DNA from: Elusimicrobiota bacterium
GTDB taxonomy: Bacteria > Elusimicrobiota > Endomicrobiia > Endomicrobiales > Endomicrobiaceae
NCBI GenBank assembly: GCA_017528425.1
Contig: JAFXOV010000015.1
Location: 1-64,000, forward strand
Length of the DNA stretch: 64,000 nt
Direction of reading: 5' to 3'
The notes below the pieces were generated by a model. The model was not told the DNA's origin and made no database searches. It saw nothing but the letters and a program-made list of their open reading frames with translations. Of this stretch, positions 1 to 64,000 are shown piece after piece. Position numbers and translations under genes: made by a program. Position 1 is the first letter of the stretch, and the number at the start of each line of letters is the position of its first letter.

Positions 1-217
1 ATATTGTAGATTTTTCATCAGGAATCATTTCCGGAGTTTCTTTCGGTAAACCGGTATCTACAAGAATTACATCACTGCCTGTATCTATTAAAAAATTTTG
101 TAAACTTGAACGATATTTTATTGAAGAATCAAATTTGTCCGGTCCTTCTTCACCGCCGAAAGCGAAAGGTTGTGTCATAAATCCGTTTTCACAAAATTTT
201 ACCGCTTTTATAATCAT
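1..217 (-). CDS. Metallo-beta-lactamase-fold hydrolase, N-terminal part (runs off the window)
   Basis: The minus strand from an ATG at 217 reads 72 codons without a stop to the window edge. The N-terminal part ends in the pattern NFLIDTGSDVILVDTGLP, the beta-strand pair with an Asp-Thr-Gly turn that opens many MBL-fold proteins; the metal-binding HxHxDH motif would lie beyond the window. A perfect Shine-Dalgarno (AGGAGG on the minus strand, 222-230) fixes the start. It is divergent from the CDF transporter gene. The family call rests on this N-terminal pattern alone, so substrate is unknown. Confidence 0.7.
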   Translation of the reverse strand, partial: MIIKAVKFCENGFMTQPFAFGGEEGPDKFDSSIKYRSSLQNFLIDTGSDVILVDTGLPKETPEMIPDEKSTI

Positions 218-307
218 AAATTTACCTCCTAATACATTTCACACTTTTAAGACTTTATATTATTTTAGTAAAATATGAAAAATATAAAAAATAAAACGGA
301 GAAATTT

Positions 308-1459
308 ATGAATAAAGAACAAACTGAAGTTTCTGAAAACATAATTCAAGAATCAATAAACAGAGATAAAGTAATAGTAAAAACAAGTGTTATAGGTATT
401 GTTACAAACATATTTCTTGTAATATTTAAAGCAACAATCGGGTTGCTGTCAAATTCTATTGCCGTTATATTGGATGCCGTAAACAATTTATCGGATGCAT
501 TATCTTCCGTTATAACAATTATAGGTACAAAACTTGCAAACAAACTTCCCAACAAAAAACATCCGTTAGGTTACGGAAGAATAGAGTATATGAGCGCAAT
601 GCTTGTTTCTGCAATAGTGTTGTATGCCGGTATAACATCTATGGTTGAATCTGTGAAAAGAATTTTTCGTCCCGAAGCGGCAGACTATTCAATAATTTCT
701 TTAATAATAATAGCGGTCGCCGTTGTAGTAAAAGTTTTACTAGGTAAATATGTAAAAGCAAAAGGTGAAAAAGTAAAATCGGGTGCATTAATAGCTTCGG
801 GAGCCGATGCAATGTTTGATGCAATACTTTCCGCTTCTGTTTTAGCATCGGCAATAATTTATTTTACAACAAAAGTATCGTTGGAAGCTTATGTCGGTGT
901 AATAATTTCCGGAGTAATTATTAAGGCCGGTATAGGAATGATGTCGGACACGATAAACGATATTTTAGGTAAAAGAGCAGATGCTGAAACAACAAAAAAA
1001 ATAAAACAACTTTTAGTTGAAGAACCGGAAGTTCGCGGTGCTTACGATTTAATAATTCATAATTACGGGCCAAACAAAAATCTTGCTTCCGTTCATTTGG
1101 AATTGCCCGACACAATGACCGTAGAACAAGTTGATACTTTAACAAGGAAGTTACAATCAAAAGTGTATCACCAAACAGGTGTTGTTATTGCCGGTATGGG
1201 AGTTTATTCTTACAATACTAAAAATGACGAGTCTGCAAAAATACAAAATACAATTTTGGAAACAATAATGAAACATAATTGGGTTTTACAGATGCACGGC
1301 TTTTATGCAGATATAACTAAAAAAGAAATAAGGTTTGATGTTGTTATGAGTTTTGAAATTGATGCAAAAGAAGGCCTTAAAATTTTAAATGACGAAGTTA
1401 CGAAACTTTATTCCGAATACAAAATTCAAATTATTCCCGATGTTGATGTTTCGGACTAA
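308..1459 (+). CDS. Cation diffusion facilitator (CDF) family metal exporter
   Basis: A 383-residue inner-membrane divalent metal/proton antiporter with about six membrane helices (residues ~25-205) and a long cytoplasmic C-terminal domain. The second helix carries NNLSD (Asn59, Asp63) and the fifth GADAMFDA (two Asp four apart), so the transport site reads Asn-Asp-Asp-Asp, a set I recall from manganese-exporting MntE-type CDFs rather than the His-Asp zinc set. The conserved HPLGYGRIEY loop follows helix 2. I chose ATG 308 because GGAGA lies six bases upstream, whereas the in-frame ATG at 275 directly abuts a TAAAAT -10 box (269-274) and could not be in the mRNA. The C-terminal region is longer than in FieF and may hold a second regulatory fold. 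Metal identity is inference. Confidence 0.88.
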   Translation: MNKEQTEVSENIIQESINRDKVIVKTSVIGIVTNIFLVIFKATIGLLSNSIAVILDAVNNLSDALSSVITIIGTKLANKLPNKKHPLGYGRIEYMSAMLVSAIVLYAGITSMVESVKRIFRPEAADYSIISLIIIAVAVVVKVLLGKYVKAKGEKVKSGALIASGADAMFDAILSASVLASAIIYFTTKVSLEAYVGVIISGVIIKAGIGMMSDTINDILGKRADAETTKKIKQLLVEEPEVRGAYDLIIHNYGPNKNLASVHLELPDTMTVEQVDTLTRKLQSKVYHQTGVVIAGMGVYSYNTKNDESAKIQNTILETIMKHNWVLQMHGFYADITKKEIRFDVVMSFEIDAKEGLKILNDEVTKLYSEYKIQIIPDVDVSD

Positions 1460-1594
1460 TTGGCGGCATAGAGAGCCATCAATTATAGATACATTTTTTT
1501 TAAAATATTTAGTTTGGACTACACATGCGTTTTTTTCTAACTACGAAACGTAAAAAATATAATAATTTGTTTATGCATCAACAGGAGGATAAAA

Positions 1595-2071
1595 ATGTTT
1601 AGACCGATGAGAAGATTTAAGCAACAACTAACACAAGAAGAATGTATTGAAATATTAAATACAGAAGTTAGAGGAGTATTATCTGTATTAGGTGACGATG
1701 GTTATCCTTATGGTATTCCCATAGATTTTTATTATAATCAACAAGAGGACAAAATCTATTTTCATGGCGCTAAAGAAGGACATAAAATAGATTCAATAAA
1801 AAAACATAATAAAGTTTCGTTTTGCATTTATGATAAAGGTTATAAAAAAGAAGGACATTGGGCATTATATTTTAAAAGTGTTATAGTTTTCGGTAAAATA
1901 AAAATAGTTGAAGATTTCAATAAAGCAGTAGAAATTTGTCGGAATTTATCTTTAAAATTTACAAAAGATATTTCTGAGATTGATACAATGATAGAAAAGT
2001 ATGCTAAAAATGTAATGTGTTTAGAAATGAACTGCGAACATATTACAGGTAAATCAGTAACGGAAAAATAA
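1595..2071 (+). CDS. Pyridoxamine 5'-phosphate oxidase-like / NimA-type flavin-binding protein
   Basis: A 158-residue split-barrel protein. The N-terminal LTQEECIEILNTEVRGVLSV, the strand YPYGIPIDFYYN and the FHGAKEGHKIDSI stretch (residues ~72-84) are the usual signature of the NimA/PPOX-like group that binds FMN or a similar cofactor and in some members reduces nitroimidazoles. The start is preceded by CAGGAGGAT. It is followed 20 bases later by an SDR gene and the two probably form one transcript. Members are common in anaerobes and mostly uncharacterised, so a role in drug resistance should not be assumed. Confidence 0.85.
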   Translation: MFRPMRRFKQQLTQEECIEILNTEVRGVLSVLGDDGYPYGIPIDFYYNQQEDKIYFHGAKEGHKIDSIKKHNKVSFCIYDKGYKKEGHWALYFKSVIVFGKIKIVEDFNKAVEICRNLSLKFTKDISEIDTMIEKYAKNVMCLEMNCEHITGKSVTEK

Positions 2072-2091
2072 TAATTGCCAGAGGAAATACA

Positions 2092-2820
2092 ATGGAAAAA
2101 TTCAAAAATAAAGTTGTAATAGTTACAGGCGGGGTATCCGGTATAGGTAAATGCATTGCCGAACAATTCTATAAACAAAAAGCAAAAGTTATTATTATTG
2201 ATAAAAATAATTGTGATACAAAATGCGACTTTTTTTATAAAGGAGATATAACTAATAAAAAAGTTATTATTGATTTTATAAAGCAGATTATAAAAAAATA
2301 TGAAAAAGTTGATTTTATTATAAACAATGCAGGTCTTTCTAAAGGCGGCTTATTGTCTTGCAGTTATGAAAATTTTTTGTATGTTCAAAAGTTAAGTTTG
2401 GCCGCACCTTTTATGCTTGTAAAACAACTGATTAACAATTTAAATAAAAATGCAGCAATAATAAATATTTCATCTTCAAGAGCATTTCAGTCACAACCCG
2501 ATTGGGAAAGTTATGGTGCGGCAAAAGGCGGTATTATTGCATTAACACATGCAATGGCAGTAACATTAAAAGGTAAGGCAAGGGTAAATTGCATTTCACC
2601 TGGTTGGATAGATACTTTAAATTCAAAATTTTCAAAAGAAGATAAATCTCAACATCCCGCAAATACTGTAGGAGAACCTAAAGATATAGCAAATATGGTT
2701 TTATTTTTATGTTCAAATAAAGCAAAATTTATTACCGGAGAAAATATAACTATTGATGGCGGTATGAGCAAACTTATGGTTTATCATAACGATTACGGTT
2801 GGCAGTATAAGGAAGATTAG
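2092..2820 (+). CDS. Short-chain dehydrogenase/reductase (SDR)
   Basis: A 242-residue classical SDR. The Rossmann cofactor motif TGGVSGIG is at residues 12-19, NNAG follows in mid-protein, and the catalytic Ser-Tyr-Lys set is visible as NISSSRAF then SYGAAKGG. The C-terminal FITGENITIDGGMS is the normal SDR ending. An Asp (IIIDKN) after strand 2 points to NAD(H) rather than NADP(H). AGAGGAAAT precedes the ATG. The neighbouring NimA-like flavoprotein gives no clear substrate, so only the general reaction (alcohol/ketone oxidoreduction) can be stated. Confidence 0.9.
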   Translation: MEKFKNKVVIVTGGVSGIGKCIAEQFYKQKAKVIIIDKNNCDTKCDFFYKGDITNKKVIIDFIKQIIKKYEKVDFIINNAGLSKGGLLSCSYENFLYVQKLSLAAPFMLVKQLINNLNKNAAIINISSSRAFQSQPDWESYGAAKGGIIALTHAMAVTLKGKARVNCISPGWIDTLNSKFSKEDKSQHPANTVGEPKDIANMVLFLCSNKAKFITGENITIDGGMSKLMVYHNDYGWQYKED

Positions 2821-2880
2821 TTTGACATTAGAGTTGCTTTAAGTTGTAAAATATAATAATAAATTGCTTTACAATTTGTT

Positions 2881-2997
2881 GAGGTATATAAGTATAGGAA
2901 CGGCAGTTTAAAGGTTGAAGAAAAACCAAATAGTATATCTTTTGTTATACAAAAACACATTAAACTATTCAACTATTAAACTGTTCAACCATTCAAC
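2881..2997 (+). repeat. Octamer tandem array and complementary arm before the aldo/keto reductase
   Basis: Positions 2959-2997 read as 4.9 copies of an eight-base word: ATTAAACT, ATTCAACT, ATTAAACT, GTTCAACC, ATTCAAC. Upstream, 2904-2919 (CAGTTTAAAGGTTGAA) is the reverse complement of 2968-2983 at 14 of 16 positions, so the spacer can fold back on itself. A further purine-rich stretch with the same rhythm starts at 2881. No reading frame uses this sequence. Confidence 0.75.
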
Positions 2998-3020
2998 AAA
3001 AAAATCCGGAGGATTTTTTT
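2998..3020 (+). promoter_or_regulatory. Perfect triloop hairpin carrying the Shine-Dalgarno, abutting the ATG
   Basis: Arms AAAAAAATCC (2998-3007) and GGATTTTTTT (3011-3020) pair perfectly around the loop GGA (3008-3010). The start codon is the very next base (3021). The only ribosome-binding site, GGAGGA, spans the loop and the top of the 3' arm. The same arrangement precedes carA and carB. Confidence 0.75.
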
Positions 3021-4271
3021 ATGAACAGAAGACAATTTTTAAAGTCGGCTTTGTTCACTACTATAGGGGCAATTGTATTATCTGCGAGCAAGAAAGTTAC
3101 CGCAGAAACAAAAAAGGTTATAGGAAAAGTTTACACAAAAAAGTTTAAAAATCTCGATATTTCTGCTATCGGCTTTGGTCTTATGAGACTTCCGACAAAA
3201 CTTGGTGATCCCGATGTTTCAGCAACACAAGCGATGGTGGATTATGCAATGGAACATGGTATCAATTATTATGATACCGCATGGTTTTATCATGGGGGAA
3301 AGTCCGAACTTACTGCAGGTAAAGTGTTAAAAAAATATCCGAGAAACAGTTATTATTTGGCAGATAAACTTCCTTTAAGCCGTTTAACCGGAAAAGATAG
3401 TGTTTTAGAATTTTTTAACGAGCAACTAAACAGATGTCAGGTTGATTATTTCGATTTTTATTTGGCACATTGCATAAATGAAAGTGAATGGAAAACAGTA
3501 AAAGAATACAATATTTATGAACAACTTTCACAAAAGAAAAAAGAAGGTAAAATAAAATATTTAGGCTTTTCCTTTCACGCCACACCGGAACTTTTGGAAG
3601 AAGTTATCAGTACATATGAATGGGATTTTGTTCAACTTCCTATCAACTTAATAGATTGGGAAAAAACAGACAGTAGCGGTTGGTACGGTGTAAATGCAAA
3701 AAAACAATATGAAATAGTGACGAAAGCCGGTATTCCCGTTGTGGTAATGAATCCGTTAAAAGGCGGACAGCTATCTACTCTTAATTCAAAAGCGGTTGAG
3801 TTATTAAAAAGAGAAAATCCGGAAGCTTCACCGTCGTCATGGTCTTTAAGATATGTTGCATCTTTAGAAAATGTTTTTTGTGTGTTAAGCGGTATGACGG
3901 AAATGGAACATATGGTAGACAATGTTAATACATTTATAAACTTTAAACCGTTAACCGAAAAAGAACAAAAAATACTTTCCAATGCTATTGCCGTATATAA
4001 ATCTTCCGGAGCAATTACATGTACATATTGCAAATATTGTGACGGTTGTCCGATAGGAATAGATATCCCGAAAAATTTTAATATATACAACGAATATAAA
4101 TCCGATAACAAAAAAGATAAATTCATTGCAGCTTACGAAGGTATTAAAGAAGAAAACAGGCCTGATAAATGTATCAGTTGCGGAATATGTAAACCGAAAT
4201 GTCCTCAGAAACTTGATATTCCTAACCTTTTAAAAGAAGTCAGTGATCTGTATAAGAAATTAAAAGGATAA
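3021..4271 (+). CDS. Tat-exported aldo/keto reductase with C-terminal ferredoxin domain
   Basis: A 416-residue protein. The N-terminus MNRRQFLKSALFTTIGAIVL is a twin-arginine signal, so the folded, cofactor-loaded protein is probably exported. Residues ~45-320 are an AKR barrel with the catalytic Asp and Tyr in YYDTAWFYHGG, Lys in LADKLP and His in YLAHC. The C-terminal ~80 residues carry two cysteine clusters, CTYCKYCDGCP and CISCGICKPKCP, matching two [4Fe-4S] centres. This fused form is common in anaerobes; the electron acceptor is unknown. A monocistronic unit: its upstream spacer is repeat-rich and the nitrogen promoter follows ten bases after the stop. Confidence 0.9.
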   Translation: MNRRQFLKSALFTTIGAIVLSASKKVTAETKKVIGKVYTKKFKNLDISAIGFGLMRLPTKLGDPDVSATQAMVDYAMEHGINYYDTAWFYHGGKSELTAGKVLKKYPRNSYYLADKLPLSRLTGKDSVLEFFNEQLNRCQVDYFDFYLAHCINESEWKTVKEYNIYEQLSQKKKEGKIKYLGFSFHATPELLEEVISTYEWDFVQLPINLIDWEKTDSSGWYGVNAKKQYEIVTKAGIPVVVMNPLKGGQLSTLNSKAVELLKRENPEASPSSWSLRYVASLENVFCVLSGMTEMEHMVDNVNTFINFKPLTEKEQKILSNAIAVYKSSGAITCTYCKYCDGCPIGIDIPKNFNIYNEYKSDNKKDKFIAAYEGIKEENRPDKCISCGICKPKCPQKLDIPNLLKEVSDLYKKLKG

Positions 4272-4281
4272 ATGAAAATAT

Positions 4282-4310
4282 TTGACAAAAAAATTTTTTT
4301 GGTGTACAAT
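4282..4310 (+). promoter_or_regulatory. Sigma-70 promoter of the amtB-glnK leader
   Basis: TTGACA at 4282-4287 and TACAAT at 4305-4310 are separated by 17 bases. The expected start of transcription is near 4317, which leaves a leader of about 360 nt before amtB. Confidence 0.85.
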
Positions 4311-4335
4311 TAAGTCACAACAATATTGCAACAAA

Positions 4336-4389
4336 CTTTTAGCAAGGGCGCTTAAAGAAGAAATTCTTTAAGTGCCTTTCTCTTTTTTT
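4336..4389 (+). promoter_or_regulatory. ANTAR-type attenuator unit 1 in the amtB leader
   Basis: CTTTTAGC (4336-4343) pairs with GCTTAAAG (4350-4357, one T-T mismatch) around the hexaloop AAGGGC, which has the A1 and G4 that ANTAR proteins recognise. The 3' strand and loop are also the 5' strand of a 16-bp hairpin (4344-4359 with 4364-4379, GAAA loop) that is followed by seven T, a canonical intrinsic terminator. The two folds exclude each other, as expected of an antitermination switch. Confidence 0.65.
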
Positions 4390-4410
4390 ATAGTAAAAGT
4401 TCTTTTACAG

Positions 4411-4431
4411 ATTCCGTATCAAATACGGGAT
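4411..4431. repeat. Short palindromic repeat (CCGTA-type hairpin)
   Basis: ATTCCGTA and TACGGGAT pair around the loop TCAAA. The same hairpin in opposite orientation is at 6757-6773, where the stem reads CCCGCA/TGCGGG. The pair T-A here is C-G there, so the stem is preserved by compensating changes. It sits between the two terminators of the amtB leader. Confidence 0.55.
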
Positions 4432-4459
4432 GATACCGCCGAGCGGTTATAGTTGTTGA

Positions 4460-4505
4460 GGGCAAAGGAGTCCGGAAGAAATATCTTTCGGACTCCTTTC
4501 TTTTT
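4460..4505 (+). promoter_or_regulatory. ANTAR-type attenuator unit 2 in the amtB leader
   Basis: GGGC (4460-4463) pairs with GTCC (4470-4473) around the hexaloop AAAGGA, again with A1 and G4. Loop and 3' strand are reused by a 16-bp terminator stem (4464-4479 with 4484-4499, loop AATA) followed by CTTTTT. Unit 2 thus repeats the architecture of unit 1 with a different stem sequence. Confidence 0.6.
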
Positions 4506-4553
4506 GGTAGTGATTGGCAATAAAAGAGTTTACAGGTTTTTACTTATAATGAA

Positions 4554-4619
4554 GCATTTGCCGACTGCGGTGTACATAAATGGAAGTGCTAACGGATAGT
4601 ACATAAAGAAGGCAAATGC
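4554..4619 (-). repeat. 65-bp palindromic element, copy A
   Basis: The ends GCATTTGCC (4554-4562) and GGCAAATGC (4611-4619) are perfect inverted repeats. An inner pair, TGTAC and GTACA, also matches. Read on the minus strand it aligns with copies B (6407-6471) and C (43551-43615). It lies inside the amtB leader, 60 bases before the start codon. Confidence 0.7.
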
Positions 4620-4680
4620 AAAATTAGAAGTAAAAAAACAAACTCGCTTAGATGATAAAAAATAATATAGGAGGAAGAAA

Positions 4681-6009
4681 ATGAGAAAGTTGTTGATTGG
4701 TATGTTCTTGTTCTTAATTTCTTTTTGTGTGTTTTCTCCCGTATATGCACAGGAGATTGAACAAGTAACAGAAGAGGTTGTCGTTCAAGAAGTAAATAAC
4801 GTGAGTGGAGCAGATACCGCATTTATAATTATTTGTGCTGCGCTTGTTATGGTTATGACTCCGGGAGTTGCATTGTTTTACGGAGGTATGGTTAGAAGAA
4901 AAAATGTTTTAGGTATGTTGATGCAAAGCTTTGTTGTTTTAGGTATTGCTACCGTTATATGGTTACTTTACGGTTACAGTTTGGCATTCGGCCCGGATAT
5001 CGGACATGTAATCGGTAGTTTAAAGTGGGCATTTTTAGACGGTGTAGGACTTGAACCTGATCCGACATATTCGTCTACATTGCCACATCAATTGTATATG
5101 GCATTTCAAATGATGTTTGCGGTATTAACACCTGCTCTTATCACAGGTGCTTTTGCAGAAAGGTTTAAATTTAAAGCTTTTATAATATTTATTGCCGTTT
5201 GGATTACAATAGTTTATTGCCCTATCGCTCATTGGGTATGGGGACAAGGAGGTTGGATAGGAAACTTGGGCGGACTTGATTTCGCAGGCGGTCTTGTAGT
5301 TCATATAGCTTCGGGAACGTCGGCATTTGCGGCAATTTTAGTATTGGGAACAAGATCCGGATACAAGAAGGAAGCTATGCCGCCACACAATTTGCCTATA
5401 ACATTTATAGGTGCTACAATATTGTGGATAGGTTGGTTCGGATTCAATGCAGGTAGTGCATTGGAAGCTTCGGGACTTGCTGTATCGGCTTTTGTTGTAA
5501 CTCATATTGCCGCAGGAGCTGCTTTACTTTCGTGGATGATAGCAGAATGGTTGTATAGAGGAAAACCTACCGTTTTGGGTGCAGTATCGGGGGCAGTTGC
5601 AGGACTTGTTGCAATTACGCCTGCTGCAGGGTTCGTTACTCCGATATCGGCATTGATTATAGGTTTTGCCGGTGGAATAGTTTGTTTCCTTGCCGTTAAC
5701 TTGAAAGAAAGATTCGGTTACGACGATTCTTTGGATGTTATCGGTGTTCATGGTGTAGGTGGTATTTTGGGTGCTTTACTTACCGGAATATTTGCTACAA
5801 CATTGGTTAATCCCGCCGGAGCGGACGGTGGCGTAGAATTGTTAAAAATTCAGACGATAAGTGTTGTTTCTACAATAGCATATTCGTTTATAGTATCGTT
5901 TATAATATTAAAAGTAATTGATAAGTTTGTAGGAATAAGAGTAGAACATAAGGAAGAATTGCAGGGCTTGGATTTATCGCAACACGGAGAAAGCGGATAC
6001 AGATTCTAG
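4681..6009 (+). CDS. amtB: Ammonium transporter AmtB
   Basis: A 442-residue Amt/Rh-family channel for ammonium in the inner membrane. A cleavable signal (MRKLLIGMFLFLISFCVFS...YAQ) precedes eleven helices. The twin pore histidines are visible in DFAGGLVVHIASG and VIGVHGVGGILGALLTG, with the AFAERFKF loop between. The start has a strong site (AGGAGGAAG). The PII gene glnK follows after 16 bases, the standard pairing in which the PII T-loop plugs the AmtB cytoplasmic exit. Transcription passes two ANTAR-type attenuators first, so expression is probably controlled by antitermination. Confidence 0.96.
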   Translation: MRKLLIGMFLFLISFCVFSPVYAQEIEQVTEEVVVQEVNNVSGADTAFIIICAALVMVMTPGVALFYGGMVRRKNVLGMLMQSFVVLGIATVIWLLYGYSLAFGPDIGHVIGSLKWAFLDGVGLEPDPTYSSTLPHQLYMAFQMMFAVLTPALITGAFAERFKFKAFIIFIAVWITIVYCPIAHWVWGQGGWIGNLGGLDFAGGLVVHIASGTSAFAAILVLGTRSGYKKEAMPPHNLPITFIGATILWIGWFGFNAGSALEASGLAVSAFVVTHIAAGAALLSWMIAEWLYRGKPTVLGAVSGAVAGLVAITPAAGFVTPISALIIGFAGGIVCFLAVNLKERFGYDDSLDVIGVHGVGGILGALLTGIFATTLVNPAGADGGVELLKIQTISVVSTIAYSFIVSFIILKVIDKFVGIRVEHKEELQGLDLSQHGESGYRF

Positions 6010-6025
6010 AAGATTGGAGGAAAAA

Positions 6026-6364
6026 ATGAAAAAAATTTGTGCAATAGTAAAGCCATATATTGTAGAAGATATTAAAAATGCTCTTACCGAAATCGGTGTA
6101 AACGGACTTACAAAGTCTAATGTCGAAGGTTTCGGTAAACAGGGCGGACATAAAGAAATTTATAGAAGTAAGGAATATAGTGTAAACTTTATCATGAAGA
6201 CAAAAATCGAAGTTATTGTTAAAGACGATATGGTTGATAAAGTTATAGATCTTATAATTAACATCGCAAGAACAGGAGATATCGGCGACGGAAAGATCTT
6301 TGTTTATCCGGTAGAGAGAGTAATACGAATAAGGACAGGGGAAGAAGGCGAAAAAGCTATATAG
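6026..6364 (+). CDS. glnK: PII nitrogen regulatory protein
   Basis: A 112-residue PII protein that senses 2-oxoglutarate and ATP/ADP. The T-loop tyrosine falls exactly at residue 51 (SKEYSVNF), the site of uridylylation in GlnB/GlnK. The B-loop (TGDIGDGKIFV) and C-loop (VIRIRTGEEGEKAI) are intact. I chose ATG 6026 because TTGGAGG lies directly upstream and gives the standard length; the in-frame TTG at 6014 is part of that site. Linkage to amtB favours the GlnK role. The last codons and stop lie inside a perfect palindrome (6349-6372). Confidence 0.95.
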   Translation: MKKICAIVKPYIVEDIKNALTEIGVNGLTKSNVEGFGKQGGHKEIYRSKEYSVNFIMKTKIEVIVKDDMVDKVIDLIINIARTGDIGDGKIFVYPVERVIRIRTGEEGEKAI

Positions 6365-6372
6365 CTTTTTCG
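6349..6372 (+). terminator. Palindrome over the glnK stop codon, probable terminator
   Basis: A perfect 12+12-base palindrome spans the last four codons, the TAG stop (6362-6364) and eight bases beyond. A T-rich run follows at 6383-6393. It can fold as a ten-pair stem with a TATA loop and most likely ends the amtB-glnK transcript. Confidence 0.6.
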
Positions 6373-6389
6373 AGTTGAACGAATTTTTC

Positions 6390-6488
6390 TTTTAAGCTAT
6401 AACTTTATATTTGCCTTCTTCGAGTACCACTCGCTTCGCTTTCATTTCAGTACACTTCAGTCGGCAAATATCTTGTTATAGCTTAAAA
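6390..6488 (+). repeat. Palindromic element, copy B, with 14-bp outer arms
   Basis: The core runs 6407-6471 with ends ATATTTGCC and GGCAAATAT. Outside it, TTTTAAGCTATAAC (6390-6403) and GTTATAGCTTAAAA (6475-6488) are a perfect 14-base inverted repeat. The core aligns with copies A and C; the two bases outside the shared ATTTGCC/GGCAAAT differ among copies yet always remain complementary. Confidence 0.7.
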
Positions 6489-6537
6489 TTTTGAAATTCT
6501 TTGAATGCCAAGAAAAAGGTAACACAAAATCTTAAGG
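6475..6537 (+). repeat. 63-bp direct repeat, copy 1
   Basis: It begins GTTATAGCTTAAAA and ends AACACAAAATCTTAAGG. It differs from copy 2 at only a few positions. Its right end (AAATCTTAAGGTCTC) is found again after element copy C at 43624-43638. Confidence 0.75.
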
Positions 6538-6639
6538 TCTCTAACGACAACAACAACGACAAACTACACAAAATATAAACTTTTTCCTATTTCCTTGTTG
6601 CCTTGTCTAAATTTAAAATATTGCATCGCAAAGGTTTTT

Positions 6640-6702
6640 GTTACAGCTTAAAAATTTGAAATTCTTTGGAATCCAATAAAAAGGTAACACAAAATCTTAA
6701 GG
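6640..6702 (+). repeat. 63-bp direct repeat, copy 2
   Basis: It begins GTTACAGCTTAAAAATTTG and ends AACACAAAATCTTAAGG, the same length as copy 1. The preceding TTGCC...TCGCAAA (about 6597-6632) looks like a decayed short form of the palindromic element that precedes copy 1. Confidence 0.75.
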
Positions 6703-6756
6703 ACTTGAACTGCTTTTTTTGTCGTTATTAATTGTACATTGTCTTTCTTTTGTCTT

Positions 6757-6773
6757 CCCGCACTTGATGCGGG
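6757..6773. repeat. Short palindromic repeat (CCCGCA hairpin)
   Basis: CCCGCA and TGCGGG pair around CTTGA. It is the inverted counterpart of the hairpin at 4411-4431, with compensating stem changes. Confidence 0.5.
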
Positions 6774-6788
6774 ATCTCGTTGTTATCA

Positions 6789-6823
6789 TTAAACTATAAA
6801 CCACAAACTGAAAACTAAAAATT
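6789..6823. repeat. Heptamer tandem array
   Basis: Five seven-base words in a row: TTAAACT, ATAAACC, ACAAACT, GAAAACT, AAAAATT. It lies just before the promoter of the ANTAR gene. Confidence 0.5.
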
Positions 6824-6842
6824 GTTCTCGATAACTTTCTTG

Positions 6843-6871
6843 TTGACAGTAACAAAAAAAAAGAATATAAT
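6843..6871 (+). promoter_or_regulatory. Consensus sigma-70 promoter of the ANTAR gene
   Basis: TTGACA (6843-6848) and TATAAT (6866-6871) are both perfect and 17 bases apart, the strongest promoter match in the window. Transcription should start near 6878, giving a 155-nt leader. Confidence 0.9.
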
Positions 6872-6893
6872 TAATAAAAACTAAATAAAGATA

Positions 6894-6934
6894 TTGAGCA
6901 AAGGTGCTTAGAGAAAATTTCTTTAAGCACCTTT
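6894..6934 (+). promoter_or_regulatory. ANTAR-type hairpin unit in the leader of the ANTAR gene
   Basis: TTGAGC (6894-6899) pairs with GCTTAG (6906-6911) around the hexaloop AAAGGT, with A1 and G4. As in the amtB leader, loop and 3' strand are reused by a longer hairpin (6900-6914 with 6920-6934). Unlike the amtB units no clean T-run follows (ATCTGTG), so termination here is less certain. Confidence 0.6.
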
Positions 6935-6974
6935 ATCTGTGAACGAACAAGATTTTTTGCAAAAGCATAATATT

Positions 6975-7015
6975 AAGTTTAGTTTTAAACTTATAAACGA
7001 TACGTTTTATAAGTT
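6975..7015 (+). promoter_or_regulatory. Two overlapping hairpins just before the ANTAR ribosome-binding site
   Basis: AAGTTTA and TAAACTT (6975-6981, 6986-6992) form one hairpin. AACTTATAAACG (6988-6999) and CGTTTTATAAGTT (7003-7015) form a stronger one that reuses the bases of the first. The AAGGAGG site begins four bases later. They may tune translation; this is inference from pairing alone. Confidence 0.4.
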
Positions 7016-7032
7016 TTAAGGAGGTACCCTTT

Positions 7033-7623
7033 ATGGACAAGACAAATTTATTGTTGGTATGTTCACAGAAACAAGCAGACGAAATAAAGGCTTTACTATC
7101 TCTTTCTACAAACGATTTTGCAGTTACTCATATAGAAAAATCGGGAAATGAAGTTTTAAGAAAGGTTAATCTGATAGTTCCGGATATTGTTATAACGGAA
7201 TATTCGTTGGAAGATATGACAGGTTATGACCTTGCGGTAAAAATAGAAGAATTGAAAATTTGTCCTACAATAATACTTGCAAATTCTTTTCAGAGCGATA
7301 ATATAGACGAACTTAAAAAAGATTCTTTAGATATATTTTGTATAACGAAACCTATAAATAAACAGGTTTTAATTCATACTACTGCACTTGCAGTAAGATT
7401 ATCACATAAATTTCGTGATATAGCACAAAGAGTTACGGATCTTGAATATCAAATAGAAGAAAGAAAGAACGTTGACAGAGCAAGAGGAATTTTGATGAAA
7501 AAGTTCAAGATGGACGAAAGCAGTGCATATAATAATATAAGAAAAAAAGCTATGGATTCCGGAAGAACGATAAACGATATAGCAAAGACAATAATAAAGA
7601 TGTTTGAAAAATTTAACGATTGA
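7033..7623 (+). CDS. ANTAR-domain RNA-binding antitermination regulator with pseudo-receiver
   Basis: A 196-residue protein with a receiver-like domain (residues 1-120), a short helical linker (~120-145) and an ANTAR domain (~145-192) marked by RARGILMKKFKMDESSAYNNI and MDSGRTINDIAKTI. ANTAR proteins bind paired hexaloop hairpins in nascent RNA and prevent termination. The receiver lacks the phosphoacceptor: the segment reads PDIVITEYS, with Glu where Asp belongs, and the acidic pair after strand 1 is replaced (LLLVCSQ). The Lys of the KP motif remains. It resembles AmiR/NasR-type regulators that are not controlled by phosphorylation. Its own leader and that of amtB carry candidate targets, so ammonium uptake is the likely regulon. 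The start has AAGGAGG. Confidence 0.92.
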   Translation: MDKTNLLLVCSQKQADEIKALLSLSTNDFAVTHIEKSGNEVLRKVNLIVPDIVITEYSLEDMTGYDLAVKIEELKICPTIILANSFQSDNIDELKKDSLDIFCITKPINKQVLIHTTALAVRLSHKFRDIAQRVTDLEYQIEERKNVDRARGILMKKFKMDESSAYNNIRKKAMDSGRTINDIAKTIIKMFEKFND

Positions 7624-7785
7624 GATACAGAAGAATAGAGGCATAGAAGTATAGAATGATAGAAAAAGATAACGACAACAGATTGCAATACGACTAAACC
7701 TTTTCGCAATGACAAGTGTCGTCATTACAAATAAAGCAATCCAAGTCATTTCCATACATCCGTGCATCCATGCTTCCTTACAACC
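7622..7785. repeat. Octamer-armed spacer between the ANTAR gene and carA
   Basis: The left arm (7622-7665) reads in eight-base words GAGATACA, GAAGAATA, GAGGCATA, GAAGTATA, GAATGATA, starting in the stop codon. The right arm (7752-7785) reads CCATACAT, CCGTGCAT, CCATGCTT, CCTTACAA. The arms are loosely complementary. Between them, 7681-7741 is a nested palindromic stretch bounded by GATTGC and GCAATC with an inner AATGAC/GTCATT hairpin. Confidence 0.7.
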
Positions 7786-7806
7786 AAAAAATACGGAGTA
7801 TTTTTT
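7786..7806 (+). promoter_or_regulatory. Perfect triloop hairpin carrying the carA Shine-Dalgarno
   Basis: AAAAAATAC (7786-7794) and GTATTTTTT (7798-7806) pair perfectly around GGA. The ribosome-binding GGAG spans loop and 3' arm. The carA ATG follows three bases later. Confidence 0.75.
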
Positions 7807-7809
7807 AAA

Positions 7810-8937
7810 ATGATTAATAACTTGAAAAGAAAGAAAGCGGTATTGGAACTTTCAAACGGTATGAAGTTTGAAGGTAAACTTATAGGATATGATGCTGCGG
7901 TAAGCGGGGAAATGGTTTTTAATACCGGAATGCTCGGTTACAGCGAATCAATGTCGGATCCGTCTTATATAGGGCAAATTCTTGTTTTCAGCTTTTGCCT
8001 TATAGGAAATTACGGAGTTCCTAAATTAGAAAACGATAACTTTTTAACGGCTCTCGGTCACGAAAGTTCATCGATAAAAACACAAGGTATTATAGTTTCC
8101 GAAATATTCGACGAGAGTTATCACTACGGCAGTATGATACCTCTCGAACAGTGGATGATAGAACAAAAAGTTCCCGGAATTGCAGGAATAGACACAAGAT
8201 ATTTAGTTCAGACAATAAGAAACACAAGAAACCTTTTCGGATGGATTGTTCCCGAAGGTTGCAAAAAAGAAAACACAATAAGAAAATTCCCTTTCATAGA
8301 AAACTTCAAAAAAGATGAATATATTGATCCGTCAAAATTCAATTTGATGCCGACGGTATCAACAAAAGAAAGAAAAGTATTCGGAACAGGCAGGAAAAAA
8401 GTTGCCGTTGTGGATTGCGGTGTAAAATGGAACATATTAAGAATGCTTGTAGACAGAGGTTGCCAAATAGAGTTGGTACCTTGGGATACTGATTTTTCAA
8501 CCGTTGAAGCGGACGGTTGGCTTATAAGTAACGGTCCCGGTGATCCGAGAAATACCGGAGACCTTGTAGATAGAGTAAAAGTGTTATTAAAAGGTGATAA
8601 ACCGGTTTTAGGTATTTGTTTAGGGCATCAAATAATATCTTTGGCAAGCGGTGCAAAAATAAAGAAAATGCCTTACGGTCACAGAAGTCATAACCAACCT
8701 GTCTTTATTATACCGGGGCAAAAGGCTTTTATGACGAGCCAAAATCATAGTTATATGGTAGATCCGTCAACAATTGCAAAAGATTGGTCTTTATGGTTTG
8801 AAAATGCAAACGATAAAGGTGTTGAAGGTATAAAACATAAAACAAAACCGTTTATGTCGGTACAGTTTCATCCGGAAGCGTCGAGCGGTCCTAACGATAC
8901 CGCTTGGATACTTACGGAATTTATAAACAAATTATAA
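7810..8937 (+). CDS. carA: Carbamoyl-phosphate synthase small (glutaminase) subunit
   Basis: A 375-residue subunit that hydrolyses glutamine and channels ammonia to CarB for pyrimidine and arginine synthesis. The N-terminal CPSase_sm domain (residues ~8-140, with YxGQI-type SYIGQILVF) is followed by a class I amidotransferase with the nucleophile in GICLGHQI and the His-Glu pair in QFHPEASSG. ATG 7810 was chosen because it follows the hairpin with GGAG and gives the family N-terminus; an in-frame ATG at 7762 lies inside the octamer repeat. It is separated from carB by a 146-base repeat spacer rather than the usual tight junction. Confidence 0.95.
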   Translation: MINNLKRKKAVLELSNGMKFEGKLIGYDAAVSGEMVFNTGMLGYSESMSDPSYIGQILVFSFCLIGNYGVPKLENDNFLTALGHESSSIKTQGIIVSEIFDESYHYGSMIPLEQWMIEQKVPGIAGIDTRYLVQTIRNTRNLFGWIVPEGCKKENTIRKFPFIENFKKDEYIDPSKFNLMPTVSTKERKVFGTGRKKVAVVDCGVKWNILRMLVDRGCQIELVPWDTDFSTVEADGWLISNGPGDPRNTGDLVDRVKVLLKGDKPVLGICLGHQIISLASGAKIKKMPYGHRSHNQPVFIIPGQKAFMTSQNHSYMVDPSTIAKDWSLWFENANDKGVEGIKHKTKPFMSVQFHPEASSGPNDTAWILTEFINKL

Positions 8938-8956
8938 AATTGCCAAAGGCAATTTT
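8936..8956 (+). terminator. Perfect triloop hairpin on the carA stop codon
   Basis: AAAATTGCC (8936-8944) and GGCAATTTT (8948-8956) pair perfectly around AAA. The first two bases belong to the TAA stop. It has the A-tract/T-tract form of a weak bidirectional terminator, which is odd between carA and carB. Confidence 0.5.
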
Positions 8957-9060
8957 GAGGTATAGAGGAATAGAAGTATAGAAGGATAGAAAAAACAATA
9001 ACGAAAAAAAACAGTCTTTTGTAGTTTCCATACATCCATACTTCCATACATCCATACATC
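8957..9060. repeat. Octamer-armed spacer between carA and carB
   Basis: The left arm (8957-8990) reads GAGGTATA, GAGGAATA, GAAGTATA, GAAGGATA. The right arm (9028-9060) reads CCATACAT, CCATACTT, CCATACAT, CCATACAT. Over 30 positions the left arm (8960-8989) matches the reverse complement of the right arm at 22; four of the eight differences are A/G at every eighth base. Confidence 0.8.
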
Positions 9061-9083
9061 AAAAATTTTCGGAGAAAATTTTT
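9061..9083 (+). promoter_or_regulatory. Perfect triloop hairpin carrying the carB Shine-Dalgarno, abutting the ATG
   Basis: AAAAATTTTC (9061-9070) and GAAAATTTTT (9074-9083) pair perfectly around GGA. The start codon is the next base. GGAG at the loop is the only ribosome-binding site. Confidence 0.75.
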
Positions 9084-12000
9084 ATGATACTAAATTTTTT
9101 AAAACCAAAAGGAAATAAAAAACAAAAAGTAATTCTTCTCGGTTCGGGAGCATTATCCATAGGCCAGGCCGGAGAATTTGATTATTCGGGTTCGCAAGCC
9201 GTAAAAGCTCTCCAGGAAGAAAATCTCGAAGTTATAGTCGTAAATCCTAATATTGCTTCCGTTCAAACAAACAAAGATACAGATAAAAAAGTTTATCTTT
9301 ATCCTGTAACACCGTTTTGGGTTCAAAAAGTTATAGAACAGGAAAAGCCCGTCGGTATAATATCAAGTTTCGGCGGACAAACAGCATTGAATTGTGTTAT
9401 AGATCTTTATAAAAGCGGAGTATTACAAAAATACGGAGTTGAAGTTTTAGGAACATCCGTTGCTTCTCTTGAAATGTCGGAAAACAGAGATTTGTTTGCC
9501 GCAAAGATGAAAGAAATAAATGTGCCTATTCCAGCAAGTAAAGCTGTGTCTTCCGTTAAAGAAGCTCTTAAAGTTGCAAAAGAAATCGGATATCCGGTAA
9601 TAACAAGATCAGCATTTGCTTTGGGTGGACTCGGCAGCGGTCTTGCGGAAAACGAAGAAAAGTTGGAACAGCTTGCATCTGCAGCTTTAATGAGTGTACC
9701 GCAAATCTTGATAGAAAAATCTTTATACGGTTGGAAAGAAATAGAATACGAAGTAATGAGAGACAGACAAGGTAATTGTATAACCATTTGTAATATGGAA
9801 AATTTTGACCCGATGGGAATACATACCGGTGACTCAATAGTTGTTGCCCCGTGCCAAACAATAGATAATATTGAAAATAACATGTTAAGAGATACCGCAA
9901 TAAAGATTGTTCATAATATCGGAGTAATAGGGGAATGTAATGTTCAGTTTGCATTAAGTCCTTACACAAAAGAGTTTTATGTAATAGAAATAAATGCAAG
10001 ACTTTCAAGATCATCCGCTCTTGCATCAAAAGCTACAGGATATCCTATAGCATATATCGCTGCAAAAGTTGTGTCGGGTTTTGATTTGCTTGAACTCAAA
10101 AATCCCGTAACACAAACAACATCGGCATTTTATGAACCGTCACTTGATTATGTAACATTAAAAGTCCCAAGATGGGACTTAACAAAATTTACCGGTGTTT
10201 CAAAACTTTTGGGAACACAGATGAAATCCGTCGGTGAAGTTATGGCTATCGGCAGAAATTTTTGTGAAATAACACAAAAAGCCATAAGAATGGTAAATGA
10301 AAATGATGAAGGTATAACGACGGGAATATTTAAAAATGCAACTAAAAAAGATCTCGAATACGAAATAGCAAATCCTACAAATTTAAGATTGTTTGCAATA
10401 TATGAAGCATTTAAAAGAGGTTATTCCATAGACAAAGTTGCAGATTTATCAAAAATTTCAAAATGGTTTTTGGAACATATAGAACGACTTGCAGATACCG
10501 AAAACGAGCTTGTTGAGTTACTGAAAAAGAGTAAAAAGAAAACAGTTTATGACGCATTTAAAGATTTAGGTAAAGAATATATAAGAAACTTAAAAAGACT
10601 CGGTTTTTCCGACTATCAGTTAGTTAAATTTTACCTTACAATAAAAGAACCTGACAAAAAACATACACAGAAAGATATTAAAAAACTTTCACTTGAAATA
10701 AGAAAATTAAGAAAGAAATTAAATATTGTTCCCGTAGTAAAACAGATAGATACAACATCCGCCGAATATCCTACAAGTTCAAACTATTTATATTTGTCTT
10801 ACGACGGAACACACAATGATATAACACTTACAAAGAAAAACTCCGGAATTATTACGTTGGGCAGCGGAAGCTACAGAATAGGCAGCAGTTGCGAATTTGA
10901 TTGGTGTTCTGTAATGACAAGTAAATATTTCAAAACAAAAAGGGAAGACAGTATAATTATAAACTGTAATCCGGAAACCGTATCGACGGACTTTTCAACT
11001 TCAGACAGATTGTATTTCGAAGAACTTTCTTTTGAAAGAGTGTTGGATATTGTGGATATAGAAAAGCCGAAAGGTGTTATAGCTTGTATGGGCGGACAAA
11101 ACCCCAACAACCTTATACCGTCGTTGAACGATGCTAAAGTTAAAATTTTGGGACACAGTGCAAAAACGGTAGATATGGCGGAAGACAGAAACAAGTTTTC
11201 TGCACTGCTTGATAAAATGGGCATAGATCAACCCGAATGGATAGCTGCAACATCAAGAAAAGAAATAGATGAATTTATAGAAAGAGTGGGATATCCTGTT
11301 TTAATAAGACCGAGTTTTGTGTTGTCGGGAACACTTATGAACGTTGCCGGTGACGAAAAAAGTTTGGATTATTTCCTTTCGTTAACAAAAGATATTTCGG
11401 ACGATTATCCTGTAGTAATTTCAAAGTTTATTCTCGACGCAAAAGAAGTTGAATGTGACGGAGTTGCCAAAAACGGTGAAGTAATAATTTCGTTGGTAAG
11501 CGAACACGTTGAAAATGCAGGTATTCACAGCGGAGATGCAACACTTGTATTCCCGCCGGAAAAACTTTATGTAAAAACGGTAAATACAATAAAAGATATA
11601 GTCAGAAAAATAGCTAAAGGTTTAAACCTTAACGGACCGTTCAATATTCAGTTTATTGCAAAAGATAACGATGTTAAGGTTATAGAATGTAATTCAAGAG
11701 CATCAAGGTCGTTCCCTTTCATATCAAAAGTTTCAGGTAAAAACCTTGCGGAAATTTCGTGCAAGGTTATGAATAACGAAAAGATAAGCAAAATAATGAT
11801 AGATGAAAGTGAAATTCCGTTTGTGGGAATGAAAGCTTCTATGTTCAGTTACCAAAGACTCGACGGCGCAGATCCCGTAACAGGTGTTGAAATGGGATCA
11901 ACCGGAGAAGTAGGTTGTTTGGGAACGGACTTTAATCAGGCAATGATTCTTTCCCTTGAAGCGACACAAATTAAAAAACCGGTTAAAGGTATATTGGTAA

Positions 12001-12368
12001 GTTCAGGCAGAGAAAGAGATAAAATAAAATTTATGGAAGTTGTGGAAAATTTATATAAATTGAATGTTCCGGTATATGCAACAACGGGAACGGCAAATTA
12101 TTTAAAAGCAAGGGGATATAATGTCCATATGGTTAATTGGACTGAAAATCCTAAAGCGATAAATGTTATAAAAGACGGTAAAGTTGATTTTGTAATTAAT
12201 ATACATAAAACGTTTGATATTTCCGAAAGAAAAGAAAATGCAATTATAAGAAAAGCTGCAATTAAGTGCGGTTGCTCTTTACTTACCAATATGGAAAAAG
12301 TTATTGCATACTTGAAATCACTCGACGAATACGACAAACTTCAAGATATTAAATGTATTAATTTATAA
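9084..12368 (+). CDS. carB: Carbamoyl-phosphate synthase large subunit
   Basis: A 1094-residue enzyme that makes carbamoyl phosphate from bicarbonate, two ATP and ammonia delivered by CarA. It shows the internal duplication of the family: two PreATP-grasp/ATP-grasp halves starting at KKQKVILLGSGALSIGQAGE and NSGIITLGSGSYRIGSSCEF, an oligomerisation region between them (~residues 410-560), and a C-terminal allosteric MGS-like domain (KPVKGILVSSGRERDKI). It is about 20 residues longer than the E. coli protein, partly from the N-terminal MILNFLKPKGNK lead. Start by adjacency to the hairpin-borne GGAG. Confidence 0.96.
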   Translation: MILNFLKPKGNKKQKVILLGSGALSIGQAGEFDYSGSQAVKALQEENLEVIVVNPNIASVQTNKDTDKKVYLYPVTPFWVQKVIEQEKPVGIISSFGGQTALNCVIDLYKSGVLQKYGVEVLGTSVASLEMSENRDLFAAKMKEINVPIPASKAVSSVKEALKVAKEIGYPVITRSAFALGGLGSGLAENEEKLEQLASAALMSVPQILIEKSLYGWKEIEYEVMRDRQGNCITICNMENFDPMGIHTGDSIVVAPCQTIDNIENNMLRDTAIKIVHNIGVIGECNVQFALSPYTKEFYVIEINARLSRSSALASKATGYPIAYIAAKVVSGFDLLELKNPVTQTTSAFYEPSLDYVTLKVPRWDLTKFTGVSKLLGTQMKSVGEVMAIGRNFCEITQKAIRMVNENDEGITTGIFKNATKKDLEYEIANPTNLRLFAIYEAFKRGYSIDKVADLSKISKWFLEHIERLADTENELVELLKKSKKKTVYDAFKDLGKEYIRNLKRLGFSDYQLVKFYLTIKEPDKKHTQKDIKKLSLEIRKLRKKLNIVPVVKQIDTTSAEYPTSSNYLYLSYDGTHNDITLTKKNSGIITLGSGSYRIGSSCEFDWCSVMTSKYFKTKREDSIIINCNPETVSTDFSTSDRLYFEELSFERVLDIVDIEKPKGVIACMGGQNPNNLIPSLNDAKVKILGHSAKTVDMAEDRNKFSALLDKMGIDQPEWIAATSRKEIDEFIERVGYPVLIRPSFVLSGTLMNVAGDEKSLDYFLSLTKDISDDYPVVISKFILDAKEVECDGVAKNGEVIISLVSEHVENAGIHSGDATLVFPPEKLYVKTVNTIKDIVRKIAKGLNLNGPFNIQFIAKDNDVKVIECNSRASRSFPFISKVSGKNLAEISCKVMNNEKISKIMIDESEIPFVGMKASMFSYQRLDGADPVTGVEMGSTGEVGCLGTDFNQAMILSLEATQIKKPVKGILVSSGRERDKIKFMEVVENLYKLNVPVYATTGTANYLKARGYNVHMVNWTENPKAINVIKDGKVDFVINIHKTFDISERKENAIIRKAAIKCGCSLLTNMEKVIAYLKSLDEYDKLQDIKCINL

Positions 12369-12372
12369 AGTA

Positions 12373-14469
12373 TTAACCTACCTGAATAATTTTTGAAAGT
12401 TGAGAATATTTAGTGTTGATCAAGTTGTTTATGTTTGCATTTTCCGGTGCAATAAGTTCCGGATCTTTTTCAATAATATCTGCGGCAACTTGTTTTGCAT
12501 ACTCGATAAGTTTTACATCTTTTATTATATCGCCTGCTTTAAATTCGGGAAATCCGTGTTGTAAAGTTCCCGTAAATTCGCCGGGACCTCTCATCTTTAA
12601 ATCTTCGGATGCAATTTTAAATCCGTCGGTAGTTGTCGTCATTATTTGTAATCTTTGTTTGGCTGTTTGCCCTTTTGCATCGGATATCAATAAACAGAAA
12701 GATTTTTTTTGTCCTCTGCCGACTCTGCCTCTTAACTGATGCAAAGTTGCAAGACCGTATCTGTCTGCATGTTGAATAATTATCATTGTTGCATTGGGAA
12801 CATCTATCCCGACTTCAATAACCGTTGTTGATATCAATATATCAAATTCTTTATTCTTAAATTTTATCATTACATCATTCTTTTCTTTTGGTTTCATTTT
12901 ACCGTGCAATAATGCAACTCTATTGTTTTTAAAAACTGTTTTTGATAATTTTTCGGCTTCTTGAGTGGCCGATTTCAGCTCTACTTTGTCGGATTCGTCT
13001 ACAAGGGGATAAACGATATAAATTTGGTTTCCTTTTTCTATTTCTTCCAAAGCATAATCGTAAGCAATGTTTTCCGATAAGCAATAAGTTGCTACAGGTG
13101 TTCTGTTTGGCGGTAACTCATCCAAAACACTTACGGACATTTCACCGTATATTGTCATTGCAAGTCCTCTCGGTATAGGAGTGGCTGTCATCATTAAAAC
13201 ATCGGGATTATTGCCCTTTGCAAGAGCTGTAGCTTTTTGTAACACTCCGAATCTGTGCTGTTCGTCGATTATTACCAAACTTAAATTTTTAAATTTAACT
13301 CTTTCCTGCATTACCGAATGTGTACCTACAATAATGTTTGTAGTTCCGTCTTCTATTAACGGTAATATTTCCGTTTGTTTCTTTTTTGTTTTTAAACTTG
13401 AAGAAGTAACAAGTTCTATATTAACATTTAATCCCTCAAGCATATTTTTAAATGTGAGATAATGTTGCTCGGCAAGAATTTCAGTCGGAGCCACTATAGC
13501 AGCTTGATATCCGTTTTCCACAGCAAGAAGAATTGCACTTAGTGCAACTACGGTTTTACCGGAACCGACATCACCCATGAGCATTCTGTTCATGGCTTTT
13601 TTGCTCATCATATCGTTAAATATTTCGTTTATTGCCTTTTTTTGTGCTCTTGTAAATTCAAACTTTAATTGATTCTTAAAAGGAGTTAACAACTTTTTCG
13701 TTATTTTATATTTGCTGACTTTTGGCTTTATGGCATTTTTCTGTTTAGCTTTAGATAAAACTATTTGTAATAACAAAAATTCCTGTAAAGCAAACGATTG
13801 CCTTGCAAGTTCTGCTTCTTGTAAAGAGTCGGGAAAATGTATTGTTTTTATTGCTTTGGATATCGGCATAAGTGTTGTTTTATATTTTTCGTTGCCCGAT
13901 ATTATGTCCGGGTAAATGTTTGCCATATCGTTTAAAACAAGTTTTAATGCGGATGATATGGTTTTTTGAGTTATGCCCGCCGTTAAATCGTAAACAGGTA
14001 TTAATTTGTTAAATTGTTCCGGAACAGAGTTTTTATCTTCCACTATTTCATAATCTTCAACGGAAACTTGTTTTTGTCCGAACTTTAACTCGCATATTCC
14101 GTATATATAGACAAAAGAGTTTTGTTTAAAAGCATTTTTTATTGTTTCAAATATATCATACTTTGAGTAAGGGTTAACTTTTCTGAAGAAGTTTGCAGTA
14201 ATTGTTCCGGAACCGTCATTTATTTCCGCAGAAAATACGGATAAGTGCATAGATAACTTTTTTGTGTAAGTATTTATGATTTTACCGAATATACAGTAAT
14301 GCTGACTGAAAAGTATATTTGATATTTTCGTTATTACGGTCCTGTCTTGGTATGTTCTCGGAAAAAATGTTATAAGATCTTCAACATTATTTATAGAAAG
14401 TTTTGATAATGCCAAAGCTCTTTTAGGGCCTATACCTTTGATGTATTTGATATCCGTAGATAAGTTCAT
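12373..14469 (-). CDS. recG: ATP-dependent DNA helicase RecG
   Basis: A 698-residue fork-remodelling helicase. The N-terminal wedge/OB region opens with DIKYIKGIGPKRALALSKL; the helicase core has Walker A GDVGSGKT, the DEQH box (VIIDEQHRFG), MMTATPIPR and the C-terminal QLRGRVGRG. The frame is open for 146 codons upstream, but that part has no RecG similarity, and the ATG at 14469 gives the normal length. No Shine-Dalgarno precedes it; a TATAAT (14481-14476 on the minus strand) ends six bases before the ATG, so the mRNA is probably leaderless. Divergent from yggS; its 3' end meets carB. Confidence 0.95.
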   Translation of the reverse strand: MNLSTDIKYIKGIGPKRALALSKLSINNVEDLITFFPRTYQDRTVITKISNILFSQHYCIFGKIINTYTKKLSMHLSVFSAEINDGSGTITANFFRKVNPYSKYDIFETIKNAFKQNSFVYIYGICELKFGQKQVSVEDYEIVEDKNSVPEQFNKLIPVYDLTAGITQKTISSALKLVLNDMANIYPDIISGNEKYKTTLMPISKAIKTIHFPDSLQEAELARQSFALQEFLLLQIVLSKAKQKNAIKPKVSKYKITKKLLTPFKNQLKFEFTRAQKKAINEIFNDMMSKKAMNRMLMGDVGSGKTVVALSAILLAVENGYQAAIVAPTEILAEQHYLTFKNMLEGLNVNIELVTSSSLKTKKKQTEILPLIEDGTTNIIVGTHSVMQERVKFKNLSLVIIDEQHRFGVLQKATALAKGNNPDVLMMTATPIPRGLAMTIYGEMSVSVLDELPPNRTPVATYCLSENIAYDYALEEIEKGNQIYIVYPLVDESDKVELKSATQEAEKLSKTVFKNNRVALLHGKMKPKEKNDVMIKFKNKEFDILISTTVIEVGIDVPNATMIIIQHADRYGLATLHQLRGRVGRGQKKSFCLLISDAKGQTAKQRLQIMTTTTDGFKIASEDLKMRGPGEFTGTLQHGFPEFKAGDIIKDVKLIEYAKQVAADIIEKDPELIAPENANINNLINTKYSQLSKIIQVG

Positions 14470-14521
14470 TCCGATATTATACAAAAATATTATATAAAAG
14501 GGTAGATATTTAGTAATATTA

Positions 14522-14550
14522 TTAACAACTGCCACAAAATATGGTATAAT
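14522..14550 (+). promoter_or_regulatory. Promoter of the yggS-proC operon
   Basis: TTAACA (14522-14527) and TATAAT (14545-14550) are 17 bases apart. Transcription should start near 14557, only about seven bases before the GTG start of yggS, so the first gene would have almost no leader. Confidence 0.8.
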
Positions 14551-14563
14551 ACACAGATAAATT

Positions 14564-15256
14564 GTGAATACTATAGCTGAAAATATTAATGATATAAAAA
14601 ATAGAATAGAAAAAGCATCAAACGGCAGGAAGATAACATTACTTGCCGTTACTAAGACTTTTTCTGCGGAATGTGCCAAACAGGCTATAGATACGGGAAT
14701 TTTAGATATTGCCGAAAGTAAAATACAGGAAGCATTACCTAAATTCGAAGTTCTTTCTAACAGTTTAAACGGTATAAATAAACATTTTATAGGACATTTG
14801 CAGTCAAATAAGGCCAAGAAAGCGGTATTAAATTTTGATTTGATACAGTCTTTGGACAGCATAGATTTGGCAAAAGATATAAACAGACATGCGAAAGATA
14901 TAAACAAAGTTCAAAAATGTTTAATTGAATTTAAAGTTTCAACCGAAGAAACAAAGTATGGTGCATCAAAAGAAAAAGTTTACGAAATATACGATTATTG
15001 TGCTTTAAATTGTCCGAATATTTCTGTTTGCGGAATAATGACAATAGCACCTTTTTTTGATGATAAAGAGTTGGTTAGGCCATATTTTAAATTAGCTTAT
15101 GAAGTATTTGAAAATATAAAAAATACGAAAAAAGATGCCAATTTCAATATTCTATCAATGGGAATGTCCGATGATTTTGAAATTGCAATACAAGAAGGTT
15201 CGAATATGGTAAGAGTAGGAACAGCCATATTCGGGGAGAGAAATTATGATAAGTAA
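14564..15256 (+). CDS. Pyridoxal phosphate homeostasis protein, YggS/PLPBP family
   Basis: A 230-residue, single-domain alanine-racemase-fold protein that binds PLP (Lys in LLAVTKTFSAE) without known catalysis and keeps free PLP in balance. Other family marks are HFIGHLQSNKAKK, SLDSIDLA, TKYGAS, CGIMTIAP and the phosphate-binding SMGMSDDFEIAIQEGSNMVRVGTAIFG spread over the C-terminal third. The start is GTG with no Shine-Dalgarno, consistent with near-leaderless initiation from the promoter just upstream. It overlaps proC by 11 bases, the classical neighbour. Confidence 0.93.
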   Translation: MNTIAENINDIKNRIEKASNGRKITLLAVTKTFSAECAKQAIDTGILDIAESKIQEALPKFEVLSNSLNGINKHFIGHLQSNKAKKAVLNFDLIQSLDSIDLAKDINRHAKDINKVQKCLIEFKVSTEETKYGASKEKVYEIYDYCALNCPNISVCGIMTIAPFFDDKELVRPYFKLAYEVFENIKNTKKDANFNILSMGMSDDFEIAIQEGSNMVRVGTAIFGERNYDK

Positions 15257-16064
15257 AAAGTTTTACGACAAAAAGGTCGTTTTTATCGGTTCAGGTAATA
15301 TGGCAGAAGCCATAATATCCGGTTTTGTAAAATACGATATTATAAAAGCTGCAAACATTGTTTGTAACGATATTTCAAGAGACAGATTACAATATATGTC
15401 TCAAAAATATGCGGTATCCGCTCAACAAGATAAAGGTGAAGCTTTAGATAAAGCAGATATAGTTTTTTTAACAATAAAACCTCAAACTTTTAAAGGGGTA
15501 TTGGAAGAATACGGAAAACAAATCGGAAAAGCAAAAATGGTTGTTACCATTGCAGCCGGTATTACGACGGAATTTGTTGAAAAATATCTTTCAAAAAAAT
15601 CCGTTCTTATAAGAGTTATGCCTAACACTCCGGCACTTGTAGGAAAAGGTGCTATGGCTGTTTGCGGCGGGAAAAACGCAACAAAAGAAAATATTAACGA
15701 TATAGCGGACTTGTTCTCCGTTATCGGAAGAGTTGTTGTTGTAAAAGAAAAATTAATAAATGCAATCACCGCTGTTTCCGGTTCGGGACCTGCTTATGTG
15801 TTTTATTTCTCCGAAGTTATGAGACAAGCTGCCGAAAATTTAGGTATTCCTTCCGATATGGCCAAAGAATTGGTTTATCAAACAATATTCGGTTCCGGAA
15901 AAATGCTTATCGAAAGCGGCCTTGATGATACCGTTTTAAGAAAGAATGTTACTTCTCCGGGAGGAACAACCGAAAAAGCTATGGAAGAATTTTTAAACAG
16001 CGATTTTAAACAAGTCGTTTTTTCTGCTATTGAAAAAGCAAAACAAAGAGCAGAAGAACTTTAA
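15246..16064 (+). CDS. proC: Pyrroline-5-carboxylate reductase
   Basis: A 272-residue enzyme for the last step of proline synthesis. The dinucleotide motif VVFIGSGNMAEAIISG opens the Rossmann domain. VMPNTPALVGKGAMAV, AVSGSGPAYVFYFSEVM and TSPGGTTEKAMEEF are family signatures, the last two lining the C-terminal dimer and substrate site. The ATG lies within the end of yggS with GGGGAG upstream, so the two are translationally coupled. Full length. Confidence 0.96.
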   Translation: MISKKFYDKKVVFIGSGNMAEAIISGFVKYDIIKAANIVCNDISRDRLQYMSQKYAVSAQQDKGEALDKADIVFLTIKPQTFKGVLEEYGKQIGKAKMVVTIAAGITTEFVEKYLSKKSVLIRVMPNTPALVGKGAMAVCGGKNATKENINDIADLFSVIGRVVVVKEKLINAITAVSGSGPAYVFYFSEVMRQAAENLGIPSDMAKELVYQTIFGSGKMLIESGLDDTVLRKNVTSPGGTTEKAMEEFLNSDFKQVVFSAIEKAKQRAEEL

Positions 16065-16096
16065 TATATAATAAGTAAAGTAGAGAGGTAAAAGTA

Positions 16097-16360
16097 ATGA
16101 TTATTAAGGTAAGAGTAATTCCTAATTCAAAAAGAAATGATGTTGTCAGCAGAATTGGGTCTATTTTAAGAGTAAAAATTGCTGCTCCTGCTGTTGAAGG
16201 AAAAGCAAACGAAGAATTATGTGAATATTTATCGGACTTTTTCGATGTTAATAGATCTCATGTTCTCTTGAGAAAAGGTGAAAGAGGCAGAGAAAAAACT
16301 ATAGAAATTACAGGCAGAACAGAAGAAGAATTGGAAGAAGTTTTAGATACGATACCGTAG
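16097..16360 (+). CDS. YggU-family (DUF167) small protein
   Basis: An 87-residue protein with the family pattern VIPNSKRNDVV, RVKIAAPAVEGKANEEL and GERGREKTIEITG. The fold is known but the function is not. It follows proC by 32 bases with AGAGAGG upstream and is a usual companion of YggS-ProC operons. Confidence 0.9.
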   Translation: MIIKVRVIPNSKRNDVVSRIGSILRVKIAAPAVEGKANEELCEYLSDFFDVNRSHVLLRKGERGREKTIEITGRTEEELEEVLDTIP

Positions 16361-16387
16361 AGATTAAATTAGTTTCAAGAGAGAAGA

Positions 16388-17431
16388 ATGAACAATAAAA
16401 TGCCGGAAACGTTATATTGGGACAAAGGCGAATTGTTTTTGTTGGACCAACTGGAACTCCCGAATAAAGTTATATATAGAAAATGTAAAACTTATACGGA
16501 TGTTATCAAGTCAATCAAAAATATGATTGTCAGAGGTGCTCCGGCTATAGGTGTTGCGGCCGCTTACGGTATGGTTCTTGCGGGAACAAAGACTGCAAAG
16601 TTATCACCTACAGAAAAAATTAAGTTCATTAAAAAAGTTTCAGAAGAAATGATACAGGCAAGACCTACAGCCGTTAACTTAAAGTGGGCTGTAGACAAAA
16701 TGTGTTTAGTTGTAGAAAGTTCTTTAAAATTAAATCCTGAAAATTTCATTATTGCATTGGAAAAAGCGGCAAATGAAATTTATGACGAAGATATAGAATG
16801 TAATAAAGTTATGGCTGATTTCGGAGCAAGACTTTTAAAAAAGAATTCCGTAGTTCTTACTCATTGTAATGCCGGTGCACTTGCCACGGCAGGTTACGGA
16901 ACGGCACTCGGAATGATAAGAACAGGTTATAAGAACGGGAAAATAAAAAGAGTTTTTGTTGATGAAACAAGGCCTTATTTGCAAGGTGCAAGACTTACGG
17001 CTTGGGAGCTTCAACAAGAAAAAATTCCGTATACTTTAATTACCGATAATATGGCAGGATATATAATGAAGACGGAAAAAATAGATGCCGTTATTGTCGG
17101 TGCGGACAGAATTGCTTCAAACGGTGATGTTGCAAATAAAATAGGAACTTATTCGTTGTCGATACTTGCAAAATATCATAAGATACCTTTTTATGTTGTA
17201 GCTCCGAGTTCTACAATAGATTTTTCTACTTTGTACGGTACAAAAATAAAAATAGAAGAAAGATCTGCCGAGGAAGTTTTAAAAATAAACGGAAAAGAAA
17301 TTGCTCCTAAAGGAACAATCGTCAGACATCCCGGTTTTGATATCACTCCGGCATCAAACATTACAATGATTATCACGGAAAAAGGTGTTTTCAAGCCAAA
17401 CAAAATTTCTACACTGAAAAAAATTAAATAA
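16388..17431 (+). CDS. mtnA: S-methyl-5-thioribose-1-phosphate isomerase
   Basis: A 347-residue member of the eIF2B-like family acting in methionine salvage (aldose to ketose conversion of methylthioribose 1-phosphate). MIVRGAPAIGVAAAYG, the catalytic Cys in VVLTHCNAGALATAG and the Asp in VIVGADRIASNGDVANKIGTY are all present. No other salvage gene is in the window. Because this organism makes polyamines by the carboxynorspermidine route, which yields no methylthioadenosine, the salvage substrate may come from other SAM reactions, or the enzyme may serve a related pentose phosphate. Confidence 0.93.
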   Translation: MNNKMPETLYWDKGELFLLDQLELPNKVIYRKCKTYTDVIKSIKNMIVRGAPAIGVAAAYGMVLAGTKTAKLSPTEKIKFIKKVSEEMIQARPTAVNLKWAVDKMCLVVESSLKLNPENFIIALEKAANEIYDEDIECNKVMADFGARLLKKNSVVLTHCNAGALATAGYGTALGMIRTGYKNGKIKRVFVDETRPYLQGARLTAWELQQEKIPYTLITDNMAGYIMKTEKIDAVIVGADRIASNGDVANKIGTYSLSILAKYHKIPFYVVAPSSTIDFSTLYGTKIKIEERSAEEVLKINGKEIAPKGTIVRHPGFDITPASNITMIITEKGVFKPNKISTLKKIK

Positions 17432-17457
17432 AAATATAAAAAAGGTTAAACAAGAAA

Positions 17458-20244
17458 ATGGAAAACGAAAAAAAAGATTATTCAAAAACTGTTAATTTAC
17501 CTAAAACAGACTTTCAAATGAAAGCAAATTTAGCTCAAAGAGAACCGGACTTTTTAAAAGAGTTATACGACGCTAAAATTTACGAGAAGATGAGAGCAAA
17601 AAATCAAGGTAAGAAAAAATTTATTCTTCACGACGGACCTCCGTATGCCAACGGAAATATGCACAGCGGACATGCTTTGAATAAAATTTTAAAAGATTTT
17701 ATTTTGAAATATAAAAATATGAAAGGTTTTGACACTCCTTACACACCCGGTTGGGATTGTCACGGACTTCCTATAGAAACACAATGTTTAAAAGAATTAA
17801 AAACCGATAAACATAAAGTGGATAAAAAAGTTTTCAGACAACAGGCAAGTGATTTTGCAAAAAGATTCGTTTCTATACAGAGAGAAGGTTTTAAAAGATT
17901 GGGAGTATTTGCAGATTGGGAGAAACCTTATCTTACATTAGATCCTAAATATGAAGCATCAATAGTAAAAGTTTTCGGTGAACTTGTAGAAAAAAATTAT
18001 TTGTTCAGAAAGAAAAAACCTGTTTATTGGTGTTCATCGTGCGAAACAGCTCTTGCGGATGCTGAAGTTGAATATGCGGATGTTACATCCGATTCAATAT
18101 TTGTAAAATTTAAAATTGTTGAATTGAGTGATGCATTAAAAGATAAACAAGATTTATTGAAAGATTATTCCGTATTAATATGGACGACAACACCGTGGAC
18201 ATTACCGTCCAACGTGGCACTTGCATTTTCACCTGTAGCAAAATATGTTGCCTGTGAATATATATTAAACGGCAAAGTTGAAAAAATAATTGTTGCAAGA
18301 GATTTGGCGGAAAATGTTAAGAACAAAATCTCTGCGGAAAGTTTTACCGTAAAAGCGGAATTTGACGGTAAAGATTTGGAATATATCAAATGTCAAAATC
18401 CTATAGTAGACAGAAAATCGCTCGGTATTTTGGCTGATTATGTCAGTATGGAAGACGGTTCCGGTATAGTTCATATTGCTCCGGGACACGGTCAGGAAGA
18501 CTATCAGGCGGGATTAGCATATAAACTTGATATTATTTCACCTTTAAATGACAGAGGACAATTTACAAAAGAAGTTCCCGAATTTGAAGGAATAAGTGTA
18601 TTTAAAGCAAATCCTTTAATAATTGAAAAACTTACAAAAGAAGGAACACTTCTTGCAAGTATAAAAATAAGTCACTCTTATCCTCATTGTTGGAGATGTA
18701 AGAAACCTGTGATATTCAGAGCAACTCCTCAATGGTTTATGGGTGTGGATTTGAACGATTTAAGACAAAATCTTCTTAAAGAAATTAAGAATGTTAATTG
18801 GGTTCCCAAATACGGAGAATCCAGAATTACCGGAATGATACAAACAAGACCAGATTGGTGTTTGAGTCGTCAGAGATTGTGGGGTGTTCCGTTACCGATA
18901 TTCTATTGTAAAGAGTGCGGTGAACCTATACTTGATAAAAAAATCATAGATAAAGTTGTTGAAGAATTCAAAGTTCACGGAGCGGGAATTTGGTACGAAA
19001 AATCCGCAGAAGATTGGTTAAAAGGTTTTGATGTAAAATGTCCGAAATGCGGCAAAACCGAATTTAAGAAAGAAGAAGATATTCTTGATGTTTGGTTTGA
19101 TTCCGGAGTATCAAGTGAAGCCGTATTGTCGAGCGGAAACTATGATTCTTTGGAATTTCCCGCGGATTTATATCTTGAAGGCAGCGACCAACACAGAGGT
19201 TGGTTCCAAAGTTCGTTGCTTCCGGCAGTTGCAATAAAAGGCAGAGCACCTTACAAAACCGTTCTTACTCACGGATTTTTGGTTGACGGTCAAGGCAGAA
19301 AGATGTCTAAATCTTTAGGTAACGGACTTGATCCTTTACAAATAATAAATAAGTACGGTGCGGATATTTTGAGATTGTGGGTTGCATCTTGCGATTACAG
19401 AGAAGATGTAAGAATTTCAGACGAAATTATAAAAGGTCATACCGACACCTACAGAAAGATAAGAAATACAATAAGATTTATGCTCGGAAATATCAGTGAT
19501 ATGAAAAAAGAAGATGTAGTAAAATTTGCAGATATGAACGAGATAGATAAATATGCTTTATGGACATTAAACGAAGTGGTAAAACAGGCTGAAACCGGTT
19601 TTGAAAATTACGAGTTCCATAAAACAGTTAAAGTTATAAACGATTTCTGCACGGTATTTTTAAGCGGATTTTATCTTGATGCATTAAAAGATATTTTATA
19701 TTGCGATAAAGTTAACAGTAAAGCAAGAAGAAGTGCACAATCTGCAATGCTTGAAATAGTTACTGCATTGGTAGAAGTAATGTCACCGATATTAACTTTT
19801 ACAATGCATGAAGCATGGAAAGAAATAAAGAAAATAAAACAAGATTTACCTGAATTTGTAACATTGGTGGATTTCCCTGCGGTAAATGAAGAATATAAGT
19901 TGGAAAAAGATGTTCTTGCAAAGTGGGAAACTCTTGTAAAAATAAAACAACAAGTTTTGGCAGAAACGGAAAAATTAAGAAAAGATAAAATTATCGGTTC
20001 CAACTTGGAATCAAGTTTAACAATAAAGTATGGTTCAAAGTATGAGAAAGCATTGAACGATATCGATTTGATAAACATTGTATTCGGCAGTTGGGATATT
20101 AAGTTGGAAAAATCCGATAATGCGGAAGAAATTTCCGTTGTTGCGGGAAAATCTTCTTACGGCAAATGTGAAAGATGTTGGAGACATATTGACGGTATAA
20201 ACGAAGATGGTTTATGCCACAGATGTGCAGATGCAACTAAATAA
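17458..20244 (+). CDS. ileS: Isoleucyl-tRNA synthetase
   Basis: A 928-residue class I synthetase. The HIGH motif is HSGH within PPYANGNMHSGHAL, KMSKS is in GRKMSKSLGNGLDPL, and the CP1 editing domain lies between (WTTTPWTLPSN, GSGIVHIAPGHGQEDYQ). A C-terminal zinc ribbon (CERCWRH, CHRCADA) marks the bacterial type. It is followed immediately by an intrinsic terminator and lspA, the widely conserved order ileS-lspA. Confidence 0.97.
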   Translation: MENEKKDYSKTVNLPKTDFQMKANLAQREPDFLKELYDAKIYEKMRAKNQGKKKFILHDGPPYANGNMHSGHALNKILKDFILKYKNMKGFDTPYTPGWDCHGLPIETQCLKELKTDKHKVDKKVFRQQASDFAKRFVSIQREGFKRLGVFADWEKPYLTLDPKYEASIVKVFGELVEKNYLFRKKKPVYWCSSCETALADAEVEYADVTSDSIFVKFKIVELSDALKDKQDLLKDYSVLIWTTTPWTLPSNVALAFSPVAKYVACEYILNGKVEKIIVARDLAENVKNKISAESFTVKAEFDGKDLEYIKCQNPIVDRKSLGILADYVSMEDGSGIVHIAPGHGQEDYQAGLAYKLDIISPLNDRGQFTKEVPEFEGISVFKANPLIIEKLTKEGTLLASIKISHSYPHCWRCKKPVIFRATPQWFMGVDLNDLRQNLLKEIKNVNWVPKYGESRITGMIQTRPDWCLSRQRLWGVPLPIFYCKECGEPILDKKIIDKVVEEFKVHGAGIWYEKSAEDWLKGFDVKCPKCGKTEFKKEEDILDVWFDSGVSSEAVLSSGNYDSLEFPADLYLEGSDQHRGWFQSSLLPAVAIKGRAPYKTVLTHGFLVDGQGRKMSKSLGNGLDPLQIINKYGADILRLWVASCDYREDVRISDEIIKGHTDTYRKIRNTIRFMLGNISDMKKEDVVKFADMNEIDKYALWTLNEVVKQAETGFENYEFHKTVKVINDFCTVFLSGFYLDALKDILYCDKVNSKARRSAQSAMLEIVTALVEVMSPILTFTMHEAWKEIKKIKQDLPEFVTLVDFPAVNEEYKLEKDVLAKWETLVKIKQQVLAETEKLRKDKIIGSNLESSLTIKYGSKYEKALNDIDLINIVFGSWDIKLEKSDNAEEISVVAGKSSYGKCERCWRHIDGINEDGLCHRCADATK

Positions 20245-20262
20245 AATAAACTTAATAAATAT

Positions 20263-20296
20263 AAAAACAGGAAGATAAAAATCTTCCTGTTTTTTT
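20263..20296 (+). terminator. Intrinsic terminator after ileS
   Basis: ACAGGAAGAT and ATCTTCCTGT pair around AAAA, flanked by an A-run upstream and seven T downstream. It ends the yggS-ileS transcript. Confidence 0.88.
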
Positions 20297-20326
20297 GTGG
20301 CTTACAATTTAGTAAAATAAAACATC

Positions 20327-20797
20327 ATGAAAAAATATTTGTATTTCTTATTACCTTTAATTTATGTAGCATTGGACCATATAACAAAGTTTCTTGTTAT
20401 AAAAAATATCCCTTACGGCTCTTTTATAAAAATTAACGATTATTTTAGCCTTGTAAACATATCTAACACCGGTGTAGCATTTAGTATGTTTCAAAATAAC
20501 AATATATTTTTTATATGTTTGGTATCTTTAGTAATATTGTTCCTAATATTTTTTCTCTATAAAAACAAAAAAGAACTTACAAAATTACAAACCCATGCTT
20601 TGCTTTTGATATTGGCGGGGGGAATAGGTAACCTTATAGACAGACTTTTCAGAGGTGCAGTCGTGGATTTTATAGATGTAGGTTATAAAGAAGTTTACAG
20701 ATGGCCTGCATTCAATGTTGCAGACTCTTGTGTATGTATAGGCGTAACACTGTTTATCATTTCTCTATTATTCTTCAATAAAAAAGCCAAAGTATAA
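20327..20797 (+). CDS. lspA: Lipoprotein signal peptidase
   Basis: A 156-residue aspartic protease of the inner membrane that removes prolipoprotein signals. Four membrane helices are clear. The two catalytic aspartates lie in GNLIDRLFRGAVVDFIDVG and FNVADSCVCIG. No Shine-Dalgarno precedes the ATG; a TAAAAT box (20313-20318) ends eight bases upstream, pointing to a leaderless message independent of ileS. The stop codon lies inside the downstream terminator hairpin. A target is the lipoprotein HlyD-like gene in this window. Confidence 0.95.
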   Translation: MKKYLYFLLPLIYVALDHITKFLVIKNIPYGSFIKINDYFSLVNISNTGVAFSMFQNNNIFFICLVSLVILFLIFFLYKNKKELTKLQTHALLLILAGGIGNLIDRLFRGAVVDFIDVGYKEVYRWPAFNVADSCVCIGVTLFIISLLFFNKKAKV

Positions 20798-20816
20798 ATT
20801 TATACCTTGGCTTTTT
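20780..20816 (+). terminator. Terminator hairpin overlapping the lspA stop
   Basis: AAAAAGCCAA/TTGGCTTTTT and GTATAA/TTATAC pair with one A-C mismatch between them; the hairpin spans the last codons and the stop of lspA and is followed by ATTTTAT. It also has an A-run on the guaA side and may serve both strands. Confidence 0.75.
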
Positions 20817-20840
20817 ATTTTATAATGTTTTTTTTTGTTA

Positions 20841-20875
20841 ATTATAAATTATACATTGTAAATTATAAATTGTTG
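20841..20875. repeat. Heptamer tandem array between lspA and guaA
   Basis: Five seven-base words in a row: ATTATAA, ATTATAC, ATTGTAA, ATTATAA, ATTGTTG. The array ends two bases before the guaA stop codon. Confidence 0.7.
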
Positions 20876-20877
20876 TC

Positions 20878-22404
20878 TTACTCCCATTCAATGGTCGCAG
20901 GCGGTTTTTGAGAAATATCGTAAACAACTCTGTTGGCACCTTTAACTTCGTTTATTATTCTTGAAGATATTTTTCCTAAAATTTCGTAAGGCAATTTTAC
21001 CCAATCTGCAGTCATTGCATCTACCGAGTTTACGGCTCTTATAACGATAACGTGTTCATAAGTTCTTTGATCGCCCATAACACCTACCGTTTTTACAGGA
21101 AGTATTATTGCAAAAGATTGCCAAATTTTTTCGTATAATCCTGCTTTTCTTATTTCTTGATCAACTATTGCATCCGCTTCTTTAACTATTCTTAACTTCT
21201 CTTCGGTTATTTCGCCGAGTGTTCTTATTGCAAGACCGGGACCCGGGAAAGGTTGTCTGTCTATAATTTCGTTAGGAATGTTTAATTCTCTTCCCAACTG
21301 TCTTACTTCATCTTTAAATAAAGATTTTAAAGGTTCAACCAATTTCATCTTCATTTTTTCGGGTAATCCGCCAACATTGTGATGGCTCTTAATCGTTACG
21401 GCTTTGCCTATTTTTGCACTTTCTATAACATCAGGGTAAATTGTACCTTGTAATAAAAAGTCAATGTTTTTTACTTTCTTTGCTTCTTTTTCAAAAACGT
21501 CTATAAATGTGTGACCGATAATTTTTCTTTTTTGTTCAGGTTCGGTAACACCTTTTAATTTGTTTAAAAATAATTTCTTTGCATCCACTATTATTAAATT
21601 CTTGCCGAACTTTTTGCCGAATATCTTTCTTACTCTTTCCGTTTCACCGAGTTTCTGTAAACCGTGATCAACATAAACACTTACCAACTGTTTACCTATG
21701 GCTTTGTGCATCATTATTGCCGCAACGGAAGAATCTACTCCGCCGGACAATGCACATAAAACTTTACCTTTACCTACTTGTTTCTTTATTCTTGCAATTT
21801 CATCTTTTATATAATTTTTCATTGTCCAATCTTGTTTTACTTTACAAACTTTGAACAAGAAATTATCCAATATTTGTTTTCCGAACGGTGAATGGTGAAC
21901 TTCAGGATGGAATTGAACTCCGTATATCGTTCCCTTATCGTTTACTATTGTTGCATTAGGACAATTCTTTGAACTTGCAACAACCTTAAATTCTTTGGGA
22001 AGTTTTGTTAATTTGTCGCCGTGGCTCATCCATACAGGCATCTTATTCTTTAAACCTGCATAAAGTAATGATTTTGATTTTATAACGATATCGGCTAAAC
22101 CGTATTCTCTGTTCTTTGAATGTTGAACTTTTCCGCCCAATTGTTGAGCAATTAATTGCATACCGTAACATATACCTAAAATAGGAACATTCATTTGCCA
22201 AACTTTTGAGTCCGGCTTGGGAGCATCTTTTTCGTATACACTTGCAGGACCACCGGAAAGAATTATTGCTTCAACCGTGCTTAAATTCTCTATTTCATCA
22301 AGTTTCTTGTTTCCCGGAAAAATTTCACAATAAACATGTGATTCTCTTATTTTTCTTGCGATAACTTGAGTATATTGTGAACCGAAATCTAAAATCAAAA
22401 TCAT
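20878..22404 (-). CDS. guaA: GMP synthase (glutamine-hydrolysing)
   Basis: A 508-residue enzyme converting XMP to GMP. The N-terminal class I amidotransferase has ILSGGPASVYE, the nucleophile in GICYGMQLIAQQLGG and the HPE motif in QFHPEVHHS. The ATP-pyrophosphatase domain carries the P-loop ALSGGVDSSVAA, and the C-terminal dimerisation domain ends DISQKPPATIEWE. GGAGCAATTT precedes the ATG. A monocistronic gene facing lspA. Confidence 0.97.
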   Translation of the reverse strand: MILILDFGSQYTQVIARKIRESHVYCEIFPGNKKLDEIENLSTVEAIILSGGPASVYEKDAPKPDSKVWQMNVPILGICYGMQLIAQQLGGKVQHSKNREYGLADIVIKSKSLLYAGLKNKMPVWMSHGDKLTKLPKEFKVVASSKNCPNATIVNDKGTIYGVQFHPEVHHSPFGKQILDNFLFKVCKVKQDWTMKNYIKDEIARIKKQVGKGKVLCALSGGVDSSVAAIMMHKAIGKQLVSVYVDHGLQKLGETERVRKIFGKKFGKNLIIVDAKKLFLNKLKGVTEPEQKRKIIGHTFIDVFEKEAKKVKNIDFLLQGTIYPDVIESAKIGKAVTIKSHHNVGGLPEKMKMKLVEPLKSLFKDEVRQLGRELNIPNEIIDRQPFPGPGLAIRTLGEITEEKLRIVKEADAIVDQEIRKAGLYEKIWQSFAIILPVKTVGVMGDQRTYEHVIVIRAVNSVDAMTADWVKLPYEILGKISSRIINEVKGANRVVYDISQKPPATIEWE

Positions 22405-22467
22405 AAATTGCTCCTTTATAAATTAAAGAATTGTAAATTGAATAAAAAGCATTATACTAAAATAAAA

Positions 22468-22508
22468 CCAATCTTCCAATCATCCAATCTTCCAATCATC
22501 CGATCTTC
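22468..22508. repeat. Octamer tandem array upstream of aroE
   Basis: Five eight-base words: CCAATCTT, CCAATCAT, CCAATCTT, CCAATCAT, CCGATCTT. Words 1-2 and 3-4 are identical, so this is also a 16-base tandem repeat. Unlike the car spacers no complementary arm is evident; a looser AT-rich run (22413-22440) lies on the guaA side. Confidence 0.75.
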
Positions 22509-22576
22509 TGTAGTTTTATTGCCTTTTTAGTGTATATTTAATAAAATAAATCTGTTATTTTTTAGAGAGAAATTAT

Positions 22577-23413
22577 ATGAATAAAAATGTTACAGCAGAT
22601 ACAAAACTTTTAGGCATTTTCGGTAACCCTGTTAACCATTCTTTATCACCGATAATGCACAATACTTGGTTTGAAAAATATAAATTGAATTATTTATATG
22701 TTGCATTTGATGTTTTGCCTAAAAATTTGAAGTCGGCCGTAGAATCAATAAGAACTTTAAATATTTTAGGTGTAAATGTTACCGTGCCTCATAAAATAGA
22801 TGTTATGAAATATATTGATACTGTAGATGATGCCGCAAAAGCTATAGGCAGTGTTAATACAATCGTTAATAAAAAAGGCAAGCTGTACGGATATAATACT
22901 GATTGGCAAGGTTTTATTGCCGATTTAAAATCTAAAAATATAAATTTAAAAAACAAAACAATACTTGTTGTAGGTGCGGGCGGAGCGGCAAAAGCAATTC
23001 TTTATGCTTTAACAAAATTAAAAGTTAAACAGATTTATTTAACATCGCGAACTTTTGATAAAGCCAAATTTGTTGCAAGAAAATATAAAAACATTTCCGT
23101 TATTGATATAAACAAAATTCCTGTGAGCTTTTTTAAGGATATTGATTGTTTGGTTAACTGTTCTACTTGCGGAATGAAAAAAGAAGATAAACTTCCTTTT
23201 ACAATAAAAGAATTTAATAAAAAAATTGTTTTTTATGATATTATATACAACAAAGAAACACCGTTTAAAAAGTTTGCCGCAAAAAATAAAATAAAGTATT
23301 TTTCCGGTGAAGGAATGTTAATATATCAGGGCGCTGTTTCTTTTGATAAGTGGGCAGGAATATTTCCCGATACTGAAAAGACGTTACCGCTTATCAAAAA
23401 ATTTATGAGGTAA
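22577..23413 (+). CDS. aroE: Shikimate dehydrogenase
   Basis: A 278-residue NADPH-dependent enzyme reducing 3-dehydroshikimate. The substrate-binding start GIFGNPVNHSLSPIMHN, the catalytic Lys in NVTVPHKIDVM, GAIGSVNTIV-type KAIGSVNTIV, GYNTDWQGF and the NADP motif VVGAGGAAKAILYAL are all present. AGAGAG precedes the ATG. It is first of a run aroE-PIN/TRAM-ispD-ispF-x-cysS-rlmB with very short gaps. Confidence 0.95.
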   Translation: MNKNVTADTKLLGIFGNPVNHSLSPIMHNTWFEKYKLNYLYVAFDVLPKNLKSAVESIRTLNILGVNVTVPHKIDVMKYIDTVDDAAKAIGSVNTIVNKKGKLYGYNTDWQGFIADLKSKNINLKNKTILVVGAGGAAKAILYALTKLKVKQIYLTSRTFDKAKFVARKYKNISVIDINKIPVSFFKDIDCLVNCSTCGMKKEDKLPFTIKEFNKKIVFYDIIYNKETPFKKFAAKNKIKYFSGEGMLIYQGAVSFDKWAGIFPDTEKTLPLIKKFMR

Positions 23414-23418
23414 AAAAA

Positions 23419-24144
23419 TTGTTAATATTATTGGTTTTATTTATATTGTTTCCTGCAGTTATATTTTTTTTAGTATCTAATACTATAAATGCAATAATCG
23501 TTTCTTATTGCTTGGCGATTCTTCTTTTTATTTTTATAAGAAGAAGCAACAGAAAAGAAATAGTGTTGCTTGATACAACCGTTATAAACGATGACAGAAT
23601 TATAGATTTTATCAATTCCAATGTATACCAACAGTTTTTATTACCGAGGTTTGTAATAAGAGAAGTAGAGAATAAAATAGAAAACTTAAAAGATAAACAT
23701 TTGGATGAGAACTTAGAAAAAATAAAACAAAATAAAAAAGTAAAAATCCTGTACAGGAATTACAGTAACATAAAGTCCAGTGACTTTAAAATAATTAAAT
23801 TGGCAAAAAGTTTGAATGCGAAAATAGTAACGGTAAACTTCAGTTTGAACAAAATGTCTGTGTTGGAAGGAATAAAAGTTATAGATTTGAACGATATGTA
23901 TGAAAGATTAAAACCTACAATTTTGCCCGGACATAAAATTACAATATTTTTAGTTAAAGAAGGCAGAGAAAAAAATCAGGCAATCGGTTTCTTGGATGAC
24001 GGAACAACGGTTGTTGCCGAAAACGGGAAAAATTTTGTGGGTAAAAGAGTAAGTTTAAAAATAACATCTATGTTGCATTCGTCCGATAATAAGATGTTAT
24101 TCGGTAAAATACCTAACGAAGATATTTTGGAAGGAAAACTATAA
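23419..24144 (+). CDS. Membrane-anchored PIN/TRAM-domain protein, shortened YacL type
   Basis: A 241-residue protein with two N-terminal membrane helices (residues ~1-40), a PIN-like nuclease domain (VLLDTTVINDDRIIDF ... IVTVNFSLNKMS) and a C-terminal TRAM RNA-binding fold (LPGHKITIFLVKEGREKNQAIGFLDDGTTVV). YacL-type proteins usually have four helices and are over 300 residues, so the membrane part is reduced. The start is TTG, six bases after the aroE stop, with GAGG at the aroE end. As in many genomes it directly precedes ispD. Its RNA target is unknown. Confidence 0.85.
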   Translation: MLILLVLFILFPAVIFFLVSNTINAIIVSYCLAILLFIFIRRSNRKEIVLLDTTVINDDRIIDFINSNVYQQFLLPRFVIREVENKIENLKDKHLDENLEKIKQNKKVKILYRNYSNIKSSDFKIIKLAKSLNAKIVTVNFSLNKMSVLEGIKVIDLNDMYERLKPTILPGHKITIFLVKEGREKNQAIGFLDDGTTVVAENGKNFVGKRVSLKITSMLHSSDNKMLFGKIPNEDILEGKL

Positions 24145-24145
24145 T

Positions 24146-24829
24146 ATGAATTTTGCAGCTGTTATTGTTGCAGGCGGTGCAGGTAAAAGATTCGGTTCAA
24201 AGGAACCGAAACAGTTTTTGCTTTTAAACAAAAAGAAAATGTTTATATGGAGCATACTTGCATTTAAAAAAGTTAAAGAATGTAAACAAATTATACTTGT
24301 TGTTCCCGAATACAAACTTTCCGAAATGGAAAAGTATAAAAAGTTATATAAAATTGATGTTGTATGCGGCGGCAAAGAAAGATATAATTCCGTTCAGAAC
24401 GGACTGGAAGTTGTTAAAGATAATATTGATATTGTTGCCGTTCACGATGCGGCAAGACCGCTTATAACTTCTAAAATAATAAAAGAAGTGTTCGACAGTG
24501 CGATTAAATACGGCGGAGCGATAGCGGCAAGTGTTGCAAGAGATACGATAAAGTTTTCCAAAAACGGTAAGAATGTAACAAAGTCTATAGACAGAAACAA
24601 TATTTGGCAGGCACAGACTCCTCAGATGTTTAAAACTAAAATATTAAAGAAAGTTTATTCGAATAAAATACCGAAAAATATTACCGATGATGCACAACTT
24701 GTAGAAAAGTTCGGTAAAAGGGTAATGCTGGTTGACGGCGGTTACGAGAATTTTAAAGTAACACAACCGATAGATTTTAAGTTGGCGGAATATATCTTGA
24801 AGAATAGAGGTATAGAAAAATGTTTGTAG
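24146..24829 (+). CDS. ispD: 2-C-methyl-D-erythritol 4-phosphate cytidylyltransferase
   Basis: A 227-residue enzyme of the non-mevalonate isoprenoid pathway, forming CDP-methylerythritol. The nucleotide-binding loop [21 protein letters not shown] is at residues 3-22; [18 protein letters not shown] and [11 protein letters not shown] are family marks. The ATG is two bases after the previous stop, and its end overlaps ispF by ten bases, so translation is coupled. Confidence 0.95.
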
Positions 24830-25299
24830 GATTCGGATATGATGTTCACAGATTTAAAAAATCAAGAAAACTTTTTCTTGGCGGAGTAAAAATATCTGAT
24901 ACCAACGGTCTTGACGGACACAGCGATGCTGATGTTTTGGTTCACGCTTTAATGGATTCTTTGCTCGGTGCCGCGGGGGAAAACGATATAGGACACTTTT
25001 TTCCTACAAATGACGACAGATATAAAGGTATATCAAGTATAGAACTTTTAAAAATTGTAGTTAAAACTTTAAAGAAAAAGAAATTTAAAATAATAAATAC
25101 TGATATGACAATTGTTGCCGAAAAGCCGAAAATATATCCGTATATAGACCAAATGAAAGATATTCTTTCAAAAACAATGGGTATATCTAAAACAAGAATA
25201 GCAATAAAAGCAACCACTAACGAAAAAATGGGGTTTATCGGCAGAGGCGAAGGTATTTGTGCAATGGCAGTGGCTTCGTTGAAAAAGGGGATAAAATAA
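24820..25299 (+). CDS. ispF: 2-C-methyl-D-erythritol 2,4-cyclodiphosphate synthase
   Basis: A 159-residue trimeric zinc enzyme following IspD and IspE in isoprenoid synthesis. The metal ligands are in GYDVHRF and [31 protein letters not shown]; the C-terminal [20 protein letters not shown] is typical. The ATG lies within the end of ispD. Its stop shares one base with the next start (TAATG). Confidence 0.96.
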
Positions 25300-25685
25300 T
25301 GAAGAGTTTTTTTATATTTATTGCCGGTATGATTACTATGTTTGTAGGTATGGTTTTATTTGGTATGTATAACGAATATTTTTTAGGAGAAGGTAATGTT
25401 CCAGGTCTTACATATCTTTCAGAACAACAGGTAGGAAAAACTTTTGAGTATAGAAGCATTAAAATAATACAAGCACATTCACAAAATACAGCATTGGTTT
25501 TACCAAACCAACTACTTGCTTCTGAACCTGTTATGTTTCTTTTGGGAAAGGAGTCTGATGCTTTTTATGATGATCAAATTATAAATATTCCAAAAGGATA
25601 TAAATTAGTTCAAGTTGGAACTTACAGATACACAACTAGAGAAAAATTTGAAAAGATAGTTCCTGCGGTAGCAATAGTAAAATAA
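25299..25685 (+). CDS. Small single-helix membrane-anchored protein, unknown function
   Basis: A 128-residue protein I do not recognise. One N-terminal membrane helix (residues ~4-24, FFIFIAGMITMFVGMVLFGM) is followed by a soluble part with the strand-rich TFEYRSIKIIQAHSQNTALV and YKLVQVGTYRYTTREKFEKIVP. The latter suggests a small exported beta domain. The start ATG overlaps the ispF stop (TAATG), with GGGG upstream, so it is translated with ispF. Codon use looks slightly richer in CA-type codons than its neighbours. It sits between ispF and cysS without any functional link I can name. Confidence 0.75.
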   Translation: MKSFFIFIAGMITMFVGMVLFGMYNEYFLGEGNVPGLTYLSEQQVGKTFEYRSIKIIQAHSQNTALVLPNQLLASEPVMFLLGKESDAFYDDQIINIPKGYKLVQVGTYRYTTREKFEKIVPAVAIVK

Positions 25686-25704
25686 AGTTTTTAAGGAAAA
25701 CAAG

Positions 25705-27096
25705 ATGATAAAATTTTATAACACATTAACAAACAGAGTTGAAGAATTTAAACCTATAAAAGAAAATAATGTATCGATATATATTTGCGGTGTTACACCT
25801 TACGATGTTTGTCATTTGGGACATGCAAGAGCTTATGTAACTTTCGATGTTATAAAAAGACACTTTATGAGAAGCGGATATACCGTAAACCATGTTCAGA
25901 ATTTTACCGATGTTGACGATAAAATTATAAACAGATCCTTGGAAAAACAAATTTCGCCGATAGATTTGGCAAAACAGTTTATTGACGATTATTTTATGCA
26001 GATGGATAAACTTAATGTTATAAAGGCAAACACTTATCCGCAAGTTACTAAAATGATACCTCAAATAGTGGAGTTCATAAAAAAACTTGAAGAAAAAGGT
26101 TATGCTTACAATGTTGACGGAGATGTCTATTTTTCCGTTGATAAATTTAAAGAATACGGAAAACTTTCGAAAAGAAAATTCGAAGAAATGAGGGTAGGAG
26201 CAAGAGTAGAAAAAGATTCGAAGAAAAAAAATCCTTATGATTTTATATTGTGGAAAAAAACAAAAGAAAACGAACCTCAGGAAGTTTCTTGGGACAGCTT
26301 TTGGGGGAAAGGCAGACCCGGCTGGCATATAGAATGTTCGGTAATGTCTACGACATTGTTGGGTAACACTATAGATATTCACGGCGGAGGCCAAGATTTA
26401 ATATTCCCGCACCACGAAAACGAAATAGCTCAAAGTGAAAGTTGCACGGGACAACAGTTTGCAAACTATTGGATACATAACGGATTTGTTACGGTAAACA
26501 AAGAAAAAATGTCTAAAAGCTTGGGTAACTTTTTTACATTAAAGGATATTTTTGAACAATATGATCCCAGAGTAGTAAGATACTATTTGCTTACACAACA
26601 TTACAGAACTCCGCTTGATTTTTCACACGATAATTTAAACAGTGCAAAAGCCGCATTGCAAGGACTTGACGAAGCATATTCAAGACTTGTTGCAATAGTT
26701 AAAGATAACGATAGTAGTTTGAAAGATGAAAGTTTAATAAAAATACAAAAACAAGTTAAAGATTCGTTAGACGACGATTTTAATTTTGAAAGAGCATTAT
26801 CTTATTTGCACGAACTTAAAAATATAATATTAAACAACTTATCCGATGATAAAAAAGATTTATTAAAACAGGCAAAATGGCTTTTTGAAGATATTTTGGA
26901 AGGTGCTTTAGGTGTAAGAGTTTTAAAAGAAGAGTCAACATCATCCGATTTACAGGCTCTTTTAGATAAAAGAAATCAGGCAAGAAAAGAAAAAAATTGG
27001 GTGGTTGCCGACGAGTGCAGAAACAAACTTTCCGAACTCGGTTACAAAATTATAGATAATAAAGACGGAAGTTCAACTCTTGTTAAAAAAATATAA
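25705..27096 (+). CDS. cysS: Cysteinyl-tRNA synthetase
   Basis: A 463-residue class I synthetase. The zinc-binding and HIGH region reads YICGVTPYDVCHLGHARAY; HGGGQDLIFPHHENEIAQSE contains further zinc ligands and KMSKS is in EKMSKSLGNFF. The C-terminal DALR-type helical region is complete. AAGGAAAAC precedes the ATG. It is followed by rlmB after 11 bases, a common bacterial order. Confidence 0.97.
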   Translation: MIKFYNTLTNRVEEFKPIKENNVSIYICGVTPYDVCHLGHARAYVTFDVIKRHFMRSGYTVNHVQNFTDVDDKIINRSLEKQISPIDLAKQFIDDYFMQMDKLNVIKANTYPQVTKMIPQIVEFIKKLEEKGYAYNVDGDVYFSVDKFKEYGKLSKRKFEEMRVGARVEKDSKKKNPYDFILWKKTKENEPQEVSWDSFWGKGRPGWHIECSVMSTTLLGNTIDIHGGGQDLIFPHHENEIAQSESCTGQQFANYWIHNGFVTVNKEKMSKSLGNFFTLKDIFEQYDPRVVRYYLLTQHYRTPLDFSHDNLNSAKAALQGLDEAYSRLVAIVKDNDSSLKDESLIKIQKQVKDSLDDDFNFERALSYLHELKNIILNNLSDDKKDLLKQAKWLFEDILEGALGVRVLKEESTSSDLQALLDKRNQARKEKNWVVADECRNKLSELGYKIIDNKDGSSTLVKKI

Positions 27097-27107
27097 ATAG
27101 GGGAAAC

Positions 27108-27836
27108 ATGGATAAATTATTCGGTAGAAATGCCGTGCTTGAAGCAATAAAGTCCGGTAACAGAACAATAAATAAAATTCTTATTTCTAAAACCGCTCAC
27201 GGCAGCAGTATAAGTGAAATTATTAAACTTGCCAAAGCAAAAGGTATTGTTATAAACAATGTTCCTCCTGAAAAGCTTGATAAATTCGAACAAGAAAATA
27301 CTCAGGGTGTTGTTGCCGAAGTTTCGGCAACAAATTATGTTGAACTTGAAGATTTAATAGATACCGTAAAAAACAAAAAAAACGGTTTATTATTACTTCT
27401 TGATTCTATAGAAGATCCGCACAATTTAGGTGCAATTATAAGGAATGCCGTATGTTTCGGTGTTGACGGGGTAATTATACCCAAATGGAGAAGTGCAACG
27501 ATAAATGAAACGGTTGAAAGAACATCTGCCGGTGCTGTAGAGCATATAAAAATAGCAAGAGTTACAAATTCGTCGCAGGCAATATTAAAATTAAAAGATA
27601 ACGGTTTTTGGGTTCTCGGTGCCGAAAACGGAAACAATTCAATAACTGATACAAAAATTCCTTTTCCCGCAGTTTTGGTTATGGGAAGCGAAGGGTTTGG
27701 AATACATCAAAAAATAAAAGAAAAATGTGATTTTATTATAACCATACCGCAAAAGAGTACAATTTCTTCTTTAAATGTCTCTTGTGCCAGTGCAGTAATT
27801 CTGTACGAAATATTTAAACAAATTAGTAATTGCTAA
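27108..27836 (+). CDS. rlmB: 23S rRNA 2'-O-methyltransferase, TrmH/RlmB family
   Basis: A 242-residue SPOUT enzyme that methylates 23S rRNA ribose (G2251 in E. coli). An N-terminal substrate-binding domain (FGRNAVLEAIKSGNRTINKI) precedes the knotted catalytic domain with LDSIEDPHNLGAIIRNA, VMGSEGFGI and STISSLNVSCASAVILYEI. The last codons (Ile-Ser-Asn-Cys-stop) are written by the heptamer array that begins at 27822, so the repeat has captured the gene end. Confidence 0.93.
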   Translation: MDKLFGRNAVLEAIKSGNRTINKILISKTAHGSSISEIIKLAKAKGIVINNVPPEKLDKFEQENTQGVVAEVSATNYVELEDLIDTVKNKKNGLLLLLDSIEDPHNLGAIIRNAVCFGVDGVIIPKWRSATINETVERTSAGAVEHIKIARVTNSSQAILKLKDNGFWVLGAENGNNSITDTKIPFPAVLVMGSEGFGIHQKIKEKCDFIITIPQKSTISSLNVSCASAVILYEIFKQISNC

Positions 27837-27849
27837 TTTCTAATTGAAA
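27822..27849. repeat. Heptamer tandem array overlapping the rlmB stop codon
   Basis: Four seven-base words: ATTAGTA, ATTGCTA, ATTTCTA, ATTGAAA. The rlmB stop TAA is at 27834-27836, inside word 2/3. Confidence 0.65.
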
Positions 27850-27868
27850 ATAGCATTTTCAATTTTAT
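27842..27868 (+). terminator. Triloop hairpin after rlmB, probable terminator
   Basis: AATTGAAAAT (27842-27851) and ATTTTCAATT (27855-27864) pair perfectly around AGC and are followed by TTATTTT. GC-poor but of terminator form, and the hisD promoter box follows at once. Confidence 0.55.
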
Positions 27869-27870
27869 TT

Positions 27871-27879
27871 TGGTAAAAT
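27871..27879 (+). promoter_or_regulatory. Extended -10 box of hisD
   Basis: TGG followed by TAAAAT forms an extended -10 element; no -35 is evident at 17 bases. It ends nine bases before the hisD ATG, and no Shine-Dalgarno lies between, so the message is probably leaderless. Confidence 0.6.
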
Positions 27880-27888
27880 TATAAGACA

Positions 27889-29061
27889 ATGAATACAAAT
27901 ATAATTAATGCAGTTACAGATATTATAAGCAATATACAAACAAAAGGGGACAGTGCCGTAATAGGGTATCTTAAAAAGTTTGACGGAGTAACTTTTAAAG
28001 CAGCTAAAGAGTTAAAAGTTACCGACAAACAAATAAAAGATGCCGTTAAAAAGGTTAGTCCTGCTTTAAAAAAAGCAATAAAAGCTTCTTATGCCAATGT
28101 TTTGGCTTTTCATAAGGAAGAATATTCAAATATAAAAAAAGAGTGGCTTTTAACTGATAAAGTAAAGTCTGTAGGACAAATATACAGACCTATAGAATCG
28201 GTAGGTATATATGTGCCCGGCGGAAGATTTTCTTATCCGTCGTCTGTTATTATGAATGCCGTTGCAGCTAAAGTTGCCGGTGTTAAAAGAATAGTTATGA
28301 TGACTCCTCCCAAGAAAATGAGCAACGAAGTTCTTTTTGCCGCAAAAATTTGCGGAATAAAAGAAATATATACGATAGGCGGAGCGGTTGCTATAGCAGC
28401 TCTTGCTTACGGAACAAAAACAATAAAGCCGGTAAATATGATAGTAGGTCCCGGAAATGCTTATGTGAACGAAGCTAAAAGACTTGTTTTCGGTAAAGTC
28501 GGTATAGATTCATTGGCAGGGCCGAGTGAAGTTGCCGTTATTGCCGACAGCGGAGCAGATAAAGATTATGTTTTATACGATTTATTGGCACAATCCGAGC
28601 ACGATACGATGGCAAAATCTTATTTACTATGCAGTTCAAAACAAACGATAGATTATATAAAGAAAAATTTTGATAAAGAAAAATTAAATCAAGTTAAGTT
28701 TTATAATGTAGATACAAAAAAAGCAGTAGATATGGTTAATGATATAGCTCCCGAACATTTGGAACTTTTAACTAAAAATGCAAAACAAATTGTAAAGAAA
28801 ATTTATAATGCCGGAGCGATATTTGTAGGTTATAATACGGCAACAGCTGTCGGTGACTATTGGGCGGGACCTTCGCACGTGCTACCGACAAATGCATCCG
28901 CAAAATATTCAAGCGGACTTTCGGTTATGACTTTCATGAAAAGAAGCAGTTATATAGAATTAAAAAAAGTTGTTCCAACAGTAAAAAAACAGATTGCCGA
29001 TTTCGCTGAAGCGGAAGGTTTATTAAATCATAAGAAATCAATAGAGGTAAGAAAAATATAA
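27889..29061 (+). CDS. hisD: Histidinol dehydrogenase
   Basis: A 390-residue zinc- and NAD-dependent enzyme for the last two oxidations of histidine synthesis. GQIYRPIESVGIYVPGG, MIVGPGNAYVNEAKR, IDSLAGPSEVAVIAD and the catalytic/zinc segment LAQSEHDTMAKS are intact, with NDIAPEHLEL and GPSHVLPTNASAKYSSGL further on. At 390 residues it is about 40 shorter than the E. coli enzyme, the loss being at both ends. It leads the his run and probably starts without a leader. Confidence 0.95.
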   Translation: MNTNIINAVTDIISNIQTKGDSAVIGYLKKFDGVTFKAAKELKVTDKQIKDAVKKVSPALKKAIKASYANVLAFHKEEYSNIKKEWLLTDKVKSVGQIYRPIESVGIYVPGGRFSYPSSVIMNAVAAKVAGVKRIVMMTPPKKMSNEVLFAAKICGIKEIYTIGGAVAIAALAYGTKTIKPVNMIVGPGNAYVNEAKRLVFGKVGIDSLAGPSEVAVIADSGADKDYVLYDLLAQSEHDTMAKSYLLCSSKQTIDYIKKNFDKEKLNQVKFYNVDTKKAVDMVNDIAPEHLELLTKNAKQIVKKIYNAGAIFVGYNTATAVGDYWAGPSHVLPTNASAKYSSGLSVMTFMKRSSYIELKKVVPTVKKQIADFAEAEGLLNHKKSIEVRKI

Positions 29062-29270
29062 TGAGAGTAGAACTTTCTGAAAGAGAAATAGAATTGATAA
29101 TACATATGCTTACCGAAGAAGTAACAAAAGTTAACGACGGCAAAGCGAAATTAAATTTTTCCGTTGATGAAATTGTTTTGTTGGAAAAATTAGACCAAGC
29201 TTTAAAATTAAAAGATTTAGATAAAATTGTAGAAGATAAAGATATACAAAAAACAAAATATTTAAATTAG
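29061..29270 (+). CDS. Small helical protein in the his operon, unknown function
   Basis: A 69-residue, highly charged protein, MRVELSEREIELIIHMLTEE at its start, likely all helical. The ATG shares its first base with the hisD stop (TAATG) and hisB follows nine bases after the stop, so it is embedded in the operon. I know no histidine enzyme of this size. The spacing and codon use support a real gene; function cannot be given. Confidence 0.65.
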   Translation: MRVELSEREIELIIHMLTEEVTKVNDGKAKLNFSVDEIVLLEKLDQALKLKDLDKIVEDKDIQKTKYLN

Positions 29271-29279
29271 AGAGAAAAA

Positions 29280-29864
29280 ATGAGAAAAGCACACATTCAC
29301 AGAAAAACATTTGAAACGGATGTTGATATTGAATTGAATTTGGATTCAAGCAAAAAATCTTCAATCAATACGACGATACCGTTTATGGATCATATGCTTA
29401 CGTTGTTTTCTGCTCATGCCGGAATATATCTTAATATAAAGGCAAAAGGTGATACCGAAATAGATGATCATCACTTGGTTGAAGATATGGGAATTACTTT
29501 AGGGCAGGTGTTTAAACAGGCATTGGGGGATAAAAAAGGCATAGTAAGATACGGACACTTTTTATTGCCTATGGACGAAGCTCTTGCTTACATAGCTCTT
29601 GATATTTCGGGAAGACCGTTTTTAAGCTATGAGGCAAAAATAGAGTTTCAGAAAACAGGCTTTAATTACGATTTAATACAAGAGTTTTTTATAGCTTTTG
29701 TTAACAATGCCGCAATAACACTCCATATAAAAATGATGAAAGGAAGAAACAATCATCATATTGCAGAATCTATATTCAAAGGGTTCGGAAGGGCATTGGC
29801 AATAGCGATAAGTATAAATAAAAAAATAAAAAATAAGATACCTTCGACAAAAGGTTCTATTTAA
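29280..29864 (+). CDS. hisB: Imidazoleglycerol-phosphate dehydratase
   Basis: A 194-residue monofunctional HisB. The duplicated manganese-binding motifs are visible as [10 protein letters not shown] and [16 protein letters not shown], with the N-terminal [16 protein letters not shown]. No phosphatase domain is attached, so histidinol-phosphatase must be encoded elsewhere. AGAGAGAAA precedes the ATG. Confidence 0.96.
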
Positions 29865-29878
29865 GAGGGAAATATAAC

Positions 29879-30610
29879 ATGATAATAATACCTGCAGTTG
29901 ATATCAGACAAGGAAATTGTGTAATGCTTAAACAGGGTAAAATTGCCGACGAGACAATTTATTCGAAAGATCCCGTGTTTATGGCAAAACTTTGGAAAGC
30001 AAAAGGTGCGGAAAGATTGCATGTCGTAGATTTGGACGGTTCTTTCTCGGGTAATCAATCGAACAATCAAATTATAGGAAATATTTGTTTAAGCGTAGAT
30101 ATTCCGGTTGAAGTAGGCGGCGGAATAAGAAACATGAAAAGAATAGACGATATTTTTACTTTGGGTGCATCTTATGCGATATTGGGTACGGTAGCAATTT
30201 ATAATCCCGACATTGTAAGACAAGCCATAGAAAAATACGGATCGGAAAAGATTATAGTTGCCCTTGATGTTTATGAGGGAAAAATCGCTATCGGCGGATG
30301 GAAAGAAATTACTCCGGTAACAACAGAAGAAATGATAGAAAAATTAAAAAATATGGGTGTTAGCGAAATTATTTATACCGATATATCAAAAGACGGAATG
30401 TTAAAAGGGCCTAATATCGATGGATTAAAGAGAATTGCAAAAGCAAGTAAGATGAATGTTATAGCTTCCGGCGGAGTAACAACAATAGACGATGTTAAAA
30501 AAATATCTAAACTTGAAAAATACGGCGTAACCGGAGCAATTGTAGGAAAAGCATTATATACAGAAGATTTCAAGTTGGAAGAAGCAATAAGAACTTTAAA
30601 TAAAAAATAA
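29879..30610 (+). CDS. hisA: ProFAR isomerase (HisA)
   Basis: A 243-residue TIM barrel converting ProFAR to PRFAR. The N-terminal catalytic Asp is in [14 protein letters not shown], the second in [13 protein letters not shown], and both phosphate loops ([21 protein letters not shown]) are present. Full length. AGAGGGAAA precedes the ATG. hisF and hisH, the next enzyme pair, are not in the window. Confidence 0.96.
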
Positions 30611-30630
30611 AAAGTAGTTGCGGGGGAAAT

Positions 30631-31020
30631 ATGTTGGAAATTACAAAACAATTAAAATTCGACAAAAACGGATTGATACCGGCTGTTGTTCTGGATTATA
30701 ACGACGGTGCGGTTTTGATGGTTGCATATATGAATGCGGAATCGTTTGAAAGAACATTGAAAACGAAGAAAGCTACATATTGGAGCAGATCAAGACAAAA
30801 ATTTTGGGTAAAAGGTGAAGAATCCGGTAATATACAAAAAGTAAAAGAAATTTATTATGATTGCGACGCTGATTGTATATTGTTGAAAGTTATTCAGGTA
30901 GGCGGTTCTGCCTGCCATACCGGATACAGAAGTTGTTTCTACAGAAAATTGTCTTTCACGGGAAATACAAGAATTGTAGGTAAAAAAGTTTTTGATCCAA
31001 AAAAAATATACGGGAAATAG
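30631..31020 (+). CDS. hisI: Phosphoribosyl-AMP cyclohydrolase
   Basis: A 129-residue stand-alone HisI. The metal sites are in [13 protein letters not shown] and [27 protein letters not shown] and [15 protein letters not shown] are typical. The phosphoribosyl-ATP pyrophosphatase (HisE) half found fused in enterics is absent. GCGGGGGAAAT precedes the ATG. Confidence 0.95.
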
Positions 31021-31023
31021 AAA

Positions 31024-31653
31024 ATGCTTAAAGTAAAAATTTGCGGTATAACAAATTACGACGATGCTTTAAATGCAACAAATTTGGGAGCAGATTATTT
31101 AGGGTTTCAGTTAATAAAAGATTCTCCTAAAAAAGTTTCCGATAAAATGTTAAAAGAAGTTAACGAAAAACTTCCGCCTTTTGTCTTGGCGGTTGGAATA
31201 TTCGTCGATCAAGACAGCAAAGCCATAACAAAGGTTGTAAAAAAGACAGGAATAAAAGTCGTTCAGTTAAACGGTAATGAAACACCTGAATTTTGTAAAG
31301 CATTGGCTGTCGCATTAGGCGTAAAAGTTTTTAAGTATATGAAGTTTACAAGTATAGCGGATGTAATAAAATTGCAACCTTATGTAGGAAATGTAGATTA
31401 TTTCGTTTTGGATATTGCCGCTAAAGACGAACAAGGAAACGATGTTCTTGCTTTGGAAGCTCTTTCGGGCCTTGAACAAGTAGCGGTTCCTTATTTTATA
31501 ACAGGCAATATATCTTCCGAAAATGTCGGCGAAGTTATGGAAAAGGCAAAACCGTTCGGTGTTGAAGCAGATACAAGTATAGAAAGATTACAAAGAAGAA
31601 AAGATTTTAATAAAATGGCAGACTTTATTAAAAATGCTCATAGTTTAAGGTAA
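31024..31653 (+). CDS. trpF: Phosphoribosylanthranilate isomerase-like protein (divergent TrpF)
   Basis: A 209-residue TIM barrel. The N-terminal VKICGITNYDDAL with the catalytic Cys and the Asp in FVLDIAAKD are where TrpF has them, and DYLGFQLIKDSPKKV matches its second loop. Several normally strict motifs are changed: VQLNG for VQLHG, no GGTG after the catalytic Asp, FITGNISSENV for LAGGLxPENV, and GVEADTSIERLQRRKD for GVDVSSGVExxPGxKD. No other trp gene is nearby; it sits between hisI and kdsD. TrpF is the best name but altered specificity is possible. Confidence 0.75.
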   Translation: MLKVKICGITNYDDALNATNLGADYLGFQLIKDSPKKVSDKMLKEVNEKLPPFVLAVGIFVDQDSKAITKVVKKTGIKVVQLNGNETPEFCKALAVALGVKVFKYMKFTSIADVIKLQPYVGNVDYFVLDIAAKDEQGNDVLALEALSGLEQVAVPYFITGNISSENVGEVMEKAKPFGVEADTSIERLQRRKDFNKMADFIKNAHSLR

Positions 31654-31660
31654 TTATAAA

Positions 31661-32629
31661 ATGGAACAAATAAATATACAAAGAGCTATAGATACATTAA
31701 ATTTGGAAGCTAAAGCCGTAAAAGATCAAATAAATCATTTAGATGATCAGTTTGTAAAAGCGGTTTCTTTAATAGAAAAATCTTCCGGCAGGGTCGTTAT
31801 TATAGGTCTTGGAAAATCCGGCCATATCGGAAGAAAAATAGCTGCCACAATGGCATCTATCGGTGTTCCCGCAATATATTTACATCCTGCAGAGTGTTTG
31901 CATGGTGATTTGGGTATGATAATGAAAGATGATGTTGTAATAATGTTATCATATTCCGGAGAAACCGAAGAAATTAAACAAGTATTACCGGTATTGCAAA
32001 AAATGAATTTAAAAATTATAGCAATTACCGGCAAAACAGATTCTCCTACATGGAAAAATTGTGATGTTATTATAGATTCTTCGGTGGAAAAAGAAGCTTG
32101 TCCTTATAATTTGGCACCTACATCATCAACAACGGCATTACTTGCTTTAGGTGATGCATTAGCTCTTGTTTTATCTGAAAGAAAAGGTTTTAAAAAGGAA
32201 GATTTTGCTATATTTCATCCTTTGGGTGCTATAGGTAACAAAATTAAGAGATTAACAATGAAAGTTAAAGAAATTATGAGACAAGGTAAAGCAAACCCTA
32301 TAGTAAAAGATACGGCAACCGTTCAGGATGCTCTTTTAATTATGACCGGAACAAGAGTCGGTGCAACAAGTATTGTTGACGAAACCGGAAAGCTTGTGGG
32401 ATTTTTTACCGATGGAGATTTGAGAAGACAAATTCAGTTGCATGACAATTTATTAAATAAAAAAATATCCGATGTAATGACAAAAAATCCGTCAACTTTA
32501 TCGCCTGATATGCTCGTTGCGGAAGCCGAAAAAATATTGCAGAAAAAGAATATTGATAATATACCTGTGGTAGATGAAAAAGGAAAACCTATCGGTATTC
32601 TCGATGAAAGAGATTTGTTTGCGGAATAG
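31661..32629 (+). CDS. kdsD: Arabinose-5-phosphate isomerase (KdsD/KpsF)
   Basis: A 322-residue enzyme making D-arabinose 5-phosphate, the first committed precursor of Kdo in lipopolysaccharide. The SIS domain (residues ~35-170) has IGLGKSGHIGRKIAATM, HGDLGMI, SYSGETEEI and FHPLGAIGNKI after it; two CBS domains follow (VKEIMRQGKANPIV and ISDVMTKNPSTLSPD). Full length. Its presence is good evidence for an outer membrane with Kdo. It closes the his-side operon and is followed by a terminator. Confidence 0.95.
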   Translation: MEQINIQRAIDTLNLEAKAVKDQINHLDDQFVKAVSLIEKSSGRVVIIGLGKSGHIGRKIAATMASIGVPAIYLHPAECLHGDLGMIMKDDVVIMLSYSGETEEIKQVLPVLQKMNLKIIAITGKTDSPTWKNCDVIIDSSVEKEACPYNLAPTSSTTALLALGDALALVLSERKGFKKEDFAIFHPLGAIGNKIKRLTMKVKEIMRQGKANPIVKDTATVQDALLIMTGTRVGATSIVDETGKLVGFFTDGDLRRQIQLHDNLLNKKISDVMTKNPSTLSPDMLVAEAEKILQKKNIDNIPVVDEKGKPIGILDERDLFAE

Positions 32630-32661
32630 TTTTTAATAAATATTTTATATCGGTTTAATAC

Positions 32662-32695
32662 AGACAGATTATTTTATTGTAATCTGTCTTTTTTT
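32662..32695 (+). terminator. Intrinsic terminator after kdsD, shared with the converging permease gene end
   Basis: AGACAGATTA (32662-32671) and TAATCTGTCT (32680-32689) pair around an eight-base loop, with six further T. The opposite strand of the same bases encodes the last residues and stop (32669-32671) of the converging permease gene. Confidence 0.85.
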
Positions 32696-33841
32696 ATTGT
32701 ATGCGATTTTAAGTTTAAATATAACAAAGTTTAATATAAGACAAATCAAAAAGAAGACAGTTAAACTTAATACACAATATGTAGCATAACCTATCCAAAT
32801 GGTATTTAAAGAATAAATCCTAAAAATGTTCACAAAATATGTGGAAGGGAAAATATAAGCTGCTATCTTTAAATATGAAGGTAACATATATATCGGCCAA
32901 GCAAAACCGGAAATTAATAGAACAGGCATGGAATAAAATGTTAATGCACATAAAGACACTACGGGACTTTTGAATAAGTGGGATATTAACATGGCAAAAA
33001 ACACTATTACAAAAGAATATATTAACGATAATAATAAAAGATTTATTATTGATGTTTGAAATATGGAATTGAACGGAAAAACAAAAAATATGAACAATAA
33101 CACCATAGCAAGAGCGGCACATACATAAGGTATAGCTTTTCCAAACAGAATAGGCATAATTTTATTGTTCGTTATTTTGTACAGGTCCGTCCACGTTTTT
33201 TCTTGAGTTTCCAAGCTCATGGTATGACAAACAGCTACTATAAGAATTTGTTGAAATATTGCAAATAAAACAAAAGGAATAAAAAAGTTTGCGTAAGTCT
33301 TTGTAGGATTAAACATCCACTTAAAATTACCTTTTATGGGTTGTATCATTTGCATCGCCGAATTTTTTGAAATACCGTTCTTTATTAAAAAACTTGCGGA
33401 CACTTGAGCTGCCAGAAATTGTGAAGTCATAACTATCGTTTTTATTGCCGTACTTGAAACCATGAAATTACTTGCATTTGCACCGATAAAAGCAAAAGTA
33501 CTTTTGGCTCTTTTTAAGTTTATTGAAAAATTGCTCGGTATAAAATAAAACAAATCAATCTTGTTTGTAAAAATTGCATTATAAGCTGCATAAGTTGACG
33601 GAAAATAATCAACAATATTAAGTTCTGGGGTAGAATCTATCATTCTGCCGTATTGTCTTGATATTGCGGAATTGTCTTGGTTTACAAGTGCGATTTTTAT
33701 ATCTCTCGGATTTTGTTTGTGATATATGTATGTTATACCGAACGAATATATGATAGGAGCGATAATACATATCAAAATTAAATCTTTTGATGTGAAAAAT
33801 CTTTTGAATTCCCGTAATAATATTTGTTTAAACAATCTCAT
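32669..33841 (-). CDS. ABC-2 type permease, drug/lipid exporter subunit 2
   Basis: A 390-residue membrane protein with one N-terminal helix, a ~140-residue periplasmic loop (YIYHKQNPRDIKIALVNQDNSAISRQ...) and a C-terminal block of five helices including SLETQEKTWTDLYKI and LLISGFAWPIYMLPSYL. This is the YbhR/YhhJ layout. It is last in a four-gene minus-strand operon TolC-HlyD-permease-permease, eight bases after its paralogue. No ATPase gene is in the operon, so the nucleotide-binding partner must be elsewhere or the pair work differently. Confidence 0.88.
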   Translation of the reverse strand: MRLFKQILLREFKRFFTSKDLILICIIAPIIYSFGITYIYHKQNPRDIKIALVNQDNSAISRQYGRMIDSTPELNIVDYFPSTYAAYNAIFTNKIDLFYFIPSNFSINLKRAKSTFAFIGANASNFMVSSTAIKTIVMTSQFLAAQVSASFLIKNGISKNSAMQMIQPIKGNFKWMFNPTKTYANFFIPFVLFAIFQQILIVAVCHTMSLETQEKTWTDLYKITNNKIMPILFGKAIPYVCAALAMVLLFIFFVFPFNSIFQTSIINLLLLSLIYSFVIVFFAMLISHLFKSPVVSLCALTFYSMPVLLISGFAWPIYMLPSYLKIAAYIFPSTYFVNIFRIYSLNTIWIGYATYCVLSLTVFFLICLILNFVIFKLKIAYNKKRQITIK

Positions 33842-33849
33842 AATTTGTT

Positions 33850-35010
33850 TTACCCGTTAACCTGTTTGCCGGTAGCTTTTATCGTCTTGTTTCGTATTCT
33901 CAAAAATATATAAGTAATCAAGAAATATAAAATAAGTAATGTTACTAATATTTTAGCAAAGGGTATTATATATTCGGGTTGCATATTTTGTTGAAATATT
34001 TTTCTGAAACCTTCCAAATAAGCGGACAGGGGAATAAATTTTGCAATAGTTGACATTAATATCGGCATTTGTTCCAAAGGCCATGTATAACCGGATAACA
34101 AAAATGCGGGAGCACCTATTAAAAGGCAACCTTTTAAAGCATCAAGTCTGTTACCCGTCACTGCAGGCATAAGCATACCGAGTAAGATTGTTGAAATTAT
34201 AAACAGTACACTTAAAATTATTGCACCTGAAGTGTTTCCGTCGAAAGGAATTTGAAAAGCGGGGAAAAAGACTCTAAACAATATTTCAAAATATATAACC
34301 GATATCACTGTATAAACAAGCAGTTTTCCCAATATAAATAAAAATATAGAATTTGAAATTTTTTCTTTTCTCTCGAGTTCTCTGCCTATGGTTAAAGTTC
34401 CGAATATTAAAAAGAGTTGCCCTAAAATTGAAATCCATAATCCCGGTGTTAAGAAATATCCGTAATGATATGTAGGATTAAATAACTTTGAAGTATCATT
34501 CTGTATAGGCAACATCATTGCTTTTGCCTGTTTGGATTGAATACCCTTCTTTTTCATCATTGTATTTTTGAGACCGGCATTTATTGTTCCGAGTATATTT
34601 GCACCTTCTATTTCCGAAAGGTTTGCCGTAAGGTAATTTGATCCGTCTATATAAAAACTTATTTCCGCAGGTAAAGATTTTTTTATATTTTTTTGGGTGC
34701 CTTTGGGTATATAAACACCCATATATATTTTGTTTTCGGCAATCAAATATCTGAAATCCTCTACATCGTCTAATTTGTATTTAACATCAAAAGCGTAAGA
34801 AGTATCAAAAAATCTTGAAACCGTTCTTGATATTTTGGAATGATCTTTATCTATTATGGCAATAGGCATGTTTTGAACATTACCGTAATAATATATTCCG
34901 CCCAAGAAAATAAAATCTATGAAAGGCCACAAACATATTAAAAATAAATAATATTTGCTCGTAAATATGTGTTTTAGTTCTTTTATGATTACATCAACAA
35001 GATAACTCAT
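33850..35010 (-). CDS. ABC-2 type permease, drug/lipid exporter subunit 1
   Basis: A 386-residue paralogue of the next permease with the same layout: N-terminal helix, periplasmic domain (NVQNMPIAIIDKDHSKISRTVSR) and C-terminal helices with LTIGRELERKEKISN and FLLSGYTWPLEQMP. The pair resembles YbhS-YbhR. It follows the periplasmic adaptor by nine bases. The periplasmic loops probably dock with the adaptor so that substrate passes to TolC. Confidence 0.88.
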   Translation of the reverse strand: MSYLVDVIIKELKHIFTSKYYLFLICLWPFIDFIFLGGIYYYGNVQNMPIAIIDKDHSKISRTVSRFFDTSYAFDVKYKLDDVEDFRYLIAENKIYMGVYIPKGTQKNIKKSLPAEISFYIDGSNYLTANLSEIEGANILGTINAGLKNTMMKKKGIQSKQAKAMMLPIQNDTSKLFNPTYHYGYFLTPGLWISILGQLFLIFGTLTIGRELERKEKISNSIFLFILGKLLVYTVISVIYFEILFRVFFPAFQIPFDGNTSGAIILSVLFIISTILLGMLMPAVTGNRLDALKGCLLIGAPAFLLSGYTWPLEQMPILMSTIAKFIPLSAYLEGFRKIFQQNMQPEYIIPFAKILVTLLILYFLITYIFLRIRNKTIKATGKQVNG

Positions 35011-35019
35011 TACAATCTT

Positions 35020-35817
35020 CTAGTCTTTTAATACTGCTGTCATTCCCGGTCTTAAATTTTCTATTTTTTCGTTTGGCTTTGCTCTTACTTCAAAAGTTTT
35101 TAAATCGTAATTGTTTTGTTGGTTAGTAGGTTTCCATGAAGCAAAACTTGCCATAGCGGAAACATAACTTATTTTCATGTTTAATGTTTCTTTTATTGCG
35201 GGAATATAAACTTTTATTTCTTTGTCTTTTTGTAGATCGTTTAAAAGGTCTTCTCTGATATTAAAAACAACCCACATATCGTCTGTGTTAAGTAAAGTAA
35301 TAATAGGATACCCCGTAGCAACGAGTTCTCCGGGATTTGATATTACCTGTGTTACTTCACCATCGATAGGTGCAACTATTGTAAGTTCGTCGTAATAAGC
35401 CATAATTTCGTTTTTTTGTCCTTGAGTTGCATTTATTTTTTGTAATGCGGCATTATATTTGTATTCAACTTCATCATATTGCTGTTTTGGAACAATACCG
35501 TCATTATAAAGAGTTTTTATTCTGTTATATGTTTTTTCCGCAAGTAAATATTGATCTTGGGCTTCGCTTAATGCCGCGTTAATCGTTTTTAATTTTGCAT
35601 CAAGCTCTTTTCCTTCAAGCCTTCCCAATATATCACCTTTTTTAACTGCTTGTCCTTCTGTGATAAAGATTTCGGCAATTCTTCCCGGAACTTTTACTCC
35701 GATATCAATTTCCGTAGCATCAACTTCTCCCGAAATAGTTTGTTTTTGCCTGTTAGAGCAAGAAACCATGCATACCGTAAAAGATAGTAACAAAAATAAT
35801 AAAATTTTATTTTTCAT
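35020..35817 (-). CDS. HlyD-family periplasmic adaptor lipoprotein
   Basis: A 265-residue membrane-fusion protein. The signal MKNKILLFLLLSFTVCMVSC ends in a lipobox (MVSC), so it is a lipoprotein processed by LspA. A biotinyl-lipoyl-like half (VKVPGRIAEIFITEGQAVKKGD), a coiled coil (residues ~75-135) and the second half (LTIVAPIDGEVTQVISNPGE) follow, then a beta barrel. The coiled coil is short, as in YbhG/EmrA relatives. Its ATG overlaps the end of the TolC gene by 11 bases. Confidence 0.93.
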   Translation of the reverse strand: MKNKILLFLLLSFTVCMVSCSNRQKQTISGEVDATEIDIGVKVPGRIAEIFITEGQAVKKGDILGRLEGKELDAKLKTINAALSEAQDQYLLAEKTYNRIKTLYNDGIVPKQQYDEVEYKYNAALQKINATQGQKNEIMAYYDELTIVAPIDGEVTQVISNPGELVATGYPIITLLNTDDMWVVFNIREDLLNDLQKDKEIKVYIPAIKETLNMKISYVSAMASFASWKPTNQQNNYDLKTFEVRAKPNEKIENLRPGMTAVLKD

Positions 35818-37255
35818 TGTTTTCAGCTTCTCCTATAATATTATCCATTAATATTTGTGAATTACCACATATATCCATAAGTTTTGCATAAGCAACATTA
35901 AAGTCAAATAATGCTTGAGACTGCTCCAATCTTACTTTTTCCAAAGCAAGTTCGGCGTCGATTACTTCTATTGATGTCGCAAGACCTTCTTTAAACGATT
36001 TTTTATAAAGATTCAAGTTTTCTTCGGTTAAATCTTGAGAACTTTTTAAACTTTCATACTGTTCAAGAGCAGCTTGTGCTTCATGATGATATTTTTTTAC
36101 TGCGGTATCAATCATTTTGTTTGCATTTTGGATATATAAATCTAACACTTCAATTTGTTTTGAATATGCCTTATACTCGTCATAATCTTCTCCGCCTTTA
36201 AAAATATCAAGTCTGGCATTCAAACCTGCAACCCATTCAGGTTCAAAGAGTGTAAGATCATCTTTATATATTTCATATTTTCCGAAAGCGGCTATTGTCG
36301 GTAAAAAATTACCTCTGATAGCTTTTTTCTTTTGGTTGAGCATATCTTTTTTCTGTTGCATATCTTTTAGTGTTATATTGTTTGAATAAGCGATATCTTC
36401 GTAGTAATCTGTTTCTCTGACATAATCTATTTTTTCAAAATCCGTTATAAGATTTACTTTTTCAAGATCTACGCCTATGATATTTGATAATACAACCAGT
36501 GCAAGTTCCAAATCTCTTTCTGATTTTTGGTATTCTCTTGTTGCATCGGCAAGAGCAACTTCCGCTCTCAATTGGTTTGCTTTTGATATCATACCGACTT
36601 TAAATAATTTTTCCGCATTATCTTTATGTTGAATAATATCATCCAAATAATCTTGTCTGATGTTTCTTGCTTCTTGTGCAAGTTTTGCTCTGAAATAACT
36701 TTCTATTACTGATGTTATTGTGGAATTTAGTGTTTTTGTATATTCCATTTCGGAAATGGCAAGTTCCGCTTTTTTTGCTTGGGAATTTGCCGCGATTTTT
36801 CCGCCGGTATATAAAGGCCAAACAACAGCGGCGGTAAGTTTATAAAAAAGATCGTCTTGAAATTTCATATCGAAATCAGGTAATCCTTGTTCAAGTTGTT
36901 GCTTGAATCCTGCAACAACCGGGTCAGGTTGAGGATGTTCGGAATATGTTGTTGCAGCTTGGAATGTTGCTACACTTGCACCTATAATTGCCGATCTTGC
37001 ATCATTTAAATTTAACGATATTGAATCGTTTATTTTATTTACCGAACCTTCGACGTAAACATTGGGATAATGTTTTCCTCTTGCCGATTTTAAATGGTAT
37101 TCGGAAACTTCTTTTGTTTTTGCCGCGGCATTTATCAACTCATTATTGGCAAGAGCGCACTTTAAAGCTTCCGACAATGTTAAAGAATATTCCGCATATA
37201 AAGAAGCATTAAAGCTAAAAAAAATACAGAGTAATATTGCTATATATCTTTTCAT
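35807..37255 (-). CDS. TolC-family outer membrane efflux protein
   Basis: A 482-residue outer-membrane channel subunit. A signal peptide (MKRYIAILLCIFFSFNASLYA) precedes the duplicated outer-membrane-efflux repeats, with LTLSEALKCALANN in the first and the mirrored VIDAELALEKVRLEQSQA in the second. ATG 37255 is preferred to the in-frame GTG at 37267, which itself lies in the AAGGGTG ribosome site. First gene of the export operon; the substrate is unknown. Confidence 0.92.
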   Translation of the reverse strand: MKRYIAILLCIFFSFNASLYAEYSLTLSEALKCALANNELINAAAKTKEVSEYHLKSARGKHYPNVYVEGSVNKINDSISLNLNDARSAIIGASVATFQAATTYSEHPQPDPVVAGFKQQLEQGLPDFDMKFQDDLFYKLTAAVVWPLYTGGKIAANSQAKKAELAISEMEYTKTLNSTITSVIESYFRAKLAQEARNIRQDYLDDIIQHKDNAEKLFKVGMISKANQLRAEVALADATREYQKSERDLELALVVLSNIIGVDLEKVNLITDFEKIDYVRETDYYEDIAYSNNITLKDMQQKKDMLNQKKKAIRGNFLPTIAAFGKYEIYKDDLTLFEPEWVAGLNARLDIFKGGEDYDEYKAYSKQIEVLDLYIQNANKMIDTAVKKYHHEAQAALEQYESLKSSQDLTEENLNLYKKSFKEGLATSIEVIDAELALEKVRLEQSQALFDFNVAYAKLMDICGNSQILMDNIIGEAENNEK

Positions 37256-37345
37256 ATTTAAATACACCCTTTTTAGTAAAATTTCAATTTAAGATTTTAT
37301 TATTTTTTACGAGAATAGTCAAAGAAATACAGGGTGGATTTAGGT

Positions 37346-37374
37346 TTGACAATAAATTAGTTTTATGTTATATT
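37346..37374 (+). promoter_or_regulatory. Promoter of the acyltransferase gene
   Basis: TTGACA (37346-37351) and TATATT (37369-37374) are 17 bases apart. Transcription would begin near 37381, which excludes an in-frame ATG at 37365 as a start. Confidence 0.8.
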
Positions 37375-37418
37375 GTCTACCGAGCGGTAAACAAAACTTT
37401 TCGGGCATTTATACAAAA

Positions 37419-38333
37419 ATGGATTCAAGAAAAATATTATCAAAAATAGCATATTATTATATTGCTTTTACCAAAATGACATTAAGAGTAAGAAGTATAG
37501 ATTTGGTAGGCAGATTCAAAGAACAAAGTGTATATGCGCTTTGGCACGGAGAACAAATTCTTCCTTTGTGTCTTAATTCCGGAAGACAAATTGTTGCCAT
37601 GTGCAGTATGTCTAAAGACGGGGAAATTCAAGCCGGAGTATTGAGAGATTTTGACTTTATAGCGGTAAGAGGTTCTTCGTCGAAAAGAGCGGAAAGAGCA
37701 TTAATAGAAACAATAAGATATGCAAGAAAAGGTCATTTTGTTGCATTTACCGTTGACGGCCCCAGAGGTCCTATACACAAAGTAAAATCCGGCCTTCTTT
37801 TGGTATCTCAAAAAATAGGTATAAGATTAATACCGATATCCGCAATATCAAAAAATTCTTTAACATTTAAGAAAGCATGGGATAAATTTAAGGTTCCTTT
37901 ACCTTTTTCAAAGACGGTTGCCGTTTACGGTAACCCTATAGTGATAGGAAAAGATGATAATTTGGAAGAAAAAGCTTTGATAGTTGAAAAAGAGTTGAAT
38001 AAATTAAGTGAATTTGCGAATAAATATTATTGGTCTAAAGATATAAACGAATATTTGAGTCATCATCCGAAACCTAAAATATTTATAAAGTGTAAAAATA
38101 ATATAAACACTTGTATAGCAAAAATAAACGAATTAAAACAAAAATATCCCTTATCCGTATTTACTTTGTATATTTCCGATAAAGAAAATAAAAACATTTC
38201 ATTACCTCAGGATGTGTCCGTTATAAACAAAATAACATCAAAACTTAAAGAAGAAGTTTTCGATGTTTGTTACGGAACTTCTTTTTTTGATAACCTTCGA
38301 ATTAAACCTAATTTTAAACAACCTTTAATTTAA
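37419..38333 (+). CDS. DUF374-family lysophospholipid/lipid A acyltransferase-like protein with C-terminal extension
   Basis: A 304-residue protein. Residues ~30-200 match the DUF374 acyltransferase group: VYALWHGEQILPL (with the His of the HX4D-type site), AVRGSSSKRAERAL, FTVDGPRGPIHKVKSGLL. Members probably acylate a lipid A-type precursor. The last ~100 residues (after SEFANKYYWSKDINEYL) are not part of that family; they look like a small alpha/beta domain of unknown role. ATG 37419 follows the promoter by 45 bases. Confidence 0.85.
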   Translation: MDSRKILSKIAYYYIAFTKMTLRVRSIDLVGRFKEQSVYALWHGEQILPLCLNSGRQIVAMCSMSKDGEIQAGVLRDFDFIAVRGSSSKRAERALIETIRYARKGHFVAFTVDGPRGPIHKVKSGLLLVSQKIGIRLIPISAISKNSLTFKKAWDKFKVPLPFSKTVAVYGNPIVIGKDDNLEEKALIVEKELNKLSEFANKYYWSKDINEYLSHHPKPKIFIKCKNNINTCIAKINELKQKYPLSVFTLYISDKENKNISLPQDVSVINKITSKLKEEVFDVCYGTSFFDNLRIKPNFKQPLI

Positions 38334-38339
38334 CTATAG

Positions 38340-38368
38340 TTGAACGGTTTTCGGTAAAAATGTACAAT
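38340..38368 (+). promoter_or_regulatory. Promoter of the TSUP permease gene
   Basis: TTGAAC (38340-38345) and TACAAT (38363-38368) are 17 bases apart. The -10 box ends ten bases before the ATG, so the message is nearly leaderless. Confidence 0.75.
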
Positions 38369-38378
38369 ATCAACCATT

Positions 38379-39302
38379 ATGTATATTTATTTTTTAATGC
38401 CTTTAATCGGTTTTATAGGAATGTTTTCAGGCGGTTACTGGGGAGTAGGGTGCGGTTGGCTTATTGTTCCTACCATGTTAATTTTCGGCTTTACTCCGAA
38501 CGAAGCTGTCGGTGTTGGTTTGTTGCAAATGGTTCCTTCAATTCTTATGACTACCGTTCATGATATAAAAAGTTTAGAGTGGCACAAAGAATCCGTTGCC
38601 GTAAAATTAGTGGTTCCGTTGGGTGTAGGAGCTTTTTTACTTGCATTCAGCGGTAAAATAGTGAACAGATTCTTTTATGAAAGATTCGGTTCTATTGCTT
38701 TGCTTGTAATATTCTGTATATTTATGGTTACGTTGGGTTCTCTTGTCCTTTTCGGTAAAACTACGGAATATGAAACGGATGTTCCTAAAATTTCAAATAC
38801 ACAATCCGTGATAGCATTTTTTATAGGTATGGTTGTGGGTGTTTGCAGTTCCATTATGGGTGTTGGCGGGGCAATATTTTTCAGACCTACACTTGCCAAT
38901 ATATTTAAAGTTCCCGAAATGATAACGGCAAAATCGATAAGAATACTGTTGCTTGTAACAACTTTTACAGGCGGTATGTATTATACTTTTGCCGACGGTA
39001 AACCTGATTGGACTATAATAATAATGTCTTTAATAATTGCCGCGGGGGGAATGATAGGTTTTCCTATGGGAATAAAAATTCATAATACAATACTTGCTAA
39101 CGGATACGGAAAGTATGTAAATAAAAGTTTTGCGATTGTTACTTTGATTGTTCTTACAAACACACTTTTAAATATTTTCGGTTTTGTAATTTTCAGCAGA
39201 TATTTAATGATAACGATAGCGGTATTGTTATTTATTTCGATAAACATATTTAAAAACTATACCGATAAACATAAAATAGAAATACCAAACAATATACAAT
39301 AA
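38379..39302 (+). CDS. TSUP (TauE/SafE) family membrane permease
   Basis: A 307-residue protein with eight predicted helices in two halves. Each half starts with the family glycine motif: GFIGMFSGGYWGVGCGWLIVP and VGVCSSIMGVGGAIFFRP. Such proteins export or import small sulfur-containing or organic anions. No neighbouring gene indicates the substrate. There is no Shine-Dalgarno before the ATG. Confidence 0.9.
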   Translation: MYIYFLMPLIGFIGMFSGGYWGVGCGWLIVPTMLIFGFTPNEAVGVGLLQMVPSILMTTVHDIKSLEWHKESVAVKLVVPLGVGAFLLAFSGKIVNRFFYERFGSIALLVIFCIFMVTLGSLVLFGKTTEYETDVPKISNTQSVIAFFIGMVVGVCSSIMGVGGAIFFRPTLANIFKVPEMITAKSIRILLLVTTFTGGMYYTFADGKPDWTIIIMSLIIAAGGMIGFPMGIKIHNTILANGYGKYVNKSFAIVTLIVLTNTLLNIFGFVIFSRYLMITIAVLLFISINIFKNYTDKHKIEIPNNIQ

Positions 39303-39349
39303 AATTCTAAAATGATATAATAAATAAAATTTATTTTTGAAGGAACAAC

Positions 39350-40510
39350 ATGAAAAATATTTCAATATTGGGGTCGTCGGGTTCCATAGGTACACAAGCA
39401 CTTGAGCTTATTTCAAGAACAAAAAATGAATTTAAAGTTTGCGGACTATCCGTTCATTCAAATACAGAACTTTTAAAAAAACAAATAATTAAATTTAAAC
39501 CTTCCGTTGTATCAGTCTTTTCTAAAGAAGATGCCGATAAAATACAAAAATGGTGTAATGCAAAAAAGTGTAAAACAAAAGTGTATTTCGGTAAAGAAGG
39601 TTTGAATAAAGTTGCAACAATAAAAAATGTAAACATGGTTTTATCGTCGGTGGTAGGTTCAATAGGTTTAGCTCCTTTGCTTGCTGCCATAGAAAGCGGA
39701 AAAGATGTTGCAATAGCAAATAAAGAAGCTTTGGTTATGGCAGGACATCTAATAATGCAAAAAGCAAAAGAAAAAGGTGTTTCAGTCCTTCCGGTAGACA
39801 GTGAGCATTCCGCAATATTTCAGTGTATAGGTAAAGAAAATAAAAAATCAATAAAAAGAATACTTCTTACGGCTTCCGGCGGTCCGTTTTATAAATCAAA
39901 CAAAAATTTTAAAGATATTACGGTAAAAGATGCACTTGCTCATCCTACATGGAAAATGGGCAGAAAAATAACCGTAGATTCGGCAACATTAATGAATAAG
40001 GGTCTTGAAGCAATAGAAGCATCCGTTTTATTTGATATTCCTATAGATAAAATTGAAATTATTATTCATCCTCAATCGGTAGTTCATTCCATGGTAGAAT
40101 TTAACGACGGATGTGTTATGGCACAGTTATCAAATCCGGATATGACTTTACCGATACAATATGCATTATCTTATCCCGACAGAACAAACTGCTATATTAA
40201 AAGATTGGATTTAACCGATGTTGCAAAATTGGAGTTTTTTAAACCCGATTTTAAAAAGTTTAAATGCCTGAACATAGCATATAAATGTGCAAAAATCGGC
40301 GGAACGATGACTGCGGTAATGAGTGCCGCAAATGAAATAGCGGTAAGATATTTCCTTGACGGAAAAATCAGGTTTGATATGATTCCTTTTGTAGTAGAGA
40401 AAGTTATAAAAAAGCATAAAGTTATAAAAACAAAAGATATTTCAAAATATATAAAAGCAGATTTGTGGGCAAGACAACAAGCTGAAAATATAATAAAAAA
40501 CTTAATGTAA
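39350..40510 (+). CDS. dxr: 1-deoxy-D-xylulose 5-phosphate reductoisomerase
   Basis: A 386-residue NADPH enzyme catalysing the first committed step of the non-mevalonate pathway. The cofactor loop ISILGSSGSIGTQALELI, metal ligands in LPVDSEHSAIFQ, the flexible loop KMGRKITVDSATLMNKGLE and HPQSVVHSMVEF are present. GAAGGAAC precedes the ATG. It is separate from rseP and ispG, its frequent neighbours, which are 8 kb downstream on the other strand. Confidence 0.97.
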   Translation: MKNISILGSSGSIGTQALELISRTKNEFKVCGLSVHSNTELLKKQIIKFKPSVVSVFSKEDADKIQKWCNAKKCKTKVYFGKEGLNKVATIKNVNMVLSSVVGSIGLAPLLAAIESGKDVAIANKEALVMAGHLIMQKAKEKGVSVLPVDSEHSAIFQCIGKENKKSIKRILLTASGGPFYKSNKNFKDITVKDALAHPTWKMGRKITVDSATLMNKGLEAIEASVLFDIPIDKIEIIIHPQSVVHSMVEFNDGCVMAQLSNPDMTLPIQYALSYPDRTNCYIKRLDLTDVAKLEFFKPDFKKFKCLNIAYKCAKIGGTMTAVMSAANEIAVRYFLDGKIRFDMIPFVVEKVIKKHKVIKTKDISKYIKADLWARQQAENIIKNLM

Positions 40511-40523
40511 AGGAAAATAAAAA

Positions 40524-41915
40524 ATGAAAAAAACAATATTGCTTTCAATTTTAGTATCAATTTGTTTTATATCAACAAGCTGTTTCGCGCAAGAGCCGGA
40601 AATAGAATCCGTTGAAATACTTGTAGAACAGGGTGAAAGCGTTAATAAACAAGATAAACAGGAACAAGTACAAGTATCGGAAAATCAACAGGAAGAAAAA
40701 CAGGAAGAAGAAAAACCGCAGGTAGAACAGGTTTCAGCCGATCAGGCAAAAGGTATGCATTTAACCATCTATGCTGCAGCTTCTCAAACTCATAAAACAA
40801 GATCAAACGATTTATTGGACAATACGGAAATGAATGCCGTTGTTATCGATATAAAAGAAATTGACGGTGATATTTCCGTTAAAGATGTTGCGGACGGGGT
40901 GACTTATTCTAAAAGTGTTCCCAGTGTATTGCCATATTTGAAAGCAGTTAAAGAAAAGGGAATGTATGCAATAGCAAGAATTGTCGTTTTCAGAGATAAT
41001 GTTATGCCGAGAAAAAGACCTGAACTTGCAGTAAAAAATCCCGACGGTTCTCTTTGGCAGGACAGAAAACAGCTTACTTGGTTGAATCCTTATAAACAGG
41101 GAGCCGTAGATTATATTCTTGAACTTGCAGAAAAAACGGCAGATATGGGATTTGATGAAATACAGTTTGATTATATAAGATTCCCTTCAGACGGAAATAC
41201 GAAAAATTGCAGATACGGAGTTGAGCACTCTTCTACGACAGCATCCGCAAAAATAGTAGACTTTTTGAAACAGGCAAAAGAAAGATTGGCTCCGAAAGGC
41301 GTAAAAGTATCTATAGATGTATTCGGTCTTACAACTACGGAAAAAACGGATATGGGAATAGGACAAAAAATCGTGGAAATGACGGAACAGGTTGATTATG
41401 TAAGCCCTATGATATATCCTTCTCATTATAATAACGGAGAATATGGAATACCTAATCCGAACAAAGAACCTTACAGAACGGTTTATATTGCATTGCAGGG
41501 TGCAAAAAAGAGAATTCCTGTTGAAAAATTGAGACCATGGTTACAAGACTTTTCCATGAAAGGTGTTCCTTATGGTCCTGCAGAGGTAAGGGCTCAAATT
41601 CAAGCCTGTTATGATTGCGGTGTAAAAACGTGGTTATTATGGAATGCCGCTTGTAAGTATACTAAAGGTGGCTTAAAATCTAAAAAAGATCAATATTCTT
41701 ATACAAAAACTTCGGATGAAAAAATAAAAGAATTGTTAAAGTATAAAGATCCAAATGCTTCAATGCAAACAAGAGCAAATAATGTTAATAAACCGGCAAA
41801 TAACGGTGCCGTAAAAAAGCCTGCCGGAACTTCTGCAAACAAAACAACAAAACCGGCACAAAAACCGGCAACAAACACTGTTAAAAAGAGTACTAAAACC
41901 GTAACAAAAAAATAG
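40524..41915 (+). CDS. Exported putative glycoside hydrolase (DUF4015 family)
   Basis: A 463-residue protein. A signal peptide (MKKTILLSILVSICFISTSCFAQ) is followed by a Gln/Glu-rich linker (~residues 24-75), a TIM-barrel domain (~80-390) with IDIKEIDGDIS, GFDEIQFDYIRFPSDG, SIDVFGLTT and VDYVSPMIYPSHY, and a Lys/Thr/Pro/Ala-rich tail. The acidic residues of FDEIQFDYIRFP are the likely active site. The Cys at the signal end (SCFAQ) could make it a lipoprotein, but Phe follows, which is unusual. Substrate not known; a wall or polysaccharide glycan is plausible. Confidence 0.85.
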   Translation: MKKTILLSILVSICFISTSCFAQEPEIESVEILVEQGESVNKQDKQEQVQVSENQQEEKQEEEKPQVEQVSADQAKGMHLTIYAAASQTHKTRSNDLLDNTEMNAVVIDIKEIDGDISVKDVADGVTYSKSVPSVLPYLKAVKEKGMYAIARIVVFRDNVMPRKRPELAVKNPDGSLWQDRKQLTWLNPYKQGAVDYILELAEKTADMGFDEIQFDYIRFPSDGNTKNCRYGVEHSSTTASAKIVDFLKQAKERLAPKGVKVSIDVFGLTTTEKTDMGIGQKIVEMTEQVDYVSPMIYPSHYNNGEYGIPNPNKEPYRTVYIALQGAKKRIPVEKLRPWLQDFSMKGVPYGPAEVRAQIQACYDCGVKTWLLWNAACKYTKGGLKSKKDQYSYTKTSDEKIKELLKYKDPNASMQTRANNVNKPANNGAVKKPAGTSANKTTKPAQKPATNTVKKSTKTVTKK

Positions 41916-41956
41916 GTGTAACTTTTTTTAATACTAAGGAGTCTAATTTATAGTTT

Positions 41957-42529
41957 ATGGAAGACAGAGAGCTGATTGAAAAAATTATTCAAGGTCAAGA
42001 AGATCTTTTCAGTATTATAATAGACAAGTATAAAAACAAGGTCTTTAGCATAATTTATTCGTTTTGCGGGCAGACAAGCGACTGTGAAGATATAGCTCAG
42101 AATGTTTTTATTAAGATTTTCAAAGCTTTACCGAAATTCAAATTCGAGTCTGAATTCTCTACTTGGATGTACAGAATAGTTATAAACGAAACGATAACGA
42201 TATCTAAGAAAAAGAAGCATAATGTTGTTCCTTTAGATATAAATAACAGCGAAGATGAAGAAAAGAGTAACTTAATTGATTTTTTGAAGTCTAATGATAA
42301 TACGGAAAGAGAGTTGATGCAAAAAGAGACACAGAAAATGGTACAAGAAGCTCTTGGAAAACTGAAAGATAATTATAAAATGGTCTTAACTTTAAGAGAT
42401 ATAGAAGATTATTCTTACGAAGAGATAGCAAAAATGATGGATGCATCGGTAGAAAATGTAAAAATTTGGATTTTCAGAGCAAGAAACAGATTGAAAGAAA
42501 TTTTAACGGAAGGGGGTAATTTAAAATGA
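41957..42529 (+). CDS. ECF-type RNA polymerase sigma factor
   Basis: A 190-residue two-domain sigma factor. Region 2 (residues ~10-85) has DCEDIAQNVFIKIFKALPKF and FSTWMYRIVINETI; region 4 (~125-180) has YKMVLTLRDIEDYSYEEIAKMM and VKIWIFRARNRLKEIL. AAGGAG lies 15 bases upstream, somewhat far. The stop overlaps the next start (ATGA), and the next gene is its predicted anti-sigma factor, the standard ECF arrangement. Confidence 0.95.
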   Translation: MEDRELIEKIIQGQEDLFSIIIDKYKNKVFSIIYSFCGQTSDCEDIAQNVFIKIFKALPKFKFESEFSTWMYRIVINETITISKKKKHNVVPLDINNSEDEEKSNLIDFLKSNDNTERELMQKETQKMVQEALGKLKDNYKMVLTLRDIEDYSYEEIAKMMDASVENVKIWIFRARNRLKEILTEGGNLK

Positions 42530-43008
42530 ACTGCAATAAAGCGCAAGAATTAATTTCTCAATACATAGATAATGAATTATCCGCTCAATCTGTTTCCGAA
42601 TTATTGAAACATTTTGAAGAATGTGATAAATGTAGACAAGACTACATTATGCTTAAAAATATAAAAGCGGTTTTGTCCAAAGCTCCGAAAAAAGAATTGA
42701 GTTCCGATTTTACGGCTTCTGTTATGAATAAAATAAAAAGTGAGAATATTGAAAAAGATGATAATGTTGTAATGTTCGGTTCTTTCTTTAATTCTTTTAA
42801 GAAAAAACTGGTAATGGCTGCGGGATTTTTATTTATCGTTGCATCTTCTTCTTTCTTTTTTATGCATGGAAATAATGTGACTCAACAGAATCAGGATAAT
42901 TATGCTTCGACAGGTATTGAATATTACTTTGGATATAACAACTATTACGATAGAGACATAGATATTGATAACGATGACTATGAAGAATATATATCAATGT
43001 TTTGTTAG
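42526..43008 (+). CDS. Membrane-bound zinc-finger anti-sigma factor
   Basis: A 160-residue protein. The N-terminal zf-HC2 domain has MNCNKAQELISQYIDNELS and HFEECDKCRQD (HxxxCxxC), which would hold the ECF sigma factor. One membrane helix follows (VMAAGFLFIVASSSFFFMHG, ~residues 95-114). The short extracytoplasmic tail is strikingly rich in Tyr, Asp and Asn (IEYYFGYNNYYDRDIDIDND) and may be the sensing part. It overlaps the sigma gene by four bases. Confidence 0.9.
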   Translation: MNCNKAQELISQYIDNELSAQSVSELLKHFEECDKCRQDYIMLKNIKAVLSKAPKKELSSDFTASVMNKIKSENIEKDDNVVMFGSFFNSFKKKLVMAAGFLFIVASSSFFFMHGNNVTQQNQDNYASTGIEYYFGYNNYYDRDIDIDNDDYEEYISMFC

Positions 43009-43020
43009 TATTATATGAAT

Positions 43021-43064
43021 AAAAAAATAACCGTCGGAATTTTGTTCCGGCGGCTATTTTTTTT
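43021..43064. terminator. Bidirectional intrinsic terminator
   Basis: CCGTCGGAA (43031-43039) and TTCCGGCGG (43045-43053) pair around TTTTG. Eight T follow on the plus strand and seven A precede, so it can stop both the sigma/anti-sigma operon and the converging ACT gene. Confidence 0.88.
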
Positions 43065-43074
43065 GTATGTTCAA

Positions 43075-43503
43075 TTAATATTTGTAAATCTTTTCCGAAC
43101 TTAAAACATCAAATCCTTTATCACACAATAATTTTGCGGTATCAGGATAATTTTCTATTTCCAAAACAATAGCTGCCGTTGTTCCGTTGCTCAATAAAAA
43201 TCCGTAACAATCTTCGATATTTATTTTGCTTGAAGCTAATGTTAACAATAATTTGTTGAAACTTCCCGGAACATTATCTACGACAACACCTATAATTTGT
43301 CTTTTTGTTACGGCTATTTTGTTTTCTTTTAAAACATCAAAAGCTTTATCCGGGTCATCAACCAACAATTTCATTACACCGAAATCACCGGAACTTGCAA
43401 GAGACATTGCTCTTAAGTTAATGTTGTTTTCGGATAAAATTGTTGTTATTTTTTCCAATTTTCCGGGATTGTTTTCTAAAAATACTGATATGTGATATGC
43501 CAT
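43075..43503 (-). CDS. Tandem ACT-domain protein
   Basis: A 142-residue protein of two ACT domains, starting HISVFLENNPGKLEKITTILSE and QIIGVVVDNVPGSFNKLLLT. Such proteins bind amino acids. Stand-alone double-ACT proteins commonly accompany phenylacetate-CoA ligase genes, as here, and are thought to sense the aromatic or branched-chain substrate. AAGGAG precedes the ATG. A palindromic element copy lies between it and the ligase gene. Confidence 0.9.
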   Translation of the reverse strand: MAYHISVFLENNPGKLEKITTILSENNINLRAMSLASSGDFGVMKLLVDDPDKAFDVLKENKIAVTKRQIIGVVVDNVPGSFNKLLLTLASSKINIEDCYGFLLSNGTTAAIVLEIENYPDTAKLLCDKGFDVLSSEKIYKY

Positions 43504-43550
43504 TTTTTTCTCCTTTTTTATATCGGCCTTAATATTTGCTCTGTAACTTT

Positions 43551-43615
43551 GAATTTGCCTTCCTTATGTGCTTGCCGCTCCGCTATACTTTTTGCACACT
43601 GCGGTCGGCAAATTC
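43551..43615 (+). repeat. 65-bp palindromic element, copy C
   Basis: Ends GAATTTGCC (43551-43559) and GGCAAATTC (43607-43615) are perfect inverted repeats; inner TGTGC and GCACA pair where copies A and B have GTAC and GTAC. The tail AAATCTTAAGGTCTC seen after copy B recurs at 43624-43638, followed by an AAATCGC/GCGATTT hairpin. Confidence 0.7.
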
Positions 43616-43671
43616 TTTGTTTCATATCAAATCTTAAGGTCTCCGAAATCGCTTCGCGATTTGTTGTATTT

Positions 43672-44961
43672 TTATTTCTTAGCTCTCAAATCTATTACTC
43701 TTTTTGCTTTACCTTCACTTACAGGTAAACTTCCTGCTTCAACGAATTGAACTATAGGTGTAACATCAAGTTCTTGTTTTAATTCGTTGATCAATCTGTT
43801 TTGTAATATTTCCAAATCTTTTAATGTACCTTTAAACGTATCATTGTTTATTTCTACTTTTATTCTTAATTTGTCCATACAATTGTGATCAATCAATTCG
43901 ATAACATAATTTTTACCTGCTTCAGGTATGGATAATATTGTTTTTTCTATCTGTATCGGGAATATGTTTACTCCGTTGATAATCATCATGTCATCGGTTC
44001 TTGCCGTAATTCTTGCTATTCTTCTGTGCGTTCTTCCGCAAGCACAAGGTTCCGATATTATTCTTGTTAAATCTTTTGTTCTGTATCTCATTAAAGGCAT
44101 TGCTTGTCTTTGTAATGTTGTTAATACAAGTTCGCCTTCTTCTCCGTCGGGCAAAGGTTCAAATGTTTTCGGATCTACGATTTCGGGATATACGTAATCT
44201 TCCCAAATATGTAAATGTTGCTGACATTGACATTCAAAAGCTATTCCCGGTCCCGATATTTCCGATAATCCGTAAGAATTGTAAGCTTTAACATTGTACA
44301 ATTCTTCAATTTTCTTTCTCATCGCTTCACTATGAGGTTCTGCACCTATGAAAAATATTCTTAAATTTAAATCTTTTTTTACATCTATACCGAGTTCTTT
44401 AACGGTATTAGATAATCTTAATGCATAACTCGGCAAAATGTGTACAACCGTCGTTTTAAAATGTTGCATAAACCAAAGCTGTCTTTTACTGTTTCCCGGA
44501 CCTATAGGAATAGTCATCATTCCTAATCTTTCTCCGCCGTAATGAAATCCGAGTCCGCCCGAAAACAAACCGTATCCCATTGTGTTTTGAAATACATCGG
44601 TGCTTCTTGCACCTGCACAATACATTGATCTTGCAGATATGTTTGCCCAATTTGCTATATCGTCTTTTGTGTGGAATACAACTGTAGGATTACCTGTAGT
44701 TCCCGAAGAAGAATGCATTCTTACAACATCTTTTAAATCCGTTACCAAACAACCGTAGGGGAAAGAATCTCTTAAATCTTGTTTTGTCGTGAAAGGAAGT
44801 TTTGTTACTTCATCTAATGATTTTAGTTCGCCTATTTTTGCGAGTTTGTCCTTGTAGAATTGTGATTTTTTTGCGAGAGCAATTTGTTTGTTGATACAGT
44901 CCAACTGAAATTTTCTTAAATCTTTCCTGTCCATCGTTTCAATGTCTTTTTGCCAAAACAT
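43672..44961 (-). CDS. Phenylacetate-CoA ligase family protein
   Basis: A 429-residue adenylate-forming enzyme that activates an aryl acid (phenylacetate or indoleacetate) with CoA. The ATP loop SSSGTTGNPTVVFHT, AYNSYGLSEISGPGIAFEC, the YRTKDLT motif and the C-terminal GVNIFPIQIEKTIL are typical of PaaK. No phenylacetate oxidation genes occur nearby; in anaerobes such ligases work with 2-oxoacid:ferredoxin oxidoreductases on amino acid breakdown products. AAGGAG precedes the ATG. Confidence 0.93.
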   Translation of the reverse strand: MFWQKDIETMDRKDLRKFQLDCINKQIALAKKSQFYKDKLAKIGELKSLDEVTKLPFTTKQDLRDSFPYGCLVTDLKDVVRMHSSSGTTGNPTVVFHTKDDIANWANISARSMYCAGARSTDVFQNTMGYGLFSGGLGFHYGGERLGMMTIPIGPGNSKRQLWFMQHFKTTVVHILPSYALRLSNTVKELGIDVKKDLNLRIFFIGAEPHSEAMRKKIEELYNVKAYNSYGLSEISGPGIAFECQCQQHLHIWEDYVYPEIVDPKTFEPLPDGEEGELVLTTLQRQAMPLMRYRTKDLTRIISEPCACGRTHRRIARITARTDDMMIINGVNIFPIQIEKTILSIPEAGKNYVIELIDHNCMDKLRIKVEINNDTFKGTLKDLEILQNRLINELKQELDVTPIVQFVEAGSLPVSEGKAKRVIDLRAKK

Positions 44962-45057
44962 TTTATCAAGTCTCCTTAAGTAAATATTTTAAAAAGCATT
45001 TAATTTTAATATAATAAATAATTATAGCACATTTAAATTGAAAAAGGCATAAATAAA

Positions 45058-45873
45058 ATGGTAATAGGAATTATATACAATCATTTAAAACCTAATGCAC
45101 AACAATATTGCGATAAGATTTCTCAATGGTTAAAAAATAAGGGGATAAAAGTTAAAAATATTTCATATAAACTTAACAGAAATCCCGGAGTGGATTTTAT
45201 AATATCTCTCGGCGGAGACGGAACAATGCTAAGAATAAGCAGACTTGTTTCGAAATATTCTATTCCTGTTATGGGTGTTAATTTAGGAACATTGGGCTTT
45301 TTAACCGATACGGACATAAAAAATGTTTTTGATTCGTTAGAAAATATTTTAAGTAACGGTATTGAATACGAAGAAAGAATGATGCTTGATATTGAAATTG
45401 CAACAAAAAACGGAATTGTAAAAACAACGGCATTAAACGATTGTGTTATAAGATCAATATACAACGGAAGACTCACATCGATAGATGCATTTATAAACAA
45501 ACGGTTTTTATCAAGTTATAAAGGGGACGGAATTGTAATATCTACCCCAACAGGCTCGACGGCATATTCGTTAGCGCTTTCCGGACCTATAATTTATCCT
45601 ACTTTATCTTTGTTTATTGTGTCACCGATAGCGCCTCACACATTAACTCACAGACCTATGATTTTAGATTGTAATACAGTTTTGGAATTTACTTCCACTG
45701 ATGATAGTAAAAAATCCGATCTAATAGTGTCTGTCGACGGGCAGGAAAGTTATATATTGGATAAAAACAAAAAAGTTAAAATAAAAATGTTCTCAAAAAA
45801 AGCAAAACTTATAAGAGACAGAAACTACTCTTATTTCGATACACTAAAAACAAAATTAAAATGGGGAGTCTAG
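45058..45873 (+). CDS. nadK: NAD kinase
   Basis: A 271-residue kinase making NADP. The diagnostic ISLGGDGTMLRISRLVS (GGDG), VNLGTLGFLTD, ALNDCVIRS, GDGIVISTPTGSTAYSLALSGPI and ISPIAPHTL-like VSPIAPHTLTHRP motifs are in order. The ATG is preceded by AAAGGC. recN follows six bases after its stop, a frequent pair. Confidence 0.95.
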   Translation: MVIGIIYNHLKPNAQQYCDKISQWLKNKGIKVKNISYKLNRNPGVDFIISLGGDGTMLRISRLVSKYSIPVMGVNLGTLGFLTDTDIKNVFDSLENILSNGIEYEERMMLDIEIATKNGIVKTTALNDCVIRSIYNGRLTSIDAFINKRFLSSYKGDGIVISTPTGSTAYSLALSGPIIYPTLSLFIVSPIAPHTLTHRPMILDCNTVLEFTSTDDSKKSDLIVSVDGQESYILDKNKKVKIKMFSKKAKLIRDRNYSYFDTLKTKLKWGV

Positions 45874-45878
45874 ATTAA

Positions 45879-47534
45879 GTGCTTACCGCATTATCCGTTA
45901 AAAATTACGCTCTTATAGAAAATATCACTATAAATTTTAAAGAAGGGCTTACCGTTATAACAGGCGAAACCGGAGCGGGAAAATCCATTATTATGGATTC
46001 AATTGATTTATTGTTGGGAGCAAGAGCAAGTACAAGTATCATAAGAACAGGAGCAACATTTTGCTCGGTTGTTGCAGAATTTGATATTTCAAAAAATTTC
46101 AATGTCAAAAAAATGCTTACCGATTTATCAATAGATATTTCCGATGAAATTATAATAAGAAGACAAATAGATGTTGCCGGAAAAAACAAAGCTTTTATTA
46201 ACGACGTTTCGGTAAGTGTAAATACTCTTTCGAATATAGGAAAATACTTGGTGGATTTTTATGCTCAGCACAAAAGCAACATGTTATTTGAACAAAGTTA
46301 TCAAAGACAAATAGTTGATGAAATGGCAAATAACAATTCTTTATTGGAAGAACTGTCCGAAAAGTATGATAAGTTTGAAGAATTAAAAAAACAAAAAGAA
46401 GAAATAGAAAAAGCCAATACCGACAGAGAAAGGTTGTTGGATTTATATAAATATCAAATAAATGAAATAAATAAAGCGAATTTAAATTCCGATGAAGAAG
46501 GTCAAATCGATCAGGAACTGCCTAAATTAAAAAATGCGGAAAAAATAAAGAACGTTACTAATGAAATGTTGTCTATATTATATAAACAAGATCATTCTGT
46601 TACGGATAACCTTTCAATAATAAACAAACAAATTTCTCTTTTGGAAAAATACGGCGTAAATGTTGAATCTATTTCGGAAAATATAAGTTCGGCAATCAGT
46701 GAAATAGATGATGCTTACAAAGAAATTGAAGATTTATCAAACAACCTGGATGCTTCTCCCGAAAAGTTGGATAGTATGCAGGAAAGACAACAACTGATAA
46801 AAAAATTAAAATCCAAGTATGGTAAAGATATAGAAGAACTTATCGATTACGGCAAAGAATTGGAAGAGAAAGTAAAAAATCTTGAAAATTACGAGATAAA
46901 TATTGATAAAATTCAAAATGAAATCGAAGCTGTATTAAAGGAAATTATAAAAATTTGCACACAAATCTCCGATAAAAGAAAAAAAACAGCAAAAAAAATA
47001 TCTAAAGAAATTGTGTCTGAACTTTCAGATTTGAATATGAAAAATTCTCAATTTGAAATTGAGATTAAAGAGGGAGACATATCGAGAACAGGATTCGACG
47101 ACTTAGAATTTATGTTTAGTGCAAATAAAGGGGAACAATTGTATCCTTTAGCTGATGTTGCTTCCGGCGGAGAAATATCCAGAGTACTGCTTGCATTATC
47201 AACGGTAATATCAAACAGTTATAATGTTGATACCATTATTTTTGATGAAATTGATACGGGAACAAGCGGGAAAACAGGGGAAAAAATCGGTAAAAAATTA
47301 AAAAGTTTATCAAAACAAAGACAGATTATTTCCATATCTCATTTGGCTCAAATTGCATCATTTGCAGATAACCATATAAAAATATATAAAGAAGCCGAAA
47401 ACGGCAGAAATATAACGAAAGCTAAAGATTTAAACGACAAGGAAAGAGTAGAAGAAATAGCCAAAATAATATCCGGTGAAAAAGTAACGGAACATGCCAT
47501 AAAACATGCTGAAGAACTCCTAAAAGACAATTGA
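45879..47534 (+). CDS. recN: DNA repair protein RecN
   Basis: A 551-residue SMC-like ATPase for double-strand break repair. Walker A is TVITGETGAGKSIIMDSIDLLLG near the N-terminus; coiled coils occupy ~residues 155-220 and 280-370; the C-terminal half has the signature VASGGEISRVLLAL and Walker B TIIFDEIDTGTSG. The start is GTG with GGGGAG ten bases upstream, inside nadK. Its stop codon is also the first three bases of a heptamer array. Confidence 0.95.
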   Translation: MLTALSVKNYALIENITINFKEGLTVITGETGAGKSIIMDSIDLLLGARASTSIIRTGATFCSVVAEFDISKNFNVKKMLTDLSIDISDEIIIRRQIDVAGKNKAFINDVSVSVNTLSNIGKYLVDFYAQHKSNMLFEQSYQRQIVDEMANNNSLLEELSEKYDKFEELKKQKEEIEKANTDRERLLDLYKYQINEINKANLNSDEEGQIDQELPKLKNAEKIKNVTNEMLSILYKQDHSVTDNLSIINKQISLLEKYGVNVESISENISSAISEIDDAYKEIEDLSNNLDASPEKLDSMQERQQLIKKLKSKYGKDIEELIDYGKELEEKVKNLENYEINIDKIQNEIEAVLKEIIKICTQISDKRKKTAKKISKEIVSELSDLNMKNSQFEIEIKEGDISRTGFDDLEFMFSANKGEQLYPLADVASGGEISRVLLALSTVISNSYNVDTIIFDEIDTGTSGKTGEKIGKKLKSLSKQRQIISISHLAQIASFADNHIKIYKEAENGRNITKAKDLNDKERVEEIAKIISGEKVTEHAIKHAEELLKDN

Positions 47535-47661
47535 TAATGTACAATGTATAATTTATAATTAAGGTTGTTTTTTTGAAGAGTAAAAAACACTTATTTAATA
47601 AAAATTGCAATGCAATTTTTACCGACATTATACATTGTAAATTGTAAATTATAAATTATTG
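47532..47661. repeat. Heptamer-armed spacer between recN and greA
   Basis: The left array (47532-47559) reads TGATAAT, GTACAAT, GTATAAT, TTATAAT. The right array (47627-47661) reads ATTATAC, ATTGTAA, ATTGTAA, ATTATAA, ATTATTG. They are inverted copies: ACAATGTATAAT (47541-47552) and ATTATACATTGT (47627-47638) are exact reverse complements. Between them is a perfect triloop palindrome, AAAAATTGC and GCAATTTTT around AAT (47600-47620). Confidence 0.75.
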
Positions 47662-47664
47662 TTT

Positions 47665-48129
47665 TTATCGTGTAATCTTTACTATTTCGAATTTCATTGT
47701 TCCCGCAGGTAATTCTACATCAACCTTGTCTCCTGCGCCGTGTCCGAGCAAACCTTGGGCAAGGGGAGAACCGATAGAAATTTTCATTTCATCGGGGTTT
47801 GCTTCTTCTTCATCTACGATAGAATATTCATATTCGTCTCCGTCTTCATCTTTTAATGTTACGGTAACGCCTATAAATACTTTGTTGGGATCAATATTTA
47901 ATTCTTCTATAATTTTTGCTCTTGAAAGCTTTGAATCTATTTCCGCAATTCTCTGCATGAGATTTGTTAAAGCTTCTTTTGCGGCATGATATTCCGCGTT
48001 TTCTCTTAAATCTCCGTGTTCTCTTGCTCTTGCTATTTCATCTTGTATCTGAGGTTTCCTTTTTTGTAATCTGTCTATTTCTTCAATTAATTTGTTTCTT
48101 CCTTCTCTGGTTAAATAAATTTCACCCAT
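47665..48129 (-). CDS. greA: Transcription elongation factor GreA
   Basis: A 154-residue factor that rescues backtracked RNA polymerase. The N-terminal coiled coil carries the acidic tip (EIARAREHGDLRENAEYHAAKEA), and the C-terminal FKBP-like domain has IGSPLAQGLLGHGAGDKV. CAGGAGAAAAC precedes the ATG. Last gene of rseP-ispG-greA. Confidence 0.96.
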   Translation of the reverse strand: MGEIYLTREGRNKLIEEIDRLQKRKPQIQDEIARAREHGDLRENAEYHAAKEALTNLMQRIAEIDSKLSRAKIIEELNIDPNKVFIGVTVTLKDEDGDEYEYSIVDEEEANPDEMKISIGSPLAQGLLGHGAGDKVDVELPAGTMKFEIVKITR

Positions 48130-48146
48130 TTGTTTTCTCCTGTATG

Positions 48147-49217
48147 TTAAATACTTTTTTTATAAAGTTGAACGATTTTCTTTACCCATTGCTCTTCCGG
48201 AACCTTACAGATGATTTTACCTTTTTTAAATAAAATTCCTTCTCCGATTCCGCCGGCAATACCGAAATCAGCTTCTTTAGCTTCTCCGGGACCGTTTACG
48301 ACACAACCCATAACGGCTATTTTTACATTCTTTTTTGCATTCTTTTTTTGAACTTTTGATAATGCAACTTCAAGTTCATCAACAATTTTTATTAAATTAA
48401 CTTTAGTCCTTGAACATGTAGGACAAGATACTAATTCTATCCCTGTTGTTCTTAAGCCTAAAGATTGTAATATTTGATAAGCTACTCTTACTTCTTCAAC
48501 GGGATTTGCCGTAAGTGATACTCTTATGGTATCACCGATTCCTTGAGCAAGCATTATGCCTAAACCTACGGAAGATTTTATTGTTCCTCTGAAAATAGAA
48601 CCCGATTCCGTAATTCCCAAATGTGTGGGATAATTTCTTTTTGAAGCAAACAGTTTATATGCTTCAATCGTGGTTTCCACGTCAGAAGCTTTAAGAGAAA
48701 CAGCTATATCGTCGAAATTACAATTTTCCAATATCTTCACATGTTCTATTGCAGCTTTTACAAGAGCCTTTGCTTTATCTTTTGTAGTTGAAAAGTCGTG
48801 AACTTCTTTTAAAGAGCCGGCATTAACACCTATTCTTATGGGAATATGTGCTTTTTTAGCTTCTTTTACAAGTTCCATAACTTTTTCTTTAGAACCGATA
48901 TTTCCCGGATTTATTCTGAGTTTATCTACACCTTGCTTTATGGATTCTATTGCAAGTCTGTGATCAAAATGAATATCGGCAACCAATGGAATTTTAATAT
49001 TTTTCTTTATAAGTTTTATATTCTTTGCACATTCCATATCCGGAACGGAAACTCTTATTATTTCACAACCGACTTCCTGCAACTCTTTTATTTGTCTTAC
49101 GGTTGCTTTCCAATCTCTCGTGTTTGTGTTTGTCATCGATTGAATAGCTATAGGGTTTCCGCCGCCTATTTTTACGCCGCCTATATTTATTACTTTCGTA
49201 TCTTTTCTTGTAAACAT
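48147..49217 (-). CDS. ispG: 4-hydroxy-3-methylbut-2-en-1-yl diphosphate synthase
   Basis: A 356-residue [4Fe-4S] enzyme of the non-mevalonate pathway. The TIM-barrel part has IAIQSMTNTNTRDW and PLVADIHFDHRLAI; the cluster ligands are in VSCPTCSRTKVNL (two Cys) and VAVMGCVVNGPGEAKEADFG (one Cys). This is the short bacterial form. It follows rseP by 11 bases. Confidence 0.96.
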   Translation of the reverse strand: MFTRKDTKVINIGGVKIGGGNPIAIQSMTNTNTRDWKATVRQIKELQEVGCEIIRVSVPDMECAKNIKLIKKNIKIPLVADIHFDHRLAIESIKQGVDKLRINPGNIGSKEKVMELVKEAKKAHIPIRIGVNAGSLKEVHDFSTTKDKAKALVKAAIEHVKILENCNFDDIAVSLKASDVETTIEAYKLFASKRNYPTHLGITESGSIFRGTIKSSVGLGIMLAQGIGDTIRVSLTANPVEEVRVAYQILQSLGLRTTGIELVSCPTCSRTKVNLIKIVDELEVALSKVQKKNAKKNVKIAVMGCVVNGPGEAKEADFGIAGGIGEGILFKKGKIICKVPEEQWVKKIVQLYKKSI

Positions 49218-49228
49218 TTTTATACCTT

Positions 49229-50284
49229 TTATTTGAATAATTTGCCTAATCCTAATCTTATCAAATCACTGTATGTTGCAAATAAAAATATCAATAATAT
49301 TAATCCTAAACCAATGTAATTGTATATTGAAATTACTTTTGTGCTTATTTTTTTTCTTATAATTCCTTCTACCAAGAAAAGAACTATCATTCCTCCGTCC
49401 ACTAAAGGAATGGGGAGTAAATTAAATAATCCTAAAGCAACGGATATTACGGCAACCAATCTTAAATAACTTTCAAAACCGGACTTGGCCGAATTTGCCA
49501 TAAATTGTATAACACCGATAGGTCCCGCGACTTCAGGCTTTTCCCATTTTATTAACTTATCCCATAAGTATTGCAGTGTGAATGTCGTTTGATAAAGAGC
49601 AGTTCCGTATGCCAAATGAAAAGATTTAAAGAAAGTCACTTTTTCCTTTGTTATTAACGGTTGTATTCCGAGCATACCCGAACCTGTTGTAGGGTTTTTA
49701 TCCAATATAAAACTGAAATCTAATTCTTGTTCTTCTCTTAAAACTTTAAGACTTACTTCCTTTTCTGCTTTATCTTTTAAAGAAGTTGTTAATGCTTCCC
49801 AATTTTCTATATTTTCACCGTTAATAGAAAGAATTTTATCGTTTATTAAGAGTCCTGCTTTTTGAGCACAAGAATCTTTTGCTAAAGCACCTATTTTGGC
49901 TTCATCGGATATTGAAGCTATACCCCACAAATTAAATATGAAAGCAAACAAAAGAATTGCAAAAACATAATTCATAAAAGGTCCGGCAAAAATTATCATT
50001 ATCTTTTTATAAAAAGGCAAAGACAGAAATTCGTCTTTTTTACCGGTTGCTTCATCGGGATTTTCGCCTGCCATTGCAACAAGTCCTCCCAACGGGAATA
50101 AGCAAATAGAATATCGTGTCTCGCCTTTTGTAAAGCCCCACAATTCTTTACCGAAACCGAAAGCGAACCTTAACACTCTTACTTTATAAAATTTTGCGAC
50201 GGAAAAGTGTCCCAGTTCATGTATAAAAATTAAAAATCCCAATCCAAAAAGGACAGCAATAATCTGAAGAAACAATGTTAACAT
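49229..50284 (-). CDS. rseP: Site-2 protease RseP family
   Basis: A 351-residue intramembrane zinc protease. HELGH in helix 1 (FLIFIHELGHFSVAKFY), one PDZ domain in the periplasmic part (DSCAQKAGLLINDKILSINGE) and the LPIPLVDGG motif in the C-terminal helix are present. It may cleave anti-sigma factors such as the one at 42.5 kb, though the substrate is not evident. Only one PDZ domain is seen, against two in E. coli. Confidence 0.95.
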   Translation of the reverse strand: MLTLFLQIIAVLFGLGFLIFIHELGHFSVAKFYKVRVLRFAFGFGKELWGFTKGETRYSICLFPLGGLVAMAGENPDEATGKKDEFLSLPFYKKIMIIFAGPFMNYVFAILLFAFIFNLWGIASISDEAKIGALAKDSCAQKAGLLINDKILSINGENIENWEALTTSLKDKAEKEVSLKVLREEQELDFSFILDKNPTTGSGMLGIQPLITKEKVTFFKSFHLAYGTALYQTTFTLQYLWDKLIKWEKPEVAGPIGVIQFMANSAKSGFESYLRLVAVISVALGLFNLLPIPLVDGGMIVLFLVEGIIRKKISTKVISIYNYIGLGLILLIFLFATYSDLIRLGLGKLFK

Positions 50285-50497
50285 TACAACACTCCTTTAA
50301 TATATTAAAAACAAAAAAGCAATAATACAAGATTTGTATTGATAAATCTTGCAAAAAAGAATATTATTAAACTTTGAAGAATTATATCATTTTTGCTTTA
50401 ACAAATAAATACCGGAGTACATAAAATTAATAATATTTGGATACTCTTAAAGAGAAGTTTAACTATATGGCTTTTACCTGTATTTATTGTAAGTTTT

Positions 50498-50947
50498 TTG
50501 TTTAATGAAATTACAATATCTAACGGGTATCTTTTATGTGTTTTAGCTTTTTATACCGCAGCAATAGCTTTAAATTATTTAAAAAATAATTTTGCTACTC
50601 TTTTGATTGACAGATTTTTTTTATTGGTATTGTCTTTTTTTGTTTTCGTAAATAACAATTTTGTTGCGGAACAGCAGTTTTTTGTTTCTTCTATGTTGAG
50701 TTTAGTTGTAATCATTATGTATACAATTGCTTTTTTTGTTTATAAAAAGAAAGGTAAAATTTTTATTCTAAACTTTTCTAAACTTAGCGGTTTAATAGAA
50801 TCCGTATTTGTGCTGTTTGTTTTGTTTTTCGGAATAGAAAACCGGATAGTTGCAAATATTTTGTTTTTTGCTATATGTGATATTTTTTATAAAGTGATAA
50901 TATTATCGATAATTTTCAATTTAAAAAAAAGATTTAGTATTCAATAG
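50498..50947 (+). CDS. Polytopic membrane protein of unknown function, true start probably upstream
   Basis: A 149-residue, very hydrophobic protein with four or five helices that I do not recognise. The first ATG/GTG/TTG-type start is the TTG at 50498, which has no ribosome site and cuts a membrane helix. The same frame is open back to 50402 and encodes a sensible N-terminus (ILLKRSLTIWLLPVFIVSFL). A GGAG at 50414-50417 lies eight bases before an in-frame ATT at 50426, which could be a rare start codon. It converges on and overlaps the next minus-strand gene by 14 bases. Confidence 0.6.
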   Translation: MFNEITISNGYLLCVLAFYTAAIALNYLKNNFATLLIDRFFLLVLSFFVFVNNNFVAEQQFFVSSMLSLVVIIMYTIAFFVYKKKGKIFILNFSKLSGLIESVFVLFVLFFGIENRIVANILFFAICDIFYKVIILSIIFNLKKRFSIQ

Positions 50948-51242
50948 CAGCGGCAAATATTATAAAATCCAATATATAGCACAAAGTTGTAAAAAGTAAC
51001 CAAAATATAAACCTTTTGTAAGTTTTTAATTTTGTCAATTTTGCAAAAACAATATAAAACAGTGTAGCGGTTTTTGATAATATGTATGAAACTATAATAA
51101 CGGATATAAAGAGAATAAACAAATCTACAACAAAATTACTAAAAATCCCTACCAAAATAAATTGTTGATTTATAAAATAAAATAAAAACATACAAAAAAC
51201 AAGATGTATTATAAAAAATAATAATTTGTGTTTATAAAACAT
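50934..51242 (-). CDS. Small membrane protein of unknown function
   Basis: A 102-residue protein with three or four helices (LLFFIIHLVFCMFLFYFI at the start). It overlaps the end of the TPR gene by 11 bases and is therefore co-translated with it. I see no family motif. Confidence 0.6.
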   Translation of the reverse strand: MFYKHKLLFFIIHLVFCMFLFYFINQQFILVGIFSNFVVDLFILFISVIIVSYILSKTATLFYIVFAKLTKLKTYKRFIFWLLFTTLCYILDFIIFAAAIEY

Positions 51243-52212
51243 TTCCGGATAATTCCTTTAATTCTCTTAAAGCATCATCATTTCCGCAGTAAGCGGCCTT
51301 TTGTAAATATTCGATTGCTTTTTCCTTTTCGTTTAATTGTTTATAGGCAATTCCTATATAAAAATTAACCGTTTCTTCATTCGGCTCTATATTTAATGCT
51401 TTCTTGTACCATTCGATTGCGGTAGTGAATTCATTATTCTCAAAATATAAATTACCTATTTGATAGTAAGGGTAAATATAATCCGGACTTATTTCTATTG
51501 CTTTTTTATAATACTCTTCCGATTTTTCAAAATTGCTTTCTTCTTTATATATTTCTGCGATATTATAATATGCGGATATATAGTTTTTGTTTTCTTTTAA
51601 AGCTTTTTCATAATAGTTCATAGCTTCTTCAAATCTTCTTTGCTTAAAATAGGTATTTGCTATAAAGCCGTAGAATTCGCAAGAATTATCAATATCTTCC
51701 AAAGAGGCTTTTTTATACCATTGTCTTGCATATTCAAATTGCCTTTTTCGTTCATAAATTGAGCCTAAAAATTTATAAGAGAGTTTGTTTCTCGGATCTA
51801 ATTCAATACTTTTTTTCAAATATTCTATAGGAACTATAAAATCTTTTTTATTAACGCTGTTTATTATTTTTAAATAGTGGGAATATGCAAGCAGATAATA
51901 CATTTCGGAAGAAGGGGGAAGATCTTTTTCCATTTGTTGTAAAAGTTCAACGGCTTTTTCGTAGTAACCTGTGCGGATTAAGGCCGTTGCCGCATTTATA
52001 TAAGTTTTTTCATCGGTTTCACCCATAGAAATAATTTTTCTGTAATATCTTATTGCTTTAATATATTCTTCGTTTTTAAAATAATGGGTTGCCTTATGTA
52101 TGAAACCGTCAGCGGTATATTTCTGATTTTGTTGCTTGTAATATACCGCACATAAAGTTATAAATATAACCGTTATTAACATACTGAAAATAAAATTTCT
52201 TTTTATAAACAT
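51232..52212 (-). CDS. Membrane-anchored TPR-repeat protein
   Basis: A 326-residue protein with one N-terminal membrane helix (FIFSMLITVIFITLCAVYY) and about eight tetratricopeptide repeats facing the periplasm, for example AIRYYRKIISMGETDEKTYI, EEYYKKAIEISPDYIYPYYQ and AIEWYKKALNIEPNEETVNF. It is a scaffold for protein contacts; no partner is indicated apart from the small membrane protein that overlaps it. The ATG directly follows TATAAT-like sequence with no ribosome site. Confidence 0.88.
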   Translation of the reverse strand: MFIKRNFIFSMLITVIFITLCAVYYKQQNQKYTADGFIHKATHYFKNEEYIKAIRYYRKIISMGETDEKTYINAATALIRTGYYEKAVELLQQMEKDLPPSSEMYYLLAYSHYLKIINSVNKKDFIVPIEYLKKSIELDPRNKLSYKFLGSIYERKRQFEYARQWYKKASLEDIDNSCEFYGFIANTYFKQRRFEEAMNYYEKALKENKNYISAYYNIAEIYKEESNFEKSEEYYKKAIEISPDYIYPYYQIGNLYFENNEFTTAIEWYKKALNIEPNEETVNFYIGIAYKQLNEKEKAIEYLQKAAYCGNDDALRELKELSGNVL

Positions 52213-52238
52213 ATTATAATTTTATAAAATATAAATGC

Positions 52239-52267
52239 TTGATACAAATTCAAAAAAAATGTATAAT
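52239..52267 (+). promoter_or_regulatory. Promoter of tRNA-Ser
   Basis: TTGATA (52239-52244) and TATAAT (52262-52267) are 17 bases apart; the tRNA begins 25 bases downstream. Confidence 0.85.
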
Positions 52268-52291
52268 TAACTTCATTATTTTATAGCAGAT

Positions 52292-52378
52292 GGAGAGATG
52301 GCCGAGTTGGTTTATGGCACTAGTCTTGAAAACTAGCGTAGGGTTTCCTTACCGGGGGTTCGAATCCCTCTCTCTCCG
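52292..52378 (+). tRNA. tRNA-Ser (UGA)
   Basis: An 87-base class II tRNA with a long variable arm. The acceptor strands GGAGAGA and TCTCTCC pair perfectly; the anticodon arm CTAGT-CTTGAAA-ACTAG shows anticodon TGA; the T-arm contains GTTCGAATC. The 3' CCA is not encoded; eight T follow (52379-52386) and probably end transcription. Confidence 0.95.
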
Positions 52379-52413
52379 TTTTTTTTATTTCCTAAAAACA
52401 GGGAGCAAAAAAA

Positions 52414-52770
52414 ATGGTTCAGGAACAAGAATATATAGAACCTGAAATAGTTGACGAATTAAACAAACAAGAAAACAAAAATATTGAAGAAAGCCACAGT
52501 AAAAAAGTATGGGCATGGATACTTTTTATTTTGGCTGTAATTTACGGAATTTCTCCGATAGATTTAGTTCCCGATATGCCGGTCATCGGTTGGATAGACG
52601 ACTTTACAATCGGAGCAGCAGCTTTAACCAATCTTATTCAACAACAGTTTTTTCAAACAAATGAGACTTTTGATAAGTTATTTAAGTTGGCAAAATGGAT
52701 TTTAATATCAATAGCCGTTCTCATTTTCCTTGTAGCAGTATTAATAATAACAGTAATAGCTAAAAGTTAA
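52414..52770 (+). CDS. YkvA-like (DUF1232) membrane protein
   Basis: A 118-residue protein with a charged N-terminus, a DUF1232 core (IYGISPIDLVPDMPVIGWIDDFTIGAAAL) and two membrane helices. The family occurs widely and its role is unknown. The ribosome site CAGGGAGC and following A-run are identical to those of the YqeY gene at 62311. Confidence 0.88.
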   Translation: MVQEQEYIEPEIVDELNKQENKNIEESHSKKVWAWILFILAVIYGISPIDLVPDMPVIGWIDDFTIGAAALTNLIQQQFFQTNETFDKLFKLAKWILISIAVLIFLVAVLIITVIAKS

Positions 52771-52807
52771 TATTTCCTGACTTTTTTGTAAAACTTTTAA
52801 TTTATTT

Positions 52808-52816
52808 TGCTATAAT
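52808..52816 (+). promoter_or_regulatory. Extended -10 promoter of the DUF486 gene
   Basis: TGC followed by TATAAT forms a perfect extended -10 element. It ends ten bases before the ATG, and there is no Shine-Dalgarno, so initiation is probably leaderless. Confidence 0.7.
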
Positions 52817-52826
52817 ATTTGGCGTT

Positions 52827-53156
52827 ATGAAAACGATTATATTATTAGGTTTTTCAAATATATTTATGACTTTTGCATGGTATTGGCATTTGAAGTTCAA
52901 CAATATAAAAATGTGGAAGTTAATTCTTATTTGTTGGGCAATAGCTTTTTTGGAATATTGCTTTATGGTTCCTGCCAACAGGATAGGATACGGCCAGTTT
53001 AATGCTGCACAATTAAAGACAATACAAGAAGTTATTTCGTTGGTGGTATTTTCTTTCTTTTCCGTTTTATATTTGCATGAATCTATGAAATGGAATTATA
53101 TTGTAGGTTTTGTTTTTATAGTTCTTGCAGTATTTTTCATATTTCATAAATGGTGA
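52827..53156 (+). CDS. DUF486 (DMT-like) small membrane protein
   Basis: A 109-residue protein with four helices. FMTFAWYWHLK, CWAIAFLEYCFMVPANRIGYG and AQLKTIQEVISLVVFSFFSV are the conserved family pattern, related to small drug/metabolite transporters. No substrate is known. It ends three bases before the radical SAM gene. Confidence 0.92.
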   Translation: MKTIILLGFSNIFMTFAWYWHLKFNNIKMWKLILICWAIAFLEYCFMVPANRIGYGQFNAAQLKTIQEVISLVVFSFFSVLYLHESMKWNYIVGFVFIVLAVFFIFHKW

Positions 53157-53159
53157 TAA

Positions 53160-54917
53160 ATGTTTTTACCTACAACTAAAGAAGAAATCAATAAATTGAA
53201 TTGGGATAAACCCGATATAATTCTGATATCGGGAGATGTCTACATTGACAGCCCCTTTAACGGAAGTGCCGTTATAGGCAACTGGTTAACTCTTCACGGG
53301 TTTAAAGTTGCAATAATTTCTCAACCTGATATAAAAACAGACGAAATCGCAAGGTTAGGGGAACCGTCTTTATATTGGGCTATTAGTGCCGGTGCTATGG
53401 ATTCATTGGTTGCCAATTATACGGCTACCGAAAAATTCAGAAATGAGGATGATTTAACTCCCGGCGGAATAAACAACAGAAGGCCGGACAGAGCTTGTAT
53501 GGTTTATACAAACCTTATAAGACGATATTTCAAAAATACAAAACCCATAGTTCTCGGCGGTATTGAAGCAAGTTTAAGGCGTGTGGTTCACTATGATATA
53601 AAAGATAAAAAATTAAGAAGATCCTTGTTGTTTGATGCCAAAGCCGATATTTTAGCTTACGGTATGGCGGAAAAGACAATGTTGGAATTAGCTTATACCC
53701 TAAAAAGCAATAAAGATTATCACGATATAAAAGGTTTGTGCTACATTTCAAAAACTCCGCGAGACGGATATATAGATATACCTTCTTTTGAAGAATGTGT
53801 TCAAGATAAATCTTTGTTTAGAGAGATGTTTAAAACCTTTTATGAAAATTCCGCATATGTAAATTCAAAGGGATTAAACCAAAAACACGATACAAGATAT
53901 TTAATACATAATCCGCCGCAAGAACAACTTACTCAAGAAGAGTTAGATAAAGTTTACGATATGGATTTTACAAGAGAAGTTCATCCCTATTACGCAAAAC
54001 AAGGTAAAGTAAAAGCACAGGAAACAATAAAATTTTCGGTTGTATCTCACAGAGGATGTTGCGGGGAATGCAATTTTTGTGCAATTGCGGTTCATCAGGG
54101 CAAATCCGTAATATCAAGAAGTAAAGAATCTATAATAAAAGAAATAGACAAATTGGTTCAAAAACCCGATTTTAAAGGATATATTTCCGATATAGGTGGT
54201 CCTACGGGAAACATGTATAAAATAGGTTGTAAAATACACGGAATAACAGGTAAATGCAAAAACAAAAGATGTTTGTATCCGAAAGTTTGTGAGAATATCA
54301 TTTTTTCACATGATAAACAAATTGATTTATTGTCGGAAGTTGCTAAAAACAACAAAATAAAAAAAGTATTTGTATCTTCCGGCATGAGACACGATTTAAT
54401 AATTGCAGATAATCAGTACGGGGAAAAATATTTAAAATATATATCGGAACATAATATATCCGGACAACTGAAAATTGCTCCGGAACACACATCAGATACT
54501 GTTTTAAATATGATGGGAAAGCCCAAACAAACAACATTCCTTGATTTTATGAATGATTTCGATTATATAAATAAACCGTTGAATCAGTTTTTAACTTGTT
54601 ATTTTATGGTTGCTCATCCCGGTTGCAGTTTGTCCGAAACGGAAGATTTATTGCTTTTTATTAATCAAAATTTAAGATTTCATCCCGAGCAGGTTCAAGT
54701 GTTTACACCTACACCTTCCACTTTTTCAACAATGATGTACTATACCGAACAGGATTTGGACGGCAACGATATTTTTGTTGAGAAAGACAGAAATGCAAGA
54801 ATGAAGCAAAAACTTGTAATAACTCAAACCATGGGCACAAGCAATAAACCATCAAAACACAAATCCGGTGCAAGAAGAAGTTACTATACAAAATTCAGAA
54901 AAAGATACGGAAAATAA
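53160..54917 (+). CDS. YgiQ-family radical SAM protein
   Basis: A 585-residue protein of the UPF0313/YgiQ type. The N-terminal domain opens with LPTTKEEINKLNWDKPDIIL; the radical SAM cluster ligands are CGECNFC in HRGCCGECNFCAIAVHQGK at mid-protein. The C-terminus (PSKHKSGARRSYYTKFRKRYG) is Lys/Arg-rich. The reaction is not known with certainty. It is slightly shorter than the E. coli homologue. Confidence 0.93.
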   Translation: MFLPTTKEEINKLNWDKPDIILISGDVYIDSPFNGSAVIGNWLTLHGFKVAIISQPDIKTDEIARLGEPSLYWAISAGAMDSLVANYTATEKFRNEDDLTPGGINNRRPDRACMVYTNLIRRYFKNTKPIVLGGIEASLRRVVHYDIKDKKLRRSLLFDAKADILAYGMAEKTMLELAYTLKSNKDYHDIKGLCYISKTPRDGYIDIPSFEECVQDKSLFREMFKTFYENSAYVNSKGLNQKHDTRYLIHNPPQEQLTQEELDKVYDMDFTREVHPYYAKQGKVKAQETIKFSVVSHRGCCGECNFCAIAVHQGKSVISRSKESIIKEIDKLVQKPDFKGYISDIGGPTGNMYKIGCKIHGITGKCKNKRCLYPKVCENIIFSHDKQIDLLSEVAKNNKIKKVFVSSGMRHDLIIADNQYGEKYLKYISEHNISGQLKIAPEHTSDTVLNMMGKPKQTTFLDFMNDFDYINKPLNQFLTCYFMVAHPGCSLSETEDLLLFINQNLRFHPEQVQVFTPTPSTFSTMMYYTEQDLDGNDIFVEKDRNARMKQKLVITQTMGTSNKPSKHKSGARRSYYTKFRKRYGK

Positions 54918-54920
54918 AAA

Positions 54921-54970
54921 GTCGGGTGATGGTGATTTTTCCCGCAGGATTTATGACCAAAGCACCCGAC
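54921..54970 (-). terminator. Large-loop hairpin, probable terminator for the Spy-like gene
   Basis: GTCGGGTG (54921-54928) and CACCCGAC (54963-54970) pair perfectly around a 34-base loop. Read on the minus strand the stem is followed by TTTTTATTTT, the form of an intrinsic terminator for the gene ending at 54993. The loop has inner pairing (TCC/GGA and GGT/ACC) and is unusually long for a terminator. Confidence 0.6.
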
Positions 54971-54992
54971 ATATTTATATATAGGCCATCAA

Positions 54993-55892
54993 TTATTTTT
55001 TGTCAATATTTTTTTCTAAAGCCGTCGGTTCATATATTATAGGCTTCGTAGGATTAGGACGAGTCGGTCTTGTCCATTTTTTATATTGTTCCGGAGATAA
55101 CAGCTTCTTTAACTCAACTTTTGAATCAAGATCAATTTTAAGCAATTCTTTTGATATATTTGAAATTTCATCGGACAATCTTGTTATAACAGCCATATCG
55201 ATTTCGTCTTTCTCAAATTCTTGCTTTATTGTAAGTTCATCTTCTCTTAATTGTTTTCTTAAAGGTTTTTCTTTTTCTTTTTTAGTTTCAATAATTTTTA
55301 TAAACTGATCTTTTTGCTCATCGGATAAACCTAATCTGTCCGCCAACATATCATATTTTGTTTTAGGTTTGAACAGTTTGTTGTATTGCTTGGATGTTAG
55401 AATTTTTCTCAGTTCTTCTTTCTTTTCTACAGTAGAATCTATAATTTTTGCCGATATGGATTTTATTTCTTTGGTCAAGTTTTTTATTTCTTTTGAACTA
55501 AATTTTTCTTTAAAAAATTCACTGTTTAAAGATTTTATCTTTGTCTTGAATTTTGTTGTCAAATCCTTAATCTCTTTACTGTTTTCCTCTTGCAGTTTTT
55601 TAAAATCTTCCTTTTGTTTATCGGTAACTTTTAGTTTGTCAAGTTTGCTTTCTAAGAATCTTTTATTGAAATCCACTTCCGGTTCAGGGAAATTTCGTTC
55701 ATAAAATCCGAAATCCTGTTGAGGCATTTCTATATCATAAACAACCATAATATCATCGTTGTAAACACTGCTCCTTTGTGGTTGCGGGAGAACAAAATCT
55801 TCATTTTCGTCCTGTTGCGGAACTTCCGCAGACAAAGAAGCTGTTAAACCTAACATTACTACTAAACTTAACAACATTTTTACCTTTTTCAT
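54993..55892 (-). CDS. Periplasmic Spy/CpxP-like protein with two LTXXQ-type domains
   Basis: A 299-residue protein with a signal peptide (MKKVKMLLSLVVMLGLTASLSA). Two helical repeats follow, each starting with a V/L-T/S-D-x-Q-K box and ending with a L-T/S-x-x-Q-Y box: LKVTDKQKEDFKK to LTSKQYNKLFK (~residues 88-175) and LGLSDEQKDQFIK to LSPEQYKKWTR (~190-280). That is the Spy/CpxP/CnrX fold, normally single, here doubled. Such proteins are periplasmic chaperones or stress sensors. Confidence 0.75.
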   Translation of the reverse strand: MKKVKMLLSLVVMLGLTASLSAEVPQQDENEDFVLPQPQRSSVYNDDIMVVYDIEMPQQDFGFYERNFPEPEVDFNKRFLESKLDKLKVTDKQKEDFKKLQEENSKEIKDLTTKFKTKIKSLNSEFFKEKFSSKEIKNLTKEIKSISAKIIDSTVEKKEELRKILTSKQYNKLFKPKTKYDMLADRLGLSDEQKDQFIKIIETKKEKEKPLRKQLREDELTIKQEFEKDEIDMAVITRLSDEISNISKELLKIDLDSKVELKKLLSPEQYKKWTRPTRPNPTKPIIYEPTALEKNIDKK

Positions 55893-55984
55893 AAAAACTC
55901 CTTTATATTCTTTTTATAAAATTTAAAAATTATACAGTTTAGGATAAAATTTATTTTGAATAGCATAATCGTAACCACTCTGTT

Positions 55985-56058
55985 CGCCCTGAAGAGGAGT
56001 TGAACCTCCAACCTTATCCTTAGGACGGATCTGCTCTATCCAGTTGAGCTATCAGGGC
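55985..56058 (-). tRNA. tRNA-Arg (CCU)
   Basis: A 74-base tRNA on the minus strand. GCCCTGA and TCAGGGC pair as acceptor stem; the anticodon loop GTCCTAA shows anticodon CCT; the T-arm has GGTTCAACTCC. The top pair of the anticodon stem is G-A, a mismatch. CCA is not encoded. Confidence 0.92.
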
Positions 56059-56064
56059 ACTAAA

Positions 56065-56589
56065 TTAATATTGTACTATCGAAGAGTATGCTATGTCTTT
56101 TAATTTATCTTTGCCGTTTAAAAATGTTAATTCTATTACAAAAGCACATGCAGCAACGTTACCTTTCAATTGTTTTACCAATTCTATGGCTGCACAAACT
56201 GTTCCGCCGGTAGCAAGCAAATCGTCAACAATAAGAACATTGTCGTTTTCATTAACGGCATCAATATGCATTTCAATGGTGGATGTGCCGTATTCCAGGC
56301 TATAAGTGGCAGAAACCGTTTTATAAGGTAATTTGCCTTTCTTCCTTATAGGAATAAAAGGAATGTTTAATTTTTGTGCTATCGATATACCGAAAATAAA
56401 TCCTCTGGATTCCAATCCTGCTACTTTCGTTATATTTTTATCTTTATATTTATCAACTATTGTTTCAACAATCTTATTATATAAATCCATATCTGAAAGA
56501 ATAGGGGTAATATCTTTGAATATTACACCTTTTACGGGGAAATCAGGAATATCTCTAACAGCCTTAACTATAGAATCTTTTATTTCCAT
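56065..56589 (-). CDS. apt: Adenine phosphoribosyltransferase
   Basis: A 174-residue purine-salvage enzyme. DFPVKGVIFKDITPIL, GLESRGFIFG, IRKKGKLP and the PRPP loop VLIVDDLLATGGTVCAA are intact. Its ATG overlaps the end of the sigma-70 gene by ten bases, so the two are coupled, and tRNA-Arg lies seven bases downstream. Confidence 0.96.
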   Translation of the reverse strand: MEIKDSIVKAVRDIPDFPVKGVIFKDITPILSDMDLYNKIVETIVDKYKDKNITKVAGLESRGFIFGISIAQKLNIPFIPIRKKGKLPYKTVSATYSLEYGTSTIEMHIDAVNENDNVLIVDDLLATGGTVCAAIELVKQLKGNVAACAFVIELTFLNGKDKLKDIAYSSIVQY

Positions 56590-57524
56590 GCTTTTCTCCT
56601 GTCGGTACGTCTTCTTTCGTTAGAGTTAGGATTGTTATTTTGTTGCCTTCTGTCGGGTTGAGTACCTCTTTGATCCAATATCAAAGTATCTATTACTTTC
56701 GGATCTGCATATTTTAATCTTAAAAATATGCTTTTCAATCTTTGGAAAGCTTTTAATTCTATTTGTCTTACTCTTTCTCTCGATAAATCAAACTTTTTAC
56801 CTATTTCGTCTAAAGAGTAAGTAGGTGTGTTGTTTATTCCGAATCTCATTTTAAGAATTTCGGCTTCTCTTTCAGGCAAACAATCTATAGCCTTTTGAAC
56901 ATTTTGTGCATTTCTTATAATTTCCGTTATCGCTTCCGGGGTTTTGGTAATATTATCTTTAATATTATCTTTTTTTAATGTATCGGAATCATCACTCATT
57001 GCAACGTCAAGAGAAGATATATTATCAACGGAATATATCGTTGAATTTATTTCTTCCGCCTGATCAAGAGGAATTTTTATCTTTTTGGCAATTTCTTTTA
57101 CGGTTGGTTCCTTGTTTAGTTTTGCCATTAAAGTGTTTCTTATTTTCTTCCACTTGTTTATTATATCATACATGTAAGAGGGGATTCTTATTGTTTTGGA
57201 ATTATCTTCTATGGATTTTCTTATGAATTGTTCTATCCAATATGTGGCATAAGTCGAAAATCTTATGTTTTTTTCCGGTTCAAACTTTTCTACTGCTTTC
57301 ATTAAACCTATATTACCGTCGGAGATTAAATCCATCAAATCCACGCCTCTTTTGGTAAATCTTTTTGCTATAGGTATAACCAAACAATAGTTCAATTCAA
57401 CAAGCCTTTTGATTGCTCTTTTATTACCTTTTTTTGCTTTTACCCAAAGAGCATCAACTTCTTCTTTTGTCGCCGGCTTTATTGTCTTTAATTGTTTAAA
57501 ATACGATTGTAATAAATCTGACAT
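56580..57524 (-). CDS. Sigma-70 family RNA polymerase sigma factor (RpoD/RpoS-like, group 2)
   Basis: A 314-residue factor with regions 1.2 to 4 and no long 1.1 region. Region 2 has NIGLMKAVEKFEPEKNIRFSTYATYWIEQFIRK over ~residues 72-104; region 3 follows; region 4 has MRFGINNTPTYSLDEIGKKF and LSRERVRQIELKAFQRLK. The final ~30 residues (QRGTQPDRRQQNNNPNSNER) are a polar Arg/Asn-rich tail that sigma factors usually lack. Probably an alternative rather than the housekeeping factor given its size. Confidence 0.93.
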   Translation of the reverse strand: MSDLLQSYFKQLKTIKPATKEEVDALWVKAKKGNKRAIKRLVELNYCLVIPIAKRFTKRGVDLMDLISDGNIGLMKAVEKFEPEKNIRFSTYATYWIEQFIRKSIEDNSKTIRIPSYMYDIINKWKKIRNTLMAKLNKEPTVKEIAKKIKIPLDQAEEINSTIYSVDNISSLDVAMSDDSDTLKKDNIKDNITKTPEAITEIIRNAQNVQKAIDCLPEREAEILKMRFGINNTPTYSLDEIGKKFDLSRERVRQIELKAFQRLKSIFLRLKYADPKVIDTLILDQRGTQPDRRQQNNNPNSNERRRTDRRKAWK

Positions 57525-57545
57525 TTTAAAGAATCCTTCTTTATC

Positions 57546-57887
57546 TTATAATTGCTTTATACATTTGTTGTTTTCATCAACAAAAACAAACTTTGCCTGT
57601 ATGGGTCTATCAGATAATTCGAAACCCATAATTATAATAATTTCACCTTTTTTTATTAAATGAGCTGCCGCTCCGTTCATGCAAACAGTTCCGGAACCGG
57701 CTTTTCCGGGAATAACATACGTCTCAAGTCTTGCCCCGGAAGTGTTACTTACAACTAAAACTTTTTCGCCTACCCATAATCCTGCTTTATCTATCAAGTC
57801 GGAATCTATCGTAATACTGCCTTGATATTCAAGATTCGCTTCCGTTACCGTGGCACGAAAAATTTTTGAACTTAATACAAATCTCAT
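57546..57887 (-). CDS. panD: Aspartate 1-decarboxylase
   Basis: A 113-residue pyruvoyl enzyme making beta-alanine for pantothenate/CoA. The self-cleavage site is Gly23-Ser24 in [17 protein letters not shown]; Tyr58-region [22 protein letters not shown] is typical. The proenzyme is slightly short but complete. It lies between a DksA-like gene and the sigma factor on the minus strand. Confidence 0.95.
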
Positions 57888-57907
57888 TTTTCTAATATCT
57901 CCAAACG

Positions 57908-58255
57908 TTATTTCGAATTTTTTTCAGCTTCTTCCTGACAATTTTTGCAATATCTGCCCCAAGGTAAAGCTTCTAATCTTGCTTGAGAAATATCTTCTCC
58001 GCAACATTCACATTTTCCGAATGTTCCTTTTTCTATTTTGGCCAATGCATTATCAATGTCTTGTTTCATTCTCGTATCCATTCCGCCGAGTTCGAATTGC
58101 ATTTCTCTTTCGGTGCTTTGAGTTGCTGTATCTATCTCGTCTCCGCCTGTCTCAAGCTCATGCTCGTTTAATTTTCTGGAATTAACTTTGTTTGTTATGG
58201 ATGCTTTTTTTTGAGTTAAAGTTTTTTTGAATTTTGCCAATAACTTTTTGTTCAT
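57908..58255 (-). CDS. DksA/TraR-family zinc-finger transcription regulator
   Basis: A 115-residue protein with an N-terminal coiled coil and a four-cysteine finger, CECCGEDI and CKNC. The acidic tip residues ([11 protein letters not shown]) occur in the usual place after the first helix. DksA-like proteins bind the RNA polymerase secondary channel and act with ppGpp. It is in line with the polyamine genes upstream. Confidence 0.92.
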
Positions 58256-58283
58256 GTTTAATCTCCATATATTTGTATTTTAA

Positions 58284-59741
58284 TTAATTTGCAAACACTT
58301 TTACCATCTTTAAAACATCGCCTTCCTGGCCGCTTATTCTTATACCTTTAGATGCCATTTCAACCAAATAATCGCAAATTTCCTTTGATATTCTTTCACC
58401 CGGAATAACAACGGGAATACCCGGAGGATAAGGCGTTAATACCTGAGCGGAAACATGTCCTACGGATTTTGCCAAAGGAATCTTTTTTATATCGTGAGAT
58501 AAAAATACTTCCCTCGGTGTCATAACCATTTCCGTTGCAAGAGAAGGAATTTTCAAAATCCAATTTTTCTGGGTTCCTTTATAATTTTTGCTTATTTCCT
58601 TTAATGCACTTACAAGCTTTTGAACATCGTCCATATCGGACCCTATACCCATAATTGCTATTAAGTTAAATGTATCGGAACAATCAACTTGGATATTATA
58701 TTTTTTCGCAAGGATTTCGTCTACTTCATATCCGGAAAGACCGGTCTTTGTAACATTTATTGTAAGCTTTGTTAAATCTAAATCAAAATTTCTGTCTTTG
58801 ATATCGCTTTTCGTCAAACATCTCATATTAGGAATTTTTTCATTAATTTCTTTTCTTGCCCATTCTGCAGCTTCAATAACTTTATCAAACATCTCCTTTC
58901 CGTGCAAAACAGCTTGTCTTCTTGCCAAATCTATACTTGCAAGAGTCAAATATTGCGGACTTGTTGTTTGTAACATTGAAACAATCTTTTTTACTCTGTT
59001 AATATCAACAAGTTTTGAATTATGGTGAAGAACAGAACCCTGAGAAAGCGCAGAAAGAATTTTATGCGTGGATTGAACACACAAATCCGCGCCGGCATCA
59101 ACTGCGGACATCGGCAACTTATCATTAAACTTCAAATGAGGACCGTGTGCTTCATCTACGAGAAGGATTTTACCTTTTCTGTGGCACAAGTCTGCTATTT
59201 TTTTAACTTCGGTTGCAACACCGTTGTATGTAGGACTTGTAAGAAACACCGCTCTTGCTTCAGGATACATCTCAAGAGCTTGTTTTATTTCTTCATAAGT
59301 AGAATTAAAAATAATGTCTAAATTTTGGTCTATTGTAGGTTGTAGCCAAATAGGCCAAACTCCGGAAAGGATAATTCCGCCCATTATGGATTTATGTGAA
59401 CTTCTTGAAACTATAATAGAGTCTCCGGGATCGCATGCGGATAAAAACATTGCAATATTTCCTACGGAAGTTCCGTTAACTAAAAACAAAGAATGTTTTA
59501 CTCCGTAAGCTTGAGCCATTAATTCTTCGGCTTTTTTTATCGGACCTACGGGATCGTGGAGGGAATCTACTTCATCAAAAACCGTTACATCAAATTTATA
59601 AAGACCGTCACCTGTCACTTCTTTTAATACAGGGTCTATCCCTTTTCCGTTTTTATGTCCGGGAGTATGAAAAGAAGTAACATTTCTTTTTGCATGTCCT
59701 AAAAGTGTGTCAAAAATTGGTACTTTACTTTGTTTATCCAT
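58284..59741 (-). CDS. Orn/Lys/Arg decarboxylase, PLP-dependent (fold I)
   Basis: A 485-residue enzyme. SFHTPGHKNGKG near the start, VNGTSVGNIAMFLSACDPGDS, the PLP-Lys segment VQSTHKILSALSQGSVLH and the Asp in LLVDEAHGPHLKF are diagnostic of the short, wing-less basic amino acid decarboxylases. The product is putrescine, cadaverine or agmatine; the motif does not decide. ATG 59741 has AAAGGACAG six bases upstream and is preferred to an ATG 21 bases earlier. With the next two genes it supplies the diamine for carboxynorspermidine-type polyamine synthesis. Confidence 0.9.
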   Translation of the reverse strand: MDKQSKVPIFDTLLGHAKRNVTSFHTPGHKNGKGIDPVLKEVTGDGLYKFDVTVFDEVDSLHDPVGPIKKAEELMAQAYGVKHSLFLVNGTSVGNIAMFLSACDPGDSIIVSRSSHKSIMGGIILSGVWPIWLQPTIDQNLDIIFNSTYEEIKQALEMYPEARAVFLTSPTYNGVATEVKKIADLCHRKGKILLVDEAHGPHLKFNDKLPMSAVDAGADLCVQSTHKILSALSQGSVLHHNSKLVDINRVKKIVSMLQTTSPQYLTLASIDLARRQAVLHGKEMFDKVIEAAEWARKEINEKIPNMRCLTKSDIKDRNFDLDLTKLTINVTKTGLSGYEVDEILAKKYNIQVDCSDTFNLIAIMGIGSDMDDVQKLVSALKEISKNYKGTQKNWILKIPSLATEMVMTPREVFLSHDIKKIPLAKSVGHVSAQVLTPYPPGIPVVIPGERISKEICDYLVEMASKGIRISGQEGDVLKMVKVFAN

Positions 59742-59773
59742 AGCTGTCCTTTTAATATACAATATTTTTAATA

Positions 59774-61009
59774 TTAAATAAACTTTTTAGATGGTGTATT
59801 TTCCAATACAGCTGTCGATAATCCGTTTTTGCCCAATAATTCAATAAACGGATCAGGATCCAACTCTTCGACATTTACCATTGTTTTTACATCCCATGTT
59901 CCGTTGGCAATAAGCATTGCAGCTGCTACCGGCGGAACTCCGGCTGTATAACTTATTGCTTGAGCTTCAACTTCGTTATAGCAATCTTTATGGTCGCAAA
60001 TATTATAAATAAACAACTCTTTATTCTTTTTGTCTTTTTTACCTTTTATTAAACAACCGATACATGTTTTACCGGTATAATTCGGTGCCAATGTTTTAGG
60101 GTTAGGAAGACAAGCTTTAACAACTTTCAAAGGAACAACTTCCAACCCTTCTGCGGTTTTAACCGGTTTCTCCGACAACAAACCTATCTTTTTTAACACG
60201 GTGAACACATTTATATAATGATCGCTGAACCCCATCCAAAATCTTATTGATTTTGCTTTAATGTTTTTTGAAAGAGAATGAAGTTCATCATGTCCCGTTA
60301 AATAAACAGGCTGTTCTCCTACAACAGGGAAATCATAAACAAGTTTATCGGCATGAACGGGTTTTTGTACCCATTGGTTATCTATCCACGTCCAAACTTT
60401 ATGAAATTCTCTGAAATTTATTTCAGGATCGAAATTCGTTGCGAAATATTTTCCGTGACTTCCGGCATTTACGTCCATAATATCTATTGTTGCTATTTTA
60501 TCGAAATGATGTTTTACGGCCAATGCACAATAAGCATTTACAACACCCGGATCAAATCCGCATCCGAGAATAGCGGTAACTTTCTTTTCCGTACATCTGT
60601 CTTTTCTTTTCCATTCGTAATTTGCATACCAGGGGGGATTTTCACAAACTTTTTTAGGATCTTCGTGGATTGCGGTATCAATATATGCCGAGCCTGTTTG
60701 AATACAAGCTTCCAAAATTGACATGTTGCAAAAAGCACTTGCAACATTAATAACTATTGTTATGTTTAATTGCTTTATTAGTTCTATTAAGGCAGGAACA
60801 TCAAAGACATCTATCTGCTTGGAAGAAAACTCGTTATCAGGATTTTTATAGTTCTTCTTTTTCTTAATACTGTCTAAAATTGCATCACAACTTTTAAGTG
60901 TTCTGGATCCTATATACAATTTTCCGAAAACATCATTGTTTTGTGCCAATTTATGACAAATCACGTGTGCTACGGCTCCGGCCCCGATAACTAAAACATT
61001 TCTTTTCAT
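59774..61009 (-). CDS. Carboxynorspermidine/carboxyspermidine synthase (saccharopine dehydrogenase-like)
   Basis: A 411-residue NADPH-dependent enzyme that condenses a diamine with aspartate semialdehyde. The cofactor loop VLVIGAGAVAHVICHKLA opens the protein; AYIDTAIHEDP, ILGCGFDPGVVNAYCALA and YTAGVPPVAAAMLIANGTW are characteristic of the polyamine branch of the saccharopine dehydrogenase family. Its direct partner nspC is 16 bases upstream and the decarboxylase 32 bases downstream, which supports the polyamine role over lysine metabolism. Confidence 0.92.
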   Translation of the reverse strand: MKRNVLVIGAGAVAHVICHKLAQNNDVFGKLYIGSRTLKSCDAILDSIKKKKNYKNPDNEFSSKQIDVFDVPALIELIKQLNITIVINVASAFCNMSILEACIQTGSAYIDTAIHEDPKKVCENPPWYANYEWKRKDRCTEKKVTAILGCGFDPGVVNAYCALAVKHHFDKIATIDIMDVNAGSHGKYFATNFDPEINFREFHKVWTWIDNQWVQKPVHADKLVYDFPVVGEQPVYLTGHDELHSLSKNIKAKSIRFWMGFSDHYINVFTVLKKIGLLSEKPVKTAEGLEVVPLKVVKACLPNPKTLAPNYTGKTCIGCLIKGKKDKKNKELFIYNICDHKDCYNEVEAQAISYTAGVPPVAAAMLIANGTWDVKTMVNVEELDPDPFIELLGKNGLSTAVLENTPSKKFI

Positions 61010-61025
61010 TTCAAGCAGTGCCTCC

Positions 61026-62129
61026 TCAAGATAAATTACTTACAAAATCTTTATATGTAAAACTTTTTACGATTTCGATTTTTCCGTTAAGTCTTTTTAC
61101 GACTATAGACGGCATAGGTACTCCGTTAAACCAATTCATTTTTACCATGCTGTATCCCGCGGCATCTTCAAATACTATTTTGTCGCCTATTTTTAACGGT
61201 TTGCTGAATTTATATGTACCGAAAATATCACCTGCCAAACAAGTTCTTCCGGCAACTATATACTCATACTTCGCATTTTTTTGTTTAGCCATTTTTGCTG
61301 GAGTATGATAAGTCAACAAATCCAACATATGTGCTTCTATGGAAGAATCTATCACTGCAATATCTTTTCCGTTATGCGTAATATCCAAAACACTCGTTAC
61401 AAGTTTTGCACTCATCGTTATGGAAGATTCTCCGGGTTCCAAATAAATCTGCACATTATGTTTCTTTGAAAAATCTTTCAATATTTTACAAAATTTTTTG
61501 ATATTATAACCAGCTTTTGTGAAATAAATTCCGCCGCCGAAACTTACCCACTCGACTTTTTGTAACATTGTTGAATAATTCTTGCTTATATAATTCAAAG
61601 ATTGCTCTAAATTATCCGCGTCTTCATTTTCACAATTGAAATGAAACATAAGTCCGTTTATTTTGTTTAAATTTGCCAAAATATCTTTTTTGTTTATTAC
61701 ACCGAGTCTTGAATTTTTTCTTGCCGGGTCGGCCAAATCGAAATGGCTGTAACTTATTTTAGGATTAACTCTTATTCCTAAATTCTTACCTTTTACCAAC
61801 GGATAAAATCTGTTTAATTGAGATATCGAATTAAAAATTATTTTGTCCGCAAATTTCTTAAGTTCCAAAATTTCTTCTTTCGGATAAGCAACAGAATAAG
61901 CATGAACTTCTTTGCCGAATTTTTCATAACCGAGTTTTGCTTCGTACAAAGCACTGCTCGTTGTTCCGTCCATATATTTAGACATTAAATCGAATACACA
62001 CCATGTAGAAAAACATTTCAGAGCCAACACAAATTTCGCACCGGACTGCTCTCTTATAAAGGCAATCTTTTTCATGTTTTCCAACAATTTTTTTTCTTCA
62101 ATAAAATAGTAAGGGGTTTGTATCTTCAT
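61026..62129 (-). CDS. nspC: Carboxynorspermidine decarboxylase
   Basis: A 367-residue fold III PLP enzyme that removes CO2 from carboxy(nor)spermidine to give spermidine or norspermidine. The PLP lysine is in FVLALKCFSTW; GTTSSALYEAKLG, NPKISYSHFDLADPARKNSRLG, the Cys-containing GLMFHFNCEN and AGRTCLAGDIFG are family motifs. ATG 62129 has GGAAAGG upstream and gives the family N-terminus; the frame extends 31 codons further without similarity. First gene of the polyamine operon. Confidence 0.94.
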   Translation of the reverse strand: MKIQTPYYFIEEKKLLENMKKIAFIREQSGAKFVLALKCFSTWCVFDLMSKYMDGTTSSALYEAKLGYEKFGKEVHAYSVAYPKEEILELKKFADKIIFNSISQLNRFYPLVKGKNLGIRVNPKISYSHFDLADPARKNSRLGVINKKDILANLNKINGLMFHFNCENEDADNLEQSLNYISKNYSTMLQKVEWVSFGGGIYFTKAGYNIKKFCKILKDFSKKHNVQIYLEPGESSITMSAKLVTSVLDITHNGKDIAVIDSSIEAHMLDLLTYHTPAKMAKQKNAKYEYIVAGRTCLAGDIFGTYKFSKPLKIGDKIVFEDAAGYSMVKMNWFNGVPMPSIVVKRLNGKIEIVKSFTYKDFVSNLS

Positions 62130-62221
62130 TTCGCCTTTCCATATTGATATTTTTTCAAGTTGAATAAGTTTATAAAATATGCAAGAAAAATGCAATGAAA
62201 ATTTATATCTTTTTTTTTTCA

Positions 62222-62256
62222 ATTATAAAATCATAATTTCCAATTACTAATTATCA
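62222..62256. repeat. Heptamer tandem array upstream of nspC and yqeY
   Basis: Five seven-base words: ATTATAA, AATCATA, ATTTCCA, ATTACTA, ATTATCA. More decayed than the other arrays. A TATAAT at 62268-62273 just downstream may be the -10 box of the YqeY gene. Confidence 0.5.
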
Positions 62257-62310
62257 TTTAAATTTTGTATAATAACAGCAATTTATAAAAAAAATCAGGG
62301 AGCAAAAAAA

Positions 62311-62742
62311 ATGTCAACAATTGAAAAACTTAAAGAAGATTTAAAAACTTATATGAAAGCAAAAGATATGGTAAGTTTGAATACTGTAAGAGGAATACTC
62401 AACGAAATAAATATAAGGGAAATGAAAAACATTAAGATTAATGAGGAAGAAGTTATAAAAGTTCTCAGAAGTGAAGCTAAAAAAAGAAAAGAATCTATTG
62501 AAACATTTGAAAAAGCCGGCAGAACCGATTTAACAGAAAAAGAAACGAAAGAACTTAAAATAATAGAAGGATATCTTCCTGCGGAAATGTCCGACGAAGA
62601 ATTGACGGCAAAACTTAAAGAAGTTGTTGCCTCCTGCGAAGATAAAAATTTCGGTACGGTAATGAAAGCATCAATGTCAGCTCTTAAAGGTGCAGCTGAC
62701 GGCAAAAGAATTTCTGCAATATTGAAACAAATACTACAATAA
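62311..62742 (+). CDS. GatB/YqeY domain-containing protein
   Basis: A 143-residue helical protein matching YqeY, the stand-alone form of the GatB tail that contacts tRNA. LKEDLKTYMKAKDMVSLNTV, AKKRKESIETFEKAGRTDL and IIEGYLPAEMSDEEL are typical, and the C-terminal GTVMKASMSALKGAADGKRI completes it. The function of free YqeY is not settled. CAGGGAGC and an A-run precede the ATG. Confidence 0.93.
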   Translation: MSTIEKLKEDLKTYMKAKDMVSLNTVRGILNEINIREMKNIKINEEEVIKVLRSEAKKRKESIETFEKAGRTDLTEKETKELKIIEGYLPAEMSDEELTAKLKEVVASCEDKNFGTVMKASMSALKGAADGKRISAILKQILQ

Positions 62743-62757
62743 AAAGGTACATAGAAA

Positions 62758-64000
62758 ATGTTGTTAGCACAGATTTTTGCAGTTATAATCTTCCTTGTAA
62801 TGTTCACACTTATCATTACGGAAAAATATGAAAGACAATGGGTTACACTTGTTTGCGGCGGGTTAACCTTGGTTTTGGTTTTTGCGATAGGATTCGGCTT
62901 TAGTGAAAAATCTCTTATTGCAACAATCGAAACATTAAATATAAAGGATTTATTCACTTTAGGGTTTTGGTACACTAAAGATGCTCATTTAAGCTCAAAA
63001 GGTATAGATTGGGCAACAATATTGTTCATTGCCGGTATGATGGTAATGGTTGAAGGTATGGCAAGAGTAGGTTTTTTCAGATGGTTATGTATGCGACTTG
63101 CCAAATCCGTTAAATATAAAGTATTACCGATATTTTTTGCTTTTATGATACTTTCCGCAGTGCTATCAATGTTTATAGATTCCATAACGGTTATTTTGTT
63201 TTTAGCGGCTGTTACCGTTGAATTATCGTTCCTTTTGGATTTTAATCCTATATCAATGATACTTGCGGAAATATTTTGTGCAAACTTGGGCGGTTCTTCC
63301 ACAATGTGCGGTGATCCTCCGAACATAATTATAGGTTCAAAACTCGGTTATACTTTTATGGATTTTTTGTGCAATACCGGTATAATCGCATTAATCGGTT
63401 TGGTTTTTACTTTAGCTTATTTCTATTTTGTTTGCAGAAAAGAATATTCCACGGCAGGGCAACATATTGACAGAAGAAAATTCCCGAAACCCGAATCTGC
63501 AATTACGGATAAAACGGGATTTGTTATAAGTTGCATTATTTTCGGATGTGCCGTCATAATGTTAATAACTCATGCACAAACACATTTAAGTGTTGCAACC
63601 ATCGGTGTTTTTATTGCTTTTATTACTCTTATTACAAGCGGCAAACATGTTATGGAAATAATTAAAAGGGTAGATTATAAAACTTTATTCTTCTTTATAG
63701 GCCTTTTTATTGTTGTCGGCGGTCTTGAACAAACAGGAATTCTTGAACTTATTGCACGATTAATTGAAAACACTTCAGGGGGAAATCCGTATATTTTAAT
63801 TGCAATTATTATATGGGTAAGTGCAATAGCGTCCGCATTTATAGATAATATTCCTTTTGCCGCAACAATGATACCTGTAATACAATCTTTGGCCGTAACA
63901 AGCGGTTTACCGTTGGCAACTATGAGTTGGGCTCTTTCAATAGGAACAGATATCGGAGGAAGCGCAACACCGATAGGTGCAAGTGCAAACGTTGTAGGAA
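62758..64000 (+). CDS. ArsB/NhaD-type (ion transporter superfamily) permease, 5' part
   Basis: At least 414 residues are inside the window; the gene runs off the right edge. Ten or more helices are visible. The hairpin motifs LGGSSTMCGDPPNIIIGSKLGYTF in the first half and IGTDIGGSATPIGASANVVG at the window end are the repeated substrate-binding loops of the ArsB/NhaD/CitMHS superfamily, with SMFIDSITVILFL and SAFIDNIPFAATMIPV before each. The substrate (Na+, arsenite or a dicarboxylate) is not decidable. It follows YqeY by 15 bases. Confidence 0.9.
   Translation, partial: MLLAQIFAVIIFLVMFTLIITEKYERQWVTLVCGGLTLVLVFAIGFGFSEKSLIATIETLNIKDLFTLGFWYTKDAHLSSKGIDWATILFIAGMMVMVEGMARVGFFRWLCMRLAKSVKYKVLPIFFAFMILSAVLSMFIDSITVILFLAAVTVELSFLLDFNPISMILAEIFCANLGGSSTMCGDPPNIIIGSKLGYTFMDFLCNTGIIALIGLVFTLAYFYFVCRKEYSTAGQHIDRRKFPKPESAITDKTGFVISCIIFGCAVIMLITHAQTHLSVATIGVFIAFITLITSGKHVMEIIKRVDYKTLFFFIGLFIVVGGLEQTGILELIARLIENTSGGNPYILIAIIIWVSAIASAFIDNIPFAATMIPVIQSLAVTSGLPLATMSWALSIGTDIGGSATPIGASANVVG

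Follow-up and report, generated by a model that had tools for sequence, protein, structure and literature searches.

A dispersed family of nested palindromic elements in gene spacers of Candidatus Ruminimicrobiellum and its probable copy between carA and carB

The spacer between carA and carB is probably a copy of a dispersed, nested-palindromic, mRNA-borne family of the rumen genus Candidatus Ruminimicrobiellum (Endomicrobiaceae), equipped with a portable ribosome-binding hairpin. The family is modular and palindromic, and its members are dispersed through operon spacers, where they are gained, lost and replaced. The words of its arms change at a constant step, and its hairpins covary. We infer that members move as units, are transcribed and fold in the cell, and serve as portable ribosome-binding sites. 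A complete member would consist of a terminal hairpin, an arm of three to five degenerate 7- or 8-nt words, a middle that is either variable or a conserved two-hairpin core, a complementary arm, and a right-hand hairpin.

Structure and strand of the carA-carB spacer

The window, the whole stretch of DNA analysed, is 64,000 nt long and lies within a 2.08-Mb genome (G000). The carAB region of the window contains the following features.

7762–8937, plus strand: carA, carbamoyl-phosphate synthase small chain (Pfam PF00988 and PF00117; open reading frame)
8936–8956, plus strand: left terminal triloop hairpin AAAATTGCC-AAA-GGCAATTTT, 21 nt, perfect (sequence and fold)
8957–8988, plus strand: left arm, purine-rich, four octamers (word GADGNATR; sequence)
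8989–9028, plus strand: middle, 40 nt, between the arms and distinct from the two-hairpin core (sequence)
9029–9060, minus strand: right arm, four octamers of the left-arm word, inverted (sequence and arm matching)
9061–9083, plus strand: start-codon hairpin AAAAATTTTC-GGA-GAAAATTTTT, 23 nt, perfect (sequence and fold)
9084–12368, plus strand: carB, large chain (Pfam PF02786, PF25596 and PF02787; open reading frame)

The true start of carA is likely the ATG at 7810. The left hairpin begins within the carA stop codon (TAA, 8935–8937) and is followed by the left-arm words GAGGTATA, GAGGAATA, GAAGTATA and GAAGGATA, in that order. Read as the complement, the right-arm words are GATGTATG, GATGTATG, GAAGTATG and GATGTATG. 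The Shine-Dalgarno bases GGAG are formed by the loop and closing pair of the start-codon hairpin, and the carB ATG adjoins directly at 9084. The covariance model of the two-hairpin core (R1) has no match in the middle (8989–9028).

This division of the entire spacer into hairpin, four octamers, middle, four inverse octamers and hairpin is congruent with an earlier sequence-only reading, whose descriptive claims all hold for this spacer. Its count of complementary arm positions (22 of 30) is reproduced, and 150 shuffled spacers reach at most 21 over 30 bases. The difference that it saw at every eighth base is also present: every left word has A there, and every right word G. The spacer is a foldable unit, as that reading suggested, in that both strands fold better than shuffled sequences. 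The minus-strand RNA folds at -47.2 kcal/mol (z -8.0) and the plus-strand RNA, more weakly, at -29.4 kcal/mol (z -4.3).

The same reading took the minus strand as the functional or ancestral one and proposed a minus-strand small RNA unit, which is extremely unlikely. The best fold of this spacer is indeed that of the minus-strand RNA, but the preference does not extend to the family: 9 of 19 two-armed octamer elements fold better as the minus strand and 10 as the plus strand, where plus and minus are those of the source sequence as retrieved, regardless of gene direction. No promoter-like site above chance is found on the minus strand. Related core elements in tandem spacers mostly run in the direction of the downstream gene (48 of 59 sense, with 11 antisense), although the p value of this bias (1e-6) is too good because orthologous copies are counted, and shared ancestry could give part of it. 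That base 8 is A in one arm and G in the other falls within ordinary variation of the words. Replication rather than transcription as the source of the strand bias was tentatively rejected: third-codon skew is weak, but two discordant loci follow gene direction.

Words, step and core of the family

Four further features of the family are located in the window.

2861–3020, plus strand: third element, in a 5' UTR, with a hairpin (2861–2877), arms and a Shine-Dalgarno hairpin
7630–7806, plus strand: second element, octamer type, upstream of carA, of the same build as the carA-carB element
22468–22508, minus strand: intergenic octamer array, word GAWGATTG (array scan)
47527–47660, minus strand: core-type element with a two-hairpin core at 47559–47626 (covariance model R1, E 9.4e-7)

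The second element contains an octamer arm (7630–7664), a REP-like middle, a decayed right arm (about 7753–7776) and a Shine-Dalgarno hairpin at 7786–7806 (AAAAAATAC-GGA-GTATTTTTT). In the third element partial GAGGTATA words are present, the right arm (2959–2997) is made of the word GTTKAATR, and the Shine-Dalgarno hairpin (2998–3020) adjoins the ATG at 3021. A paralogue of this locus, L032, has the same promoter and Shine-Dalgarno hairpin but GADGNATR words. Between window positions 2800–3030 and L032 the leader arms differ (TATTCAAC versus CATACATC), a word swap inside one genome. In the core-type element, heptamer arms (AATTTATA and TATAAATT) surround the core.

The region just upstream of carAB (4681–7623) encodes an ammonium transporter, a P-II protein and a response regulator whose ANTAR domain is of the RNA-binding kind, and these genes and carAB possibly form a nitrogen-control unit. 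Another structured repeat, GTACACTTCAGTCGGCAAATAT and variants with GGTACATAAG, is found at 6360–6720. Numerous spacers of the genus contain repeats of this type, in some cases beside or within octamer elements.

As a DNA query, the carA-carB spacer has 52 matches at E ≤10 in the genome it comes from, approximately 30 of them at E <0.05. A three-octamer GADGNATR pattern has 61 matches in the genome (one mismatch or fewer) versus 0 for the reversed control. Among the 84 genomes of the order, exact matches to the octamer pattern are dense in the host genus (g1). They occur in g4 and g14 as well, and hardly anywhere else.

The array scan covers 1.2 Mb from three species (417 kb of G000, 400 kb of G069 and 385 kb of G067). 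In these sequences there are 21, 16 and 12 self-similar arrays of period 7 and 8, 2 and 22 arrays of period 8, respectively. Other periods from 4 to 13 are represented by at most one array each, and period 14 is present as a multiple. At a looser threshold the three species contain 29, 18 and 34 arrays of period 7 or 8 and at most 1 of any other period below 14. Markov-simulated controls contain 0 arrays above threshold. The arrays are degenerate, are located between genes, and consist of many different words, often as inward-facing arms. Octamer words include GADGNATR, GAWGATTG, GTTKAATR and GGTTATAN, and heptamer words include AATTRTA, AATTAGN, GTTTATR and AGCTTAA. In relatives, arms of GGTGAANR and GCTGATAA are also present. 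Neighbouring octamer arrays no more than 260 nt apart face inward in 10 cases and outward in 0. A perfect hairpin directly precedes 26 of 80 arrays, versus 5 control positions.

Bacteroidetes, Saprospiraceae and unclassified rumen bacteria also have octamer arrays of the GADGNATR word, several with inverse arms. These arrays, far outside the family Endomicrobiaceae, are located at L133, L154, L161, L171, L188 and L205. Octamer arrays in such distant phyla suggest that the process behind them reaches beyond the host genus.

Between many of the arms, whether of period 7 or 8, lies a conserved 68-nt core that contains two hairpins. The covariance model of the core has 98 matches. They are confined to the host genus, in which 9 of 11 genomes have them, and to its sister g14. 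In the aligned copies (n=71), 96% of cells are paired. The core hairpins contain 128 double-change cells versus 40.7 in shuffles (0/500), and the signal collapses on sliding partners; the 71-copy alignment is fitted to the covariance model, and a sequence-based seed alignment shows the same covariation. Arms from the same copy are more complementary than swapped ones (p of about 1e-4 or below by permutation), a result that holds for the word class and not base by base. Four hybrids have arms of differing words (L358, L382, L389 and L399). Core copies are mostly located 25–130 nt from a start codon, between co-oriented genes, and some are antisense, divergent or convergent. Many arrays lack the core, that of carA-carB among them.

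Rfam covariance models do not match the element, and none match within 6300–9120, those of ANTAR-target RNAs included. A phage origin was considered and rejected; a core pattern has three viral matches, which resemble coding sequence and look like chance.

Species differences, the start-codon hairpin and alternative explanations

The carA-carB junction differs among species, and the block is present, reduced, replaced or absent. In G072 the element is nearly identical. In G069 the left arm is shared and a second unit is nested inside. In G067 only the first hairpin is retained, with a different insert. In G073 and G075 the arms are of another octamer, GSTGATAA, and the start hairpin is of the same type. 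In G077 and the g4 genomes checked, the spacer is short (approximately 35–40 nt) and the element is absent. These short spacers and differing inserts bear out the view of the sequence-only reading that the block is an insertion into an operon. In L107 (G070), a purine octamer array at approximately 1400–1500, GGAAGGATAGAAATTATG, seems to be the carB Shine-Dalgarno sequence itself.

Other spacers vary in the same way. Upstream of carA there is an octamer element in G000, a core element with heptamer arms in G067, and almost nothing in G069. Ahead of the gene at 27.1 kb, G069 and G067 have a filled spacer and G000 an empty one. From such comparisons, elements appear to insert into gene spacers, including those inside operons. 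Flank identity in the ortholog comparison is approximately 88%. The ortholog pairs, which are too diverged for exact ends, show neither a clean target-site duplication nor an exactly matched pair of empty and filled sites, and some "empty" sites may be deletions. A separate conserved structured repeat of approximately 230 nt (TTTTAAAATTTCTC...AGCAAAAAAGCCATTC...GTGCTCCAACTTG) has been inserted into the G069 and G067 spacers orthologous to window positions 27836–27888 (and, for G069, 38333–38378), and G000 lacks it. It recurs in other spacers.

Where orthologous arrays are present they are often identical (G000 versus G072 or G069), and the arrays are therefore not hypervariable. This bears on a purely mutational explanation, in which slippage of 7–8 nt and template switching at imperfect palindromes would act in tolerant spacers and there would be no element. 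Words that turn over while the step stays constant, perfect hairpins of many sequences, and similar octamer arrays in distant phyla are what such a process would leave. It is unlikely, however, since a 68-nt core with differing arms at about 100 sites needs dispersal, and arrays that are identical at orthologous sites are not hypermutable.

The right-hand hairpin is associated with gene starts. C-GGA-G triloops on stems of 7 or more adjoin a gene start in 16 cases, whereas most hairpins with the common loops C-AAA-G and C-TTT-G lie elsewhere. Among the matches listed for AA-W-NN-CGGAG-NN-W-TT before an ATG, perfect hairpins make up 22 of 43 in the host genus versus 11 of 107 in other genera. 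Stem changes in these hairpins are compensatory, which is illustrative only, as the hairpins were partly chosen for being hairpins. The right-hand hairpin thus seems to be a portable ribosome-binding site. Next to a start codon its loop is typically GGA, and position and enrichment point to GGAG as the Shine-Dalgarno sequence. Binding of CsrA to the GGA loop was rejected, as none of the 11 genomes of the genus has PF02599. There is a cold-shock protein, but nothing links it to the words.

Under the reading favoured here, the operon mRNA most likely folds into a hairpin, a long imperfect stem and a second hairpin, as computed, and would do so in the cell. The ribosome-binding hairpin, placed and enriched at start codons, would keep carB translatable after insertion. 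This would account for the tolerance of insertions in carAB and other essential operons. The structure (hairpins, complementary arms, and a step of 7 or 8) is what is conserved, and the word is rewritten from copy to copy and from species to species.

An alternative that we consider doubtful is that these are functional intercistronic RNAs rather than mobile DNA: regulatory or mRNA-stabilising palindromes under selection, with gain and loss reflecting turnover of sites. The strong covariation of the hairpins, the sense bias of 48:11, the Shine-Dalgarno bases within the terminal loop, and the sites close to start codons between co-oriented genes are all congruent with such RNAs. Species with 77–98% identical carB manage without the element, however, and no common function is apparent among the downstream genes. 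The absence of the core from many arrays, including carA-carB, and the antisense, divergent or convergent copies also argue against this explanation.

The dispersed palindromic family may, tentatively, be described more narrowly as a non-autonomous mobile element with rewritable ends. The core would spread with inverted repeats of 7- or 8-nt words, both arm words would be replaced together by fixed-step copying, and the element's own ribosome-binding hairpin would spare the next gene. In usual mobile repeats the ends are kept and the inside drifts; in this family it is the inside that is kept, between ends that differ in word yet stay complementary. A kept core with ends that change at a step of 7 or 8 nt would point to a DNA (or RNA-templated) copying process, and no such process was found described for bacterial repeats.

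Comparison with known repeat families

REPs (reviewed in PMC3733652) and REPINs (PMC3116915), like BIMEs, share several features with the elements described here. All are short palindromes in non-coding spacers, often in inverted pairs, with many copies per genome, many of them plausibly transcribed. The arms described here differ in that they are tandem 7- or 8-nt words, and the right-hand hairpin holds a Shine-Dalgarno sequence. An origin as REPIN/RAYT-like or IS200/IS605-derived non-autonomous transposons, with a Y1 (HUH) transposase acting on the terminal hairpins, is very unlikely. The terminal hairpins, palindromic pairs, intergenic sites and strand preference resemble those of REPINs and similar palindrome-ended elements, and Y1 transposases are present in the order, one of them in G073. 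However, RAYT is absent from the element-rich genomes, with no match to the RAYT/Y1 transposase family (PF01797) in G000, G067, G069 and G070. No GTAG/CGTC tag is seen by eye in the 71 core copies, and the hairpin sequence is not conserved, with stems that vary by compensatory changes. The family also differs from MITEs in having no conserved terminal inverted repeats; the arm word varies from copy to copy around one core.

Target RNAs of ANTAR proteins contain two tandem hairpins with hexaloops in a leader or spacer (PMC8934654, PMC3369931). The core also has two tandem hairpins, and a gene for an ANTAR regulator lies just upstream of carA, a resemblance only. The loops of the core hairpins are mostly of three bases, not six, and the core is not present at carA-carB.

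Direct repeats of the heptamer TAACTGA are found in Beggiatoaceae, Cyanobacteria and Bacteroidetes (MacGregor 2015, PMC4679880). In the Guaymas Maribeggiatoa genome they are mostly just upstream of start codons, and their mobility and function are unknown (PMC4679880). Short tandem heptamers in spacers are common to both systems. The TAACTGA repeats consist of one fixed word with hardly any inverted repeat, whereas here there are many degenerate words, complementary arms, hairpins and a core. TAACTGA is not among the array words listed in 417 kb of G000. The cyanobacterial STRR sequences are degenerate tandem heptanucleotide repeats in intergenic DNA. Degenerate tandem heptamers in spacers are likewise present here, as judged by period and location and not by the STRR sequence consensus. 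Unlike the STRR sequences, the family also contains octamers, palindromic pairing of arrays, and the Shine-Dalgarno hairpin.

As far as the literature found shows, word-variable complementary arms, a conserved core and a Shine-Dalgarno hairpin are combined in none of these repeat families. The family most likely belongs with the REP/STRR kind, with the twist that its core is conserved and its arms are variable.
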